This document shows, piece after piece, positions 1 through 64,000 of a stretch of 64,000 bases of DNA. The position numbers and the translations under genes are program-made. Each line of letters opens with the position of its first letter. The stretch's first letter is position 1. The stretch is from Chloroflexi bacterium TSY (lineage in GTDB: Bacteria > Chloroflexota > Anaerolineae > Caldilineales > Caldilineaceae), in contig JAHBNG010000015.1 of NCBI GenBank assembly GCA_019217005.1, positions 111,531 through 175,530 of the forward strand. The letters are read 5' to 3'. The notes under the pieces are model-generated. The model made no database searches, was not told the DNA's origin, and saw only the letters and a list, made by a program, of their open reading frames with translations.

Positions 1-4
1 CGCT

Positions 5-958
5 TCAACGAGGGCGGTGACTAACCATTTCTGGCCTTTCGTCGGCGACCACTCTTGCGTTTGCCCGCCGATTCGTTGTTGCCAGGACAGACACAAGCCC
101 AGGAGGCCAGTTTCTTAGCTGAGGGCCAGCTTTCGACCGAGGACCGATCTCCGCCAGAATTATCTCGGCGACGACTCGCCCCACACCGGGAATGGCATCT
201 AGGCGTGCGATGAGGTCAGCATGCGGAGCCATGAGGACCCCAATCTGTTGATTGAGGGCATCAATGCGTACATTCAGGTGATCGAGATGATGCAGAACTT
301 CTTGCAGCATAAAACGATGATGAGGACGGACCAGTCCCGTCAACGCATCAACCAACTGGGGAATCTTGGCCCGCAGCCGCTTTTGTGCCAAGTCAGCCAT
401 GGCTTCTGGGTCCATCTCATCTGCAATCAGGGCCTCGATCATCTGGCGTGCCGATACACCTTGGATGCTCGTGACCACCGATCCCAACTTGACGTTGGCA
501 TCTTCCAACACCTTATGCAGGCGATTGACTGCCGCACTCTTCTCTTGCAAGAGACGCGTCCGATAGCGCGTCAGGTCTCGCAAGTCCCTTTGCTCCACAT
601 CTGGAATGAAACTGCGCTCCAGCAGTCCATAACTCATCAGTTTCGTGATCCAGGCCGCATCGCTCTCATCCGTCTTGCGACCAGGCACCTGTGCCAGATG
701 GCGGGCATTCACAATCCAGACCTCAAAATGCTCATGCAACACATTGTAGATCGGTTTCCAATACACTCCCGTACTCTCCATCGCCACATGCATGATCCCA
801 TACGACGACAGCCACGACCTCAACCCCTCCAACTCGACCGTCGTTGTCCCAAATCGCTTGCGCACCTGCTCCATCCTCCCTGATTCATCTACCACACACG
901 CCACTACCATCCGCTTGTGAACATCCAGGCCGCTGCACTTCGGAAACATCACTTCCAT
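5..958 (-). pseudogene. IS110-family transposase, frameshifted and cut by window edge
   Basis: The frame starting at 958 gives a typical IS110 DEDD transposase N-terminus (GLDVHK near residue 10, METSGVYW-like VAMESTGVYW near 60, a DESDA motif near 97) and reaches the Transposase_20 helix-hairpin-helix (IPGVGRVVAEI). After that the family sequence continues in other frames: SAKKLASWACVCPGNNESAGKRK lies in a second frame around 60-130, and KGQKWLVTALVEA in a third frame up to the window start. At least two frameshifts are therefore present, and the annotated stop at 5-7 is an artefact of the shift. The catalytic serine region is in the shifted part. The element is probably dead, and its end lies outside the window. 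Confidence 0.85.
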
Positions 959-1208
959 CTTCCTTTCCTTTCGCAGCCGCTTATGTGTACCCGATTGTGA
1001 GCACAGTCTGCCCTGCGTGTTTCGTCCCGAGGAACGTCCACATCCCGTGGTGCGTCGGTGTACACCAATCTAGCTACTGAGCGTTCTTTACTTGACCACG
1101 GACCTTTCCCGATTTCTGTTCGGCGGCTGCCACCACACTTTAACACATTTTTCATCCCCTGTTGTGTTGGCTACTGATTATGTAACATACGACACGAATA
1201 AGGATTTT

Positions 1209-1859
1209 ATGATGCAAAAACTATTCGCGACATGGATACAGCCAATCGTTCTCGCCCTTGGTCTTTTGCCCATGCTGATTGTGTTAGGGGCTGCGGGCGG
1301 CACGATTCTGGGCTTGATGAATCAATTCGATTTTTTGGATGTAGCAGAAGTCATGGCCGATATCTCGCTGATTACATTTACCGCCATGTTGGCCTGTACT
1401 CCTCTCAATATTCTCTTTGGTTGGCGTTGGCCCCTTGCTTTGAGACGGCCACTAGGTCTGTATGCGTTTATGTACTCTGCTGTCCATTATCTCGTTTTTC
1501 TGTCTGGATTCCAGTTCGATGTGGCAAACGGCTTCACAGCAACTGCTGCATCCAATATGCTCTTTTTTGGCTTCCTGGGACTGGCCCTAATGCTGCCATT
1601 GGCGATGACATCCAATAAATGGTCTATGCAATTTTTGGGCCGCAACTGGAAACGACTACACTATTTAGTCTATGCCATAGCTATCTTCATCATTCTGCAT
1701 CTGCTCTTTCTCGGCCAAGGTGCCTTAACAGCCATAACATATCATCTCCTGCTTGGTATACGCATACCGCCCATCCGCAAATCGGTTGTTGCTTGGCGTC
1801 ACTCATGGTCAGCACGCCTTGCAACTTCAACACAATGCGCACCACGTCATACAATATAA
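1209..1859 (+). CDS. MsrQ/YedZ-like heme-binding membrane protein (ferric reductase-like transmembrane domain)
   Basis: The product is about 216 aa with five or six hydrophobic helices. Histidines sit inside helices in the contexts SAVHYLVF, KRLHYLVYA and IILHLLFL, the pattern of the ferric-reductase-like transmembrane domain in which such histidines bind b-type heme. The segment PLALRRPLGLYAF followed by HYLVF is typical of MsrQ (YedZ), the membrane partner that feeds electrons to the periplasmic methionine sulfoxide reductase MsrP. No msrP gene is next to it. The start was chosen at 1209 because AAGGA lies a few bases upstream. The longer open frame from 1092 has no Shine-Dalgarno and encodes no family sequence. 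It could instead be a stand-alone ferric-reductase-like protein. Confidence 0.7.
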   Translation: MMQKLFATWIQPIVLALGLLPMLIVLGAAGGTILGLMNQFDFLDVAEVMADISLITFTAMLACTPLNILFGWRWPLALRRPLGLYAFMYSAVHYLVFLSGFQFDVANGFTATAASNMLFFGFLGLALMLPLAMTSNKWSMQFLGRNWKRLHYLVYAIAIFIILHLLFLGQGALTAITYHLLLGIRIPPIRKSVVAWRHSWSARLATSTQCAPRHTI

Positions 1860-2001
1860 TAATATCACCTAATTCAAATGATGATAGATGCTCGCAGATT
1901 GGACTATGCCCCTGCCAAGTTGTTACTGATGCAGAACACAGCTCGGCGGACTGTTAATGTCGGTAGGTCTTCCCGCTCGGCAAATAAATAAGGAATGACT
2001 C

Positions 2002-2472
2002 ATGACGAATCGAACCAAAACCCTATTGTTCACCATCCTGATACTTCTAGGCCTGAGCCTGGTCGTCGGCGCAACGCTGGATATGCCGACCAGCGCACAA
2101 GGCATCGTGACCGGACGCAATTCAATTCTCCTTAGTCAGTTAGTTGACCGAGTCGGTGCTTCTGCCCTATTATCGGCGTTGAGAGAGTCTGACGAACTTA
2201 ACCTAGATCGACTTCAACCGATTCAGCGTCCAAGCCGTCGCCGTACGGATCGGCTAAATAATCGACAAAATAACGAATCTCGGAGAGGTGTACGCAACAA
2301 TAACGACCGTCACAATGACCGCCGGCGGGCAAGAAGCAACGCTGCACCATTCAATGATGCCGTAGAAGACCAACTTGAACGGATCCGCCCGGAAATTGTC
2401 TATCAAGTCGCGGTCGATGCAAACCTACTGACGCAAACAGAAGCAGATAGAATGCTAGCAGAAGTCGAGTAA
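2002..2472 (+). CDS. secreted Arg/Asn-rich hypothetical protein
   Basis: The 156-aa product has a clear export signal: MTNRTK, then a hydrophobic stretch of about 18 residues, then a small-residue cleavage region around TSAQG. The mature part has a short helical segment (LLSQLVDRVGASALL), a strongly basic, low-complexity Arg/Asn/Asp region at about residues 75-115, and an acidic C-terminal helix (QTEADRMLAEVE). I do not recognise a family. It sits between the MsrQ-like gene and a two-component system and may belong to the same envelope-stress neighbourhood, which is only a positional inference. A GGAATGA stretch precedes the ATG. Confidence 0.6.
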   Translation: MTNRTKTLLFTILILLGLSLVVGATLDMPTSAQGIVTGRNSILLSQLVDRVGASALLSALRESDELNLDRLQPIQRPSRRRTDRLNNRQNNESRRGVRNNNDRHNDRRRARSNAAPFNDAVEDQLERIRPEIVYQVAVDANLLTQTEADRMLAEVE

Positions 2473-2494
2473 AGCGCCTTTCCTTATCAAATTC

Positions 2495-2573
2495 GAGTGT
2501 GTACCACAAAGTGTGTAAATGAACACTGCTCAGTCAGAGAACCGCTGCATTTACACACTTTGGGACACACTCC
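2495..2573 (-). repeat. MITE family A, copy 1
   Basis: A 79-bp near-palindrome with ends GAGTGTGTACCACAAAG and CTTTGGGACACACTCC, and inner arms GTGTGTAAATG / CATTTACACAC. It is flanked by imperfect 9-bp repeats (ATCAAATTC / TTCAAATGC, 7 of 9 identical). It is inverted relative to the copies at 8769, 17488, 19561 and 24628 and sits in the leader of the response-regulator gene. Confidence 0.8.
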
Positions 2574-2667
2574 TTCAAATGCGGGCGCGACAATCTTGCC
2601 GCAAAACCAGATTCTCAGTTGGTACTACGCTCGTGACAAACACGACCATTCATTTCAAAGAAACCCT

Positions 2668-3384
2668 ATGTCTCAACGAATTCTTGTCGTCGACGATGAC
2701 CGATCAATTGTAAAAGTCGTCAAAAGCTACTTGGAACAGGCTGGATATCAAGTGCTAACTGCCCACGATGGCGAACGTGCGCTGCACATCATGCGTCGCG
2801 AGCATCCCGACCTACTTGTTCTCGATCTGATGTTGCCTGACCGCGACGGTTGGGAACTGACCCGTCTCGCTCGCAGCGACAGGTCGCTTGCTACAATGCC
2901 AATTATCATGCTTACGGCTCGTGTGGAAGATATAGATAAGATCATCGGGCTTGAGATGGGTGCAGATGACTATATTACCAAACCTTTTAATGCACGAGAA
3001 GTTGTGGCTCGCGTACGAGCACTGCTGCGGCGTAGTCAGCTTATGCAAGGGGTAAGAGAGATCGACGCTCATGTGTTGACTGTATCGGGGTTGTGCTTGG
3101 ATCTGGATCAGCATCTGCTGACAGTAGACGGACATCCCGTAGAATTGACGCGCACTGAATTCAAGTTGCTGCACCTGCTTATGGCGAATCCTGGTCATAC
3201 ACTCGCACGAGATGAGCTAGTAGAAAAGATCATGGGTTACGCTTATGAAGGTATGGGACGCACCCTGGACACGCATGTACGCAATCTACGCCGCAAAATC
3301 GAACCAGATCCCAATGAGCCGACCTATATTCAAACGGTCTATGGGATTGGATATCGATTGGCAAGGTCCGCTGGAATCATATAA
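2668..3384 (+). CDS. OmpR-family response regulator
   Basis: The 238-aa product has an N-terminal receiver domain with the acidic pocket DDD (residues 9-11), phosphoacceptor Asp53 in VLDLMLPD, Thr83 and Lys105 in YITKPF. A C-terminal OmpR/PhoB winged helix follows (ELTRTEFKLLHLLM, then RTLDTHVRNLRRKIEPDP and YIQTVYGIGYRL). The start at 2668 gives the standard MSQRILVVDDD beginning; the open frame extends upstream into MITE A with no support. The stop overlaps the ATG of the histidine kinase by one base, so the two are translationally coupled. The signal is unknown; the neighbours (MsrQ-like and a secreted protein) suggest an envelope signal. Confidence 0.95.
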   Translation: MSQRILVVDDDRSIVKVVKSYLEQAGYQVLTAHDGERALHIMRREHPDLLVLDLMLPDRDGWELTRLARSDRSLATMPIIMLTARVEDIDKIIGLEMGADDYITKPFNAREVVARVRALLRRSQLMQGVREIDAHVLTVSGLCLDLDQHLLTVDGHPVELTRTEFKLLHLLMANPGHTLARDELVEKIMGYAYEGMGRTLDTHVRNLRRKIEPDPNEPTYIQTVYGIGYRLARSAGII

Positions 3385-4436
3385 TGGATCGATTGTGGAT
3401 ACGGTTGAGCATGGCAATCGGCGCACTCTTTTTTGTTGTGTTGGGGCTGTTGGCGGTCATTGTCATTGGGGCCAGTCTGATGCAGATCATCCCCCCTATT
3501 TTTGATGATGGTCGACCGTCTCTCCGCTCTATCTGGCGCGATGTACCGGAAGGCTTCTTGGGGCTTTTGCTCATAACAGGCACGATTGGCACGATTTCAG
3601 GTGCATTAGTTAGTCGCATTCTGAGCGCCCCCCTCACCAAACTCACCATCGCTGACCATCGCATAGGTGAAGGCGACCTGAGCACACGCATTGCATTGCG
3701 CGGGAGCCGTGAAATTAAGGAACTAGCTCGCTCTTTTAATAAAATGGCGACTGATCTTGAGCATGCCGAAACACTTCGCAACAACTTGATGGCTGATGTC
3801 TCCCATGAATTGCGGACTCCCTTGACGGCCCTAGAAGGGAACCTCCGTGCAGTCTTGGACAAAGTCTATACATTGGACGAAGCGGAACTGGCTCATCTCT
3901 ATGGTCAGACGCGCCATTTAATTCAACTCGTGAATGATTTGCGCGAGTTGGCGCTGGCTGAAGCCCATAAGTTGCCTCTAGACAAACAACTGACTGACGT
4001 GGCTCAGTTGGTCGAAGAGACACGCTGGGCCTTTGAGCCACTGGCAGAAGAGAAAGGGGTTGAATTGAAATATGCGATTGATGAGGCACTTCCTGCGCCT
4101 TATCTTGATGCAGTGCGAATTCGCCAAGTCTTACATAATCTGATTGCCAATGCTCTGCGCCATACGCCTACAAACGGCTCCGTGACAATTACTACCCAAG
4201 CGGATGGAGAACATGTCGAGCTAACAATCGCTGATACGGGTGAAGGTATCGATCCCGATCAATTGCCCTATCTGTTTGACCGCTTTTATCGCAGTGATAA
4301 ATCGCGCACACGCGCCAGCGGCGGGACGGGTCTAGGATTGGCAATTGTCAAGGCCATCATCGAGGAGCACGGCGGGACGGTCTGGGCAGAGAGCACTGGT
4401 CTAGGGAAGGGAATGATCGTGCGTGTTCGTTTGTGA
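3384..4436 (+). CDS. membrane sensor histidine kinase (HAMP, HisKA, HATPase_c)
   Basis: The 350-aa product has two transmembrane helices near residues 8-33 and 57-76 enclosing a very short extracytoplasmic loop, then a HAMP linker. The H-box is DVSHELRTPL with the phosphorylated His near residue 139. The N-box (HNLIANALRH), G1 (DTGEGI), F-box (LFDRFYR) and G2 (GGTGLGLAI) are intact, so it should be active. The short sensor loop suggests that the stimulus is sensed in the membrane or through a partner rather than by a ligand-binding domain. It overlaps the regulator gene by one base and ends with TGA, showing that UGA is a normal stop here. Confidence 0.93.
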   Translation: MDRLWIRLSMAIGALFFVVLGLLAVIVIGASLMQIIPPIFDDGRPSLRSIWRDVPEGFLGLLLITGTIGTISGALVSRILSAPLTKLTIADHRIGEGDLSTRIALRGSREIKELARSFNKMATDLEHAETLRNNLMADVSHELRTPLTALEGNLRAVLDKVYTLDEAELAHLYGQTRHLIQLVNDLRELALAEAHKLPLDKQLTDVAQLVEETRWAFEPLAEEKGVELKYAIDEALPAPYLDAVRIRQVLHNLIANALRHTPTNGSVTITTQADGEHVELTIADTGEGIDPDQLPYLFDRFYRSDKSRTRASGGTGLGLAIVKAIIEEHGGTVWAESTGLGKGMIVRVRL

Positions 4437-4459
4437 CACAAGTACAAATAATTGCCCTA

Positions 4460-4544
4460 CTGATAGAGACGCCATTTAAACTTCGGATAATAGGACTGTT
4501 TGCTGTCGAGTGGCAATTGCCCGAAGTTTAAATGATGTGACTAT
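4460..4544. repeat. MITE family C, copy 1
   Basis: An 85-bp inverted-repeat element with arms CATTTAAACTTCGG and CCGAAGTTTAAATG around a short centre containing GTCGAG and CAATTG. A diverged copy with the same order of blocks lies at 15630-15713. No convincing target duplication was seen. The 195 bases from here to the IS4-type element at 4740 hold no recognisable gene. Confidence 0.7.
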
Positions 4545-4739
4545 GAGAAGAGACTCAAGTTTCCAACAAAGGTTCCCAAAAATAACAACGGATTCAAGAC
4601 AACGATGGCTTGGGTGCTTCATTCAGCCAGATCTGCGCTCGAATGACGCAAATTTTGGTGACGAGAAAGCCAATCCGTTTTTGTCCAAAATCAGCTGTTA
4701 GCCTGTTCAGCCAAATCGGTAAATCCAAAATCGAGCAAA

Positions 4740-6240
4740 CTTTACTTTCTGGTAAAGGCTTGAGTGACAAAGGGCAAACCGAAAGGGGCGGAAAAAAGAA
4801 TCCACCCTGAAAAAACGGGATAAAATGTAAAAATAGTGCTCGGCTAGTTTAAGCAGCGGCATTGAGGCGGCGATGAGCGAGAACGCCTTTAGGTAAATGG
4901 TGTGAAACCGAGGCCTTTTTCCGAAAGTCAGGGTCGAGTTGGTCAGGAGTTGGAAAAAGAGCACTCGAGAGAACACGGCGCAGCCTGCCGGGAGTGGCTT
5001 GAGGCTCTCGATCCCAGTAGCCAGTCGGTATGGGAGGAAGAGAAGCGGCTAAATGGGAAAGAAGATTGCCAGCCAGCAGCCCCAGTTCAGGTAAGCGGAA
5101 GCAAGCCTCATCGGCATGAACAAATTGACGATGTAAGCCAATCATCTGCTTGGAAGCCAAGGGGGGGATGTTCAACAGGCCAGCGCTCCAGATAGAAAAG
5201 ATAAATGGTTTCAGCTTGTAAAGCCATGACGGTCGCCAGAACCAAAGGTGTGTGATAAGCAGGATCCTGAAAGACGTAAATCGAATAGGTGCGGTTGGCT
5301 GTATCCACCTTGGTTGTCCTGGGGACGAGATTGTGCCATGCTTGATAGCGAATCAGGCGACCACTATAGACAAATTGACCAAACGAGTCTGGAGTTGTGG
5401 CCTCGAGTCGCTTTCCCTATAGCATCGAGAGAGCGGACGCACAATATCACCATATTCGGGTGGTCTGCCTTTTTCCTTACGTTCGGGTAACTCATTGCGG
5501 CGCGCTGTGCAGTTAATCGCTTCCCGAAGGACAAATCGGTCGACGTCGCTTTCTAGCATTTCTCTGATTGTAAACCCGGCATCGACCACCGCCACTTCGT
5601 CTGACTCCAGTGATTTCTTGGTCTCTTTCAGCAGCTTTTTCCGAAACTCACTTTCCTTTGTGCCTACCTCGCATCTCATGATTGCCTTGAGCAGTGGCAC
5701 TCGTTTCCCGCCTATCTCCCCCGAGCTTATCATCACTCCAAAGATGAGCGGGCAATGCCCGACGAGCCGTTGAGTTATAGAGTCGGTTCACTTTCCCTTG
5801 CAGCTTCGGTCGCCAGAACCCTGTGATATCTATGCTTTTCACTCGGTATCCTTCTAACTTTTTTGCCTCCCATTCCCCTTTCCACTCCACTTCTTCTTGC
5901 CACGATGAGAGCAGGCTTGCAATATCCCATGATCCATATCGAAAGCTCCACCAGCTTCGCCGGAGCTCCTCATCTTCAAACCCGCTTTCACTCAATCCAC
6001 TATGGATTGCTCCTCGACTTTTCAGAAACGACCCATTCATCATCGCCCACATCAGACGCATTACATTTACGTTTGTTCCCACCGGCGTTACTTGCAATAC
6101 ATTCATCAGTACTGCTATAGTTATTTCTGGCGCGGTTAGCATTCCTTCCTCCTTTTTGGTTTCTCTACCTTTAGGATGAAACGCTAACCGCTTTTTGTCA
6201 CATTTCTCACCTCATCTCTTTTCTTTTACCAGAAAGTAAA
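4740..6240 (-). mobile_element. IS4-superfamily insertion sequence, copy 1
   Basis: A 1501-bp element with 17-bp terminal inverted repeats CTTTACTTTCTGGTAAA and a perfect 6-bp target duplication AGCAAA (4734-4739 and 6241-6246). The same ends and the same duplication size are found at the copy at 27741-29231. The single transposase gene lies on the minus strand and is broken. Confidence 0.9.
4849..6142 (-). pseudogene. IS4-superfamily transposase, frameshifted (copy 1)
   Basis: The frame starts at the ATG at 6142 (MLTAPEITIAVLM) and passes through a first catalytic Asp context (DITGFWRPK) and a second (VVDAGFTIREML). The final acidic residue lies in the YLERWPVE-type motif near 5170. The spacing Y-(2)-R-(3)-E-(6)-K is the IS4-superfamily signature. 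The protein is spread over at least three frames (5648-6142, 5353-5736, then 4849-5308), so this copy cannot make transposase. The intact parts match the copy at 27840-29122 almost residue for residue. Confidence 0.85.
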
Positions 6241-6290
6241 GAGCAAATCAAAATTTAAAAAATTTTTACTCATCCAGCGCATTTAAACTA

Positions 6291-6388
6291 ATTGCTTATC
6301 CGAAAATTTCTGTGATGATATATTCTTTGCACCAAGCATTTTTACCCGAGAAACTGGTCAGACTCACAACTACTTTTCGGATAGGTTC
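6291..6388 (+). repeat. MITE family B, copy 1
   Basis: The ends are TTGCTTATCCGAAAA and CTTTTCGGATAGGTTC, flanked by TA on both sides (6289-6290 and 6389-6390). The internal block GAGAAACTGGTCAGACTCACAAC is shared with the other family B copies. TA flanks are typical of elements mobilised by IS630/Tc1-type transposases. Confidence 0.75.
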
Positions 6389-6420
6389 TAAAGGATACGC
6401 GGATGAGCCAATCCAATTCC

Positions 6421-6473
6421 GTGAGGGACTCTGGGCGATCGGGAACCCGATTTGATCGCCCAGAAGCTCTCAC
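6421..6473. other. hairpin-forming inverted repeat
   Basis: A perfect 10-bp stem CTGGGCGATC / GATCGCCCAG (6431-6440 with 6454-6463) is extended by GTGAG / CTCAC at the outside. It lies about 110 bases downstream of the sigma-factor stop codon on the minus strand. There is no U-tract, so it is not a standard terminator. Confidence 0.4.
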
Positions 6474-7132
6474 GTCGAAGCCTTTAGAGGTTTTGTTGCA
6501 CCGTTTGCTTGTTCGTCATCGTTTTGCCAGATGGCATAAGTGATTTGTATGTGATGCTGAACAAACAAGCTGTTTGTTCTACTACAGAGCCATGGCGCGC
6601 AAGCTACGCAGTCCTCGGCTCTTGTGTTGTCGTACCAGTTCTTCGCTCATGCCCAGCATTTGCGCAATCTGATTTGTACTTTTACCACGCAAGTATGCTT
6701 CCAGAACTGTACGTCGGCACCTGCTCAGTTGGGCGAGACCTGCTTGTAAGGTCAGCCATTTCTCCTGCCATTCAATCAGTGTCTCTGGTTGCTCATCCAC
6801 GCACCCCACTAACGATTCTACGACAGGTTCGTCTAGTGAGACCAGCGCAACTGATTTCATTTTGCGCACCTCTCGGATCTTGTTGCGAACGATCCCCTTC
6901 ACATATGCTGTCAGCGGAATGCTCTGATGGGGAACATATGAGCCACGTTCCATACATTGATAGGCTGTTAACATGGCGTCTTGTAAAATATCCAGATCTG
7001 ATTCGCTCGTGTCGTTCATGGTGCGGATGTAGCCCAAGACAGACCGTTCTCCGACAGATCGATACCAGTCACACCAAGCTTGTAGACGATCGGCCGAGTT
7101 GGGATTGCTTGTTGGCAAAAGCCGTTTGACTA

Positions 7133-8359
7133 GTATTTTGTCAGATAAGTTATAATACGGTAAACTCTGCCAGAAAGTGACTAAAAAAACGAGGAGGCAG
7201 AGAGAAATGAAGCAAGTATATAAAGTTAAACTAAGTGATAAAGACAGAAATGAATTAAGGCGAATAACGGCAAAAGGAAAAGAGAACGTAAGAAAGATAA
7301 GAAGGGCACATATTCTGCTCTTGTCAGATGGAGGAAAAACAGACAGAGAAATCATGGAACGAGTGGGAGTGACGCGAGCAACGGTGGTGCGAATCCGCAA
7401 AAGATATGTGACGGAAGGGCTAACCAAAGCCCTAGAAGAGAGGCCAAGAAGCGGACGACCAGTCGAGATTAGTAACGAAGCCAGAGCCAAAATCACGGCA
7501 CTAGCGTGTACGAAAGGACCAGATGGGCGAAGCCGATGGACTTTAAGGCTAGCAACCACAGCGGTTGAGTTAAAGTTTGTGGAAGACATTTCGCATGAAA
7601 CCGTGAGTGAAATTCTGAAAAAACGAACTGAAACCCCATTTGAAGGTGCAGTGGTGTATCGGAAAGTTAACACCTACATACTTGTGGCACATGGAACAAA
7701 TCTTGGACCTCTATGCACAGCCCTATGACCCCAAGAATCCTCTGGTGGGTGTTACGATGAAAACCTTGTCAGCTCTTGGGCGATACAATCGTGCCGATTG
7801 AGATGAAACCAGGCAAGAAATGGCGCTATGATCATCACTATGAACGCAAGGGCATCTGTTACATCTTGATTGCTTACCAGCCACACACTGGACAGCGGGT
7901 TGTTCAGATTACCGAACGGCGCAGAGGCCAAGAGTATGCTCGCTTCATGCATGATCTCAAAACGAAACACAATCCTGATGCCGATTCATTACAGATTGTT
8001 CAGGATAATCTCAACATTCATTCACCCAGTTCCTTCTACACCATCTTTTCGCCTGAGGAAGCTTTCGCTCTGGCTCAGCACTTTCAGATGGTTTATACCC
8101 CCGTCAACGGGAGTTGGCTTAATATGGTTGAAATTGAACTCTCGGTTATCACTCGCCAAGTTCTTGATCGCCGCATTGATTCCAAAGAGCTTCTTGAGAC
8201 TGTTGTCCTTGCTCTTGTCAACGAGCGCAATGAACAATCCGCTACCATTCAATGGCAATTTACCCCCGCTCTCGCTCGCCAGAAGTTCCAGCGTTTCTAT
8301 CCTGTTTTGGATACCGATTCTGATGACCAACCTGTATCATAACTTATCTGACAAAACAC
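7133..8359 (+). mobile_element. IS630-family insertion sequence
   Basis: A 1227-bp element flanked by TA on both sides (7131-7132 and 8360-8361), as expected for IS630. The terminal inverted repeats GTRTTTTGTCAGATAAGTTA match over about 27 bp with two differences. It sits exactly at the outer TA of MITE B copy 2, so it inserted after that MITE. Confidence 0.88.
7207..8342 (+). pseudogene. IS630-family transposase, frameshifted
   Basis: The first part (7207-7728) has the N-terminal helix-turn-helix of IS630 transposases (REIMERVGVTRATVVRIRKRY) and the linker RPRSGRP. The second part (7776-8342) has the DDE domain with the second Asp in IVQDNLNIHS and the Glu in NGSWLNMVEIELSV. The region carrying the first catalytic Asp (normally YDPKNPLVCMDEKP) is damaged: the DNA at about 7725-7775 reads YDPKNPLVG and then shifts frame. 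The protein is not expected to be active. Confidence 0.85.
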
Positions 8360-8361
8360 TA

Positions 8362-8443
8362 GGTGCTTATCGGAAAAGTTCTGTGACGATGCATTCTCGC
8401 CAGAGAAGCTGGTTGGACTTACAACCTCTTTGCGGACAGATTC
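8362..8443 (+). repeat. MITE family B, copy 2 (inside the sigma-factor gene)
   Basis: Ends GGTGCTTATCGGAAAAG and CTTTGCGGACAGATTC lie between TA bases at 8360-8361 and 8444-8445. The internal block GAGAAGCTGGTTGGACT is shared with copy 4 at 62722. It interrupts the sigma-factor frame and later received an IS630 at its left TA. Confidence 0.8.
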
Positions 8444-8768
8444 TAAGGCTTCGTCGGATTCAAGTCGACCATTCAATGCATCTCTCCTTTCTTGTTGCGA
8501 TATCAAGCGTTTTCGAAATATAAAAACCCAGCTGTTGAACGTGGTGGGAAATGCGTCCCATTCAGCAGACTCTGGGACAAGCATCCGTCGATCAATTCGG
8601 GTCGGTTGTTTCGGAAAGCCGCATCGCAATATGGACGAAACTGTTCCAACGAGGACGTCAACTATTTGGTTCTTAAGGTACACGAGTCGGAGGATCCGAT
8701 CCTCCTTTATCTATATGAGGATTGAGCAAGATTTGTGACAGGGTCATACCAGATTCCTGCAAATTGAG

Positions 8769-8848
8769 GGAGTCTGTCCCAAATTGTGTAAATGGCGATT
8801 ACCTAGTCAGAAAAACGACTTCATTTACACACTTTGTGGTACACACTC
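8769..8848 (+). repeat. MITE family A, copy 2
   Basis: An 80-bp element with outer ends GGAGTCTGTCCCAAA and TTTGTGGTACACACTC and inner arms TGTGTAAATG / CATTTACACA. No target duplication is recognisable. It lies in the 418-base gap between the sigma-factor gene and uvrA; the rest of the gap holds the repeat at 8962-9060 and no gene. Confidence 0.75.
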
Positions 8849-8961
8849 ACAAACAGATAGCCATATTCTATACTAAATTTTCTTTGTCACGAAAATCCTA
8901 TTCTTGGCATATAGAAGTGATGACAGTTCAAGGGGACATGTCGTTTACATGCGATCAGCGT

Positions 8962-9060
8962 AAAGTCACACATCCCTGTGTGACGAGTGTCAAAACCCCT
9001 GAATCTTCAATTGAAAGAGATGGGACCCTTGATGTTTGTTTCGCCAGAGACGGGACCTAC
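8962..9060 (+). repeat. left member of inverted repeat pair flanking uvrA
   Basis: It begins with the palindrome GTCACACATCCCTGTGTGAC followed by GAGTGTCAA, and ends with CGCCAGAGACGGGACCTAC. The reverse complement of 13089-13188 has the same blocks in the same order with a diverged middle. The pair brackets the uvrA fusion gene. Confidence 0.7.
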
Positions 9061-9101
9061 CGTAAACTACCATAACTTTGATTTACCTGGAGGCTTTTAC
9101 G

Positions 9102-12100
9102 ATGTCAAGAGAGGCGATCCACTCTCTACACTATTATACCGAACAGAGCGTCATAACGGATCCTGGTGATCAAGAGCGGCTTTTCCAAGATTTACCACGC
9201 GATATTCCTCAACTCGCTCGAATAATTCAACATCTGCTGATCCACCCCTATGCAGTGGAACACTATAACGTTCACCTGTCGCCAATTCAGAACGAGGAGA
9301 GCAATCTGCGCTCCGTGGCTCACATGCTAGAACGTATTCGCATGATCGACCCCGATCCCCTTATCGTTCCGCGTGAACCCAATCAGAGATTGGTTGGTAA
9401 CTGTCGCGATCACGCCGTCATGTTCACTTCTATGTTGCGATATCAGGGGATTCCCGCCAGGACGCGGGTTGGGTTTGCGCGTTATTTTGGCAAACAGACC
9501 GATCCGATGAGTTACGATCATTGGATTGCTGAATATTGGGATGAAGAAGAGCAGCGCTGGGTCCTAACCGATCCTCAACTTGACGACATTCAGCGCGAAG
9601 CTTATCGAATTGACTTCGACCCGCTCGACATGCGCTTTGACAAACATTTTTATCTAGCTGGCCGGGCCTGGGAACTCTGTCGGAGTGGCAAGACCAAATC
9701 AGCTCGTTTTGGATTCAACAAAAAGTTGAAAGGCATGCCCTACATCCGTCGTAGCTTGCTCCATGATCTGGATGCTCTCAACAAAATTGAATTACTGCCT
9801 TGGGACGATTGGAGCGATATGGCAAAAAAACGATATTTGACCGTGACGCCAGAGGAAAAGGCGGAGTTGGATAGTCTAGCCAAATTCACAATGCAGCCAG
9901 ATGAATCCTTCGCCGACATGCGAAAAATCTACGATGCGATGGCTCATAGTCAGGCTTTACGCTCACGCCTGCGACTGATGGGCCTGGCTGGACGTTTTGA
10001 GACAACAACCGCAGCGAACCTGACACCCTCAGGAGCCGAGCTACTGCTAGAACAACCGGTGCACGATACAGATGCTAATTCTACCTCTCATACAAATGTT
10101 GAGACGCTGGCAGAGTTTACTCCTTATGCTTTACCCCATCTGGTTGAGTCAACGCTTGATACGGCCTTGAGTGGGGCTTCATCTGGCCATCCACATGTAG
10201 CGAGCGATGAAAGTGCATCCTTTGGTCTGGGTGATATCATCATTCGGGGCGCCAGCCAGCACAACCTCCGGCACGTGGATGTGCGCATTCCACGTCATCG
10301 CTTTGTTGTCATCACTGGCGTCAGCGGGAGCGGCAAATCGTCGCTGGCCTTTGACACTCTCTATGCCGAGGGACAGAGAAGGTATGTGGAGAGTCTCTCT
10401 TCTTATGCCCGTCAGTTCTTGGGGCAGATGGAAAAACCCAAAGTTGACCAGATCTCCGGGCTAAGTCCCACCATTGCAAATGAGCAGAAAACCGTCAGTC
10501 GCAACCCCCGCTCCACCGTCGGCACTGTGACCGAAGTACTCGATTATCTGCGCGTGCTTTTTGCCCGTACTGGTACACCTCATTGCCCCCAATGTGGCCG
10601 TGGCGTCAAGCCGCAGAGTGCACATCAGATTACAGCTCAGTTGGCCAATCTCAAACCCGGCACACGTTTTCAGATTCTGGCACCTATTGCGCGCAATGCC
10701 AAAGGAGCCTATGTCGAACGGCTCGCTTTGGCCTATCGAAATGGGTATGTGCGGGCGCGGGTCGATGGCATCATTTATGAGCTGGATAGCAATGGTGATC
10801 TATCGATTGATCAGAACAAGCGACACAATATTGAGCTCGTGGATTCAGTCGAGACAACACTCAAAGTGAGTGGAGGATCGCTGATCGTCGATCTGGGAAA
10901 TGAGCAAGAGATCCTATTGAGCGAACAGAATGCCTGTCCGGATTGCAACCTAAGCTTTGCGGAACTGACTCCTGGATTGTTTAGCTTTAATTCACCCCTC
11001 GGCATGTGTCCCGACTGCAATGGTCTGGGCGTTACTCTGCGCGTTGACCCAGAGTTGATCGTGACGAAACCGCATCTTTCGCTTTTGGATGAAGCGTCCC
11101 CGTGGTATGGCAATTTGCGCAAAAAGAAGGGAAGTACCTGGACCGTCAACAACTTGCAAGCATTGGCAGACCATTATGGTGTCGATCTGGATCTGCCTTG
11201 GCGGGAGCTGCCGGTGCGTTTTCGCCATGTAGTTCTCTATGGCTCTGGCGATGTGCAGATCCATTTTTCCTATGAGTCTGAGAACGGGCAGTGGAGAGGT
11301 GAATCGACACGGGCCACCAATGGCATTGTTTATGAAATTAACCGCCTCTTTCGTCAGACCAAATCTGACTACCGACGACGCTATCTGAGCACATTTATGA
11401 GCAAGCAACCGTGCGAGACTTGTAGCGGTGAACGGCTCTGTGCCGAGGCACGCTTTGTGACGCTGGACGGTGTGCGCTTCCCCGATGTCTCTGGATATAC
11501 GCTTGACCACACATATGAGTGGGTATCTGGCCTCCAAATGAAACTCACAGCAGAACAACTCGAGATTGTCGAAGAGATTTTGAAGGAGCTTTGTGCACGG
11601 CTTCAGTTTCTGTTGAGTGTGGGACTACACTATTTGACATTGGATCGTCCTGCTCCAACTCTATCCGGCGGCGAAGGACAACGCATTCGGCTGGCTTCTC
11701 AACTGGGCAGCGGATTGGTGGGCGTGCTCTATATTTTGGACGAACCCTCGATTGGACTTCATGCCCGCGACCATCGTGCGCTGCTCGATACACTCATTCA
11801 TCTGCGCAACTTGGGCAACACCGTATTGGTCGTCGAACATGATGAAGAGACAATGAAGGCGGCTGACTGGTTGATCGATCTGGGGCCGGGGCCCGGCATT
11901 TTGGGGGGACAACTGGTTGCTGCTGGCTCACCCGATGATGTCATGACCGATCCGGAGTCGCTGACAGGACATTATCTGAGTGGAAAAGCAAAGATTACAA
12001 CGCCAAACCATGTTCAGCGACGGACGCCGTCTGGCTGGCTTCAGATTGTGAATGCACGTCTACACAATCTCAAGAATTTGGATGTTCGAATCCCACTTGG

Positions 12101-13028
12101 TCTCTTGGTCTGCGTTACGGGTGTGAGCGGATCGGGCAAGAGTAGCCTGATCTCTAAGACGCTCTACCCTGCGCTCGCTCGTACATTGCAGAATGCGCAA
12201 TCTGTGCCCGGTCCGCATGATCACATAGAAGGACTGGACCAACTGGACAAGGTGATCAACATCACCCAAGAGCCAATTGGCCGGACACCCCGCTCAAATC
12301 CAGGCACCTATGTCAAAGTGTTTGATGCCATTCGGAAAGTTTTTGCCACCATACCCGCAGCCAAGGCTCGTGGCTACAAAGCAGATCGCTTTAGCTTCAA
12401 TGCCAAAGGTGGACGCTGTGAAGAGTGTCATGGACATGGACAGAAGAAGGTCGAAATGCATTTTTTGCCCGATGTCTGGGTGACTTGCAAAGAATGCGAT
12501 GGACGCCGTTACAATCGCCAAACGCTCGAAATTCTGTACAAAGAAAAATCGATTGCCGACATTTTGGAGATGGATGTGCAGGAAGCGCTCTCATTTTTTG
12601 CCCATCATCCCGCCATTGCCAAGATTTTGCAGACGCTCCACGATGTTGGGTTGGATTATATCAAGATTGGACAAAGCGCTCTCACCTTGAGCGGCGGAGA
12701 AGCGCAGCGCGTGAAGCTTGCCAAAGAGTTGAGTCGTGCCAGTACCGGACGAACGCTTTATGTACTGGATGAACCGACCACCGGACTTCACTTCGCCGAC
12801 ATTCAGCGTCTTCTCGACGTTCTTCATCGCTTGGTGGATGCTGGCAATACAGTGCTTGTCATTGAGCACAATCTGGACGTGATCAAGACGGCAGATTGGA
12901 TCGTGGATTTAGGACCAGACGGAGGCGACGCAGGCGGGTATGTGGTGGCTGAGGGGAGACCGGAAGAAATCTGCCGGGTCGCTGAGAGCCATACGGCACG
13001 TTTTCTGAAAGCAAGTCTCAGTCGATAA
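9102..13028 (+). CDS. uvrA: UvrA excinuclease subunit with N-terminal transglutaminase-like domain
   Basis: The 1308-aa product is far longer than the usual UvrA of about 940 aa. Residues 1 to about 300 form a transglutaminase-like (papain-fold) domain with all three expected catalytic residues: Cys101 in VGNCRDHA, His140 in YDHWIAEYW and Asp157 in WVLTDPQL. From about residue 376 a complete UvrA follows: Walker A GVSGSGKSS near 405, the Cys4 zinc module CPQC with CPDC pairs, the UvrB-contact region, signature LSGGEGQR, ILDEPSIGLHARD, then a second Walker A, EECHGHG with CKECDGRRY, LSGGEAQRVKLA and VLDEPTTGLH. UvrA is the ATP-driven damage sensor of nucleotide excision repair. The role of the extra domain is unknown. 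The start at 9102 follows GGAGG. No stop or frame break separates the two parts. Confidence 0.93.
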   Translation: MSREAIHSLHYYTEQSVITDPGDQERLFQDLPRDIPQLARIIQHLLIHPYAVEHYNVHLSPIQNEESNLRSVAHMLERIRMIDPDPLIVPREPNQRLVGNCRDHAVMFTSMLRYQGIPARTRVGFARYFGKQTDPMSYDHWIAEYWDEEEQRWVLTDPQLDDIQREAYRIDFDPLDMRFDKHFYLAGRAWELCRSGKTKSARFGFNKKLKGMPYIRRSLLHDLDALNKIELLPWDDWSDMAKKRYLTVTPEEKAELDSLAKFTMQPDESFADMRKIYDAMAHSQALRSRLRLMGLAGRFETTTAANLTPSGAELLLEQPVHDTDANSTSHTNVETLAEFTPYALPHLVESTLDTALSGASSGHPHVASDESASFGLGDIIIRGASQHNLRHVDVRIPRHRFVVITGVSGSGKSSLAFDTLYAEGQRRYVESLSSYARQFLGQMEKPKVDQISGLSPTIANEQKTVSRNPRSTVGTVTEVLDYLRVLFARTGTPHCPQCGRGVKPQSAHQITAQLANLKPGTRFQILAPIARNAKGAYVERLALAYRNGYVRARVDGIIYELDSNGDLSIDQNKRHNIELVDSVETTLKVSGGSLIVDLGNEQEILLSEQNACPDCNLSFAELTPGLFSFNSPLGMCPDCNGLGVTLRVDPELIVTKPHLSLLDEASPWYGNLRKKKGSTWTVNNLQALADHYGVDLDLPWRELPVRFRHVVLYGSGDVQIHFSYESENGQWRGESTRATNGIVYEINRLFRQTKSDYRRRYLSTFMSKQPCETCSGERLCAEARFVTLDGVRFPDVSGYTLDHTYEWVSGLQMKLTAEQLEIVEEILKELCARLQFLLSVGLHYLTLDRPAPTLSGGEGQRIRLASQLGSGLVGVLYILDEPSIGLHARDHRALLDTLIHLRNLGNTVLVVEHDEETMKAADWLIDLGPGPGILGGQLVAAGSPDDVMTDPESLTGHYLSGKAKITTPNHVQRRTPSGWLQIVNARLHNLKNLDVRIPLGLLVCVTGVSGSGKSSLISKTLYPALARTLQNAQSVPGPHDHIEGLDQLDKVINITQEPIGRTPRSNPGTYVKVFDAIRKVFATIPAAKARGYKADRFSFNAKGGRCEECHGHGQKKVEMHFLPDVWVTCKECDGRRYNRQTLEILYKEKSIADILEMDVQEALSFFAHHPAIAKILQTLHDVGLDYIKIGQSALTLSGGEAQRVKLAKELSRASTGRTLYVLDEPTTGLHFADIQRLLDVLHRLVDAGNTVLVIEHNLDVIKTADWIVDLGPDGGDAGGYVVAEGRPEEICRVAESHTARFLKASLSR

Positions 13029-13088
13029 ACCGCCGTCACTTTCGATGGCACTGCCCATTTGTTGTGTTATCGGGAGCCATACGTCATC

Positions 13089-13188
13089 GTAGGTCCCGTC
13101 TCTGGCGGGACAAGGGTCAAGACAGAAACCGCATCCAAACGTAGATCCAAGGTTCTTGACACTCGTCACACAAGGATGTGTGACCTAC
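13089..13188 (-). repeat. right member of inverted repeat pair flanking uvrA
   Basis: It runs GTAGGTCCCGTCTCTGGCG to GACGAGTGTCAA-type sequence on the minus strand and ends in the palindrome GTCACACATCCTTGTGTGAC (minus strand). It mirrors 8962-9060. It lies between the uvrA stop and the convergent peptidase gene. Confidence 0.7.
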
Positions 13189-13226
13189 GATTTAGCCGTT
13201 TCTGTCACAACTGAGATAACGCTCCA

Positions 13227-13886
13227 CTATTCTTGGACAAAAGAAATATTGACGACATCACCAAAAAATTCGATCTTGTCATCTTCAACGACTATTCCCG
13301 CTCCATCAGGACAGGCATAGACAGGCGTTATGTGGCATTGAGCATAGGTTTGTAAATCCGAGAGCGTGGCTTCTATTTTTCCAAAATGAGGCACAATAGC
13401 GAAATCAACGAGACTCAACGCATCAAGACCAACCACGGCACCGAATTTGGCATCGCCACACAGCGCTGCAGTACCGATTTCTGGGGTCATGAGGATAGCA
13501 CCTGCACTGACACCAATCAGCACGCCTCCTTGTGCTACATAGTGCCTGAGCGTCTCGACTAAATTCCGCTCCTTGAGCCAATGCAGAAAATAGTAGGTGT
13601 TGCCACCCGACAGGTGAATCGCGTCGGACGCCAGCAATGCGTCTAACTTTTTGGGGTCGTATCCCTCGTCAAGATTCACATACGGAGATAGGTCAACACC
13701 GTATCGAGCATAGTAAGATTGCCGCGCTCGATAGTATCCATCGGCGGTACTCTCTTTCTTTCCCTTGGATGGAATATAGCCAATTCGTGGATGATCCTTA
13801 TCAATGAGCGTCAACAACCGTTGATCTATCATTTTCGTCTCAGGATACAATTGTTCGCTGTAAAGTACCAATTTACGGGCAGTCAT
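13227..13886 (-). CDS. peptidase S51 (dipeptidase E/cyanophycinase-like)
   Basis: The 219-aa product is a class-I glutamine-amidotransferase-like fold protein of the S51 type. The nucleophile is Ser127 in GVSAGA, preceded by HLSGGNTYYFL, a standard S51 strand-turn. The candidate histidine is in IVPHFGK and the acidic context follows. S51 enzymes hydrolyse Asp-X dipeptides or related substrates in the cytoplasm, and no signal peptide is present here. It is followed five bases downstream by nothing else on this strand and lies just downstream of the alcohol dehydrogenase gene (stop-to-start gap 5 bases), so the two are probably co-transcribed. Confidence 0.88.
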   Translation of the reverse strand: MTARKLVLYSEQLYPETKMIDQRLLTLIDKDHPRIGYIPSKGKKESTADGYYRARQSYYARYGVDLSPYVNLDEGYDPKKLDALLASDAIHLSGGNTYYFLHWLKERNLVETLRHYVAQGGVLIGVSAGAILMTPEIGTAALCGDAKFGAVVGLDALSLVDFAIVPHFGKIEATLSDLQTYAQCHITPVYACPDGAGIVVEDDKIEFFGDVVNISFVQE

Positions 13887-13891
13887 GATGT

Positions 13892-14995
13892 TTAGTTAAA
13901 CACGATCACACCGCGTGCGTTTAATCCAGCTTCCAGATCGGCGAAAGCCTGATTGATCTGATCCAGGCGATAAGTCTGCGTGATCAGCTCATCTAATTTG
14001 AGCTTGCCCTCATCATAAAGCTTTAGCAGTTTGGGCATATCTTCACGGGGATTGGATGAACCATAGTAAGAACCGACCAGTCGTTTCTCTGTACGCACGA
14101 TATCCTGTGCCGGTGTGTGAATCTGCTTATCGCCGCTGTCCATTCCGACCACAACAACTGTGCCACGGCGACGCACCATGCCATAGGCTTGCTCGATGGT
14201 TTTGGTGTTGCCGATGACTTCGATGGCATAATCGACACCGACCCCACCCGTCAGCTCGAGCACAGCTTCAACTGGGTCGCCTTCAGTGGGATTAACGGCA
14301 TCTGTTGCCCCAAAGCTCGAGGCGAATTCTAGCTTGCGGTCCTCGATATCAACGGCAATGATCTGTTCTGCACCGGCAATGGCCGCGCCTTGTACAGCAT
14401 TCAACCCCACGCCGCCCGTACCGATTACGGCAACTTTATCACCTGGTTGTACACTAGCCGTGTTCATGGCGGCACCAACGCCAGTTGTCACCCCACAGCC
14501 AACCAAGACAGCCTTGTCCAATGGATAGTGCTTTTCAATTTTAATGATGCTCTTATCCGAGACGACCGCATATTCAGACATGGTGCCGATACGCGCCATT
14601 TGGGGAATGGGATCGCCCGCTGCGTTGTGAAGACGGCAACTATTATCAAGCAAGTGACCAAGCCGCGCCTCGATTCCCGTGCACAACACCACATGTCCCA
14701 TGTTACAGATGGCACACTCGCCACAGGAAGTGGCAAAGGCAAGCAAGACATGATCACCTGGCTGCACATAAGTTACATCTGGTCCCACTTCTTCTACAAT
14801 GCCTGCCCCTTCATGTCCGAGTGCGACTGGTGGATCGTAGTAGATCGTGCCATTGACGACCGACAAGTCTGAGTGACAAACACCAGAGGCTGCCATCCTG
14901 AGCAGAACCTCGCCTTGCTTGGGTGGATCGAGTTCTAGATGCTCAACGACGACAGGCTTATTGTGTTCATAGACAACGGCGGTTTGTGTTTGCAT
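13892..14995 (-). CDS. zinc-dependent alcohol dehydrogenase (medium-chain)
   Basis: The 367-aa medium-chain dehydrogenase has the catalytic-zinc segment GVCHSDLSVVNG and GHEGAGIVEEVG. The structural zinc lobe has the spacing C-x2-C-x2-C-x7-C (CGECAICNMGHVVLC). The NAD-binding Rossmann motif is GTGGVGLNAVQGA, followed by AVDIEDRKLEFA with the acidic residue expected for NAD. Length and motifs fit the class-III-like/aryl-alcohol branch, but the substrate cannot be read from sequence. GGAGAAACC lies just before the ATG at 14995. It is the first gene of a likely two-gene unit with the S51 peptidase. Confidence 0.92.
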   Translation of the reverse strand: MQTQTAVVYEHNKPVVVEHLELDPPKQGEVLLRMAASGVCHSDLSVVNGTIYYDPPVALGHEGAGIVEEVGPDVTYVQPGDHVLLAFATSCGECAICNMGHVVLCTGIEARLGHLLDNSCRLHNAAGDPIPQMARIGTMSEYAVVSDKSIIKIEKHYPLDKAVLVGCGVTTGVGAAMNTASVQPGDKVAVIGTGGVGLNAVQGAAIAGAEQIIAVDIEDRKLEFASSFGATDAVNPTEGDPVEAVLELTGGVGVDYAIEVIGNTKTIEQAYGMVRRRGTVVVVGMDSGDKQIHTPAQDIVRTEKRLVGSYYGSSNPREDMPKLLKLYDEGKLKLDELITQTYRLDQINQAFADLEAGLNARGVIVFN

Positions 14996-15343
14996 GGTTG
15001 GTTTCTCCTGGCAGTCCTAAAAATTTTGTACCATATCTCAACTGATCAAAACTTGATGGGTTGAGCGCTGACATAGAGTTTCTAGGTGGATATGTTTTCT
15101 TTGTTTGAGGTCAAAACCATAAGCGATATTATCCTGTGTGTCAAGCTTAAAGCCCCTTTTAGCTGATGAATAACAAAGTGAAGAATCGAACGAGTGTGGT
15201 CTGCTGATTTTGCAATTTGACTTACAACATTCGCTTCTGCTATACTGAAAGTAGATGCTCAAAACATGATATATGGGGCATAGGTTTCGTAAACCAACCA
15301 TCGATTGTCAATCAATTTGAAAATTTGTATTGCTCTATTTTCG
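14996..15343. other. gene-free stretch with one block of a dispersed repeat
   Basis: No credible coding sequence was seen. The block at 15172-15207 (AACAAAGTGAAGAATCGAAC and on to GTGGTCTGCTGA) recurs at 15903-15938 with four or so changes. The remaining sequence is AT-rich and undescribed. Confidence 0.5.
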
Positions 15344-15423
15344 GCAGTATACCACAAATTGTGTAAGAGCCGTTTCGTCTCTCAGACGGAAAACGAATTG
15401 ATACACCATTTGGCATACCACCC
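15344..15423. repeat. degenerate MITE family A-like element
   Basis: Ends GTATACCACAAATTGTGTAA and its mirror TTGATACACCATTTGGCATACCAC surround a centre with CTCAGACGG. The arrangement resembles family A but is strongly diverged. Confidence 0.4.
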
Positions 15424-15498
15424 GATTTTCCCATTGGAGCGTCCCCCCGAATTGTTTGTAGAATATTTGTAGTCGTTCGACAAACGACGGTTGACCTT

Positions 15499-15550
15499 AG
15501 TGTTTATCCGAATAACCAGTCGAACTCACAACCACTTTTCGGATAGGGTT
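15499..15550 (+). repeat. MITE family B, copy 3 (internally deleted)
   Basis: It carries the left end GTGTTTATCCGAA joined directly to the right half CCAGTCGAACTCACAACC and CTTTTCGGATAGGGTT. About 40 central bases present in other copies are missing. Confidence 0.6.
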
Positions 15551-15629
15551 TTGTTTGACACCTACTACTTCTTTTGAAGTATCCATAATCACCTGCGTTC
15601 TTCTCTGCTTTGCGCGAGCAAAAGCTGAC

Positions 15630-15713
15630 CTGATAGAGACACCACTAAACTTTGGACAAGAGGATTATTTTTGGTCGAGGGACAATTGTCCAAAGCTTAA
15701 ATAATGTGGTTAT
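15630..15713. repeat. MITE family C, copy 2
   Basis: CTGATAGAGACACCACTAAA at the left and GTCCAAAGCTTAAATAATGT near the right correspond block by block to 4460-4544. The arms are ACTAAACTTTGGAC and GTCCAAAGCTTAAAT. Confidence 0.65.
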
Positions 15714-15801
15714 TATACTGAGCTTTGTGTGAAAGTATGGTTTTGTTTGATCTGGGTAGAGTTGTTGGAAAGTCCATGTTTTCACCATAACCGCAATATA
15801 G
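15714..15801. repeat. MITE family F, copy 2 (diverged)
   Basis: The left arm TATACTGAGCTTTGTGTGAAA and the right arm TTTTCACCATAACCGCAATATA match the arms of the element at 34149-34235. It directly abuts the family C element. Confidence 0.5.
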
Positions 15802-15851
15802 AAACCATATCCTGATAAAGACGACATCCACTTTTGCTCGAAAAGCGAGAA

Positions 15852-15942
15852 TCAGTAGACCGCAATTATGTTATTCCGTTCGCGTTGTGGGTACATTGCA
15901 CCAACGAAGTGAAGAATCGAACGATTGCGGTCTATTGAGAAT
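15852..15942. repeat. imperfect palindrome with dispersed repeat block
   Basis: AGTAGACCGCAATTATG at the left pairs imperfectly with ATTGCGGTCTATTG at the right. The right half repeats the block at 15172-15207. It probably represents another small inverted-repeat element family. Confidence 0.45.
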
Positions 15943-16082
15943 AGTTGTTTTCTGATTGCCCCTAATTGATGGTTTCCAAATTCCATAATAGACGATTCAT
16001 CGAAGAAATATGTGCGAAACTGTTTAAAACACATAGACGATTCGGACATTTTCTAGATGAGCAATCACAAGGAGGTTTTGCA

Positions 16083-17459
16083 ATGGCCGAAAATTTGAGT
16101 CGTCGAGCATTTTTGCAGAGTGCAGCAGTTGCTGCTGGTGTAGGTGCATTGTCGATGTCTGGATGTGCACCAGGTGCTACGCCAGCATCAGGTGGTGGAG
16201 ACGCCGCAGAGCTTGAATCTACGCAACTCAAGTTGATCATCTGGCCCTATGAACCAGAACTGGTCCGCGAGAATCTGGATTTCTTTGAAGAGCAGAATCC
16301 CGATCTCAAGGTGGAGATGGAGTCGACCTCTGGTGACTATTTAGAGAAGCTTCTGGCCATGTTTAGCGCTGGTACACCCATGGACACCATGTATGTGCGC
16401 GATCAGTATTATGCTTCGTGGTTCGACGCTGATTTCATTAAACCCATTGAAGGACTAGATGGTTTAGAAGAGCTAGATGCCGACACCTTCCAACAGAATC
16501 TGGATAGCATGAGCTACCAGGGGCATCGACTGGGGACCTGCTACTATACCGATTTTATGACCTGGGCCTTCAATGCAGATATGCTCCACAAGGCCGATTT
16601 GGATGATCCACCCCTGGATTTAACGTTGGACGATCTGCGCAGTATCTGTGAGACAATCAAGAGTAAAGGTGTCATGGACTATCCGCTCGAGATGGCGTGG
16701 CAGCGTCAGTCGAATGCCTTCTGGGAGTGGTGGGCTTGGCTTTATGCCAGCGACGGCACCAACATCACCGAAGATTTGGAGATCCGCATCGATGAGGATG
16801 AAGCATCCTTGGAGATTTTGGAGTGGTGGGTCGCGGCAGCCAACGAGTGGAATATCACCAACGCCAATGCCAATATGGAGACAGCCGCAACCGGTGAATT
16901 GACTGGTTTCTATGCTGAACAATCTAGTTTCTTTATGGTCTCGAAGTATGATTTGGAACGCGCCAATGCTCCAGAACGCTCCAATGCCGCCCGTGAAGGT
17001 GAAATCAATGTCAGATTCACCAAGATGCCGAGCCTAAATAAAGATGATTCGCATACTTCGGTTCATTGGACACGCATGTACTGCCTCTCTTCGACAAGCG
17101 TTGATCCAGAGGCTGCATGGCGCCTTATCTATTACCTTGGTGGTAAAGATCAAGAGGGTGAGTACTTCACAGCAAAGCGCTGGTTCTTACTACGTGGACT
17201 TGGCTTCCCCTTCAAATCACTGTGGGATGACCAAGAGATTCAAGACAAGCTGGCAGCCTTTGCCGATCCAGGACTCGTGACGCAGCTTGCTCCCATGGCA
17301 CGTCCGCGTGAAGGGATCCGCGCCCCCTGGTATAGCGAATGGGATTTGCATCATCAAGCTGTCCTGCAAGACGCCCTTCTGCAGAAGATCTCGCCGGAAG
17401 AAGCCCTATCCGAGTCTGCCAAGAAGGCGCGTGAGTTAAAGGATAAATGGGCAACGTAG
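16083..17459 (+). CDS. sugar ABC transporter substrate-binding lipoprotein (family 1)
   Basis: The 458-aa product has a twin-arginine leader (SRRAFLQSAAVAAG) ending in a lipobox-like SMSGC, so it is predicted to be exported folded and lipid-anchored. The mature part is a family-1 solute-binding protein (IIWPYEPELVRENLDFFEEQ, then WAFNADMLHKADL and a C-terminal PEEALSESAKKARELKDKW helix), typical of carbohydrate importers. The start at 16083 was chosen for the AAGGAGG ten bases upstream; the longer open frame upstream lacks one. Two permeases and an ATPase follow downstream. A family A MITE separates this gene from the first permease. The sugar is unknown. Confidence 0.92.
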   Translation: MAENLSRRAFLQSAAVAAGVGALSMSGCAPGATPASGGGDAAELESTQLKLIIWPYEPELVRENLDFFEEQNPDLKVEMESTSGDYLEKLLAMFSAGTPMDTMYVRDQYYASWFDADFIKPIEGLDGLEELDADTFQQNLDSMSYQGHRLGTCYYTDFMTWAFNADMLHKADLDDPPLDLTLDDLRSICETIKSKGVMDYPLEMAWQRQSNAFWEWWAWLYASDGTNITEDLEIRIDEDEASLEILEWWVAAANEWNITNANANMETAATGELTGFYAEQSSFFMVSKYDLERANAPERSNAAREGEINVRFTKMPSLNKDDSHTSVHWTRMYCLSSTSVDPEAAWRLIYYLGGKDQEGEYFTAKRWFLLRGLGFPFKSLWDDQEIQDKLAAFADPGLVTQLAPMARPREGIRAPWYSEWDLHHQAVLQDALLQKISPEEALSESAKKARELKDKWAT

Positions 17460-17487
17460 TCAAGTAGGATGACAAGGTGAGAAAACG

Positions 17488-17566
17488 GGAGTGTGTCCCA
17501 AAGTGTGTAAATGTAGCAGTTCTCTGACTGTGTAGTGTTCATTTACACATTTTGTGGTACACATTT
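17488..17566 (+). repeat. MITE family A, copy 3 (within ABC operon)
   Basis: A 79-bp element with a perfect 9-bp target duplication GAGAAAACG (17479-17487 and 17567-17575). Arms: GTGTGTCCCAAAGTGTGTAA and ACATTTTGTGGTACAC. It lies between the binding-protein gene and the first permease, where its hairpin could alter relative expression. Confidence 0.88.
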
Positions 17567-17630
17567 GAGAAAACGAAGTCACCCTTTCACTCCCTCACCT
17601 TGTCATCTTGTCACGAAAAAGTGAGGTTGT

Positions 17631-18578
17631 ATGGCAGAACAGACATTAACGGGGGTCACTCCCTCTACAGCAAAGCGCAAAAAAGCTCCTTGGTTTAACT
17701 TTGGTGACCAAACATTTGCCTACATTTTGAACGCACCCGCCATGTTTCTGATTTTGGCGCTGGTTGCTTACCCGGTTGTTAATTCCTTTTGGAGCAGTCT
17801 CCATCTTTTTAATCTGCGCCGCCCCAAAGATTACAAGTTCATTGGCCTCGACAACTATATAGAAATTGTTCAGACGGAACTCTTTTGGGAATCGCTGCGG
17901 ATGACTGCGATCTTCACCGTAGGCACAACAATATCGGTGCTGGTCATGTCACTTGCATTGGCGATTGTGGCAAATGAGCCAATCAAGGAACGTCCTATCT
18001 TGCGGATGTTGATCCTCTTGCCTTGGGCGGTTCCCGGCGTGGTCAATGCGTTGATGTGGAAGTGGATCTTCAATCCGCGGGTCGGTGTCCTTAATGGTCT
18101 CTTCTTCTCCTTTGGCTGGATTGATGAATATCGTTCGTGGCTCATGGAACCGAGCACCATGTATCCCTCGATTATTCTGGCAAACCTCTGGAACAATCTT
18201 CCTTTTGCCACGATTGTCTTTTTGGCTGCATTGCAAGCAATTCCGCAAGATCTCTATGACGCTGCCCTGGTCGATCGGGCCAATATCTGGAATCGATTTC
18301 GTCATGTCACGCTGCCCTGGTTGATTCACCCCATTCTGATCGTGCTGATCTTGCAGACAATGGGGGGATTACGCCTCTTTGATATCATCTATTTGTTGAC
18401 TGGCGGTGGTCCTGGTTATTCGACAACGACCATTGGCTTTGCCTCCTTCCAAACGGCTTTCTACAATATGGATTTTGGTCTGGGCAACGCCTATTCCTAT
18501 ATCATTGCACTCTTGACGTTGGTCTTGGCAGCACTCTATATGCGCATGCTGTATCGAAGAGGGGAGATTAAAGTATGA
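17631..18578 (+). CDS. sugar ABC transporter permease (MalF/UgpA type)
   Basis: The 315-aa product has six predicted transmembrane helices and the binding-protein-dependent permease EAA loop near residues 205-225 (IPQDLYDAALVDRANIWNRF). It closely resembles the first permease of CUT1-type carbohydrate importers. A GTGAGG lies near the ATG. Its stop overlaps the next permease by four bases (ATGA), showing translational coupling. It forms the membrane channel with the second permease. Confidence 0.93.
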   Translation: MAEQTLTGVTPSTAKRKKAPWFNFGDQTFAYILNAPAMFLILALVAYPVVNSFWSSLHLFNLRRPKDYKFIGLDNYIEIVQTELFWESLRMTAIFTVGTTISVLVMSLALAIVANEPIKERPILRMLILLPWAVPGVVNALMWKWIFNPRVGVLNGLFFSFGWIDEYRSWLMEPSTMYPSIILANLWNNLPFATIVFLAALQAIPQDLYDAALVDRANIWNRFRHVTLPWLIHPILIVLILQTMGGLRLFDIIYLLTGGGPGYSTTTIGFASFQTAFYNMDFGLGNAYSYIIALLTLVLAALYMRMLYRRGEIKV

Positions 18579-19552
18579 GTGTACAGGCTAGTTCACCATC
18601 ACCGTCCGGTATGAGGATGCCGCAACGGAGTTTACAGTCACGTATCTTTTGGTCAATTCCGTGGAAACGCATCGTTACCCATCTGGTCGCGATTTTCTTT
18701 ATGGTCTTCATTGTGGCACCCTTTTCGTGGATCATTATCACGAGCTTTATGTTCGAATCTGAGGCCATCTCAGTCCCACCCCACTGGATACCCGAAGAAC
18801 CAACTTTGCGTAATTTCCAGGCATATCTTGCACCGGAGTCCCTCAAGGGGAGCGATTTGGTCAGCAGTGGAGGGATGAACAAAGGTGCATTTATTGGACA
18901 AGGTGCCGTCAAGGACTCACCAACTGCCCTGTTAAATAGCACGATTGTCGCATTTTCGGTTGCCATTCTCAACATGATCATTGGTGGATTAGGCGGTTAT
19001 GCTTTCGCTCGTCTTCGTTTTCGTGGCAGCATGGTTATGATGCTCTTCTATCTCGGCTCCCGCATGGTGCCTGCGATCGCAATTATGATTCCGCTCTACA
19101 TCTTGGTAAAGAACTACACTTTGCTCGACACCAAGCTTTCGCTCATCTTTGCCTATACCACGTTTACGATTCCATATTCAGTCTGGATTCTGGCGAGCTA
19201 TTTCCAAACGATTCCACGTGATCTGGAAGATGCTGCGCGAGTGGACCGTTGCAATTGGTTACAAATGATGTGGCGGGTCTTTCTGCCTGTGGCAACACCC
19301 GGCTTGATCGCGGTTGCGATGATGTCATTTCTCTCTGCCTGGGGCGAATTTCTCTTTGCATTGCTTTTCACTTCGACCATGAATTCCAAGACCATTCCGA
19401 TCATGATTGCCCAACTGGTTACGGATGTCGATACGTCTCCCGTGTTGATGACGGCAGGTGGGGTATTGGCCGTGATTCCACCGTTGGTCTTGGCCCTGCT
19501 ATTCCAACGCTTGATCATTTCGGGTATTACTGTAGGAGCGGTGAAAGGCTAG
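18575..19552 (+). CDS. sugar ABC transporter permease (MalG/UgpE type)
   Basis: The 325-aa product has six transmembrane helices and the EAA loop IPRDLEDAARVDRCNWLQMM near residue 210. A larger periplasmic loop lies between helix 1 and helix 2 (about residues 65-110), as is common in the second permease of CUT1 systems. It starts inside the stop of the preceding permease. A MITE A copy begins nine bases after its stop. Confidence 0.93.
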   Translation: MSVQASSPSPSGMRMPQRSLQSRIFWSIPWKRIVTHLVAIFFMVFIVAPFSWIIITSFMFESEAISVPPHWIPEEPTLRNFQAYLAPESLKGSDLVSSGGMNKGAFIGQGAVKDSPTALLNSTIVAFSVAILNMIIGGLGGYAFARLRFRGSMVMMLFYLGSRMVPAIAIMIPLYILVKNYTLLDTKLSLIFAYTTFTIPYSVWILASYFQTIPRDLEDAARVDRCNWLQMMWRVFLPVATPGLIAVAMMSFLSAWGEFLFALLFTSTMNSKTIPIMIAQLVTDVDTSPVLMTAGGVLAVIPPLVLALLFQRLIISGITVGAVKG

Positions 19553-19560
19553 AAAATTAG

Positions 19561-19640
19561 ACAGTGTGTCCCAAAATGTGTAAACGAAGACCTATCAGAT
19601 AGAGAACCTACTCCATTTACACACTTTGTGGTACAAACCT
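19561..19640 (+). repeat. MITE family A, copy 4 (within ABC operon)
   Basis: An 80-bp element with a perfect 9-bp target duplication GAAAATTAG (19552-19560 and 19641-19649). Outer ends ACAGTGTGTCCCAAA and TTTGTGGTACAAACCT. It separates the permeases from the ATPase gene. Confidence 0.88.
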
Positions 19641-19645
19641 GAAAA

Positions 19646-19740
19646 TTAGGAGTTGTTGACATTTGCAGCCCTCTCGAGAAAAGTAGCGCTCAATGCAGCC
19701 AGCACTCTAATGGCACACCCTAAATGTCAACAGAACCTAA
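19646..19740. repeat. inverted-repeat element, single copy in window
   Basis: The arms TTAGGAGTTGTTGACATTT and AAATGTCAACAGAACCTAA form an imperfect 19-bp inverted repeat, and both ends carry TA. It adjoins MITE A copy 4. It may be another TA-targeting MITE or a regulatory stem-loop before the ATPase gene. Confidence 0.45.
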
Positions 19741-19802
19741 TGAATCTTTCCTAATGCATAGCGAACCATTGTCATAATAGATAGTTAAACGAAGGAAACC
19801 GT

Positions 19803-20888
19803 ATGGCGCGTGTAACGTTAGATCGAGTCACCAAACGCTTTGGAGATGTGGTGGCAGTGGACGATTTGCAGCTTGATGTTCAAGACAAAGAATTTGTCAC
19901 GTTGGTTGGTCCTTCTGGGTGTGGCAAGACAACTACCCTGCGGATGATTGCTGGGCTTGAGCAAGTCACTGAGGGGGAGATCTATTTTGATGATGAAGTG
20001 GTCAGCCATCTTCCGGCTAATTACCGCGACATCGCAATGGTCTTTCAGAGCTATGCACTCTATCCCCACATGAGTGTCTTTGACAACATTGGTTTTGCGC
20101 TCCGCATGATGAGATTCCAGAAAGCTGAGGTAGAGCGGCGTGTTGAATGGGCAGCCGACATGTTGGGGATTCAAGAGCTTCTAGATCGCAAGCCGCGCGA
20201 TCTATCGGGTGGTCAGCGTCAACGGGTTGCATTGGGGCGCGCGATCGTGCGCGAACCGGCTTGCTTCTTGTTGGATGAGCCGTTGAGTAATTTGGATGCA
20301 AAGCTGCGTGTGAGCATGAGGGCCGAGTTGAAACGACTTCATCATGATATTGGTCGAACCTTTATTTATGTCACACATGATCAGGCCGAAGCGTTGACCA
20401 TGTCAGACCGTATTGCGATTATGAATCACGGCAAGCTCCAACAATTTGGCACACCGGACGAGGTCTATAACCAACCTGCAAATCTTTTTGTGGCTGGCTT
20501 CATTGGCAGCCCTGGGATGAATTTTGTTGAAGGTGAATTCAAGAGCGACAGTGGTCAACTCAATTTTCAATGGGGTGGCGTTAGCTGTCCAGTGCCGGAC
20601 CGATTTAGCAGTAAGCTACAGACGTATTCAAATCGTAAAGCTGTGCTTGGCATTCGTTCTGAAGCCATTGGTGTCAGCCTCAACGGCACGGAAGGGCTGG
20701 ATGGAGTGGTCTACGTTGAAGAACCAATGGGAGCCGATATCTTTTTGACTGTCGAGATTGGAGGGACGAACGTTCTTGTTCGTACCGATCCCGATTTCCG
20801 AGCCGACATCGGCACCAAAGTGAAAATACACTTGGATCCAAACAAGCTCTATTTCTTTGATGATGATACCGAGATGTCGATTCATTAG
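19803..20888 (+). CDS. sugar ABC transporter ATP-binding protein (MsmK/UgpC type)
   Basis: The 361-aa product has Walker A GPSGCGKTT, Q-loop VFQSYALYPHM, signature LSGGQRQRVALGRAIVREP, Walker B CFLLDEPLSNLDA and the H-loop VTHDQAEA. A C-terminal TOBE-type regulatory domain starts near residue 240, as in the CUT1 ATPases. GAAGGAAA precedes the ATG. It is the energising subunit for the two upstream permeases. A promoter may lie in the 160 bases upstream, since two inserted repeats separate it from the permeases. Confidence 0.94.
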   Translation: MARVTLDRVTKRFGDVVAVDDLQLDVQDKEFVTLVGPSGCGKTTTLRMIAGLEQVTEGEIYFDDEVVSHLPANYRDIAMVFQSYALYPHMSVFDNIGFALRMMRFQKAEVERRVEWAADMLGIQELLDRKPRDLSGGQRQRVALGRAIVREPACFLLDEPLSNLDAKLRVSMRAELKRLHHDIGRTFIYVTHDQAEALTMSDRIAIMNHGKLQQFGTPDEVYNQPANLFVAGFIGSPGMNFVEGEFKSDSGQLNFQWGGVSCPVPDRFSSKLQTYSNRKAVLGIRSEAIGVSLNGTEGLDGVVYVEEPMGADIFLTVEIGGTNVLVRTDPDFRADIGTKVKIHLDPNKLYFFDDDTEMSIH

Positions 20889-20915
20889 ATAGTTGGTGGA
20901 TAAGGACTATATCTA

Positions 20916-22298
20916 TTGTTCCGGAAAGCAAGCCGGAAGAAAAAAAGCATTGTCGGCTTTGAATGGCAGGTCGGCGAAGATCATAACAGAGACAAAGGAC
21001 GCTTATCGGTTCGAGACGGGTATATCGAGCAAGATGGGCGTTTTTTTGCTTTGTATAAACGATTCGATAAACGCCGGTGGTTGGCCCAGATTGGGCGCAG
21101 CACCATGTTGCTGCTGGTGGGACTGCTAATGGCAACAGGAGCCGCCCCATCGTTTGCCCAGATCGAACGCCGCCAAATCGTCAGCGAAATCAATGCACTT
21201 GAACGACGCAAAGAGCAGGCAGATGCCATTGGTGACCCACTGCGCAGACACAGACCCATATCGGAATCAGGGTTGCTAAATCGGCGGCGTCGTTGGCGAG
21301 ATTATTGGACTCTAGATCTAGATAATTGGCAGCGTTCCGATCGAGAAGTGCAATCGGTATCACGCATCGGCGATCTGATTCGCGTACGCATGTTGATCCA
21401 TGAACCCACGGGCGAGTCAATGGATGGCTGGTGGTTGCCGGTTCCTTTTCGGGCAACATTCTTCTATCAAGAGACAAATGCTGGGTTGCAGTCTGCTGTC
21501 CCGCAGGCTGATTACTGGGGTGCCACACAGCAATTAAAAACGCAACACCTGCTCCTGAACTACCATCAATCGGATGCGGAACTTGTCACAACCATTGCGC
21601 CTCAACTGGATGATGCGTTGGTCGATCTTCATGGAATTCTCGGAGGGAATTCCAGTGATCTGGAAAAGCAATTGACAATCTCGTGGCAACCGGAAATTGT
21701 CAACCAGTGGTTGCCTGGAGAGAACCGGATTGAGTTAACCTCTCCGGCCCTCCTCAAGATTCCAAATCAATTGACAGACCAAGCGTATGTCCAGCAGATC
21801 GTTCAAAGTTGGATGACTTTATGCGTTGTCGATCACGTCCTAACACGTACTCTAGAAGAGCAACGGTCGGTCTCCATTGGACCACAGTGGGAGCTAGGAC
21901 TGTGGGGATTACGCAGTTGGTTACGCCGCGAGTTGAACCAGGAATTCAATAGCAGTCAAGATATAGAGAACACGCTCCACTTGCAGTTGGATGCATCACT
22001 GTGGCGCCTTCTGCAAGATGGTGCTGGTTTGGAACCATCGAGCGTGTCCAATTGGCGCGACGAACTCTTTGCGGATCGAGAACGCTTTTTGACACAGTTG
22101 CTCGTGCAAGAGTCGATTGTTGGCTACATTGTGGCGAGTTATGGACGAGAGCGATTGCCGGATGTTCTGAAAGGGTTTGCAGAGTATGATTCGTGGACGA
22201 CGTTGGGGCAAGGGCTCTTTGGGGATTCGAGCAAGGTTTTTGTAGAAGGTTGGTCAGATTATACACTTATAGGAGAACGTGAGTTTACTAAAGATTGA
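20916..22298 (+). CDS. peptidase-MA-like protein without a metal-binding motif (hypothetical)
   Basis: The product is 460 aa if it starts at the TTG at 20916, or 397 aa from the ATG at 21105. One hydrophobic segment (MLLLVGLLMATG, ending APSFAQ) looks like a signal peptide or anchor. The C-terminus (VQESIVGYIVASYGRERLPDVLKGFAEYDSW, then FVEGWSDY) resembles the C-terminal helices of peptidase-MA-family proteins. The HEXXH motif of that family is absent: the expected region reads MTLCVVDHVLTR. It is therefore probably a non-catalytic relative. The basic N-terminal extension may be cytoplasmic, or the start may be downstream. It overlaps the convergent DUF6575 gene by 40 bases. Confidence 0.55.
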   Translation: MFRKASRKKKSIVGFEWQVGEDHNRDKGRLSVRDGYIEQDGRFFALYKRFDKRRWLAQIGRSTMLLLVGLLMATGAAPSFAQIERRQIVSEINALERRKEQADAIGDPLRRHRPISESGLLNRRRRWRDYWTLDLDNWQRSDREVQSVSRIGDLIRVRMLIHEPTGESMDGWWLPVPFRATFFYQETNAGLQSAVPQADYWGATQQLKTQHLLLNYHQSDAELVTTIAPQLDDALVDLHGILGGNSSDLEKQLTISWQPEIVNQWLPGENRIELTSPALLKIPNQLTDQAYVQQIVQSWMTLCVVDHVLTRTLEEQRSVSIGPQWELGLWGLRSWLRRELNQEFNSSQDIENTLHLQLDASLWRLLQDGAGLEPSSVSNWRDELFADRERFLTQLLVQESIVGYIVASYGRERLPDVLKGFAEYDSWTTLGQGLFGDSSKVFVEGWSDYTLIGEREFTKD

Positions 22299-22771
22299 AT
22301 TCCAAGCTGATGATACCAAGCCTCGGGATTCACATTCTTTAGCCGATTGTTTATCTGTGGGTTGCGCTGATCTAAACCATTCCACAGGACACGCGGTAGC
22401 GAATCGGGGACATCTAGATAATCACCCGGCAACGGTGGCCATGTTTCATCTACCGTCTCAATAGGAAGCGGCTTGACATCCGATTTATGGTTTGTGTCTT
22501 TAGTAACAATGACTTTTGAGACGATATCGTCCTCTGGCAGCGCAAAGGCGTCGTGCAAGTCAATTTGGCCAGAGCGGACTTTGGCAAAACGTTGTGGTGA
22601 CAGGGCGACGTATAACCATACATTTTCTTGTTCAGTCTCAGCAATCCAGACGGCAAGATAAATGTGATCAGCCTGATTTATACAAGCAAATAGGACTGGC
22701 ATATTATAAAATTCGTAGATCTCAAATATTTCAAGATGTCCAAGTATTGTATTTTGAGGTAATATCACCAT
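22259..22771 (-). CDS. DUF6575-like hypothetical protein
   Basis: The product is about 170 aa from the ATG at 22771 (MVILPQNTILGHLEIFEIYEFYNMPVLF). The pattern of a short N-terminal strand, LFACINQADHIYLAVWIAETE and LYVALSPQRFAKVRSGQIDLHDAF resembles the DUF6575 family, whose function is unknown. The gene lies nine bases downstream of another hypothetical gene on the same strand and probably forms a two-gene cassette with it. The longer open frame starting at 22837 overlaps the upstream gene and is less likely. Confidence 0.6.
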   Translation of the reverse strand: MVILPQNTILGHLEIFEIYEFYNMPVLFACINQADHIYLAVWIAETEQENVWLYVALSPQRFAKVRSGQIDLHDAFALPEDDIVSKVIVTKDTNHKSDVKPLPIETVDETWPPLPGDYLDVPDSLPRVLWNGLDQRNPQINNRLKNVNPEAWYHQLGIQSLVNSRSPISV

Positions 22772-22779
22772 GCGTTTCC

Positions 22780-23163
22780 TTATTCCGCAACTATGTGAAA
22801 AAGCTTCCAGGGTTTTACATCTATTGGAACCCACCAAGTTCGATGGGAGTCACCGAATCTACTTGATGTTGGCTTGACGACACCTGCTTCAGGAGTTAAG
22901 TTTCCAACTGCAATCGCTCGATGTCGAAGCCGTCGTACTCTGCTTCGGACGCGCCGTAAATGCTCTATTTTCTCAAAAACTGATAGACCATATGCTTGGC
23001 ATTCTAACTCTAAATTAGGAAACGTCTGTTCAGGATGGCGCTGTTTCAAAGAATGAAAATCAGTTGGAAGTATCGGTGAATGTACAAGCAAGTAAGCTGA
23101 AATTGATTGTAACTGAGCATCCTCAGGTGGGCAAGCATCGGGAAAATTGTCTGGCCATTGCAT
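22780..23163 (-). CDS. hypothetical protein, partner of the DUF6575-like gene
   Basis: The 127-aa product begins MQWPDNFPDACPPEDA, followed by YLLVHSPILPTDFHSLKQRHP, and then a basic helix (HLRRVRSRVRRLRHRAIAVG). No catalytic motif is visible. The ATG at 23163 faces away from the DUF3179 gene, and its stop is nine bases from the start of the DUF6575-like gene. Small pairs of this shape occur in cyanobacteria and Chloroflexota as mobile cassettes; that statement is from general recall. The 250 bases upstream hold the divergent promoters and no other gene. Confidence 0.55.
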   Translation of the reverse strand: MQWPDNFPDACPPEDAQLQSISAYLLVHSPILPTDFHSLKQRHPEQTFPNLELECQAYGLSVFEKIEHLRRVRSRVRRLRHRAIAVGNLTPEAGVVKPTSSRFGDSHRTWWVPIDVKPWKLFHIVAE

Positions 23164-23415
23164 CTTCTTAGATCATAACTTTAGCATACGTAACTTCAAT
23201 ATTTACTGCTCACTGTGAGGAATATTCTAACTCCTACCCTAAATCTGCGTCAAAGTTTTCGCAAGTTGAAGACAACGTCCATGAAGCGTCTCTAGATGGA
23301 GTTTGGTCTGTCATCAGACAAGATCTGAGGATGTTTGTAGGAACGTTGCGTCTAATCTAATCTTGTTGTACACTCAATTTACAGGGAAATCGCTCGTGCA
23401 AGCCTATTCGGCTAT

Positions 23416-24618
23416 GTGGCCGAAAACAATGAACCCAAATCTACGTCATCCAAAAAATGGAAAATATGGAAAGTGAGAAATTTCCTGTTCCAAGGCAAAT
23501 TGAAGCAACTCTTTCGCATGCACCTGTTGCTGTTTATAAGCATTGCAATTGGTCTATGGGGCATATATAATCTGTGGCTGGGTGATCAAATTAGCCGTCC
23601 AGAAATCCTCAATCAGCGTCCTGAGACAAGTGCAGATTTTCCTTCAACACCAACAGATACACGTCAATCTGACTACGAAATCATCACGCTCATTCCCCCA
23701 GATACGATTCAGGCGATTGATTCCCCCCAATTTGTAACTGGCACCGAAGCAGACGCCCAATATCAGGACGACGAGTTGGTCATTGGCATCGAGTTACATG
23801 ACGATGCCCGTGCCTACTCGATTCCCTTTTTGAGCCGGCATGAAATTGTGAACGATGTCGTGGGAGGCGAACCCATTGCTGTCACGTGGTGACCGCTTTG
23901 CTATACGGGCATAAACTATGCCCGTCACGTTGAGTATGAAAACAGGTCACGGATACTGACCTTTGGCGTGAGTGGTAAGCTCATCATGAATGTCCTGGTT
24001 ATGTTTGACCGCCAGACGAATACCTTATGGAGCCAACTATTGGGAGAAGCGGTCGAGGGGCCACTGGCAGGAGCAAGTTTAACGCCAGTGGCATCGCTGC
24101 AAACGACTTGGGGTCAGTGGAAAGAGCTTCATCCCGAAACCAAAGCACTCGTTACGAACGGCAAAGGCGCAACCGATCCCTACGCCGAGTATTACAACAA
24201 CGATTTTACTGGAGCGTCCGATGAGACACATCTGGATACGCGATTGCCGCGCAAGGCGCTGGTGACGGGCGCGGTTGTGGCGGGACAAGCTGTTGCTTAC
24301 GACCGCACCACTTTGCGCAAAGCGCAGATTGTGAACGACACAGTCAATGACGTGCCACTGCTGATCCTCTTCGATCCAGAGACAGCAACTTCCCTTGTCT
24401 TTGAACGGAGGGTTGGGGAACGGACTCTGACGTTTCGCCGAGGAGCGGAGAGACTCGAATTTCTTGACAATGAAACCGAATCGACCTGGTTTCTGCTTAC
24501 GGGCAGGGCGATTGCGGGCGAACTTTCAGGAACTACGCTCGCTCGGATTCCCAGCACCTCGGCTTTCTGGTTTGGCTGGAAAGACTGGTATCCGAAGACG
24601 TTGGTATATGGGGAATAA
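23416..24618 (+). CDS. DUF3179 membrane-anchored protein, candidate selenoprotein (in-frame UGA)
   Basis: A single frame of about 400 codons runs from the GTG at 23416 to the TAA at 24616, broken only by TGA at 23890-23892. An N-terminal membrane anchor (LLLFISIAIGLWGIY) is followed by the DUF3179 domain. The TGA falls between PIAVTW and PLCYTG, exactly where the family has the first Cys of its C-P-L-C motif (VTYCPLC). The frame continues without other damage: TFGVSGKL, MFDRQTNTLWSQLLGEAVEGPLAG and AFWFGWKDWYP. A perfect hairpin starts 12 bases after the TGA. I infer that UGA encodes selenocysteine. A plain nonsense mutation is the alternative. No sel genes are in the window. Confidence 0.72.
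23890..23925 (+). promoter_or_regulatory. candidate bacterial SECIS element
   Basis: TGA at 23890-23892 is followed after 12 bases by ACGGGCATA-AAC-TATGCCCGT (23905-23925), a perfect 9-bp stem with a three-base loop. The loop begins 21 bases after the UGA, inside the 16-37 base spacing usual for bacterial SECIS. The loop has no guanine, which departs from the E. coli-type consensus. Confidence 0.55.
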
Positions 24619-24627
24619 GAAAATGTG

Positions 24628-24812
24628 ACAGTGTGTCCCAAAATGTGTAAGGCTTTTCCAACAATTAAAATCCCTAATTTGATCTGGAAAAGCTCAAGCC
24701 ATTCCAGAGAAATCGACTTGGCAAATTCGAGATTTATTTCTCCGGAATGGCCTAAATGGGAACCGCTTAGTCAGAGAGCCTGCTCTATTTACACACTTTG
24801 TGGTACACACCC
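24628..24812 (+). repeat. MITE family A, copy 5, interrupted by a second element
   Basis: Left end ACAGTGTGTCCCAAAATGTG and right end CACTTTGTGGTACACACCC match family A. The copy is split after TGTGTAA by a 102-bp insert (24651-24752). Removing the insert with one TAA restores the family sequence TGTGTAAATGG. Confidence 0.82.
24651..24752. repeat. nested double-hairpin element inside MITE A
   Basis: The insert consists of two stem-loops: GGCTTTTCCA with TGGAAAAGC, and GCCATTCCAGAGAAAT with ATTTCTCCGGAATGGC. It is flanked by TAA on both sides (24648-24650 and 24753-24755), a likely 3-bp target duplication. No second copy was seen in this window. Confidence 0.6.
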
Positions 24813-24846
24813 AAACCGGTGATGGCTGATAAGATAAGGAGAACCA

Positions 24847-25791
24847 ATGAGTATCTACACCCATGATCCCGCCACCTATGGCACGAGGGTAACCAAACCG
24901 CCAGATTTTGAGGAGTTCTGGCAAGGTGTCTTGGCTGAAGCGGCACAGATCCCTCTCAACCCAACGTTGACGCCTGTGCCAATGCGTTCGACAGACGATG
25001 TGGAAGTCTTCGAAGTTCACTACGATAGCCTGAATCATGTGCGAATTGCGGGCTGGTATTGTTTGCCGCGCCATCGACCAGAGCCACTTCCAGCACTGGT
25101 CTTCTATCCAGGTTACGTGAGCGAACCAACGTTGCCAAAGAGCCACGCCAAGATGGGGTATGCCACGTTTGGTGCCGCGCCGCGCGGCAAGCTACGCAGC
25201 AATGGGCAAGTCAACCCCGGGTATCCGGGGCTTTTGGTTCACAACATCATTGATCGGAACAGCTATGCCTATAAAGGATTTTATGTGGATGCGTGGCGTG
25301 TCATCGATTTTCTGCTTGAAAGACCGGAAGTCGATCACAATCGCATTGGTGTGCGGGGCAGTAGCCAGGGTGGCGCGCTGACATTACTGGCCACGGCGAT
25401 GCGTCCTGAAATTGCTGCGGCAGCGGCAGGTGCGCCCTATCTCGCGGGTGTCATTGATGCTATTGAACTGACCCATACCTATCCGTATCAGGAGATCAAT
25501 GAGTACATACGTCTCTTCCCCGAGAGTCGCCGTGCGGTTGAGACGACTTGGTCTTACTATGACTGCCACAACTTTGCCGATCGGATCAACTGCCCGATTA
25601 TCGTCAATATTGGGCTACAGGATAATGTCTGTCCTCCAGAAACAGGCTATGCAGTTTTTGAGCGGATCGGCAGTGCAAACAAAAAGCTCTATGCCTACGA
25701 TGGCTACGGTCACGATGCCAATCGCTATCAACACGAAGCTGTGATTGAGGCATTTTTTCAAGAGCGATTTTCACCGAGGAGGGGGTCATGA
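24847..25791 (+). CDS. acetylxylan esterase-like (AXE1/cephalosporin C deacetylase family)
   Basis: The 314-aa alpha/beta hydrolase has the nucleophile elbow GSSQGGALT near residue 178, the acid region after VNIGLQDNVCPPET and the histidine in YDGYGHDANRY near the C-terminus. The start PDFEEFWQGVLAEA is characteristic of the AXE1 family, which removes acetyl groups from xylo-oligosaccharides and other small acetyl esters. There is no signal peptide, so it acts in the cytoplasm. AAGGAGAACC precedes the ATG. Its stop overlaps the start of a second, degenerate paralogue by four bases. Confidence 0.9.
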   Translation: MSIYTHDPATYGTRVTKPPDFEEFWQGVLAEAAQIPLNPTLTPVPMRSTDDVEVFEVHYDSLNHVRIAGWYCLPRHRPEPLPALVFYPGYVSEPTLPKSHAKMGYATFGAAPRGKLRSNGQVNPGYPGLLVHNIIDRNSYAYKGFYVDAWRVIDFLLERPEVDHNRIGVRGSSQGGALTLLATAMRPEIAAAAAGAPYLAGVIDAIELTHTYPYQEINEYIRLFPESRRAVETTWSYYDCHNFADRINCPIIVNIGLQDNVCPPETGYAVFERIGSANKKLYAYDGYGHDANRYQHEAVIEAFFQERFSPRRGS

Positions 25792-26675
25792 GTCGATCAA
25801 TTGCACCGCAACCCGCTGATTTTGCCGCCTTTTGGGCCGGCACCTTGGAGGCACTTGCTGCGTTTCCGCCGGCCCCCGAACAAACTCCCATGGCGCGACA
25901 CAGCGCAGATAACTTTACACTTTACGGTCTACGCCTCACGAGTCTGGATGGTTATCGCATCTTTGCTTACTATTCTGTACCACACGGCGATGGCCCGTTC
26001 CCTGTTTTCTACCGGACGCCCAATTATGGCAGTGTCGTTCATGTTCCACCATTCGAGGAGCGCCAACAGTATATCTCTGTTGCCCTTTGCCATCGAGGCC
26101 AACGACTTGCAGACCAACCCTTTGCCGCTGCCTATCCTGGTTTGTTGACCACCGGAATTGAAGATCCTGCGCGCTATATCTATCGAGGCATTGTGGCTGA
26201 TTGTTGCCGCGTGGTTGATTTTCTCCTCACACGTAATGAGGTCGATGCGAAACGAATCGCCGTGATGGGTGGCGATCTGGCCCTCATGACTGCAGCGCTC
26301 CGTGAACAAGTTTCGACTCTTTACTACACGCCCGGATTCTTCTACGGTGCTCAAACAGAAGCCGCAACGAGCGATGCCTATCCCATTGAGGAACTCAATG
26401 AATATATAAATACCTATCCAGATCGTGCTGCGCAACTGTGGCGAACGCTCAGCTATTTTGAAGCGGGTCACTTTGCTTCCCAAGTTCAGGCTGATACATT
26501 GGTCGTGACTGATGAAAATCCCGAAACTGACGCACAATTGCTTGCTCAATTCACCCAGCCAGTCGAGACCTACGTGAGTGCTCATTCTAGCTATCAAGAT
26601 GGCGTTCACGCGGCTCAATGGATCGGTCAACGATGCAATATCCACTCTCCTCTTGTGCCTGAGCATTGGGGGTAG
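25788..26675 (+). CDS. AXE1-like paralogue lacking the catalytic serine
   Basis: The 295-aa product aligns along its length with the preceding esterase (PADFAAFWAGTLEALAAFP, VVDFLLTRNEVDAKRIAVMG, PIEELNEYINTYPD). The nucleophile elbow GSSQGG is replaced by GGDLALM, so no serine is available, and the C-terminal YGHDANRY is replaced by HSSYQDGVH. It is therefore probably not an esterase and may be a regulatory or structural partner. The start overlaps the upstream stop (ATGA), and GAGGAGGGGG lies just upstream. The frame is intact, which argues that the protein is maintained. Confidence 0.82.
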   Translation: MSRSIAPQPADFAAFWAGTLEALAAFPPAPEQTPMARHSADNFTLYGLRLTSLDGYRIFAYYSVPHGDGPFPVFYRTPNYGSVVHVPPFEERQQYISVALCHRGQRLADQPFAAAYPGLLTTGIEDPARYIYRGIVADCCRVVDFLLTRNEVDAKRIAVMGGDLALMTAALREQVSTLYYTPGFFYGAQTEAATSDAYPIEELNEYINTYPDRAAQLWRTLSYFEAGHFASQVQADTLVVTDENPETDAQLLAQFTQPVETYVSAHSSYQDGVHAAQWIGQRCNIHSPLVPEHWG

Positions 26676-26738
26676 AAGAACGAATGCCCTAGCTTGATTG
26701 AAATTAGGTTTAAATTTATCAGGAGTCAAGACAACGTA

Positions 26739-27498
26739 ATGAAACGCAAAGTTCTACTAACTGGTGCTGCAGGTCGCATCGGTCACTTTCTGACGAATCA
26801 GTGGAAAGAACGGTATGATCTTCATTTAACCGACATTCGTAGACCGGATGAGACGTTTGGGTTTCCCTTTTCTGAGACAAATTTGACCAACTACGATGAT
26901 CTTGCACCGCTCTGTTCAGGGATCGACACAGTGGTCCATATGGGAGCGGATCCAAGTATGGAAGCGCCTTGGGAAAGTTTGTTGCCGAACAATGTCATTG
27001 GTACGTACAATGCCTTCGAAGCTGCACACCAAGCCGGTTGCCGACGTATTATCTTTGCGAGTAGCGTCAATGCTGTCTATGGCTATAATTGATGTCCAAG
27101 TGCATACCAGCATGCCCATCTACCCCATTAACCTCTACGGTGCGACAAAATGTTGGGGTGAAGCCGTGGCCCGCTACTACTCGCACACGCATGGTCTTTC
27201 TGCTATCTGTCTGCGTTTTGGTGCAGTATCGGAGCGGCCAAATAGCTCTATATATCGGGATCGTTACAACATCAATCACCACTATATTGACATTATCCTC
27301 ACGATGGAGGATCTGACTGCTCTCGTGACAAAGAGCATTGAAGCACCGGACGAACTGGACTTTGCCGTCTATCATGGGGTGTCGAATAATCGTTGGAAAC
27401 GGCTCGACATTAGCAACGCGCGTGAAGAGATTGGATATGCACCCAAAGACGATGCAATTGATATTTCCTTAACCTGGTCACACCAGAATCAAGAGTGA
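26739..27498 (+). pseudogene. NAD-dependent epimerase/dehydratase (uronate-dehydrogenase-like), frameshifted
   Basis: The first part (26739-27092) has the Rossmann motif TGAAGRIGHFL, then DTVVHMGADPSME and SSVNAVYGY. It stops at TGA 27090-27092, and the family sequence resumes in another frame as DVQVHTSMPIYPINLYGATKCWGEA, which contains the catalytic Y-x3-K, and runs to 27498. A single one-base shift (one extra or two missing) near 27088 explains the break. AGGAG precedes the ATG. Sequencing error cannot be excluded because both halves are otherwise well preserved. It follows the two esterase-like genes and may have acted on sugar acids. Confidence 0.82.
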
Positions 27499-27740
27499 GG
27501 TTCGTGGATTATTTGTTCAGAACCCTGAACAACAAATTGTGGTTCTTTGAGGTTTTGTGGGGTAAACGTTGGATGTTGGTTGGTTTGCTCGTTTGTTCAC
27601 CAACCATCTAACCAACAAACCAGCTGACAACCACACAATTCCTCAGACAACCCAAATTGTAAAACGCTCATCAGACAAAATTGTGCAGAGGCACGATGAT
27701 GCCTCGGGCAAAAACAGAGATTTGCACAATTTGTTTAGTT

Positions 27741-29231
27741 CTTTACTTTCTGGTAAAAGAAAAGAGATGAGGTGAGAAATGTGACAAAAAGCGGTTAGCA
27801 GTTCATCCAAAAGGTAGAGAACCCAAAAAGGAGGAAGGAATGCTAACCGCGCCAGAAATAACTATAGCAGTACTGATGAATGTATTGCAAGTAACGCCGA
27901 TGGGAACAAACGTAAATGTAATGCGTCTGATGTGGGCAATGCTGAATGGGTCGTTTCTGAAAAGTCGAGGAGCAATCCATAGCGCATTGAAAGAAAGCGG
28001 GTTTGAAGATGAGGAGCTCCGGCGAAGCTGGTGGAGCTGATATGGATCATGGGATATCACAAGTCTGCTGGGGTCGTGGCAAGAAGAAGTGGAAAGGGAA
28101 TGGGAGGCAAAAAAGTTAGAAGGGTACCGAGTGAAAAGCATAGATATCACAGGGTTCTGGCGACCGAAGCTGCAAGGAAAGTGAACCGACTCTATAACTC
28201 AACGGCTCGTCGGGCATTGCCCGCTCATCTTTGGAGTGATGATAAGCTCGGGGAGATAGGCGGGAAGCGAGTGCCACTGCTCAAGGCAATCATGAGATGC
28301 ACGGTTGGAACAAAGGAAAGTGAGTTTCGGAAAAAGCTGCTGAAAGAGACGAAGAAATCACTGGAGTCAGACGAAGTGGCGGTGGTCGATGCCGGGTTTA
28401 CAATCAGAGAAATGCTAGAAAGCGGCATCGACCGATTTGTCCTGCGGGAAGCGATTAACTGCACAGTGCGCCGCAATGAGTTCCCCAAACGCAAAGAAAA
28501 AGGCAGACCACCTGAATATGGTGATATTGTGCGTCCGCTCTCTCGCAGCTATAAGGGAAAGCGACTCGAGGCTACAACTCCGGACTCGTCTGGTCGCTTT
28601 CTCTATAGTGGTCGCCTGATTTGCTATCAAGCATGGCACAATCTCGTCCCCAGAACAACCAAGGTGGATACAGCCAACCGTACCTACTCGATTTACGTCA
28701 TTCAGGATCCGGCCTACAACACACCTTTGGTTTTGGCGACCGTTATGACTTTGCAGCCTGAAACCATTTATCTTGTCTACCTGGAACGCTGGCCTGTTGA
28801 ACCTCCCCCCTTGGCTTCCAAGCAGATGATTGGCTTACATCGTCAATTTGTTCATGCCGATGAGGCTTGTTTCCGCTTACCTGAACTGGGGCTGCTGGCT
28901 GGCAATCTTCTTTCCCATTTAGCCGCTTCTCTTCCTCCCATACCGACTGGCTACTGGGATCGAGAGCCTCAATCCACTCCCGGCAGGCTGCGCCGTGTTC
29001 TCTCGAGTGCTCTTTTTCCAACTCCTGACCAACTCGACCCTGACTTTCGGAAAAAGGCCTCGGTTTCACACCATTTCCCTAAAGGCGTTCTCGCTCATCG
29101 CCGCCTCAATGCCGCTGCTTAAACTAGCCGAGCACTATTTTTACATTTTATCCCGTTTTTTCAGGGTGGATTCTTTTTTCCGCCCCTTTCGGTTTGCCCT
29201 TTGTCACTCAAGCCTTTACCAGAAAGTAAAG
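27741..29231 (+). mobile_element. IS4-superfamily insertion sequence, copy 2
   Basis: A 1491-bp element with ends CTTTACTTTCTGGTAAA and its complement, and a perfect 6-bp target duplication TTAGTT (27735-27740 and 29232-29237). It is the opposite orientation of the copy at 4740. The right end is 21 bases upstream of a methyltransferase gene. The 240 bases to its left, after the epimerase, hold several weak hairpins and no gene. Confidence 0.9.
27840..29122 (+). pseudogene. IS4-superfamily transposase, frameshifted (copy 2)
   Basis: The frame from the ATG at 27840 (MLTAPEITIAVLM) shifts near 28035, then stays open from 28031 to 29122. The long second part carries VVDAGFTIREMLESG, the core of the DDE domain, and YLERWPVE followed by SK, giving the Y-(2)-R-(3)-E-(6)-K spacing of the IS4 superfamily. 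Compared with copy 1, this one is better preserved, with one clear frameshift. The shift lies before the first catalytic Asp region, so an active full-length protein is unlikely unless the break is a sequencing error. Confidence 0.85.
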
Positions 29232-29252
29232 TTAGTTGAACCATTGTGAAAA

Positions 29253-30035
29253 ATGGATGATCTTGCACGCTACAATCAAGAACGGTGGGAGGAGCTGGCA
29301 CAGGCAGACGTTCAGTTTGCCAGACCATTTTTGGATTTGGATCAGCGCCGAGCGCGTGAATTTCTCGATGCCGAAGGCATAATGGGGGCAGTATCAGGCT
29401 TGGACGTGCTTTGTTTGGCGGCAGGTGGTGGACAACAGTCAGTTGCGTTTGCTCTCTTGGGTGCCGAGGTAACAGTACTGGATTTGGCAGATACTCAGTT
29501 GGTTAAAGATCGAGAAGCGGCAGCGCATTATGGCTATCCTGTCACAACAGTGCAAGGTGATATGCGTCATCTATCTCGTTTTGACGAACAGTCATTTGAT
29601 TTGGTCTATCAAGCCTATTCAATCAATTTTGTACCAGATGTGCGTCCTGTTTTTCGTGGAGTCGCACGTGTGCTTCGGACAGATGGGCTGTACCGATTAG
29701 AGTGTGCGAACCCTTTTACGCAGACAGTCGACATGGAAGCTTGGAATGGCGAGGCGTATCCATTGACTCACCCCTATATCGACGGCTTTGATATATCAAC
29801 CCTCTATCCCCACTGGGATGTAGAGAATACAGACGGAGGGATGCGCAGAATAAAGAGTCCAAAAGAGTTTCGACATACCCTCAGTACGCTCATCAATTGC
29901 TTAATTGAAAGCGGCTTTTCGCTTTCCCACATGCAAGAAATTAAAAACAGGATTGAAAATCCCACACCAGGTAGCCGGGAACACTTTAAATCTGTTGCGC
30001 CACCCTACTTTCTTTTTTGGAGCTGTTTAAGATAG
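29253..30035 (+). CDS. class I SAM-dependent methyltransferase
   Basis: The 260-aa product has the SAM-binding motif I VLCLAAGGGQQSVAFALLGAEVTVLDLAD near residues 50-75, motif II VQGDMRHL and the SFDLVYQAYSINFVPD region. This is the fold of small-molecule methyltransferases of the Methyltransf_11/25 type. The substrate is unknown. The ATG at 29253 lies 21 bases after an IS4-type insertion, which must have replaced or moved the original promoter. A palindrome CACAAT / ATTGTG was split by that insertion. Confidence 0.88.
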   Translation: MDDLARYNQERWEELAQADVQFARPFLDLDQRRAREFLDAEGIMGAVSGLDVLCLAAGGGQQSVAFALLGAEVTVLDLADTQLVKDREAAAHYGYPVTTVQGDMRHLSRFDEQSFDLVYQAYSINFVPDVRPVFRGVARVLRTDGLYRLECANPFTQTVDMEAWNGEAYPLTHPYIDGFDISTLYPHWDVENTDGGMRRIKSPKEFRHTLSTLINCLIESGFSLSHMQEIKNRIENPTPGSREHFKSVAPPYFLFWSCLR

Positions 30036-30580
30036 ATCGATTTGTCTTTCGACCTTCTGGACATTCATGAGATGGCTAGGCTCGGATTCTCCGGGCGAAT
30101 GTAGCAGTCAACTAACTGGATCGCCTGTTTGGTAATGTTCCAGACGAAAAATTGGTGATGTCTGGAAGAATGAACTGAACAGGTCAGACGAGATGGTTTC
30201 ATCTCTTTTTGCTTCGCGACGTGTAATCGTAGCACTTAGATACATAGCAGACCAAATCACCAAAAAAACCAACATTGATGAAATCAAGAGACCAAAGATC
30301 AGTAGATACATCTTGTTTTCCCCATGTCTATATCCGTTCATCTTCCAAGTGTGGACAACCGATAAAGGGTCAGTCACAATGGGCTTCCAGTAGACACATA
30401 TTTGGAAGATGAGTCATCTTATACTGTGCAATGACACAAAATAGGATTTTTTAGTTCTGGTACATTGAGAAGAATATCATGGAAATGTCACGAGTATTCA
30501 CAGAGAAATATTCTTTATGTCATGTCCCCTTTGCTCTGTGTACCTTTGTGCCTTCTCTGGGTGACTCTGTGTAAGAGTCT
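30036..30580. other. stretch without a clear gene
   Basis: A minus-strand frame at 30108-30377 encodes one hydrophobic helix (MYLLIFGLLISSMLVFLVIWSAMYL) followed by SATITRR, reminiscent of the membrane/HAMP junction of a sensor kinase. It has no other domain and may be a gene remnant. Nothing else is recognisable. Confidence 0.3.
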
Positions 30581-30957
30581 CAGTAGATCCAAATTTGGCG
30601 TTTTTGGCTATTTTCAGTCGAGATTGCAGGGATTTTGGAGTCATTTATTCAGATTTCGGTGGGGTGGTTCATTTTAGGCGGACAATTAGGTTTACATTTT
30701 TGCAAAGAGAAAAGATGTTTATATTTTCTAATTTGAGCCATGCTCAGGCAGAAAATGACCTCATATAGATTTTTGTCTATGTATCAAAAGTGTAAACCTA
30801 ATTCTGAACCACCCCATTTCGGTTACAGAAAACAACCTATTTCATATCTGAAAATCGCCCAAATCTAACGCAAAAACTAGATATCGACCGGCAAATTTGT
30901 ATTTATGTCAACGTTTAGCCAGAATTCTCTCTCAAAACCTGAAATTTGGATCTACTG
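30581..30957 (+). repeat. MITE family D, copy 1, carrying a nested MITE E
   Basis: Ends CAGTAGATCCAAATTT and AAATTTGGATCTACTG, with a 5-bp target duplication AGTCT (30576-30580 and 30958-30962). Without its nested insert the element is 214 bp and nearly identical to the copy at 46491-46705. Confidence 0.92.
30661..30815 (+). repeat. MITE family E, copy 1 (nested in MITE D)
   Basis: A 155-bp element with ends GGGGTGGTTCA and TGAACCACCCC-type complement, and a perfect 8-bp duplication ATTTCGGT (30653-30660 and 30816-30823). The uninterrupted target is visible in the other MITE D copy at 46560. Internal arms AGGTTTACA and TGTAAACCT continue the inverted repeat. Confidence 0.92.
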
Positions 30958-30962
30958 AGTCT

Positions 30963-31415
30963 ATAAAAATGCCCTATTGCGCTACTGCGGAATATAGTTG
31001 AGCTGTGGTATTGTCAAGAGAGTCGTGTCTGGTAATACGACCAGTGCTCAAACATTCTGTTCATCCGAACGCTGGTTTCACAAGAATAGCGGATAAAATT
31101 CATACTCGCTTGTTGCCCCCCACACCGCTGTACCACTAAAACTGTACCGATATAGCGACGAAATTGCGTATAATTACAGGAATTGGTACGGCGAACCATG
31201 CGTATGGGAAAAGTAGGGGAAGAGAACTATTCAGACCAAGTGTCTGCACCGGAATATCACCATTTGTATGGTACAATAATAATTTCCTTGAGCAGAATCT
31301 TTCGTTATGATTAAGAAATGAGTGTTTAATAAGTTGAACATATCATTCTCGAGTGAAACGAAGAATCTATATTCAATTTATTGAATTCCGATTTCTAAAA
31401 ACCGTTTACACAGTT
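30963..31415. other. gene-free stretch upstream of yjbQ
   Basis: No convincing coding sequence, repeat or structured RNA was recognised. The region is AT-rich near 31250-31415 and presumably includes the promoter of the yjbQ-pyrC unit. Confidence 0.4.
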
Positions 31416-31862
31416 ATGTCCTGAATTCAAAAAGAAATAGTCATCCCTCCAAAAACACGCGGATTCCACGCGATTACCTATGACCTTCTACGTCAGATTC
31501 CCGAAGTGCGCAACTACGCAATCGGAATTATGCATGTCTTTATTCAACATACCTCAGCTTCGCTTACCATCAATGAGGGAGTCGATCCAGATGTGCGAAT
31601 CGATATGGAAACACACTTCAATCTAATGGTACCGGAGACTGCAACTCATTATATCCATACTTATGAAGGTCCAGACGACACCACCTCACATATCAAATCA
31701 GTCCTCATTGGAAGCAATATCTCTGTGCCGATTACGGATGGCAAGCTAAATTTAGGCTCTTGGCAAGGCATCTATCTCTGTGAGCATCGAGATCGTGGCC
31801 GTGCCAGGCGATTGATTGTCACGCTCCATGGTCAGCCCTTCGAGAAGACTGAAACGAACTAA
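31416..31862 (+). CDS. yjbQ: YjbQ/UPF0047 family protein with UGA at codon 3
   Basis: The frame ATG-TCC-TGA-ATT-CAA-AAA-GAA begins at 31416 and, apart from the UGA at 31422-31424, reads the complete YjbQ family: [51 protein letters not shown] and GTWQGI-like [15 protein letters not shown]. Family members usually start with Met-Trp or Met-x-Trp, so the UGA occupies a tryptophan position (TGG to TGA). Starting at the downstream GTG at 31506 would remove the first strand. The gene may be silenced, restart internally, or carry a sequence error. Its stop overlaps the dihydroorotase ATG by one base. YjbQ has been linked to thiamin-phosphate-related activity, but its role is unsettled. Confidence 0.75.
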
Positions 31863-33007
31863 TGGCTATATTACGATTACCAGGTTTGATCGACGCCCAT
31901 GTACATTTTCGCGATCCAGGATATACGCATAAAGAAGATTTCACGACGGGGACAGCTGCCGCCTTAGCGGGCGGCATTACCACCGTGCTGGATATGCCCA
32001 ATACAGATCCGCCCACATCAACGCCTGCTTGTCTCGTTGAAAAAGCTCAAATAGCAGCTGAGAAGGCACTCTGCGATGTTGCGCTTTTCGTGGGTGCTAC
32101 CAACACAGATCCGGTCATTCATTATGTGGATGGTTATCTGCCCGTGGCGCAAAATGCCTGTGGCCTAAAAATCTATGTCAATGAAACATTTGGTAGCCTC
32201 CGGATTGAAGAGTTAGGTCAACTCCATGCTCTCTTTCGCACTTGGGCCGAGAAAGCGGAGGAAACAGGGTATCGTAGCACGAAAAACCCTTCTGGTATCG
32301 GACCGATTGCCGTCCATGCCGAGGAGATGATGGTCGCTGTCTGCCTCAATCTCAGCCAGCTTTATCATGTTCCTCTCCATGTGGTCCATGTGAGTCGGCG
32401 AAGCGAAATCGAATTGATCGCTCGGGCGAAGGAATGTGGACAGAAGGTGACCTGCGAAGTTACACCGCATCATCTTTTCCTAAACGTCAACGATCTGGCA
32501 CATCTGGGAACCCGGGGTGATATGCGTCCGCCACTCGCATCCCCTGATGATGTGGATGCAATGTGGGAACATCTGACGGTCGTAGATATTTTTGCGACCG
32601 ATCATGCCCCCCATACAATAGACGAAAAAAATCTGGATACTCCGCCACCTGGTGTACCGGGTATTGAAACAATGCTGCCCTTATTGGTAACAGCCGTTCA
32701 TCATGATCGTCTCACCATTGACGATATTCTTGAACGCTGCGTCCATGCTCCGCGCCGAATCTATCATCTTCCCGAACAACCAGAAACAGAGATTGAAGTT
32801 GATGTAGATGCTGAATATGAATTGAGTGACCAATATCTACAGACAAAAGCTGCTTGGACTCCCTTTTTTGGACAGCGGGTATTTGGGCGTGTGGAGCGCG
32901 TCAAACTTCGGGGGAAAATTGTCTATGATTCAGGAAAGGTAATTGCCCGACCGGGTAGCGGAAGGGTGTTATTTCAACCAAACTCAAATCGTGATTTAAA
33001 CCGATGA
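31862..33007 (+). CDS. pyrC: dihydroorotase (amidohydrolase)
   Basis: The 381-aa amidohydrolase has the metal-binding [16 protein letters not shown] near the N-terminus, then [21 protein letters not shown], a histidine in [19 protein letters not shown] and the [10 protein letters not shown] motif. These are hallmarks of dihydroorotase of the CAD-like class, which closes the ring of carbamoyl-aspartate in pyrimidine synthesis. The usual carbamylated Lys is plausibly the one in LKIYVNET. Aspartate carbamoyltransferase follows at 33070. A terminator overlaps the last codons, so the downstream pyrB probably has its own promoter or relies on readthrough. Confidence 0.9.
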
Positions 33008-33029
33008 AACATTGTTTCATCGGTTTTTT
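33001..33029 (+). terminator. rho-independent terminator overlapping the pyrC stop codon
   Basis: CCGATGAAAC-ATT-GTTTCATCGG (33001-33023) is a perfect 10-bp stem followed by six T residues. The TGA stop at 33005-33007 lies inside the 5' arm. Confidence 0.9.
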
Positions 33030-33069
33030 GTTATACGAGTGTAAGACGTGAGGATAGGGGAGATTTTTA

Positions 33070-34089
33070 ATGCTTCAACGCAAAGAAACGCAACATAGGC
33101 CCACCAATCGAGAAGGCATCGGGTTATATGGACAGGACATCATCAGCGTCGATCAGTTTGATCGTGCCAAACTCGATTATGTGTTTGGCGTCGCCAATGA
33201 AATGAAAGTGATGGTCGAACGGTTTGGCAGTGCCGATCTGCTCCAAGGCAATATTTTGGCCAACCTTTTCTATGAGCCAAGTACGCGCACGAGTTCCAGC
33301 TTTATGGCTGCGATGATGCGGCTTGGTGGTCAGGTGATCCCCATTAACAATGTGCAGTACAGTTCTGTGACCAAAGGCGAAAGTCTGCCCGACACCGTCC
33401 GAACCCTGGAAAGCTATGCCGATGTCATTGTCATTCGTCACCCAGATGTTGGTGCAGCGGCAACAGCCGCGCATTATGCAAAAAAACCAGTCATTAATGC
33501 AGGTGACGGCGTTGGTGAACATCCGACACAGGCTTTGCTCGATCTCTTTACGATTCAAGAAGCACTTCACAGAGTTGATGGCCTGAAGGTTGCGATGGTC
33601 GGTGACCTGAAATATGGCCGAACTGTCCATAGCTTAACCAAGCTGCTTACCAATTACGATATTGAGTTTATGTTTGTAAGTCCAGATATTCTGCAGATGC
33701 CGGAGGAAATATTGGATGTTCTGCAATCAAATCATGGGAGCTTAAATGGTCGTGATTCGACGCGAGGTGAGTCAACGAAACAATCCTTTCATCAATTAGA
33801 AAATATCCATGAAATTATCCATGACGTCGATGTGCTCTACGTGACGCGTGTTCAGAAAGAGCGCTTTACCGATCTCGCAGCTTATGACCGCGTGAAGGAT
33901 CACTATATCGTAGATGAAGCGCTCATGAATGAGGCGAAGGAGCAGATGATTGTCATGCATCCATTGCCGCGCGTCAATGAAATCAGTTACACAGTAGATG
34001 ATGATCCACGGGCGGCCTATTTTCGACAAATGCGCAATGGAATGTATGTGCGGATGGCGCTATTGGCTTCCGTCTTGGGGAAAGTATAG
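33070..34089 (+). CDS. pyrB: aspartate carbamoyltransferase catalytic chain
   Basis: The 339-aa product carries the carbamoyl-phosphate loop [12 protein letters not shown], the second phosphate/aspartate site [26 protein letters not shown] and [10 protein letters not shown]. These identify the catalytic subunit of aspartate transcarbamoylase, which makes carbamoyl-aspartate for the dihydroorotase encoded just upstream. A regulatory chain (pyrI) is not seen. A small insertion near residue 235 ([14 protein letters not shown]) lengthens it over the common 310 aa. GGGGAGA precedes the ATG. Confidence 0.95.
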
Positions 34090-34148
34090 GCAATTCCCTC
34101 TTTACAAACCGGAAAAATCGTGTAAGATAGTCAGATACCTCTATCTAT

Positions 34149-34235
34149 CTATACTTTGCTCTGTATGAAAACCGTAGGTTGGTCTCTCTGCTAGAGCTTT
34201 CGACAACTACGGTTTTCATCACAACCGCAGTATAG
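34149..34235. repeat. MITE family F, copy 1
   Basis: An 87-bp inverted repeat: the left arm ends in ATGAAAACCGTAG and the right arm begins with CTACGGTTTTCAT, with outer ends CTATACT / AGTATAG. A diverged copy lies at 15714-15801. It occupies the leader of the protease gene. Confidence 0.65.
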
Positions 34236-34377
34236 CTTATAAACAAGGGCAGTTATGATTATAAGATTTATCCAACAACTTATCCAACGCTACGTGAGAC
34301 AAGGCTCATCTCCCGCAAACATATGCTATTCCATTTTCATTAGAGAGGCATTTTACTTCAATGCGCACATTTGGGGC

Positions 34378-37300
34378 ATGAGGGTGAAACAAACAATTTA
34401 TAAGCAGCGGTGGAGTGTTGCCGTTGCTGTTGCTGTTTTGCTGACCGTTTCTGGATTCACCACAACATGGGCGATCCAATCGAACAGACAGCCTCGTTTA
34501 GAACGAACGTTCTTTTTCTCGACCAGTATCGAACTTCTGAGATCCCCCTCTCAAGTAGGGGTGTCTCAGCCGATTACGTCGACCGAGAAAACCACAACAA
34601 CCGGAAGAGTACGACTCAAATTTCCCACACTGCCCGCACTGACAAATCCTCTTGATGATCAGAAAACCGAGAAGGCAGCAGAGGAGTCATCTGCAGATGG
34701 CTCTGCAATCGATACTTTAGAAGATGTAGAGTTGGCGGTTGTACAGATTGAAGCCATTGGGAGCTTTCGAGACCCGGTCGAGGGCATGCAGCGCAATGCG
34801 GCGGGGAGTGGATCTGGCTTTATCATCGATGAATCTGGCATTGCCGTTACCAATAATCACGTGGTCGCGGGGGCAGCTTTCCTCAAGGTTTTTGTGGCAG
34901 GCGAAGAGCAAGCGCTCAACGCAAAGGTGCTTGGTGTTTCAGAATGTGCTGATTTAGCCGTCATTGATATTCAAGGAAATGGTTTTTCTTATCTTGAGTG
35001 GTTTGAAGGTGATATCAAAGTAGGATTAGATGTCTACGCGGCAGGTTTTCCTCTTGGTGATCCTGAATACACGCTCACACGAGGCATTGTGTCCAAAGCA
35101 CGGGCAGATGGCAGAAGCCGTTGGGCCTCCGTTCAACGTGTTCTGCAACATGATGCAACCATCAACCCTGGTAACTCAGGTGGTCCGCTTGTTGATAAAG
35201 ATGGAAAGGTTGTCGCCGTCAACTATGCAGGTAATGATGAAACAGTTCAATACTTCGCCATCTCACGTGACGATGCCGTTCCCATCATTGAGGAGCTCGG
35301 AGCTGGCAATGACATTGATTCGATCGGGATCAACGGTCGTGCGATTTGGGATGAAGAGGGCAATACGGGTATTTGGGTGGCGTCGATTGCTTCGGGTTCC
35401 CCAGCAGATGAAATTGGTCTCAAAGCCGGCGATATTGTGATAACCCTCGAAGGGATCGAGATGGCGACTGATGGTACGATGGCAGATTATTGCAACGTTT
35501 TGCGTAGCAATAGTCCAGGAGATGTACTTGCAGTTCAAGTTCTCCGTAATGATACCCAAGAGGTGTTGGAAGGTCAGGTCAACGGTCGACCATTGGAGCA
35601 GAGCTTCTCTTTTGCAAACCAATTAGCCGAGAATAGCGAACAAACTTTACCCAACCGGCCAAATCAGAGTGAAGCAGTCAATGAGGATGTTGATGGTTAT
35701 GAGGAGTTTACAACGATCTCAGATGAAAGTGGTACCCTTACATTAGATGTTCCAGCGGCTTGGTCAGATTTGCAAGACGGTGCGTGGACAATTAATGACC
35801 AAGAGATCGGTGTTCATCTTATTGCCACCCCCAATCTGGATGACTTTTTCAACAGCTGGGGAACACCTGGTGTCTTCTTTGCGGCCTCCGCCGAGATTGT
35901 TAGTGAGCAGACTCAATCTGATCTGCTCGATGGAATCGATTACTCTGACTCATGTACCTACGATGGACGTTCTGAACTCCCCACTGGATTTTATCGAGGT
36001 GCGTATGATATTTGGTCCCAGTGTGATGGAACCGATAGCTCCGCGATGATTGTCTCAATGATGCCCGAGACCGAGGATTTTATCGTATTGATGGAAGTCT
36101 ATATCTCATCGCAAGCCGATCTCCTTGCCTTGGATCATATTTTGGACAGTTTTGTCGTTGATAGCACGCCAGTTTTTGCAGCCAGCCGCACGGCAGCAAC
36201 TGCCTCAAACCTGGAGACAGAACTCAAAGAGACGGTTGAGACAGATGATCTTGTTTACGATTATCATCTTGTTCAAGATCCCGCTCTGAACGCGCTGTTG
36301 CCCAAAGAGTGGTCAGATGTGGAAAGTTCAGATTGGGTGTTAGATGGTGAGGTTGTTGGGCGTTCATTGGTGATTGCGCCCGATGTTGAGCAATATCGTG
36401 AGACATGGACCACGCCTGGACTCTATGTGCGAACCTCGTCAGATTTTGGTGAGGATATTGATCCGACTGAATTTATCAGTCAGTTCGACTTAGAAGAGAC
36501 ATGCGAATATAACGATCAGATTGAACGAGAACATACGATTCTGGAGCAAAGTTATTCCGCAGTTTACGATATTTGGGTCGATTGTGAGGGGACAGGAAAT
36601 ATCTTTGTCGTGCTGGCCGCAACCCCAGAGACCAAAGACCAGATCATCCTAATGCAGTATCAGGCTGCAACCGAAGCCGATGTGGAAGCCTTCAATGTGA
36701 TGATGGAGAGCTTTTTCGTGGGATTGGAAGAAACTAGCTCTGCGGATTTTAGCACAAGCGGCGGTACAGCCACGAGAGCGTATGTCGATATTGTTGACGA
36801 AACCGGTACAATTCAGATGAGTGTTCCTGAGGGTTGGAGCGATGTGCTGAGTGATGATTGGATTGTCGATGATACAACGCTGGGTATATCTATCTCTGCG
36901 GCACCCGATTTAGAGGAGTTCAACAGTAGCTGGAACACACCCGGCATGTTCATGGGGGTTTCTAATGATTTGTCCACTACCTTTACTCCCGATGAATTGC
37001 TCGATCTGTTCAAATGGGATGATGATTGTACTTACAATGATCGTTTTGACTATGGTGATAAGCTGTATGCTGGAGCCTACGACATTTGGACTGACTGTGG
37101 GGGGCGCGAGACGATTTATATTGTGATGGCCGTCACACCAAAAGAGGGCGGAGAGCCAATGATTCTGCTGAACGTGCAACTGGCTGATTCGTCTGACGTT
37201 GAATCATTTGAGCAGATTCTGGATACCTTTACAGTAGCAACAACCGCCGGATCCTCCGTGAGCCCCAGCGCGGCGCCGACGGCAGTTCTCGCAACCGTAC

Positions 37301-37816
37301 AGGTTTCGGCACTGAACGTGCGGAGCGGCCCTGGCACCAACTATAGCCCTATTACTACAGTGAGTCGGAACGATTCGCTGACAGTTATTGGTCAAAATAA
37401 TAATTGTGCCTGGCTTCAAATTGTGACACCTGATGGAACAGAAGGTTGGATTTCAGGGGGAGCGCAATATGTGACGAGAGAAGGGGATTGCGATGCTGTT
37501 CCTGCTGTCGTGGCACCCACTCAATCTACCAGCAATCAAGCGCCGACGACATCATCTCGTGCAAATACAAGCACGGGCAAGGGGTGCTACCTCTTCCAAA
37601 ATCAGCTTGGGGCAGAGGTGAACATTACGATGACTCGCTCTCATGATGGCTGGAATCAGACGTTCAAGGTACCAAAAGGCACAGAAAAAAGAAGAGTGCT
37701 TTGATCCAGGCAAATACACCTATACACTCGATGCACCGCCACCGTGGGGATCGACGAATGACGAGATCACGGTCAATGCTGGCGACCGCCTTCTCTTCCC
37801 ACTTCGGGGAGAATAA
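34378..37816 (+). CDS. HtrA-like serine protease with PDZ, three repeated domains and SH3; 3' frameshift
   Basis: A membrane anchor (WSVAVAVAVLLTVSGFTTTWAI) is followed by a trypsin-like domain with catalytic His in NNHVVAGA, Asp in CADLAVIDI and Ser in NPGNSGGPL, and then a PDZ domain. Three homologous segments of about 150 aa follow (near 35700-36150, 36250-36740 and 36780-37230), each with a WSD-type opening, a D-I-W core motif and two Cys. A bacterial SH3 domain (LNVRSGPGTNYSPI) comes next. The frame ends at 37704, but one extra A in an A6 run at about 37685 explains this: the other frame continues EECFDPGKYTYTLDAPPPW to the TAA at 37814. The start could also be 34255. It probably acts on the outer face of the membrane. 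Confidence 0.88.
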
Positions 37817-37821
37817 AATTA

Positions 37822-39360
37822 CTCGATAGTTGTGAAATGAAGGTTTTCCAATTTTGACAAAAGAGACAAAAGTCATCTCAATAGATTGCATCAAGAAAAA
37901 AGTGCAGAAAAGGAGCCATCAAGATGCAATTGCCGATAGTAAATGTAGCGCCACTGGTCAAGGAGCATAGCGAAACCTTTCGTTCAGTATTTGCCAATCG
38001 TAAACAGTTTCGCCACTTTGAAAACTATCTGACGGGTCTGATGGTCTTGGACAACAAAAGCATGGCAAATATTGCCCGTTGCATTCTAGATAGTGCAGAT
38101 AAGACGAATGTATCACGGTATCTGAGTGAAGCTCCTTGGCGAGCCGAAAAACTCAATGATGAGCGTATAGTCAGAGACAGCACAATACCAACGTTCAGAG
38201 TCAGAATCGGTATTAGCGATTGACGATACACTATGTGAACATGTGGGAAGTCTGTTCGAGTATATCGACACCCACTACAATCATAGCAATGGTCAGCATC
38301 CACTGGCTCATAACTTAGTCACAAGTCACTATGTCAGTGGCGCTATCCGTTTTCCGGTCGATGCAAGTATCTACCGACGGTACGAAGAGTTTACCGACTG
38401 GGAAGCATTTGTGGAAAACATTTCCCAGTGACCGAGATTCCCAAGAAAAAGAAAGAACGAACCGCTTTTCATAAACGAGTGGATAGCCACCTATTAACTG
38501 ACCCCGCCTTTCGAGAGCGAGACGAAGCGTTTAAGACCAAGATAACCATTGCCAGTGAACTGGTTGAAAAGCTGTTGAACGAACCCTTATCTTTGGTTGG
38601 GCTCTCTTCGATGGTTGGTATCTCGCTCCAGATTTTCTAGCTGTACTCGATCGTCTGAATAAAGATTGGATCAGCATCTTGAAGTGCAATCGCAATCTGG
38701 AGACAAATAGTTTTCGTTTGCGGGATGAAGATGGTCAGCCGATAACTTTCGAGGGGCCACATATTAAAGTCAAAGAGTTGGTCCCCTACATCCCCCAGAA
38801 TGCCTACAAGCCTGTCACCATTGATGGTCGTACTTACTACACCTTTACCATGACTGTGCGTATCCCTTCTATCGGCAAGGTACGCATCGTGATTAGTTTT
38901 GATAATCCTGAATTGCAAGACAATTATGCCGTTTTAGTGACCAATCGCACCGACTGTAATGCCAAACGCATTCTCTCGATTTATCTGCTTCGTTGGCCTA
39001 TCGAGACGGTTTATCAGGATGGTAAACAACTGCTTGGTCTTGATGAATATTGCATGCGAACTGCCCACGCCTTTCAAAAACATTGGTCTCTGGTCTTCGT
39101 GGCTTATTCTCTCTTGCACCTTGATTGTTTGGGACCATCATTGGCTAAAACTCAATTCTCGCCCAGCAAATCCCTTGGTGAGGCTACCCGGCAGCAAACT
39201 CAGTCACTGATTCAAGATCTCATCTTGACGGCTCATGATGCCTTGAATGACGGACAGGAGATTGCGGAGGTCTTCGCTACCCTTTTCGCCAAACGGCAGG
39301 TCTGCTCTGCTTAATTTGACTTTGTCAAATCTGGCACCTGCTCAAAATACAACTATCGAG
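37822..39360 (+). mobile_element. IS4/IS701-like insertion sequence, copy 1
   Basis: A 1539-bp element with ends CTCGATAGTTGT and ACAACTATCGAG and an 8-bp duplication TAAAATTA (37814-37821 and 39361-39368). The left duplication contains the stop codon of the protease frame. Before insertion, the protease and DUF805 genes were about 50 bases apart. Confidence 0.85.
37924..39314 (+). pseudogene. IS4/IS701-like transposase, multiply frameshifted
   Basis: The protein starts MQLPIVNVAPLVKEHSE at 37924. Comparison with the copy at 43128 shows an 11-base deletion near 38179, single-base deletions near 38422 and 38570, and otherwise close identity. The conserved parts include IDDTLCEHVG, the IVISFDNPELQ region and YLLRWPIETVYQDGK, which has the IS4-superfamily spacing Y-(2)-R-(3)-E-(6)-K. 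It cannot be translated into a full transposase. Confidence 0.85.
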
Positions 39361-39560
39361 TAAAATTAAATTCTTTTATCGAGTATTACATCAAATTTGG
39401 AGGGAAACATGGATTATAATCAGTTGTTTCTGTCGTTCGATGGACGCATTAATCGCCAGACTTTTTGGGTAAATGGTGTCTTGCCTTTATTCTTGATTGG
39501 CTTCGTTGTTGGACTGGTTGATGTGATTATCGGTGCAAATAATATATTGAGCGGTCTTTG

Positions 39561-41131
39561 GGCAGGTTCAGAACAAGGGATGAGTTAGGTTTACAAAATT
39601 GAAATGGGCACGTTAAAAAGAGAATAGGTTAAAGAGCCAGTTGCTGTTGAGGCTGAAGAATGGCATCAAGGGCGTCAGCCAAAGAAGGGACATAGGAATC
39701 GGTAGCCAGTTCTAAGGGTGAGTGACCGGAGCGTTTGCCACGTGAGAAGGTGCGATGATTCCAAAAGAGCTGTAAAAGAGCGGCCAACCAATCGGGCAAA
39801 GAGCGATGGATTGCAAGAAAGGGCCTGAGCCAAGCATGAAAGGATTCAGCTAGAGAAGAAGCCCGATGGAAGCGATCCAGTGCATGCCAGAAGGCAAGAG
39901 CCATAGGCTGCAATGAGGGAGGAAAAGCTGTTCAATGGGAAGTTGATGGTCATGGCGATAAGTCCAGAGGTGTGTGATGAAGGCTTCGTACTCAGGTGAG
40001 AGGTTCTGGCGGAGGAGCCAGCAATGTAGGTAGATTCTGCTGCAGTTGGGTGGCAAAGTGTGCAATTTCATCGCGGTTCATCTCCATCATAAGTTGGGTG
40101 GCAGCCAGAATGGTTTGTTGCGCGGCATCTGTGTTGACAAGCTGCCCGGTCGGTGAAATCGGCTCCAGTGCCTGACGGACCGTTCGGAGAAGCCATGTCC
40201 AGTTCTCGTGCAAGTCAACTGCTGTCAGCACCGTTTGGTCGGCAACCTCGAGAGTCACTGTGCATTTGCGTGGTCGCCCAGGGCGACGTGCAGGAGCAGT
40301 CTGCTCGTCCAACACTTGCCAAGCTACGTCACGGTCGGTCATGGCCTGGTCCATTTCTCTCTCCAGACGTTGGGTGATTTTGGTGCCATTCTGCATTTGG
40401 TGAAAGAGGTCATAGGAGTGTGGCGCATTCATCCCCGCTGCCTTGGCTCCTGCCTGAATGCCCAAAGCCCCATCGGTCACCAAGTCATCAAAGGTGATGC
40501 CTCGCTCGAGCAATTCGAGAAACTTCAACCCCCATGTTGTTTCATCTCGGGCATCGGCTGCTGAGATATTCAACAGCGCAAACGATGCTCCGTCCACCAC
40601 CGTCAGGCACGGTTGGTCGCCACAGAAAATTTCATCCGCTTCCCCCAACACCGGCAGCGTCGGCACCATGCTCTCATTGTACGCCGATGCCAGTTCTCCA
40701 ACTTCCGCCAGCGTCCCTTGGATGAATCCCACCGACCGCTCCACACCTAGCAGCAACCCCAACCCCCTTTGGATATCTCGTACGCTTCCTCGCAGCATCG
40801 GCAACACCGTTATGGTTCGTCGGATGAACGTCTCATCCACTTCGATCACATGGCTTTTCGGCTGCGGTCCTGGACTCACTGGCGACAAGATCGCTTTCAG
40901 CGCCGCTTCACCGCTCTCCCCCACTCTCGATTCGGGTTGAGCATTTCCAACGCAAGATCGATTCGGGTTGACAATGATAGGGGGTCTGTTCGATACTCTG
41001 ACATTTAGAGGCTCCTTTTTGGCTATTTTGGTCTGAACACCCTTATTTTGCCTGAACAGGAGCCTCTTTCTCTAACCTATTCTCTTGTTAACGTACTCTC
41101 TTCTTTGTCAACCTATTTCTGAACCAGCCCC
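39561..41131 (-). mobile_element. 1.57-kb IS of unassigned family, probable partner of MITE E
   Basis: It has an exact 8-bp duplication GGTCTTTG (39553-39560 and 41132-41139). The right end read inward (minus strand) is GGGGCTGGTTCAGAAATAGG, then TTGACA. The left end is GGCAGGTTCAGAA, with a small insertion before TTAGGTTTACA. A longer subterminal repeat ACGTTAAMAAGAGAATAGG is present at both ends. The ends match the 155-bp MITE family E. Confidence 0.88.
39629..40924 (-). pseudogene. DDE-type transposase of the 1.57-kb IS, frameshifted
   Basis: The main frame (39992-40924) has VIEVDETFIRRT, then CLTVVDGASFALLN and LVTDGALGIQAG, which are plausible first and second acidic positions of a DDE domain. 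A basic proline-rich RRPGRPRKC loop follows. The C-terminal part lies in two other frames (39850-40071, SPEYEAFITHLWTYR; and 39629-39913, SLAESFHAWLRPFL), so at least two frameshifts are present. The translation may start upstream of 40924 in the preceding sequence. I could not assign an IS family with confidence. Confidence 0.75.
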
Positions 41132-41364
41132 GGTCTTTGGAGTCTTATCGCCCTCTGGCCCAACCTGGCGGTCAGTGCAAAACGTTGGCATGACCGAGAC
41201 AAATCCGGCTGGTGGTCTCTCATTGTGTTGATTCCAATTATAGGAGTCATCTGGATGCTGATAGAAGTAGGTTTCCTGGAAGGCACCAACGGTCCAAATC
41301 GTTTTGGACCAGAGCCAGCATAAAATGTGACGCAACAGAATTCCAAGTGGAGAACCAGAATCCC

Positions 41365-42186
41365 ATGCCCGAAGGACCCGAAATTCGCTTGGCAGCCGAT
41401 GCGGTGGCTGCAGCAATCGTGGGACACAACACTGATGAGGTATTCTTTGCATTCGAGCATCTAAAGGAGTTCGAACCGTTGTTGGCAGGCGAAATGGTGA
41501 CGGCTGTCGAAACGCGGGGCAAAGCCATTCTCACGCGTTTTGCGAACCATTTCAATGTCTACAGCCATAACCAACTTTATGGCGTTTGGATGGTTCGCCA
41601 AGCGCATGATTATCCTGAAACGAAGCGACAACTGAGGCTCGCCATTCACAATGCAACGAAATCCGCCCTCCTTTACAGCGCTTCTGAAATCGAAGTGCTA
41701 AGAGATGACGAGTTGACTCAGCATCCATTCTTGAGCAAGATCGGACCCGGTCTGCTCGATTCAACGGTTTCGATTGACCAGATTGTTGAGCGTTTTCAGG
41801 ACGAGCGATTCCGGCGCCAGAAGCTGACGTCACTGCTTCTGGATCAACACTTTCTCGCCGGCACAGGCAACTATCTGCGCAGTGAAATTCTACACTATGC
41901 CGCAGTCTCTCCCGCAAAGCGTCCCATAGACTGCTCGCCAGAAGAGATTTGGCAACTGGCAGAAGGCGCAATACTGTTGACGCGCCAATCTTATGAGACT
42001 CGGGGCATCACCAATGAAATTGTCTTGGCAGAGAGTCTTAAAAACGAGGGATGGTCCTGGGGAGATTATCGGTGGAGAGTCTTTCGCCGTGGCGGCCAAA
42101 CATGTCATCGCTGTGGTGGAACCATCGTGCGGGATAAAATTGGAGGACGTCGGCTCGATTATTGCGGAGGGTGCCAAAAGGAATGA
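41365..42186 (+). CDS. nei: endonuclease VIII/formamidopyrimidine-DNA glycosylase family
   Basis: The 273-aa product starts MPEGPEIR, where the mature N-terminal Pro and the adjacent Glu form the catalytic pair of the Fpg/Nei family. The helix-two-turn-helix is at FLAGTGNYLRSEILH near residue 170, and the C-terminal zinc finger is C-x2-C (CHRCGG) with C-x2-C (YCGGCQ). The lack of the Fpg-specific LxGxR region and the PEGPEIR start fit Nei, which removes oxidised pyrimidines. The start was set at 41365; the longer open frame upstream overlaps the DUF805 remnant and lacks family sequence. Confidence 0.92.
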   Translation: MPEGPEIRLAADAVAAAIVGHNTDEVFFAFEHLKEFEPLLAGEMVTAVETRGKAILTRFANHFNVYSHNQLYGVWMVRQAHDYPETKRQLRLAIHNATKSALLYSASEIEVLRDDELTQHPFLSKIGPGLLDSTVSIDQIVERFQDERFRRQKLTSLLLDQHFLAGTGNYLRSEILHYAAVSPAKRPIDCSPEEIWQLAEGAILLTRQSYETRGITNEIVLAESLKNEGWSWGDYRWRVFRRGGQTCHRCGGTIVRDKIGGRRLDYCGGCQKE

Positions 42187-42187
42187 A

Positions 42188-42781
42188 TCATTCGTCTGAT
42201 ACGGCTTCCAATGCCTTGACGTCTTCTAGATCTTGCCAACGACCAGCGGTGCGTTTGGCTGTGATTAAATCAGCGCGGCTCATTGCGAAAAATGGTTGCT
42301 CTTGATAACATTGTTCCACCCGATTCTGCCAAGCTGATTCCCATTCCAATCCTGGTACTTTGACCATTACATCTGTCTTGATAGGCAGATCATCAAATTC
42401 AATAAACGTAACAATTGTTGAATTCATCGTTTTGAAAATTTGAGCTTGGCTTGAACCAAGTTCAATGAAGGCATTCACAACACGTTCGATATTCTTATCT
42501 GTTCCCTCTATGAAAAGAACAACGTCATTCGTAAAACGTGGAACACCGTACATGATAGCTGCAAATCCACCCATCACCAGATAGCCTGCGTTCTGTCTTC
42601 CAAGAGCAGCAAATATATCTTTCGCATTGTGTATCATATTTTTTACTTTCCATTGCGGGTTAAAATGAGCTGCCCAATTTCCTATTTCATTGAGTTGAGT
42701 TAAACGCTGCTCTGTGGTTTGATACCAGCGTACAAAATGACGCGCCTTCCGTTCGATCGTTTCATGTTCTAATTCCATCAT
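42188..42781 (-). CDS. nucleotidyltransferase-fold protein (DUF6036/AbiEii-like)
   Basis: The 197-aa product has a helical N-terminus (ELEHETIERKARHFVRWYQ) and then a nucleotidyltransferase core: YLVMGGFAAIMYGVPRFTND. The usual second acidic residue of the D-x-D pair is absent, since the sequence reads TNDVVLFIEG where DLDLFV would be expected. Catalysis is therefore doubtful. The C-terminus (SRADLITAKRTAGRWQDLEDVKALE) is the standard tail of the family. Such proteins are often found as antitoxin/toxin-like or mobile-cassette genes. It is convergent with nei with almost no gap. The 231 bases upstream hold no recognised gene. Confidence 0.75.
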   Translation of the reverse strand: MMELEHETIERKARHFVRWYQTTEQRLTQLNEIGNWAAHFNPQWKVKNMIHNAKDIFAALGRQNAGYLVMGGFAAIMYGVPRFTNDVVLFIEGTDKNIERVVNAFIELGSSQAQIFKTMNSTIVTFIEFDDLPIKTDVMVKVPGLEWESAWQNRVEQCYQEQPFFAMSRADLITAKRTAGRWQDLEDVKALEAVSDE

Positions 42782-43012
42782 GTACCTTATACTTTGGCAA
42801 AGTTTTAATATTCATTGTCTCAACGACTATCACGCAATACGCTACACGTAACACGCTCCAACGGGCATTTATTCTCCAAACTCTCCAAACCATCCTCCCC
42901 AATCCACCCGAAACTAGTGTATCATGAAGATAGAAAGCCCGCAATCTTGACCAGATTGTCAGCTTACGATGATAATGGATAGACTTCAAACAAAGAAAAC
43001 GAGGAAAATACA

Positions 43013-43137
43013 ATGCCAGCGACACAACGTCCATTTTTAGGTGAAGCCGACATCCAAGCAATGATGACACTTGCCCACACTTTTCCCACTGAAAATTTAC
43101 ATATAGCTGATCTGCCCTATCGTTTCAGCTCCTGGGC
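43013..43137 (+). pseudogene. GNAT acetyltransferase, N-terminal fragment cut by an IS remnant
   Basis: The ATG at 43013 (after GAGGAAAA) opens MPATQRPFLGEADIQAMMTL and continues to DLPYRFSSWA, a start typical of Chloroflexota GNAT proteins by my recall. At about 43130 the sequence runs into the IS copy at TGGGCGAGCCG. The IS copy itself is cut at the same point and both sides share GCTCCTKGGCG, so a deletion through short homology is likely. No C-terminal part was found downstream. Confidence 0.6.
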
Positions 43138-44371
43138 GAGCCGAAAAACTCAATGATGAGCGTATAGGTTACATGAAGTCAGAGACAGCACAATACCAAC
43201 GTTCAGAGTCAGAATCGGTATTAGCGATTGACGATACACTATGTGAACACGTGGGAAGTCTGTTCGAGTATATCGATACACACTACAATCATAGCAATGG
43301 TCAGCATCCACTGGCTCATAACTTAGTCACAAGTCACTATGTCAGTGGCGCTGTTCGTTTTCCGGTCGATGCAAGTATCTACCGACGGTACGAAGAGTTT
43401 ACCGACTGGGAAGCATTTGTGGAAAACCATTTCCCAGTGACTGAGATTCCCAAGAAAAAGAAAGAACGAACCGCTTTTCATAAACGAGTGGATAGCCACC
43501 TATTAACTGACCCCGCCTTTCGAGGGCTAGACGAAGCGTTTAAGACCAAGATAACCATTGCCAGTGAACTGGTTGAAAAAGCTGTTGAACGAACCCTTAT
43601 CTTTGGTTGGGCTCTCTTCGATGGTTGGTATCTCGCTCCAGATCTTCTAGCTGTACTCGATCGTCTGAATAAAGATTGGATCAGCATCTTGAAGTGCAAT
43701 CGCAATCTGGAGACAAATAGCTTTCGTTTGCGAGATGAAGACGGTCAGCCGATAACTTTCGAGGGGCCACATATTAAAGTCAAAGAGTTGGTCCCCTACA
43801 TCCCCCAGAATGCCTACAAACCTGTCACCATTGATGGTCGTACTTACTATACCTTTACCATGACTGTGCGTATCCCTTCTATCGGCAAGGTACGCATCGT
43901 GATTAGTTTTGATAATCCTGAATTGCAAGGCAATTAGGCCGTTTTAGTGACCAATCGCACTGATTGTAATGCCAAACGCATTCTCTCGATTTACCTGCTT
44001 CGTTGGCCTATCGAGACGGTTTATCAGGATGGTAAACAACTGCTTGGCCTTGATGAATATTGCATGCGAACTGCCCACGCCTTTCAAAAACATTGGTCTC
44101 TGGTCTTCGTGGCTTATTCTCTCTTGCACCTTGATTGTTTGGGACCATCATTGGCTAAAACTCAATTCTCGCCCAGCAAATCCCTTGGTGAGGCTACTCG
44201 GCAGCAAGCTCAGTCACTAATTCAAGATCTCATCTTGACTGCACATCATGCCTTGAATGACGGACAGGAGATTGCAGAGGTCTTCGCTACCCTTTTCGCC
44301 AAACAGCAGGCCTGCTCTGCTTAATTTTGACTTTGTCAAATCCGGCACCTGCTCAAAATACAACTATCGAG
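43128..44371 (+). mobile_element. IS4/IS701-like insertion sequence, copy 2, 5'-truncated
   Basis: It matches copy 1 (37822-39360) from its base at about 38130 to the right end ACAACTATCGAG, and lacks the first 300 or so bases including the left terminal repeat. It is therefore immobile by itself. Confidence 0.85.
43140..44324 (+). pseudogene. IS4/IS701-like transposase, 5'-truncated with nonsense codon
   Basis: It runs open from 43173 (MKSETAQYQRSESESVLAIDD) to a TAG at 43936, where copy 1 has a Tyr codon (GGCAATTAG against GACAATTAT), and then to 44324. It lacks the N-terminus. It preserves the 11 bases deleted from copy 1 (GGTTACATGAA), which shows that the two copies decayed independently. 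The DDE core and the Y-(2)-R-(3)-E-(6)-K motif are intact in sequence. Confidence 0.85.
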
Positions 44372-44597
44372 TAAATTAAAATCTGGCGAGGCTGCCTTTC
44401 AATTTGACAGGAAGTTTATTCCCCACGGACTGAAAAGAACATGGAAAGCTCGGTGGCTCGTTCCCATTCCTTTCTGTCTGTGGGGAGTTGTTGCTAATTC
44501 AATATATATGCTGTATTCTGTTTCCTAGGTTCTTGGTGTCTTTTGGAAAGGTATTTTGGGTTCAAACTTTGTTCTAGTCAGAGAATAGGAATACATT

Positions 44598-44768
44598 ATG
44601 ACGATCCTAAGCGAAAAAGATTGGGCTTTTTGGGAAGAGAATGGATATGTCGTGATCCCCAGTGCGGTCCCACAGGAAAATTTAGATGCATTGGTGGAAA
44701 CCATCTGGGCGTTCCTGGAGATGGATCCAAGCAACGCGGAAGAACTGATGCGGATGCGGGTTTGCTGA
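44598..44768 (+). pseudogene. phytanoyl-CoA dioxygenase (PhyH) N-terminal remnant
   Basis: This 56-codon frame reads MTILSEKDWAFWEENGYVVI, then PSAVPQENLDALVETIWAFL, the beginning of PhyH-family Fe(II)/2-oxoglutarate dioxygenases. It ends in an unrelated MRMRVC and a stop. The HxD...H iron site is missing, so only a fragment survives. The 226 bases before it and 148 after hold no recognised gene. Confidence 0.65.
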
Positions 44769-44916
44769 GTCTTGTCTATATAATTTGGGAGTTAAGTGAA
44801 TAAGTCTAATTGACACTGGTTAAGTTTGTATAATAGAATCCGTTGATAGAAACCAGTTAAGCCAATTTAGCTCCATTCGTATATTGTTCTACATTATTTG
44901 TATTGTTCTCAAACTC

Positions 44917-45687
44917 ATGACCAAGTCACTTCAACCTACCACTGATCAAATTGAACAGATCCAAGATGCCCTGCTCAAAGCATTTAATTTGAACACACTG
45001 CGTATCATGGTGCAAACAAGACTGGGAACGGAGCTGGAAACGATTGTGACTGTCCATGGGCGAGATTTGGCTGCTATTCTTTACGATCTAATTTGTTGGG
45101 CCAATGACCAGCCTGGCGGGCTTCACAAGCTGCTCAGCAGCGCAATTCAATCAATGCCCGATGATAGCGGGCGTATGGCTCTGGTTTCTCAGCTGGAGAA
45201 CCTAGAATTAGACAAAATATCATCCACCCAAGAGCAGTCTAGTGATGTTATTGCAGAAGACAAAGTTGCTGGCGATCACATAGAACGGGATAAATTTACA
45301 ACAGGAGATATACAGGATTCAGCTGTCGTTGTAATGGGTGAGGGGGCTTTGGTCAATATCTATCAAAATGTAGCCCCGTCCGTATCGGAAGAACACTCAG
45401 ATACGCAAATTCCCAAGACAGCTATCGACCTTAATGAATTGGCTGATCTCTTGCTTCAATCCGATACGATGCAAGACGCCGATCTGCGCAACGATGTTGT
45501 GAAGACTCTTCCTCCTGAAATTGCCCATACCATTCAACGTCGGACCGCGCTCAAGCCAGATGTGCGCAACATTGTGAAAGCTTGCCTTAACTACGAGAAT
45601 GGTCTCGAAACCCTCATCAAGATTCTGGACGAGGAATTCGAGGGTAAATCGACGACGGTTGTGGAACTCAGGAGCTTAGTCAACTAA
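44917..45687 (+). CDS. effector-associated-domain adaptor protein (EAD1 and EAD2-like)
   Basis: The 256-aa product starts with an EAD1-like helical domain (IQDALLKAFNLNTLRIMVQTRLG, then LAAILYDLICWANDQPGGLHKLL). A middle repetitive strand segment follows (DKVAGDHIERDKFTTGDI, then MGEGALVNIYQN), a linker seen in such proteins. It ends with a compact helical domain similar to EAD2 (LRNDVVKTLPPEIAH, RNIVKACLNYENGLETLIKIL). Effector-associated domains are death-like adaptor modules that pair with proteases, NTPases or TIR effectors in bacterial conflict systems. No effector is adjacent, so it is an orphan here. The ATG at 44917 is chosen from domain limits; no clear ribosome site is seen. Confidence 0.7.
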   Translation: MTKSLQPTTDQIEQIQDALLKAFNLNTLRIMVQTRLGTELETIVTVHGRDLAAILYDLICWANDQPGGLHKLLSSAIQSMPDDSGRMALVSQLENLELDKISSTQEQSSDVIAEDKVAGDHIERDKFTTGDIQDSAVVVMGEGALVNIYQNVAPSVSEEHSDTQIPKTAIDLNELADLLLQSDTMQDADLRNDVVKTLPPEIAHTIQRRTALKPDVRNIVKACLNYENGLETLIKILDEEFEGKSTTVVELRSLVN

Positions 45688-45900
45688 TGTTATTCCTGTT
45701 CCACCTTCGCATGTATGCTCAATTTTACGCGACTATCATCTTGGACATCCAGCCATCGGGCCCAATCAATCATTCAAAGATTCGAACTGAATTGAAACAG
45801 ATCGCTGATTATGTACAGACGCAGAGTCAAGTAGTTGCCTAGAAAGATGGAATACTGCCCCGTGAATAATTGCCAGCACGTCTTAGCAAGGGCAAAACTG

Positions 45901-46055
45901 GGGGTGGTTCATTTTAGCTGGATAGATAGGTTTACACTTTTAGAAACAGAAAGAACGTTTATATTCTCTGATTTCGCCGGTTCTCAGAGAGAAAACGGTC
46001 TCATATAGATTTTTGTCTATATATCAAAAGTGTAAACCTAATTTTGAACCACCCC
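45901..46055 (+). repeat. MITE family E, copy 2 (in MFS gene)
   Basis: A 155-bp element, the same length as copy 1, with ends GGGGTGGTTCA / TGAACCACCCC and a perfect 8-bp duplication CAAAACTG (45893-45900 and 46056-46063). It replaces the last 18 codons of the MFS frame with a short tail ending at 46038. Confidence 0.92.
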
Positions 46056-46490
46056 CAAAACTGCTGCGTAAACCAGCGTCCCGGATATAAGTGCCGCACG
46101 AATTGAATATACTGTACCGATCCATCCGATGAGCGGACTGCCAGTGATTTGCCCAAATGCGTTTGACTGCCAGTACATAGAGATAACCGTTGCGCGGACG
46201 CTCGAATCTGTATTCTGGTTGATCCAGATGAGCAGAAGGGGGCGTCCAGTATTACGCAAAGATTGGCTGATACAGAAGCAGAGGAAAGCTATGTAGAACC
46301 GCTGTGTTAACGAAAAAATCAAGGTGCAGACAATCATACCGGCGTATAAAGCGAATAGCAGATTTGCGACCAGAACGTTGCTGGTGACATCCAACTGTCT
46401 ACGCACAGCTTCCGTGCCAACCAGCGAAAGGAGTCCCACTATCCCACTGAGGATGCTGAACCACGCAACAGGCTCTAGGGCACCTAGACT

Positions 46491-46705
46491 CAGTAGATCC
46501 AAATTTGGCGTTTTTGGCGATTTTCAGTCGAGATTGCAGGGATTTTGGAGTCATTTATTCAGATTTCGGTTACAGAAAACAACCTATTTCATATCTGAAA
46601 ATCGCCCAAATCTAACGCAAAAACTAGATATCGACCGGCAAATTTGTATTTATGTCAACTGTTTAGCCAGAATTCTCTCTCAAAACCTGAAATTTGGATC
46701 TACTG
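46491..46705 (+). repeat. MITE family D, copy 2 (in MFS gene)
   Basis: A 215-bp element with 16-bp ends CAGTAGATCCAAATTT / AAATTTGGATCTACTG and a perfect 5-bp duplication AGACT (46486-46490 and 46706-46710). It shows the empty site for the MITE E nested in copy 1. Confidence 0.93.
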
Positions 46706-47678
46706 AGACTTGGAATCTCAAAGTTATCCGTGAGATGAGCTGCATATAGACGGTCGAAGCCACCTACATACAATCCGATAACGATACCAATCAGCAAGAT
46801 AGTCGACAAAATCGATCGCACCGTGACGAGTTGAACACCTTCTCTCAATGGTCCGAGCATCTTTTTGAGAACACTCTGATCGGGTTGCCGCTCTGGTGGC
46901 TGATACCCCAATTCAGTCATATACCACATCAGAACCACAACCATCACCAAGTAGATCGATGCCCCTACGAAGATTGGCCAGTTGAGTCCATAGCGAACCA
47001 GAAACGCCCCAGCCCCTACACCGATCAAAGACATGATTTGGCTTAACTGCGTTCCGTGCAGAAAAGCTTGAACCGCTTTTTCCTTACCAACCTCATTGAC
47101 TATCCATGCGTCTCCCGCACCGCTGTAGAACGTAAATCCGATTCCCCACAAGACTTGGGCGACTAGCACAGTTGCGAACGTTGAGACAAGACCTTCGATC
47201 AAGAAGCCTACACCAATCAGAAAGAATCCAATGAGAACTGAAAGACGCCGGCTGTATGCATCAGCGACGATACCTGTGGGAATTTCAAAAAGAAACGTCA
47301 TGCTTTCCAGCACGACGCCAACTGTTACAAGTTGTAGAGGATTTAAACCAATATCGACAGTATGATAGACAAGCTCGTAGGTGATAATCAGGGAAAATGC
47401 AAATGCTGCGATCGCGCGCATAGCAAGATAAATAGTATATGCATTCGGACCTCGAACATTGTAACCAAATATATTCATTGGGTTGCTCCTATTTGAAGCT
47501 GTTCATTCAATCTTCAAATAGAAGTCCCATTTTGCCACGCAAAAGGTACCCTAACTTTTCATGAAACGAGCATGGATTCCATTCTTAAGCGCTTATGGAA
47601 ACACAGAAAGCAACTCCACTCCAGTGAAATGGGTTGATCTTTGTGCGATGGCTGCCATAAGGTGTGGTCGTCATAAGC

Positions 47679-48578
47679 TTAATGGCTCAAATCCTTGTCT
47701 GGATCGATACCGAGCTCACGAAGTTTTAACGCTAGTTGTTCTGCACGTTGTGCTTCTTGTTCTGCGCGCTGTGCTTCTTGTTCTGCACGTTGTGCTTCTT
47801 GTTCTGCGCGCTGTGCTTCTTGTTCTGCGCGCTGTGCTTCTTGTTCTGCGCGCTGTGCTTCTTGTTCTGCACGTTGTGCTTCTTGTTCTGCGCGCTGTGC
47901 TTCTTGTTCTGCACGTTCATCGCCTGTTAACAATAAATTCCCCTGACTATCCCAAATACGTAACCAGGGCATCTCCACATTTTTATATGTCCCTTTCCAG
48001 ACCCCGAATTCAATGCCAAGCGGTTCAATTGGATAGTGCTTACGCTTGTTGGGTTTAATCATCTGGTACTTGCCATCGACGAGATGATAGAATTCGAGTT
48101 CCCCAGTAGTAGAGATAAAAATGCCATAGAAAGGTACGCGAATTGCTTGTTCATAAACCCAAAATTTACCAGTAATGGGAGTCTGATCGCGTTCTTCTTC
48201 CCCGGTGCCCGAAGCGAACTCTAAGGCAAGAAACGGTGCCAGCGTCTCCTGCCACATCACATAGGACCGTCGATAAGTGCCATCCAACATAGGTGGAACG
48301 TTTGGTACATAGAACCAGTCAGGAGAAATTGCTCCCTTCTCAGGTGGTTCAATCATGCGCCAATAAATCCCACAATCTTGTCCAACCGCAAATTGCGCAT
48401 CATCATGGTGAGCTTCCAATACTGGCCAAATAGAATTTGTAATTAAAATACTCTGTGGATGTTCTTGGAAATTCTTCACAAAGGTTCCGTCCGATTCCGG
48501 TAGTTCGGTGTGGTCAGGTAGTCTGGATGGTAGTCCAAGCTCTGCATGAGTTGCTCGGTTTTCTGTCACTGTGGCCAT
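47679..48578 (-). CDS. Uma2-family protein (DUF820) with heptad-repeat tail
   Basis: The 299-aa product has the Uma2/DUF820 restriction-endonuclease-like fold: AVGQDCGIYW, ISPDWFYVPNVPP (catalytic Asp in SPDW), LALEFASGTGEEE (the E-x-A/V segment, here EFAS) and FGIF-like FYGIFISTTGELE. The C-terminal tail has eight exact RAEQEAQ heptads and a ninth partial one, predicted to form a charged coiled coil, and then LRELGIDPD, the common Uma2 end. Uma2 proteins are abundant in cyanobacteria and Chloroflexota, and their role is unknown. The heptads come from a 21-bp tandem repeat that could change in length. Confidence 0.85.
   Translation of the reverse strand: MATVTENRATHAELGLPSRLPDHTELPESDGTFVKNFQEHPQSILITNSIWPVLEAHHDDAQFAVGQDCGIYWRMIEPPEKGAISPDWFYVPNVPPMLDGTYRRSYVMWQETLAPFLALEFASGTGEEERDQTPITGKFWVYEQAIRVPFYGIFISTTGELEFYHLVDGKYQMIKPNKRKHYPIEPLGIEFGVWKGTYKNVEMPWLRIWDSQGNLLLTGDERAEQEAQRAEQEAQRAEQEAQRAEQEAQRAEQEAQRAEQEAQRAEQEAQRAEQEAQRAEQLALKLRELGIDPDKDLSH
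47737..47921 (-). repeat. 21-bp tandem repeat inside the Uma2-family gene
   Basis: About eight and a half units of a 21-bp repeat (plus strand TTGTTCTGCRCGYTGTGCTTC) encode RAEQEAQ. The units differ only at two positions that alternate between CACGT and GCGC. Because 21 is a multiple of three, unit gain or loss keeps the frame. Confidence 0.9.
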
Positions 48579-48692
48579 CTTGTTTGGTACTCCATAAAGT
48601 AACTTTCTTCAAAGAAGATTGATAGATATTCGGCACAAAGTCAATATAGAATGTCCTTCTGAGCTTTTTCCATATCATACTCGAAAATAGCA

Positions 48693-49673
48693 TCAACCGC
48701 CATTTTGCACTCTGCGGATTTCATCACTAATCGCCGGCACAACTTCATGCAGGTCACCGATCACGGCGTAATCAGCCTTGGCGAGGATTGGTGCTTCAGG
48801 ATCCGTGTTGATGACCAATATCTGCTTGGAACCTTTACAGCCCGCATAGTGTTGAATTGCACCACTGATTCCACAGGCTATGTAGAGATCGGGGGTCACG
48901 CGTGCACCCGTTTGACCAACCTGATCTGCATGGGGACGCCACCCCTCATTTGTCACGGCACGGGAACAGCCAACGGCGCCATTGAGCAAGGTCGCCAATT
49001 CCTCTAAACTTTCGAAGCCTTCTGTGCTGCCCACACCACGTCCGCCGCTGACCACAACAGGGGCATCCGTGAGCGATACTTTGTCGCTGTCAGGCTGGAC
49101 GCGATCGGTGATGCGGACACGGAGATCCTTCTCAGAAATGTCGGGTGTCATCTCCTCAATGGTAAGCTCTGGTGGGGAATCTACTTCTGTCGGAACAACA
49201 GCCAGAGGTGCCACCGACAATAGTTTTGTCTCTCCTGAAAGCAATGCTTCCTCCAGCAGGCTGCCACCCCAGCGCACGCGGGTCACCTCATACTGATCAT
49301 CTCCGGGTTTTATGTCTATGCAGTTAGCCGCCATTGGCAAATCTTTCAGAGCGGCTAAGTGAGCCAGCACCTCATTGCCTCGTTCGCTGCCTGGTGCCAA
49401 GACAGCCTTGGGCGGAGCATTTTCCATCACTTGCATAACACTGCGTGCCCAAGCCGCCGGCGCAAAATCATCAAGCTGTGCATGTTGAATCAGATGCACC
49501 TTTGAGACGCCGTAGGTGACCAACCTATCGGCGAATCCGCGACCACTCTCACCTACGATAAGGGCTTCCAAGCCACAGCCCAAGTCAGCAGCAAGACCGC
49601 GGGCCAACGTCAACATCTCGAACGACTGTTCATTGATATTGCCGCGGTCATGATCAATCAATCCGAATATCAT
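48693..49673 (-). CDS. etfA: electron transfer flavoprotein, alpha subunit
   Basis: The 326-aa product has the EtfA C-terminal FAD domain: VVSGGRGVGSTEGF, ADQVGQTGARVTPDLYIACGISGAIQH and INTDPEAPILAKADYAVIGDLHEVVP. It forms a heterodimer with EtfB, encoded just upstream (gap 2 bases), and passes electrons from dehydrogenases to the membrane quinone pool through ETF-quinone oxidoreductase, which is not seen here. Its place at the end of a methylated-amine gene cluster makes the dimethylglycine-dehydrogenase-like proteins the probable electron donors. Confidence 0.95.
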   Translation of the reverse strand: MIFGLIDHDRGNINEQSFEMLTLARGLAADLGCGLEALIVGESGRGFADRLVTYGVSKVHLIQHAQLDDFAPAAWARSVMQVMENAPPKAVLAPGSERGNEVLAHLAALKDLPMAANCIDIKPGDDQYEVTRVRWGGSLLEEALLSGETKLLSVAPLAVVPTEVDSPPELTIEEMTPDISEKDLRVRITDRVQPDSDKVSLTDAPVVVSGGRGVGSTEGFESLEELATLLNGAVGCSRAVTNEGWRPHADQVGQTGARVTPDLYIACGISGAIQHYAGCKGSKQILVINTDPEAPILAKADYAVIGDLHEVVPAISDEIRRVQNGG

Positions 49674-49675
49674 CG

Positions 49676-50440
49676 TTAAACCATCCCCTGTTCTTTCAGA
49701 ATTTCGACGACTTTGGGCGCAGCCGCGGTACCCTCACCCAGAATCACAACCTCACTATCTTGTTCAACTGGGACCTTGAGCCGAATTTTCTCCAATCCAT
49801 CCTCAATCTGCTGTGGCTCAATCCTTTTGATCTCGGCCTTTTTGGCCCGCAGACGTCCACGCATGGGAGGATAACGTGGCAACGTAATGCCCTCTTTGAC
49901 GGTAAAAACGGCCGGCAAGTCAACCTCAAAAACCTCCCAGCCACCTCCCGCTTCACGTTTGGCAACGGCTTTGCTGTCGTGAATTTCGAGCGCTTTAATG
50001 CCGTTGACGCAAGGCAGATCCAACGCATGGGCCACACGGATACCAATCTGATAGCCACCTGAATCAGCCGACTCGTTGCCAAAGAGCAGTAGATCAAAAT
50101 CATGGCCAGCATCTGATTCTGCTTGAATCGTCTCAACAATTGCTCTGGCCGTTGCCCTTGGTCCCCAGTCACGACCATCTGTCTCCAACATAATTGCGTC
50201 CGTCATCCCCATCGCCATTGCGTAACGAAGCTGCTCGTCCGCTTCCATGGGGCCAAGGGTTAGGACGGTTGCATTGCCGCCATGTTCTTCAATCAATTGG
50301 ATAGCTGCTTCTACCGCACATTCCTCATGGGGGCTAACCGCAAAGCCCAAGTGACGGGTGTTCAGATCCCGTTCATCGTCAGTCAAGACCATGCGTGCGC
50401 CTGGAGCAGGGACACGTTTGACGCATACGAGTATGTTCAT
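49676..50440 (-). CDS. etfB: electron transfer flavoprotein, beta subunit
   Basis: The 254-aa product starts MNILVCVKRVPAPG, the characteristic EtfB start, and has NTRHLGFAVSPHEECAVEAA, LLFGNESADSGGYQIGIRVA and LPAVFTVKEGITLPRYPPMRGRLRAK, the AMP-binding and partner-recognition regions. The stop is followed two bases later by the etfA start, so the two are coupled. It follows a dimethylglycine-dehydrogenase-like gene by 32 bases on the same strand. Confidence 0.95.
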   Translation of the reverse strand: MNILVCVKRVPAPGARMVLTDDERDLNTRHLGFAVSPHEECAVEAAIQLIEEHGGNATVLTLGPMEADEQLRYAMAMGMTDAIMLETDGRDWGPRATARAIVETIQAESDAGHDFDLLLFGNESADSGGYQIGIRVAHALDLPCVNGIKALEIHDSKAVAKREAGGGWEVFEVDLPAVFTVKEGITLPRYPPMRGRLRAKKAEIKRIEPQQIEDGLEKIRLKVPVEQDSEVVILGEGTAAAPKVVEILKEQGMV

Positions 50441-50472
50441 TTTTTCCCTTCATCGTGAAAAATCTGCAAAAC

Positions 50473-52989
50473 TTAATTCTTCATCCTCTCATCGCGCGGA
50501 TCAAACAACGGCCTACTCCCTACAACCGCAACCTGTACCGGATATTGTTCCCCCAAATACTCGACCAATAACTCTGTCCCAACTTCGGCCTGTGCGGGCG
50601 GTAGATAAGCCATCAGCAAGTGCTTGCCAATTGATGGTCCCGATCCTGCGCTCGTTACATAGGAACGCCGCCCCTTGGCATCTTCAATTGGTTTGCCGTC
50701 GAGGGTCAGAATTGGTTCGTTGCCCAACATGTATCGCTTTTCGCCAGATGAAGATCGGTTGTCCTCAACGGTGAGCGTACAGAGAATCGCAGCGGGATCT
50801 GCAGCGCGCGCGGCTAGATATGCTTGTTTGCCAATAAAATCCTGTGACTTGACTTTTTTGCGTGCCAGTCCAGCCTCCACTGGGTTGTACTCCGACTCGA
50901 GCTCCAAACCAAAGGCGCGATAGCCTTTTTCGATCCGCGCGGTGGTTCCATATACACCAATCCCAACTGGTGCAACCCCATGCGGCTGACCAGCTTCCCA
51001 AAGCAGATCCCACAAAAACCTGCCCTGCTCGAAGTTTGTATAGAGCTCCCAGCCCAGCTCGCCAACATATGAAATACGGAAAGCCAGCGTAAGAATTTGA
51101 CCGATCTGAATCGCCTTGACAGAACCGTAGGGGAAGCCCTCATGGGAGACATCATCCTCGGTGATCGATTCTAATACTTTGCGCGCATGAGGCCCCCACA
51201 GACCGATGGTGCAGAGTCCTGAACTGCGGTCTGTCAGATGAACGGAGCCATCGCTGGGAAGATGGTCGGTAAACCACTTCTTATCAATATTGCCGGTCGC
51301 ACCTCCTGTGACAATGCGGAAGTAATGTTCATGCAACCGCATGATTGTCAAATCACTTTTAAAGCCTCCATGCGGGTTGAGCAAGGGCGTATAGACGGCT
51401 CGACCAACGGGTACGTTCATCTGGTTGACGACCATTTTCTGTAAGTAGCCCAATGCCCCTGGACCCCCCACGTCGAAAATGCTGAAAGCCGTCAGGTCAA
51501 CCATGCCAACCCGGTCACGCATGGCCAAATGCTCGGCGTTGATGATGGGCGACCACCAGCGTGAATCCCACTCTGCCATACGGGGCATAACTTGAGCGCC
51601 ATACTCATCTAGCAAGCCTTTGTTCGATTCGTACCATTGGGGTCGCTCCCAACCGGCCGTCTCAAAATAAACAGCCCCCAATGCCTCGGTTCGTGCGTGG
51701 AAGGGGCTGAGCCGTACGTTGCGCGAAGACGCCCACTGTTCAAAAGGATGGATGATGCTGTACATTTTGTTGAACGATTCAGAGGTACGAGCAATGATGT
51801 GGGCCTTTGAGCTGTTGTGATCGTAGAAGCGCGCAACATCTGATCCGGTGACATCCACCTCTGGTGTACCGTCGGTCATCCATTCGGCCACGGCGCGGGC
51901 AAATCCCGGACCTTCCTTAATCCAGATGGCATTGGCCGACCACAGATTCTTGACGTCTGGCACCTCGCCGATGATCGGGCCACCATCCGGCGTCAACGAC
52001 ATGAGACCGTTGATGGCGTAGCGGATGCCCACATCGGGTCGATCCAAAATGTTGGGCATCAATTCGAGAGCAGTCTCCAAACTCTCATCAAAGTCCTCAT
52101 CGGTAAATGGAAATTCTGTGGGCGTCAACGATGCTTCTTCATTCGTGGGGATGTCGGCTGGTTCGTGGCGCATGTATCTGTGCCTGTAGGAGCCAATCTC
52201 CAGATCGTTGCCGTTTTGTCGCTCGTACATGTTCATGTCGACATCGCGGATCAACGGATACTCGATACCGCCAACGGTTCCTTCAAACATCTCGATGGGG
52301 CCTGCGGTACAGAACTGATGCACAATCGGCGTCAGCGGAATACGCGTCCCCGCCATGCTCGCCAAAACTGGTGCCCAAACGCCGCAGCAGATGACCACAT
52401 ATTCGGTCTCGATGTAGCCTTGATCTGTCTCGACGCCTTTGATCCTACCGCCTGCCACGTCAATATCCTTCACTTCAACATTGGCATGGACACGTAACGC
52501 ATCCTTCTCCATCGCATACTGGCGCATCAGCGTCCCTGCCTCCAGTGGATCGACCACGCCAGCCCGTTTGCTGTAGAACCCGCCCAATACTAAATCAGTA
52601 TTGACAAAGGGCGCTTTCTCCTTGATCTGCTCGGGCGTTAAAATTTCACCATGCTCGCCCCACGATTTCGCAGAGGTCACGCGGCGGGTGATTTCCTGCA
52701 TGCGCTCGGGCGTGCGCGCCAACTCGATACCGCCGACTATTGTGTATGTCTTGAGCTCAATATAGGTTTCAATACTGTCTTGGGTTAGTTTGGTCATCTC
52801 TTTGGAGTGGTCAACCGGAAAGATGAAATTGGATGCATGACCTGTCGAGCCACCTGGATTGGGCAATGGTCCTTTGTCTATCAGCACCATGTCGGTCCAG
52901 CCTTTTTGGGCTAAATGATAAATAAGGCTGTTGCCCACAATACCCGCTCCAATGACGACAACTTTGGCTTTTTTAGGGAATGAACTCAT
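50473..52989 (-). CDS. dimethylglycine dehydrogenase-like flavoprotein with GCV_T domain (paralogue 1)
   Basis: The 838-aa product has an N-terminal FAD-binding DAO domain (VVVIGAGIVGNSLIYHLAQKG), then GGSTGHASNF, whose His matches the residue that binds FAD covalently in dimethylglycine dehydrogenase. An FAO_M domain follows (RNVRLSPFHARTEALGAVYF), and then a C-terminal aminomethyltransferase-like GCV_T domain (GLWGPHARKVLESI, ISYVGELGWELY, NPVEAGLARKKVK). Enzymes of this type demethylate N,N-dimethylglycine, sarcosine or related compounds, transferring the methylene group to tetrahydrofolate and electrons to ETF. The substrate is not determined by sequence. The start overlaps the MazG-like gene by four bases. 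Confidence 0.9.
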   Translation of the reverse strand: MSSFPKKAKVVVIGAGIVGNSLIYHLAQKGWTDMVLIDKGPLPNPGGSTGHASNFIFPVDHSKEMTKLTQDSIETYIELKTYTIVGGIELARTPERMQEITRRVTSAKSWGEHGEILTPEQIKEKAPFVNTDLVLGGFYSKRAGVVDPLEAGTLMRQYAMEKDALRVHANVEVKDIDVAGGRIKGVETDQGYIETEYVVICCGVWAPVLASMAGTRIPLTPIVHQFCTAGPIEMFEGTVGGIEYPLIRDVDMNMYERQNGNDLEIGSYRHRYMRHEPADIPTNEEASLTPTEFPFTDEDFDESLETALELMPNILDRPDVGIRYAINGLMSLTPDGGPIIGEVPDVKNLWSANAIWIKEGPGFARAVAEWMTDGTPEVDVTGSDVARFYDHNSSKAHIIARTSESFNKMYSIIHPFEQWASSRNVRLSPFHARTEALGAVYFETAGWERPQWYESNKGLLDEYGAQVMPRMAEWDSRWWSPIINAEHLAMRDRVGMVDLTAFSIFDVGGPGALGYLQKMVVNQMNVPVGRAVYTPLLNPHGGFKSDLTIMRLHEHYFRIVTGGATGNIDKKWFTDHLPSDGSVHLTDRSSGLCTIGLWGPHARKVLESITEDDVSHEGFPYGSVKAIQIGQILTLAFRISYVGELGWELYTNFEQGRFLWDLLWEAGQPHGVAPVGIGVYGTTARIEKGYRAFGLELESEYNPVEAGLARKKVKSQDFIGKQAYLAARAADPAAILCTLTVEDNRSSSGEKRYMLGNEPILTLDGKPIEDAKGRRSYVTSAGSGPSIGKHLLMAYLPPAQAEVGTELLVEYLGEQYPVQVAVVGSRPLFDPRDERMKN

Positions 52990-53327
52990 GAATTGTGCTC
53001 CTGGGAACTATCATAGTTGTTCAAGCGTTCCTCTAACTCGTCCATCGTCACCAGAAACGCTTTTTCAAGATCGATCTCGTATTGCTGGGCCAGAGTCAAC
53101 ACCGACCACAAGCAATCGGCTAATTCATGGGCAAGTTTGTTCTGTGCATCCCGTATATCTCGGATTCCATTCATGGCCTGCACCAACTTGACGAGATCAC
53201 CCACATCACCCACAAACCCCAATGCGATTTCCTCATCAGTCCATGAACGTCCGTAACGACGCTCTTCCATTTGGGCGTATTGTTCGCGTATCACCGCAGC
53301 CCGTTGAGCCAATTTCGCAAATTCCAT
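52986..53327 (-). CDS. MazG-like nucleotide pyrophosphohydrolase
   Basis: The 113-aa product is all-helical, with the motif set of MazG/MazG-like proteins: LGFVGDVGDLVKLVQ, then NKLAHELADCLWSVLTLAQQYEIDLEKAF, with the E-L-A-D-C core that binds Mg. These enzymes hydrolyse non-canonical NTPs. It is co-transcribed with the downstream flavoprotein gene (4-base overlap). Its reason for being in this operon is not obvious. Confidence 0.8.
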   Translation of the reverse strand: MEFAKLAQRAAVIREQYAQMEERRYGRSWTDEEIALGFVGDVGDLVKLVQAMNGIRDIRDAQNKLAHELADCLWSVLTLAQQYEIDLEKAFLVTMDELEERLNNYDSSQEHNS

Positions 53328-53406
53328 AGATGTGGCTCCGCAAGAAAACTAGAGATCCGAAAGTTGATGTATTTGAGTCAAGTTTTGAGATCTCTAGTAG
53401 TGGATA

Positions 53407-53462
53407 GTGGATGGTTGATAATGGATGGTTACACAAGTCACTATCCACTATCAACCATCCAC
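53407..53462. other. 20-bp stem-loop between operon genes
   Basis: GTGGATGGTTGATAATGGAT (53407-53426) pairs with 53443-53462 at 19 of 20 positions. A second, outer pair ACTAGAGATC / GATCTCTAGT lies at 53347-53395. The stem is very strong but lacks a U-tract. It may act as an mRNA stabiliser or a processing site. Confidence 0.6.
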
Positions 53463-53496
53463 CATTAACCACCTGTCGGTCTGAGGTACAATCTCG

Positions 53497-54669
53497 CTAG
53501 ATATGAAAACTCGCCTCGAATGACGGATCTGTAATTGCAGGGCGATTCATGGTAAAGTCGCCAATCGGATATTGGGTCTTTCCATCAATCGCCAGCTCAC
53601 TCAAAATTTTGCCCACAAGGCTCGAAAATTTGTAGACGTGCCCGGCTCCATTGCAGATTATGATCTGCGGATGGTCGGGATGACAATCGATGATAAAATC
53701 TCGATCTTTAGGCATGGTATAGAGACAGGTTTTTGTGTAGAGTCTAGGACCGATAAAACTGGGAATATAATGGGCTAACCAATCCGTCAACTGCTTCTCT
53801 TTGACCGGATCCCCTTCGAAGGTGCGGGTGTCCGTCGTAACCGGCGCCCCTGATGCATCGATGGCTGCTTTGGTTGCCACTTCGCCATAGACGGGGAAAC
53901 CATAATAGACATGTTCGCTATGGTTGATGAAAATGGGGAAGCGACCCACAGCAAACTCTTTCAAGTTGGGCGTTGCGTAATAGGTCACCTGTTCTTGGGT
54001 GACGGTCAGGCTGAAGTTCAGGTTGATGGACTCTAGCACATTGTCCATCCATGCGCCTGCGGTGATGATCAACCTTTTACAAGTAAAGGTGCCTCGGTTG
54101 GTGATGACATCTACACCGCCATCGAAAGGATGCAGATCGGTGACCTGGGTATGATCGAGAATTGTGGCACCGTGGTAGCGGGCTGTCCCAATGTGCGCTG
54201 CGTTGCCCTTGGCGGCATCTGCGATGCCTGTCTTCTCTTGCCAGAGTGCATCAACCTCTTGCTCAAACTTGAATTGAGGATAGCGACGCATGACCTCGTC
54301 CGCGCCAAAGCGTTCGTAAGGGATGTTGGCCGCCTCCATTGCGTCGGCATAGACCTGTACATCTTTGGTATACGATGAATGAGCGTTGGCCCATTCGATG
54401 CTGCCTGTATTGGTCACCACTTGAACCGCAGACTCCTCTTCGAGGGTGGCCCAAGCATCATACGTGTGAGGGGTCAGAGCCGTATATTTGGCGTCGTGAT
54501 AAGTCAACCGGATGATGCGCGAGTGATCTTGAGAGCCGCCTTTGTGATGGCCAAGTTCGAACTGCTCCAATCCAAGGACGTCAGCGCCAGCCCGGCGGGC
54601 AAGCCAGTAGGCGGCCCCGCCCCCCACGCCACCACAGCCGAGAATGATGTAGTCATAGTTGGTTTTCAT
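53497..54669 (-). CDS. monomeric sarcosine oxidase/N-methyl-tryptophan oxidase-like (SolA family)
   Basis: About 390 aa from the ATG at 54669 (MKTNYDYIILGCGGVGGGAAYW), with the dinucleotide motif GCGGVGGGA, then HKGGSQDHSRIIRLTY, a motif of the monomeric sarcosine oxidase family. C-terminal KTCLYTMPKDRDFIID places the Cys that carries covalent FAD in that family. GHVYKFSSLVGKILSELA closes the FAD site. The product oxidises N-methyl amino acids to the amino acid, formaldehyde and peroxide. The longer frame to 54714 lacks family sequence. It lies between two dimethylglycine-dehydrogenase-like genes. Confidence 0.9.
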   Translation of the reverse strand: MKTNYDYIILGCGGVGGGAAYWLARRAGADVLGLEQFELGHHKGGSQDHSRIIRLTYHDAKYTALTPHTYDAWATLEEESAVQVVTNTGSIEWANAHSSYTKDVQVYADAMEAANIPYERFGADEVMRRYPQFKFEQEVDALWQEKTGIADAAKGNAAHIGTARYHGATILDHTQVTDLHPFDGGVDVITNRGTFTCKRLIITAGAWMDNVLESINLNFSLTVTQEQVTYYATPNLKEFAVGRFPIFINHSEHVYYGFPVYGEVATKAAIDASGAPVTTDTRTFEGDPVKEKQLTDWLAHYIPSFIGPRLYTKTCLYTMPKDRDFIIDCHPDHPQIIICNGAGHVYKFSSLVGKILSELAIDGKTQYPIGDFTMNRPAITDPSFEASFHI

Positions 54670-54719
54670 AACAATGTGATTTTCCCTCTCCTTCCACATG
54701 GTACACCCGGACATTCTTG

Positions 54720-57242
54720 CTAGATGCGCATCCGCTTATTTTCTGGATCAAAGAGCGAGGTGCTGCCACCATCCGCCACCGCGACCGTCACGGGGTAGTG
54801 CTCGGCCATATACTCGACCAGCAACTTGGTGCCGACTTTGGCATACTCAGGTGGTAGATAAGCAAGTAGAATGTGCTTGCCGACAGAGGGGCCGGTACCG
54901 GCAGTCGTCACATATGAGCAGCGACCATGACGATCAACAATCCCTTTGCCGTCCAAGGTGAGGATTGGCTCTTTCCCCAACATATAGCGCTTGACACCGG
55001 AAGCCGAGGTGTGATCATCCACCGTTAAGGTACAGAGGATGGCCGCGGGGCCTTCTTCACGCGCCTTTAGATAGGCCTCTTTGCCAATGAAGTCCTGCTT
55101 TTTGACCTTGGGCCGCGTCAGACCGGCCTCAACTGGGTTAAACTCACATTCCAACTCATTGCCCATCAACCTGTACCCCTTTTCGATGCGACCTGTGGTG
55201 CCATAGACACCGATACCCGCGGGCACAACACCATGTGCCTGTCCAGCTTCCCAGAGTGTATCCCACAACTTTAACCCATTCTCCACAGATGCATAGATCT
55301 CCCATCCTAATTCACCTACATAGGAGATACGCATCATGCGCGTCCGAACTGTGCCGATCGTGACTTCCTTTGTTGTGCCGTAGGGGAAGCCCTCATGGGA
55401 GACATCGTCCAACGTGACGGACTCCACAATGTCTCGCGCTTTGGGGCCCCACAGACCAATCGTGCAGATGGCCGTGCTCCGGTCCTCGAAGTGAACAGAG
55501 CCGTCTCCAGGCAGATGGCTCTTGAACCAATGCATGTCACGTCCCCAATCTGCGCCACCCGTAACAATGCGGAAGCGGTTTTTGCCAATCCGCATAATGG
55601 TCAGGTCCGAGCGGAAGCCGCCATTTGGATCCAAGATTGGCGTGTAAACAGCGCGACCAACCTTAACGTTCATCTGGTTCATGGCCATTTTTTGCATGTA
55701 GTCGAGCGCACCGGGGCCGGTCACGTCGAAGACAGCAAAGGCAGTCAAATCAATCATCGCGGCACGTTTGCGCATGGCCAAATGCTCGGCATGGATGATG
55801 GGTGACCACCAGCGCGAATCCCACTCATGCTCTCGATTCATCACCCGGTCGCCAAATTCCTCCAGCAATGGAGTGTTTGATTCATACCATTGTGGGCGCT
55901 CCCAGCCAGCCACCTCAAAGAAGACGGCGCCCAATCCCTGCTCGCGTACATAAAAGGGGCTGACGCGCACGTTCCGATTGGTGGACCACTGTTCAGCTGG
56001 ATGTACGATGCCATAGGTTTTGTTATAGCCTTCCGAGGTGCGTGCGTCAACGTGGAGCTTGGTGCGGGCATGGTCGGCAAAACGGGCGATATCGGACGAG
56101 TGTGGGTCGATCTCGGAATAGCCATTGGTCATCCATTCGGCGATCATACGACCAACGCCGGGACCTTCCTTGATCCAAACTGCGGCAGCCGACCAGAGAT
56201 TCTTGACCTCGACTGTCTCTCCCAAAATTGGGGCACCATCAGGTGTCAGTGAAAGCAGTCCGTTGATGGCATAGCGTACACCTACACGATCATCGCCCAG
56301 GATATCCGGCATTAACTCGAGTGCCTGTTCCAGTTGGGGATCGAAATCATCTTCGGTAAAGGGCATCTCCGTTGGCGAGAGAGACGCCTCTTCGATTGAA
56401 GGAATTTCATCTGGCTCATATAATATTGGTCGGTGAGCGTAGGAGCCAACCTCCATGTCGCTGCCATGTTGCCGTTCGTAACAGAAAGTGTCCATGTCGC
56501 GGACGATGGGGTACTCGATCTCACCCACCGTCTTCTCGAAAAGAGGAATTGAACCGACGCTGATCATCTGGTGAACAGCGGGCGTCAGCGGAATGGTGGC
56601 TCCCGCCATGCGAGCGATCTGTGGACTCCACACACCACAGGCAATCACGACATAGTTGGTTTCGATGATGCCTTTGGCCGTTTCGACGCTCTTGATCTGG
56701 CCATCTTCAACACCTAAATCGTAGATCTCCGTGTTGGCGAAGACTTGAAGAGCGCCCTGATTCATTGCATATTCGCGCATGAGCGTCCCTGCGCGCAACG
56801 AGTCCACCACACCCACTGATGGCGTGTACCAGCCTCCAAGGATTACATCCTCATCGATATAGGGGATCAATTTCTTGACCTGCTCGACTGATATCAGCTC
56901 AGATTCGACACCCCAAGATTTGGCGGAAGCCCGGCGGCGACGCAACTCTTCCATGCGTTCTTCTGTGCGGGCAATCTCGATGCCGCCACATTCCGTGAAG
57001 ACGCCAAGCTCTTTGTACTGTTTCATGCTGTCGAGCGTTAGGAGCGCCATCTCTTTGGAGTGATCGACCGGAAAGATAAAATTCGAAGCATGGCCTGTCG
57101 AACCACCTGGATTGGGGAGGGGACCCTTGTCCAAAAGAACTATGTCGGTCCAACCTAATTTGGCGAGATGGTAGACAACGCAGTTGCCCACAATGCCTGC
57201 ACCAATGATCACGACATTGGCATGCTGTGGGAATCCACTCAT
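54720..57242 (-). CDS. dimethylglycine dehydrogenase-like flavoprotein with GCV_T domain (paralogue 2)
   Basis: The 840-aa product has the same architecture as the protein at 50473 (FAD DAO domain with GAGIVGNCVVYHLAKLG and GGSTGHASNF, FAO_M, GCV_T ending NPVEAGLTRPKVKKQ). The two are close paralogues, clearly alike along their whole length. Keeping two suggests different N-methyl substrates. It is transcribed in the same direction as, and upstream of, the sarcosine-oxidase-like gene. GGAGCAAAGTAA lies before the ATG. Both likely use ETF as acceptor. Confidence 0.9.
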   Translation of the reverse strand: MSGFPQHANVVIIGAGIVGNCVVYHLAKLGWTDIVLLDKGPLPNPGGSTGHASNFIFPVDHSKEMALLTLDSMKQYKELGVFTECGGIEIARTEERMEELRRRRASAKSWGVESELISVEQVKKLIPYIDEDVILGGWYTPSVGVVDSLRAGTLMREYAMNQGALQVFANTEIYDLGVEDGQIKSVETAKGIIETNYVVIACGVWSPQIARMAGATIPLTPAVHQMISVGSIPLFEKTVGEIEYPIVRDMDTFCYERQHGSDMEVGSYAHRPILYEPDEIPSIEEASLSPTEMPFTEDDFDPQLEQALELMPDILGDDRVGVRYAINGLLSLTPDGAPILGETVEVKNLWSAAAVWIKEGPGVGRMIAEWMTNGYSEIDPHSSDIARFADHARTKLHVDARTSEGYNKTYGIVHPAEQWSTNRNVRVSPFYVREQGLGAVFFEVAGWERPQWYESNTPLLEEFGDRVMNREHEWDSRWWSPIIHAEHLAMRKRAAMIDLTAFAVFDVTGPGALDYMQKMAMNQMNVKVGRAVYTPILDPNGGFRSDLTIMRIGKNRFRIVTGGADWGRDMHWFKSHLPGDGSVHFEDRSTAICTIGLWGPKARDIVESVTLDDVSHEGFPYGTTKEVTIGTVRTRMMRISYVGELGWEIYASVENGLKLWDTLWEAGQAHGVVPAGIGVYGTTGRIEKGYRLMGNELECEFNPVEAGLTRPKVKKQDFIGKEAYLKAREEGPAAILCTLTVDDHTSASGVKRYMLGKEPILTLDGKGIVDRHGRCSYVTTAGTGPSVGKHILLAYLPPEYAKVGTKLLVEYMAEHYPVTVAVADGGSTSLFDPENKRMRI

Positions 57243-57308
57243 TTACTTTGCTCCTTTAAATTTGGCTTATCCACTTATAAAACAGCAGATAGGATTCAAT
57301 AAGTAACT

Positions 57309-57731
57309 CTATTCACCAATTTTAGGTGGGTGCCAGCCGACTTGTACCCAGTTATATCGGACAGTTACTGCAATTTCATTATTCAGTTTCAACTCGATTA
57401 CTGTAACGCGTCCACATGGTGTAAGTCCCAAAATTTCAGTGCCACTTTCACTCCATTCAAAATGATGTTCCCATTGTTGTTGGCGAGGATTATAGAGTTT
57501 TACATGCTCTCCAGTAGCAGGATCAATGCCGTGGGTTTTTGACCACTTATAGAGATTGCAGTATTTACATGCTGCGCATAAATTGCTCTCATCATCTGTT
57601 CCGCCTTTGGCAGTAGGCCAAATATGGTCAATCTCAAGTTTAGCCATTAAATATTGTTGCTGATTTTGACAGTATTCACAGCGGTTTTGGGCGCGCAATA
57701 TCACTTGTGTACGAGTTGCTTCTGTAACCAT
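57309..57731 (-). CDS. HNH endonuclease
   Basis: The 140-aa product has the HNH nuclease core: RAQNRCEYCQ, then KLEIDHIWPTAKGGTDDESNLCAACKYCNLYKW, with the metal-binding Cys pairs and the D-H-I motif of the active site. It is two bases downstream of the helical hypothetical gene at 57734 and likely belongs with it. HNH genes of this type often travel in small mobile pairs. Nothing links it to amine catabolism except position. Confidence 0.85.
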   Translation of the reverse strand: MVTEATRTQVILRAQNRCEYCQNQQQYLMAKLEIDHIWPTAKGGTDDESNLCAACKYCNLYKWSKTHGIDPATGEHVKLYNPRQQQWEHHFEWSESGTEILGLTPCGRVTVIELKLNNEIAVTVRYNWVQVGWHPPKIGE

Positions 57732-57733
57732 CG

Positions 57734-58138
57734 CTATGAATTTAATGGTGGAATTAATCCACGGCGAACTGCCTCCGCCAGTCCTTCTGATTTGCGCAAG
57801 AGTCCGATTCGATAGATTTGCATAAGCGCAATTAATTCATATTGTTCAGGTATATTCAGATTTTTTTGTTTCCCTTTGGCTTGAAGATGACTAAGTCGCT
57901 CATCTTGTATTTCAGTCATGGTCATATGCGCCAATTCCAAAACCTCATCATCGCTTAGGTCAGATACATCTTTGGAGTAGCCATCATAGGGCAGATCATC
58001 AAGGATAGGCCATAAATCATCCATGATTTCCAGCTTATCAGCTAAAACATCTTCAACACTCTGTTTTGTTAGTCGTCCCAACTGTGCAGCGTGTTCAAGA
58101 ACTGTATTCGGTACTGATAAGGTCACCTCGACATTCAT
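57734..58138 (-). CDS. hypothetical protein, partner of HNH gene
   Basis: The 134-aa product begins MNVEVTLSVPNTVLEHAAQLG and is mostly helical and acidic in its middle (PYDGYSKDVSDLSDDEVLELA). The last part (YELIALMQIYRIGLLRKSEGLAEAVRRGLIPPL) resembles short proteins encoded next to HNH nucleases in cyanobacteria and Chloroflexota. No catalytic motif is visible. It overlaps the mttB-like gene by four bases and the HNH gene by almost zero spacing, so both have been captured into this operon. Confidence 0.6.
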   Translation of the reverse strand: MNVEVTLSVPNTVLEHAAQLGRLTKQSVEDVLADKLEIMDDLWPILDDLPYDGYSKDVSDLSDDEVLELAHMTMTEIQDERLSHLQAKGKQKNLNIPEQYELIALMQIYRIGLLRKSEGLAEAVRRGLIPPLNS

Positions 58139-59679
58139 TGTTTCCCCCCTTGAGCAAACCCAAGTGCTGTCTTTCGTTCTTTCATAAAATCTTGTAACTG
58201 GCTATCAATTGATGCATCCAACGGCGGTGCCTCATATACTTCCAACATCGCCTTCCACTTCTTATTGGCACGCGTCACCGTATCTTCACTGCCATTGATC
58301 ACCCATTGCTCATAGGCATCATAATCCATGATTTCTGCTCGGTGAAACGCATCTCGAAAATGACGCATGGTATGTTGCGTGCCCAAGAAGTGACCGCCTG
58401 CCTCCACCTCTTCGAAGGCATCCAGGGCAAACCCTTCGTCTGAAAAATCGATCCCTCGTGCCCAATAGTGGTACATGCCCAATAACTCACAATCAATGAC
58501 AAATTTTTCATATCCCGAGACGAGTCCACTCTCCAGCCAGCCTGCTGCATGGAGAATAAAGTTCGTCTGAGCCTGGACGGCCGGCATCATGACCTGCACC
58601 GACTCATAGCCAGCCTGGGCATCGGGTATTTTCGAGCTGGAGAAGGTGCCACCGGTGCGGAAGGGTAGGTTGTAGCGGCGCGCCATTTGCGCAACAGCCA
58701 ACATGGTTAGCTGACTGGAGGGTGAGCCAAACACAGTGGCACCGCTTTGTAAGTCCAGATTAGTCATAAATGAGCCGTAAACGACAGGACAGCCCGGTTC
58801 TACCATTTGCACAAAGGCAATGCCCGACAAGGCTTCGGCATTCTGCAATGCCAGAGTCCCCGCGATGCTAGCAGGGGACATTGCGCCTGCCATGAGAAAC
58901 GGCGTAATAATCATCGCCTGTCGGGCGCGCGCATAGACCTTCATGCAGCCCAACATCCGCTCATCATGTCGACGGGGGCTGCTCACGTTGATGAGCGACG
59001 TCATGGCAGGATTCTTGCGTATGTTCTCTTTGCCAAAGAGAATCTCACACATTTGCACACTATCGGCCGCGTTCTCTGGCTCGGTGACGGAGCCCATAAA
59101 GCCTTTGTCACTATACTTGATGTGGGCGTATACCATATCCAGATGGCGAGTTGGAACCGGTTCGTCATTTGGCTCACAAACTGTGCCGCCAGAATGATGG
59201 AGATAGGGACTCATGTACGCAAGCTTGACGAAATTTTGGAAATCTTCCAGCGTTCCCTCGCTGCGTCCTTTATCGGCATCATGAACAAATGGTGGCCCAT
59301 AGACGGGAGCAAAGATCGAGCGATTGCCGCCGAAAATCACGTTGTTGGCCGGATTACGCGCGATTTGCGTATACTCACTTGGTGCTTTGGTGATATACTC
59401 CATGACCAAGGCTTCATCCATGTAAACTATATCGCCTTCGACCCGCGCGCCATGCGACGCCAAAATCTCTCGGGCCTCATCATCATAGAAGGCAATGCCC
59501 AGCCGGGATAGAATATCCATCGATGCATCATGGATTTGCTGAACATGCTCCGCCGAAATCAACTCAAAGCGCGGCACATGATATTGTATTTGAGGAACCC
59601 TTTTTTCTGTCGCCCCGGTAGGACGCTCACGTCGGGCACGTCTGGTTCGTCTTGACGCCCGATCACTCTTTGCATCCAT
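58135..59679 (-). CDS. trimethylamine methyltransferase-superfamily protein (MttB-like, non-pyrrolysine)
   Basis: The 514-aa product belongs to the MttB superfamily: ISAEHVQQIHDASMDILSRLGIAFYD at the start, then FAPVYGPPFVHDADKG, YGSFMTNLDLQSGATVFGSPS and GGHFLGTQHTMRHFRDAFH near the end. No in-frame UAG occurs, so it is the non-pyrrolysine type, whose characterised members demethylate quaternary amines such as glycine betaine with a corrinoid protein. No corrinoid protein or activator is in the window. The neighbouring dimethylglycine-dehydrogenase-like genes fit degradation from trimethylated to dimethylated and monomethylated forms. A basic leader (SRRTRRARRERP) precedes the family domain. 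Confidence 0.88.
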   Translation of the reverse strand: MDAKSDRASRRTRRARRERPTGATEKRVPQIQYHVPRFELISAEHVQQIHDASMDILSRLGIAFYDDEAREILASHGARVEGDIVYMDEALVMEYITKAPSEYTQIARNPANNVIFGGNRSIFAPVYGPPFVHDADKGRSEGTLEDFQNFVKLAYMSPYLHHSGGTVCEPNDEPVPTRHLDMVYAHIKYSDKGFMGSVTEPENAADSVQMCEILFGKENIRKNPAMTSLINVSSPRRHDERMLGCMKVYARARQAMIITPFLMAGAMSPASIAGTLALQNAEALSGIAFVQMVEPGCPVVYGSFMTNLDLQSGATVFGSPSSQLTMLAVAQMARRYNLPFRTGGTFSSSKIPDAQAGYESVQVMMPAVQAQTNFILHAAGWLESGLVSGYEKFVIDCELLGMYHYWARGIDFSDEGFALDAFEEVEAGGHFLGTQHTMRHFRDAFHRAEIMDYDAYEQWVINGSEDTVTRANKKWKAMLEVYEAPPLDASIDSQLQDFMKERKTALGFAQGGKQ

Positions 59680-59693
59680 AATAAACTAACCTC

Positions 59694-60371
59694 TCAAAGT
59701 ATATCCTTGAATCGTCGCTGAAAATGGCCCACGTGTTCTCGCATCAATTGCGCCGCTCGCTCACCATCTTTGTTTTGTATGGCACCAATCATTCGTTGAT
59801 GTTCACTCATCGCCTGTTCCAGACCATCGACACGGTCAATGGAGAGATTCCATAATCGTTGTACATGATTGTAGAGCCACTCAATGGTTTCTTCCAAGAA
59901 CTCATTTTGTGCAGACTGGGCGATTGTCAGGTGAATTTGGCGATCGATTTCAATCAATTGTCGGTTATCACCCGTACCTGCAAATACCAATCCCTGCTTT
60001 GTAATCACCCATAGTGCGTCAACCTGCTCTTGGTTTGCCCTCTGCGCTGCAAGGCGCGCCGCCAATGTCTCCAATTCAATGCGCATTTCAAAAATTTTAT
60101 GTAGATCAGACAGATTCAAATCAGCGACGAGCGTCCCGCGTCTTGGCAAGATGACCACCAGGCGCTCGCTCGCCAAACGACGCAATGCTTGACGAATTGG
60201 CGTCAACCCAATACCAATTTCGTCAGAAATCATTGCTTCATCAATCAAGGATGCAGGTGGCAGATCCAACGAAACAATCTTCTCTTTTATGCGCTGGTAA
60301 GCTAGATCACCCAGCGATTCTTCACCATTGCGGCGGCGAGACGACACCGCTAATATCGAGGTCGGCACCAT
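59694..60371 (-). CDS. GntR-family transcriptional regulator (FCD domain)
   Basis: The 225-aa product has an N-terminal winged helix-turn-helix (IDEAMISDEIGIGLTPIRQALRRLASERLVVILPRRG) and a C-terminal FadR-type all-helical FCD effector domain (FEMRIELETLAARLAA, DRQIHLTIAQSAQN, SEHQRMIGAI). It lies 15 bases upstream of the mttB-like gene and heads the catabolic operon, so it probably regulates both that operon and the divergent transporter. FCD regulators usually bind small acids with a metal. It could start at an internal ATG. Confidence 0.92.
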   Translation of the reverse strand: MVPTSILAVSSRRRNGEESLGDLAYQRIKEKIVSLDLPPASLIDEAMISDEIGIGLTPIRQALRRLASERLVVILPRRGTLVADLNLSDLHKIFEMRIELETLAARLAAQRANQEQVDALWVITKQGLVFAGTGDNRQLIEIDRQIHLTIAQSAQNEFLEETIEWLYNHVQRLWNLSIDRVDGLEQAMSEHQRMIGAIQNKDGERAAQLMREHVGHFQRRFKDIL

Positions 60372-60977
60372 CAGATTTTGAATGATTGTAAAATAATGTT
60401 AAAATTTAACTGAAATTTCAGAGAGTGCGCAATCATAACCGCGCTTTTTCATATTGTCAAAAACTGCCCCGTCAGAAGTACAAAAACTATTCGGAGTCTA
60501 CTTATTCGGGGATTTCTATCATATTTTGGCGAATTGATTGGCCTATGGTATTCTTAAAGCAATGGTAAACTGTATCCGCTTATGATTCAGAATAAATTAG
60601 CCAAGTCTACCTGACCAAAGATTGTCCAATTTGTTCCCAAAAATAGAAGTATCTCCCAATTGTCGTTAAAAATCTTTCATTCATTTATGCTCCATCATTC
60701 ATCAGTCAGCCACTATCCTATTTTTACTTCATCTGCCTCCATTGGACACAACAAGCGATTTCTCTGACTGGACAGATATCCAAAGTTGTGTACAAATGTG
60801 GAGATGCACTTTTTTTCCGTGCCAGCCCCCTCACGGCTTTGCGTTTGTCGTCACGTTGATACCGTTGAATGTACCGTCAAAGGGGTCTGTATGATCCTGA
60901 ATAACATTTTACACAAAGATCCAGGCGATAGACACGAGAATTTCAATTCAAATTTCTAATTCGCATAGAGGAGAATT
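60372..60977 (+). promoter_or_regulatory. divergent intergenic region between GntR gene and ABC transporter
   Basis: This 606-base gap separates the divergent catabolic and transport units and must hold both promoters. The part next to the GntR start is AT-rich (ATGTTAAAATTTAAC at 60393-60407). GAGGAG lies just before the binding-protein ATG. No gene or RNA was recognised, and no operator could be defined. Confidence 0.5.
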
Positions 60978-62722
60978 ATGAGAAAACCGTTCGTCACGAA
61001 AAAAGAGATGGATCAAATACATCCGCGTATCCCTGACGTTTACGATCAATTAAAGCAAGGACGTGTCTCTCGACGCGAGTTTTTGCGTACAGCGACACTG
61101 CTGGGTATGTCTTTGGGTGTGGCGCAAGTTGCTGCAGCCTGTGGTGGAACAGTAAGCGTTGGTGAATCGACGACCGCAGAATCTGCCGCTGATGGTGGTG
61201 AAGCTGCTGCGCCAGCTGTTGAGGCTGTCGGTGGGATCAAACGTGGTGGTATCCTACGCGTCGGTACCCGAGTCCCTGCTATCGATCATCCGGCGCGGTT
61301 CTCCTGGATTTATGACGCCAATCAGTTCCGACACATCTTTGAATATCTGACAGAGACGGGCAGTGACAACATTACACGCCCCTATCTCCTGGAAAGTTGG
61401 ACGCCCAACGAGGATCTGACCGTCTGGACGCTCAATCTACGTCAGGGAATCATGTGGACCAATGGTGAAGAGTTAATTGCGGACCACATCAAGTATAACT
61501 TTGGCGAATGGTTAAACCCAGACGTTGGCTCATCGATTCTTGGTCTCTGGGAAGGTTTCTTGACCGTGGACGATGTAGAAATAGTCGATGATTATACAAT
61601 CAACCTCAATTTGGCAAAACCACTCTTGGCCGTACCAGAACAGCTCTTCCACTATCCGGCATTGATCATGCATCCCAGCTTTGATGGTGATATTACCTCT
61701 GGTAACAACCCCAGTACAGGACCGATGACGCTGAAGGAGTTTGTGGTTGGTGAGCGCGTGATCATCGAGGCACGCGAAGGCTACTGGCAGATGGGCGAAG
61801 ATGGCAACCCGCTTCCTTATTTAGACGGCATGGAATTCATCGATCTTGGTGATGACCAGACAGCGGCTGTGGCTGCTTTGTTGGGTGGTCAAATTGACCG
61901 TATTTATGATGTACAGCCTGACACCTTCTTGGCGTTAAGTAACGATGAACGTGTTGCAATCTCCGGTGTCGGTACGGCTGCCACGCGCGTTCTGCGCTTC
62001 CGTGTGGATCAAGCACCATGGGACGACAACCGCGTTCGCTCGGCTGTCAAGATGTGTCAAAATCGCGAGAGTATCTTGAACGCAGCCTATTTCGGAGAGG
62101 GTGTTGCTGGATATGATACGCACATTTCGCCAGTACATCCTGCGTGGGCGCCGATGGATCTACCGGAATATAATCCAGAAGGAGCCAAGGCACTCCTTGC
62201 TGAGGCAGGTATGGAAGATCTGGAACTTGCTGTTTCGGTCGGAACGGGCTGGAGCGATATTGTTGCCTACGCTGAAACGTTGCAGGAGGATGCCAAAGCT
62301 GCTGGTATCAATATTACACTTGATACCATGCCAAACTCTGCCTATTGGGATCTCTGGACGGAAACACCAGTGGGCATTACGACTTGGGCACATCGTACCC
62401 TCGCTGTGATGCTCCTGCCGCTGGCCTACATCAACGACGCAGAGGGCAATCCTGTTCCTGGAATGAGACCCGCTGGCATGATGAGGAATTTGCCGAGATT
62501 TTGGCGAAGGCTCAAGGAACGGCTGATTTGGAAGCACGCCGCGAACTCTACGCCGATCTGCAACGGATTCAGCAAGAGCGGGGTTCAATTGGTGTTGCTT
62601 ACTTTATCAACCGCTGGGCAACCTACAACCCTGGTTTCCAAGGCATCGAAGCACATCCCACCGATTATAACCTACACCGAGAAGTTTGGTACGATCCAGA
62701 CAAAGACACCTTGCGAGGCTAG
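60978..62722 (+). pseudogene. oligopeptide-type ABC substrate-binding lipoprotein (family 5), frameshifted
   Basis: The leader SRREFLRTATLLG with lipobox-like VAAAC (near residue 55) predicts a twin-arginine exported lipoprotein. The mature protein follows the SBP_bac_5 pattern (RPYLLESWTPNEDLTVWTL, NGEELIADHIKYNF, GVAGYDTHISPVH). Near 62457 the frame breaks: NPVPG continues as nonsense, while the family sequence WNETRWHDEEFAEIL resumes one frame over and runs to the TAG at 62720. One missing base explains it. The 3' end carries a MITE B. The adjacent permease is intact, so a sequencing error remains possible. Confidence 0.88.
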
Positions 62723-62802
62723 GTGCTTATCCGAAAAGGTCTGTGACAGTCCATTCTCACTCGAGAAGTTGGTTGGACTCAGAGGACTTTTCGGATAGAT
62801 TC
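62722..62802 (+). repeat. MITE family B, copy 4 (at the stop codon of the binding-protein gene)
   Basis: Ends GGTGCTTATCCGAAAAGG and CTTTTCGGATAGATTC between TA bases at 62720-62721 and 62803-62804. It inserted in a TAA stop: the empty site reads GGC-TAA-CCT and the filled site reads GGC-TAG, so the stop is kept. Confidence 0.85.
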
Positions 62803-62869
62803 TAACCTGAGAATGAGCCATTATCAGCCCTAGCAGCAGTTAGTCTAACGACTGAATGTAGTTTATCTA

Positions 62870-62914
62870 CGCCCGCCGTATTGGTAGCTGCTGCTACTAT
62901 ACGGTGGGCGTTTT
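62870..62914 (+). terminator. stem-loop with short U-tract after the binding-protein gene
   Basis: CGCCCGCCGTATTGGTAGC pairs with GCTACTATACGGTGGGCG around a TGCT loop, followed by TTTT. It lies between the binding-protein and permease genes, a common place for an attenuating hairpin that raises binding-protein output over permease. Confidence 0.75.
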
Positions 62915-62931
62915 GGTTGTGGAGATATGAT

Positions 62932-64000
62932 ATGTTTACATTTCTCGTTCGTCGAGTCGTTTTCCTGATATTAACGCTTATTGTTGTCTCAATTCTCATC
63001 TTCGTGATTTCTGAACTGGCGCCAGGCAACATTGCTGTGAACACGTTGGGCAATACGATTACGCCGGAGCAAGAACAATCCTTCAATGCCCAAAATGGCC
63101 TTGATCAACCCGCTGTGACGCGCTATATTCGCTGGCTCTTTGGCAGTGACTGGCAGGCGGCGAACATGATTGGTCGCCCCGTGCAACGTGTCTACAACAA
63201 TAGCAATGAACGCTACAGCTGGTGGGTGCAAGCCCCCGATGGCTCGCTGTACCAGAACTATACGCCCGATGGCGAAACGATTATGCGTCGTGTGCTTCAG
63301 CCAGATGGCTCGTTTATCGAGACGCAGTCGCCAGATGATCAGTGGGCACCCAATGAAGATGGAATCAACGTCTTCTGGGGGATTAACCCCGATAGCCGTG
63401 CGGCGATGTGGGTGCAGGGCGATGATCAGGAAGAGTGGGTGATCACAGCGGCTACTTGGACAAGTTCAGCAGGCGCACCGCGACAATATATCCCACTACA
63501 GCTTGGTTTGCTGCGTGGTGATCCAGGTGTCTCGTTTAAAGATAGACGCCCTGTCGCCGAAACGCTGCCGCGTCGCTTGGTCAATACAGGCATCTTGGCG
63601 GGAATCGCTTTCATTGTTGTCATGCCGCTTGCCCTGGTGTTGGGTCTGATTGCTGGCCCTGAAGGAACTTGGATTGATCGAGCCTTGTCGGTTTCGAGCT
63701 TGGTGGCGACAGCAACGCCAGAATTTGCCAGCGGTGTATTCTTGATCGTCGTCTTTTCCATGTGGCTGAACTGGTTTCCTGGGGCAGTCGTCGTCAGCAG
63801 TGAGAACGCTATCTTAGAACGACCAATTATGCTGGTTCTCCCTGTCTTAACCCTCACGTTGATTGAGCTCGGTTATGTATTACGAATTACCAGAGCGAGC
63901 ATGGTAGAGGTCATGCGCACCAACTACATTCGCACAGCAATCCTCAAAGGTCTACCGTGGCGACGCGTGGTCTTCAAGCATGCTCTGCGTAATGCGCTTC
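62932..64000 (+). CDS. ABC transporter permease (DppB/OppB type), runs off window
   Basis: The frame starts at the ATG at 62932 (MFTFLVRRVVFLILTLIVVSIL) and is open to the window end (about 356 codons). The first helix and the APG segment (VISELAPGNIAVNTLG) are typical of DppB. After ATRYIRWLFG-type sequence there is an unusual insertion of about 110 residues (near residues 72-182) rich in Trp, Asp and Pro. The conserved channel core follows (GDPGVSFKDRRPVAETLPRRLVNT, then MVEVMRTNYIRTAILKGLPWRRVVFKHALRNAL). The insertion should lie outside the membrane. A GGAGAT precedes the ATG. Confidence 0.9.
   Translation, partial: MFTFLVRRVVFLILTLIVVSILIFVISELAPGNIAVNTLGNTITPEQEQSFNAQNGLDQPAVTRYIRWLFGSDWQAANMIGRPVQRVYNNSNERYSWWVQAPDGSLYQNYTPDGETIMRRVLQPDGSFIETQSPDDQWAPNEDGINVFWGINPDSRAAMWVQGDDQEEWVITAATWTSSAGAPRQYIPLQLGLLRGDPGVSFKDRRPVAETLPRRLVNTGILAGIAFIVVMPLALVLGLIAGPEGTWIDRALSVSSLVATATPEFASGVFLIVVFSMWLNWFPGAVVVSSENAILERPIMLVLPVLTLTLIELGYVLRITRASMVEVMRTNYIRTAILKGLPWRRVVFKHALRNAL

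Follow-up and report, generated by a model that had tools for sequence, protein, structure and literature searches.

The UGA at positions 23890-23892 of the window, the whole 64-kb stretch of DNA analysed here, is a selenocysteine (Sec) codon of a DUF3179 gene according to the explanation that fits best, in which the loop of the adjacent hairpin has been changed, likeliest by inversion, and Sec insertion has probably been weakened or lately lost; we place this explanation as a whole at a probability of about 0.8. The codon, its reading frame, the conserved hairpin, the Sec machinery of related genomes and the change of loop were all found by computation. The hairpin immediately downstream would let SelB and Sec-tRNA read the UGA in this lineage, setting Sec159 beside Cys162 to form a U-x-x-C redox pair within the first of two repeats with a predicted Rieske-like fold. 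In the window copy the stem is complete and the loop would have been altered from a G-first triplet to AAC; without Sec insertion the product would stop at residue 158, ahead of the conserved Cys.

The DUF3179 gene and its in-frame UGA

The DUF3179 frame runs from a GTG at 23416 to a TAA ending at 24618 on the forward strand and encodes 400 residues when the UGA is read through, the TGA at 23890-23892 (+) being its sole internal stop. The context of the codon is VTW-UGA-PLC, such that residue 159, the putative Sec, stands at the first Cys of the C-P-L-C motif and converts it to U-P-L-C (23890-23901, +). The Pfam profile PF11376 (DUF3179) matches residues 96-395 (23701-24600, +; E 6e-83) and spans the UGA, with a score of 279.1 bits over the whole frame (cut-off 27), 67 bits 5′ of the UGA and 184 bits 3′ of it. 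The sequence-only reading had described a 400-codon DUF3179 gene whose lone in-frame stop is a UGA at the first Cys of C-P-L-C, with family sequence intact on both sides; frame, motif and the two partial scores bear this out. A scan against NCBIfam gave no model at E 0.001. An alternative start, the ATG of Met35 at 23518 (+), lies near a long helix predicted at residues 23-56 of the structure model, and the product is probably membrane-anchored.

Among 63 aligned full-length homologues the column of residue 159 contains Cys in 58, Ser in four and Arg in one, and the second Cys of the motif is kept in all 63. The window protein has one Cys and one Sec in its 400 residues. Ten other frames in the window were obtained with TGA read as Sec, four without a Pfam match and six with one; five of the six gave the same domains when scanned unread and the sixth was an HTH protein, and these candidates were rejected.

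Two other regions of the window were recorded. An NAD-dependent epimerase gene (26694-27498, +) is split, Pfam Epimerase positions 1-120 and 132-170 lying in different frames, and the frameshift near 27090 is either real decay or a base error. A trimethylamine-methyltransferase-family (MTTB) gene with an open frame lies near two genes with GCV_T and DAO domains and two ETF genes (58138-59679, 48696-52989 and 54723-57242, all -), a group that suggests the use of methylated amines. The aspartate carbamoyltransferase encoded in the window matches named Caldilineaceae, Caldilinea and Chloroflexota proteins at 73-79%, along with one entry from a soil metagenome, and the bacterium is placed in the Chloroflexota, near Caldilineaceae.

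The motif codon in related genes

A contig scan found 157 related loci, of which the best 80, all Chloroflexota by title, were kept, so that the counts hold for the nearest relatives. Cys/Sec pairs, which the sequence-only reading had proposed to look for by aligning homologues at the motif, are present: among these best 80 of 157 loci the motif codon is TGA in 77 and Cys in three (L039, L071 and L074). Neither TAA nor TAG occurs at the codon in the best 80 of 157 loci or in a second set (L089-L133), which overlaps the first, some of the genes being identical. One locus, L052, has TGA at the motif by inspection and was left out of the counts from the 78-gene alignment. A search of 396 genomes of one class identified 132 with a relative at E 1e-30 or better; among the matches listed, TGA was the only internal stop.

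Of the 79 TGA genes, a set that includes the window, 78 contain no further in-frame stop between 70 codons before and 215 codons after the UGA. The remaining gene is the first of two tandem DUF3179 copies (L072:6268 and L072:7052), both with TGA at the motif, in which two more stops fall within 215 codons downstream; random stops elsewhere in the gene, which had been named as a point that would count against recoding, are therefore confined to one of the 79 genes. TGA is also the terminator of 25 of the 78 TGA genes with the end in view, and of five of 14 window genes checked, which indicates that the recoding is site-specific and the overall code unchanged.

Both forms can be found together. 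In L015 a Cys-type DUF3179 gene (5057) lies 1.2 kb ahead of a TGA-type gene (6229) on the same strand, and the genome of L071 (G048), first seen with a Cys DUF3179, also matches the Sec-type pattern of UGA and hairpin at locus L142. Short DUF3179 forms made up 22 of 120 proteins in a first listing, 20 of them beginning at the codon of residue 167, just past the UGA; they made up 119 of 217 in a second listing, which was biased towards them by its query and length window. No DUF3179 relative was found on viral contigs. No cluster of neighbouring genes was present at more than 12 of 76 loci, apart from two centred on DUF3179 itself (same strand and antisense ORFs).

A conserved hairpin downstream of the UGA

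A SECIS-type hairpin was identified by folding and with a covariance model, its 5′ arm at 23905-23913 (+) and its 3′ arm at 23917-23925 (+). The arms form the perfect 9-bp stem, starting 12 bases past the UGA, that had been noted from the sequence, and both position and length are confirmed. The fold of 23903-23927 has an energy of -13.2 kcal/mol (z -5.1), which none of 200 shuffles matched. The size rule for bacterial SECIS elements, as given in the part of a 2026 review that treats them (PMC13188914), is a stem of 4-16 bp, a loop of 3-9 nt, a spacing of 16-37 nt and a minimum free energy of -7.5 kcal/mol or lower; the hairpin, with a 9-bp stem, a 3-nt loop, 21 nt from UGA to loop and -13.2 kcal/mol, lies within all of these.

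Covariation was assessed in an ungapped alignment of 77 relatives' genes (73 distinct rows; window excluded, L052 not in the set). A 7-bp stem is paired in 98.4% of cells, and five of the seven pairs have changes on both sides, counts that are inflated by kinship among the 77 sequences. The covariation score is 0.301 compared with 0.068 for shuffled alignments, and none of 500 shuffles reached 0.301. When the stem was slid along the alignment, only 16-56% of cells were paired, and the Cys genes, which served as a control, retain just two to four of the seven pairs in all seven cases. The covariance model built from the 77 relatives finds the window hairpin at 45.1 bits (E 5e-11), a score to which coding-sequence identity contributes. 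When spacers of 3 and 5 nt were tried across the 78 genes, the perfect arms proved longest in the window, at 9 bp around a 3-nt spacer.

A scan of the window against Rfam gave no match above cut-off; three weak matches fell at the hairpin site, none of them a SECIS. About 65 bases past the gene an inverted repeat, CTGGAA/TTCCAG (24684-24707, +), matches the SECIS model at 9.1 bits (E 0.6) and is perhaps a terminator or due to chance.

The apical loop of the window gene

The apical loop of the hairpin is AAC (23914-23916, +), which encodes Asn167, lacks the otherwise invariant G and, on the opposite strand, reads exactly as a GTT loop. Of 78 aligned genes 77 have G as the second loop base and the window alone does not, and the loop G is also present in L052, outside that alignment. 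Pattern searches in which the loop was left free gave eight matches in five of 400 genomes and 21 in 21 of 393, all 29 with the loop G; at least four of the 29 are genes already counted (G005, G013, G016 and G050). In the column of residue 167 Val is found in 56 of 63 aligned full-length homologues and Asn in none. As the loop G opens this conserved Val codon, protein constraint contributes to its conservation. Ten genes with Gly at the loop codon retain G-G, and the loop Val codon is GTG in 50 of 67 cases, compared with 497 of 1345 (37%) for downstream Val.

The published rule demands a G within loop positions 1-2, and some putative elements fail it, according to the same part of PMC13188914. 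AAC has no G at either position. The sequence-only reading had called the arrangement the standard pattern of Sec recoding; this holds for the Cys/Sec pairs, the covarying hairpin and the Sec machinery in related genomes, and does not hold for the apical loop, whose 3-nt AAC, a point overlooked in that reading, departs from both the family and the published SECIS rule. Judged from this departure, Sec insertion in the window copy has probably been weakened or lately lost, and with the loop rule broken the copy may not be decoded at all.

Reversal of the loop restores the family type. After the hairpin itself, the best covariance-model match in the window is its own minus strand (19.4 bits), because the stem is palindromic and the reversed loop, AGTTT, is of family type and identical to the loop of L073. 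The loop-profile score of the window is -12.0 forward and +1.1 reversed, compared with a mean of +7.1 forward (lowest -1.9) and -18.2 reversed (highest -4.8) for the other genes. Between its perfect arms the spacer reads as the exact reverse complement of the loop found in L073, a putative parental type for this strain. Of 48 triplets that do not begin with G, three (6%) give a Val codon on reversal and six (12.5%) a G[GU] loop.

Selenocysteine machinery in related genomes

SelA, SelB and tRNA-Sec were sought in the genomes of 50 relatives, 47 with a TGA locus and three with a Cys locus, the other 30 loci being left out. SelB was above cut-off in 43 of the 50, tRNA-Sec in 43 (best hits 56-82 bits) and SelA in 45; all three were found in 36 genomes and none in one (G042). 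In 14 control genomes SelB was above cut-off in two, SelA in one and tRNA-Sec in five, and on this last count the tRNA cut-off may be loose. The completeness of the relatives' genomes is not given, and absence from a MAG says little. The 64-kb window contains no tRNA genes, to which little weight is attached.

Predicted fold of the DUF3179 protein

Structure prediction suggests that the DUF3179 region (23701-24600) is a tandem duplication, each half of which is predicted to resemble the Rieske ferredoxin fold. The first repeat, at about residues 118-250 (23767-24165, +), contains U-P-L-C and the second, at about residues 278-400 (24247-24615, +), has neither Cys nor Sec. The best structural matches of each predicted repeat have the Rieske [2Fe-2S] ferredoxin fold; among the best 50 matches listed per structure search none was named thioredoxin. 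The Rieske ligand motif C-x-H-x13-20-C-x2-H is absent from the 400-residue protein.

A reading of U-P-L-C as Rieske box 2 (C-P-x-H), with H142 at a tempting spacing as box 1, was rejected, as the cluster boxes fall later in each repeat. This rests on a profile alignment, which was not significant, and on range arithmetic over the structural matches, with the Rieske ligands at the positions that we take them to occupy. Kinship to Rieske proteins at the level of sequence was likewise rejected: when each repeat was compared by hhalign with 13 Rieske segments from the relatives' genomes, the probabilities were 0.4 and 1.9%. Searches of PDB sequences returned weak, unrelated hits only.

Discussion

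The strongest challenge to a UGA still in use is that it is no longer decoded, the change of loop having ended Sec insertion and left a very young pseudogene or a 158-residue N-terminal product, and we rate this at somewhat below even odds. The window is the one gene of 78 aligned without the loop G and has Asn at a codon that is Val in 56 of 63 homologues and Asn in none; the epimerase gene 2 kb downstream is frameshifted, and the region may contain further decaying genes. A decaying gene is harder to reconcile with an unbroken downstream frame that shares about 50-79% identity with the listed relatives, with a stem whose perfect arms are the longest of the set and with the closest protein, P0241, which differs at a single residue over 210 and retains the same downstream sequence; the SECIS part of PMC13188914, moreover, reports putative bacterial elements outside the rule. 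Selenocysteine could also be dismissed altogether, the UGA being a chance nonsense mutation or the sign of an altered genetic code, which is hardly credible: it is contradicted at family level by TGA at the motif in 77 of 80 loci (best 80 of 157), and TGA terminates 25 of the 78 TGA genes with the end in view and five of 14 window genes checked.

AAC at 23914-23916 could be an error of sequencing or assembly at the hairpin, the true loop having a G. Short inverted repeats are known to give rise to fold-back artefacts, which counts for this reading, as may the frameshift in the nearby gene if it signals base errors. An artefact is nevertheless unlikely in view of P0241, which is encoded on a separate contig of 5,025 bases and starts at MNVL, whereas 104 of the 119 short hits start at the loop codon; on this account the loop codon of P0241 is probably not GTG, and GTT and AAC would both fit. 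Separate base substitutions, tolerated or even preferred by the SelB of the lineage, are doubtful, if less so. GTC loops, two changes from AAC, exist in five of 78 genes, and elements outside the rule are reported in the SECIS part of PMC13188914, but a single event accounts better for two or three neighbouring changes where the site is otherwise fixed and the outcome reverse-complements a family-type loop exactly. Such an event would be a one-step template-switch inversion of the 3-nt spacer within the 9-bp inverted repeat. Since chance reversal of a random triplet without an initial G gives a Val codon or a G[GU] loop in 6-13% of cases, we put this inversion, suggested by the sequence comparisons, at about even odds. 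P0001 and P0242 (78-79% identical), both predicted to start at the loop codon (P0002, at 77%, does not start there), suggest that the ancestor perhaps had GTG, in which case a GTT would have been needed before the inversion.

SECIS hairpins are near-perfect inverted repeats with tiny spacers and could therefore be hotspots for such flips. It would be a long shot to suppose that they are reversible template-switch hotspots in general and that the window gene is in the off position, one flip having turned over the loop that SelB reads, with the stem left as it was, and shut down selenoprotein synthesis, which a second flip would restore, as a heritable recoding switch.

That DUF3179 can contain Sec is already known; the loop anomaly and the likeness of fold are new here. 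DUF3179 is listed as a UxxC/T selenoprotein family in the relevant parts of PMC13188914 and PMC9312934, the former citing Zhang and Gladyshev 2007 for the family (Olavius algarvensis symbiont), and the ‘(seleno)protein’ label that the sequence-only reading mentioned for DUF3179 was found on one annotated plasmid entry. Neither Chloroflexi nor Chloroflexota is named in the main text of PMC13188914 or PMC9312934, and the 2006 count in PMC1794560, from the portion of that paper bearing on the phylum, was three selenoproteins for the Chloroflexi. In a limited literature collection, judged mostly from listings, nothing was found that ties DUF3179 to Chloroflexota, a SECIS loop to inversion or a Rieske fold to a Sec protein, and by title no study devoted to a DUF3179 protein.

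Nearly all of the nearest Chloroflexota DUF3179 genes encode selenoproteins and are split in two by gene callers, and a covariation-tested SECIS can now be given for the family. If the change of loop is real, the window gene would be a natural test both of the need for the loop G in bacterial Sec insertion and of flips of SECIS spacers, while the prediction of Rieske-like folds in tandem, together with a Sec/Cys pair, offers a structural clue to DUF3179.

Compared with the bacterial SECIS consensus set out in section 5 of PMC13188914, the window hairpin is alike in its 3-nt loop, 9-bp stem, 21-nt spacing and energy below -7.5 kcal/mol and unlike in having no G at loop positions 1-2. Template-switch inversions are described, in the parts of the two papers that concern hairpin spacers, as exact spacer inversions in yeast genes, with changes of 2-5 bp, some of them reversible, and arms of more than 9 bp only (PMC8604942), and as loop inversions in rRNA hairpins, bacteria included, complete ones being very rare (PMC8794818). 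The window resembles these in that a short spacer flanked by perfect arms would have been exchanged for its exact reverse complement, with one amino acid altered; it differs in that the spacer is a SECIS-type loop, the arms are 9 bp compared with the longer ones of yeast, and the ancestor is unobserved. Each repeat is predicted to resemble the Rieske [2Fe-2S] ferredoxins in fold, whereas DUF3179 lacks C-x-H ... C-x2-H and has instead a Sec/Cys pair, which by range arithmetic lies off the ligand positions. The DUF3179 selenoproteins treated in the published accounts belong to the same family and have Sec at the first Cys of C-x-x-C, as here; what sets the present case apart is that the genes are from Chloroflexota, that the Sec form predominates in the 80 nearest loci and that the loop of the window gene is aberrant.
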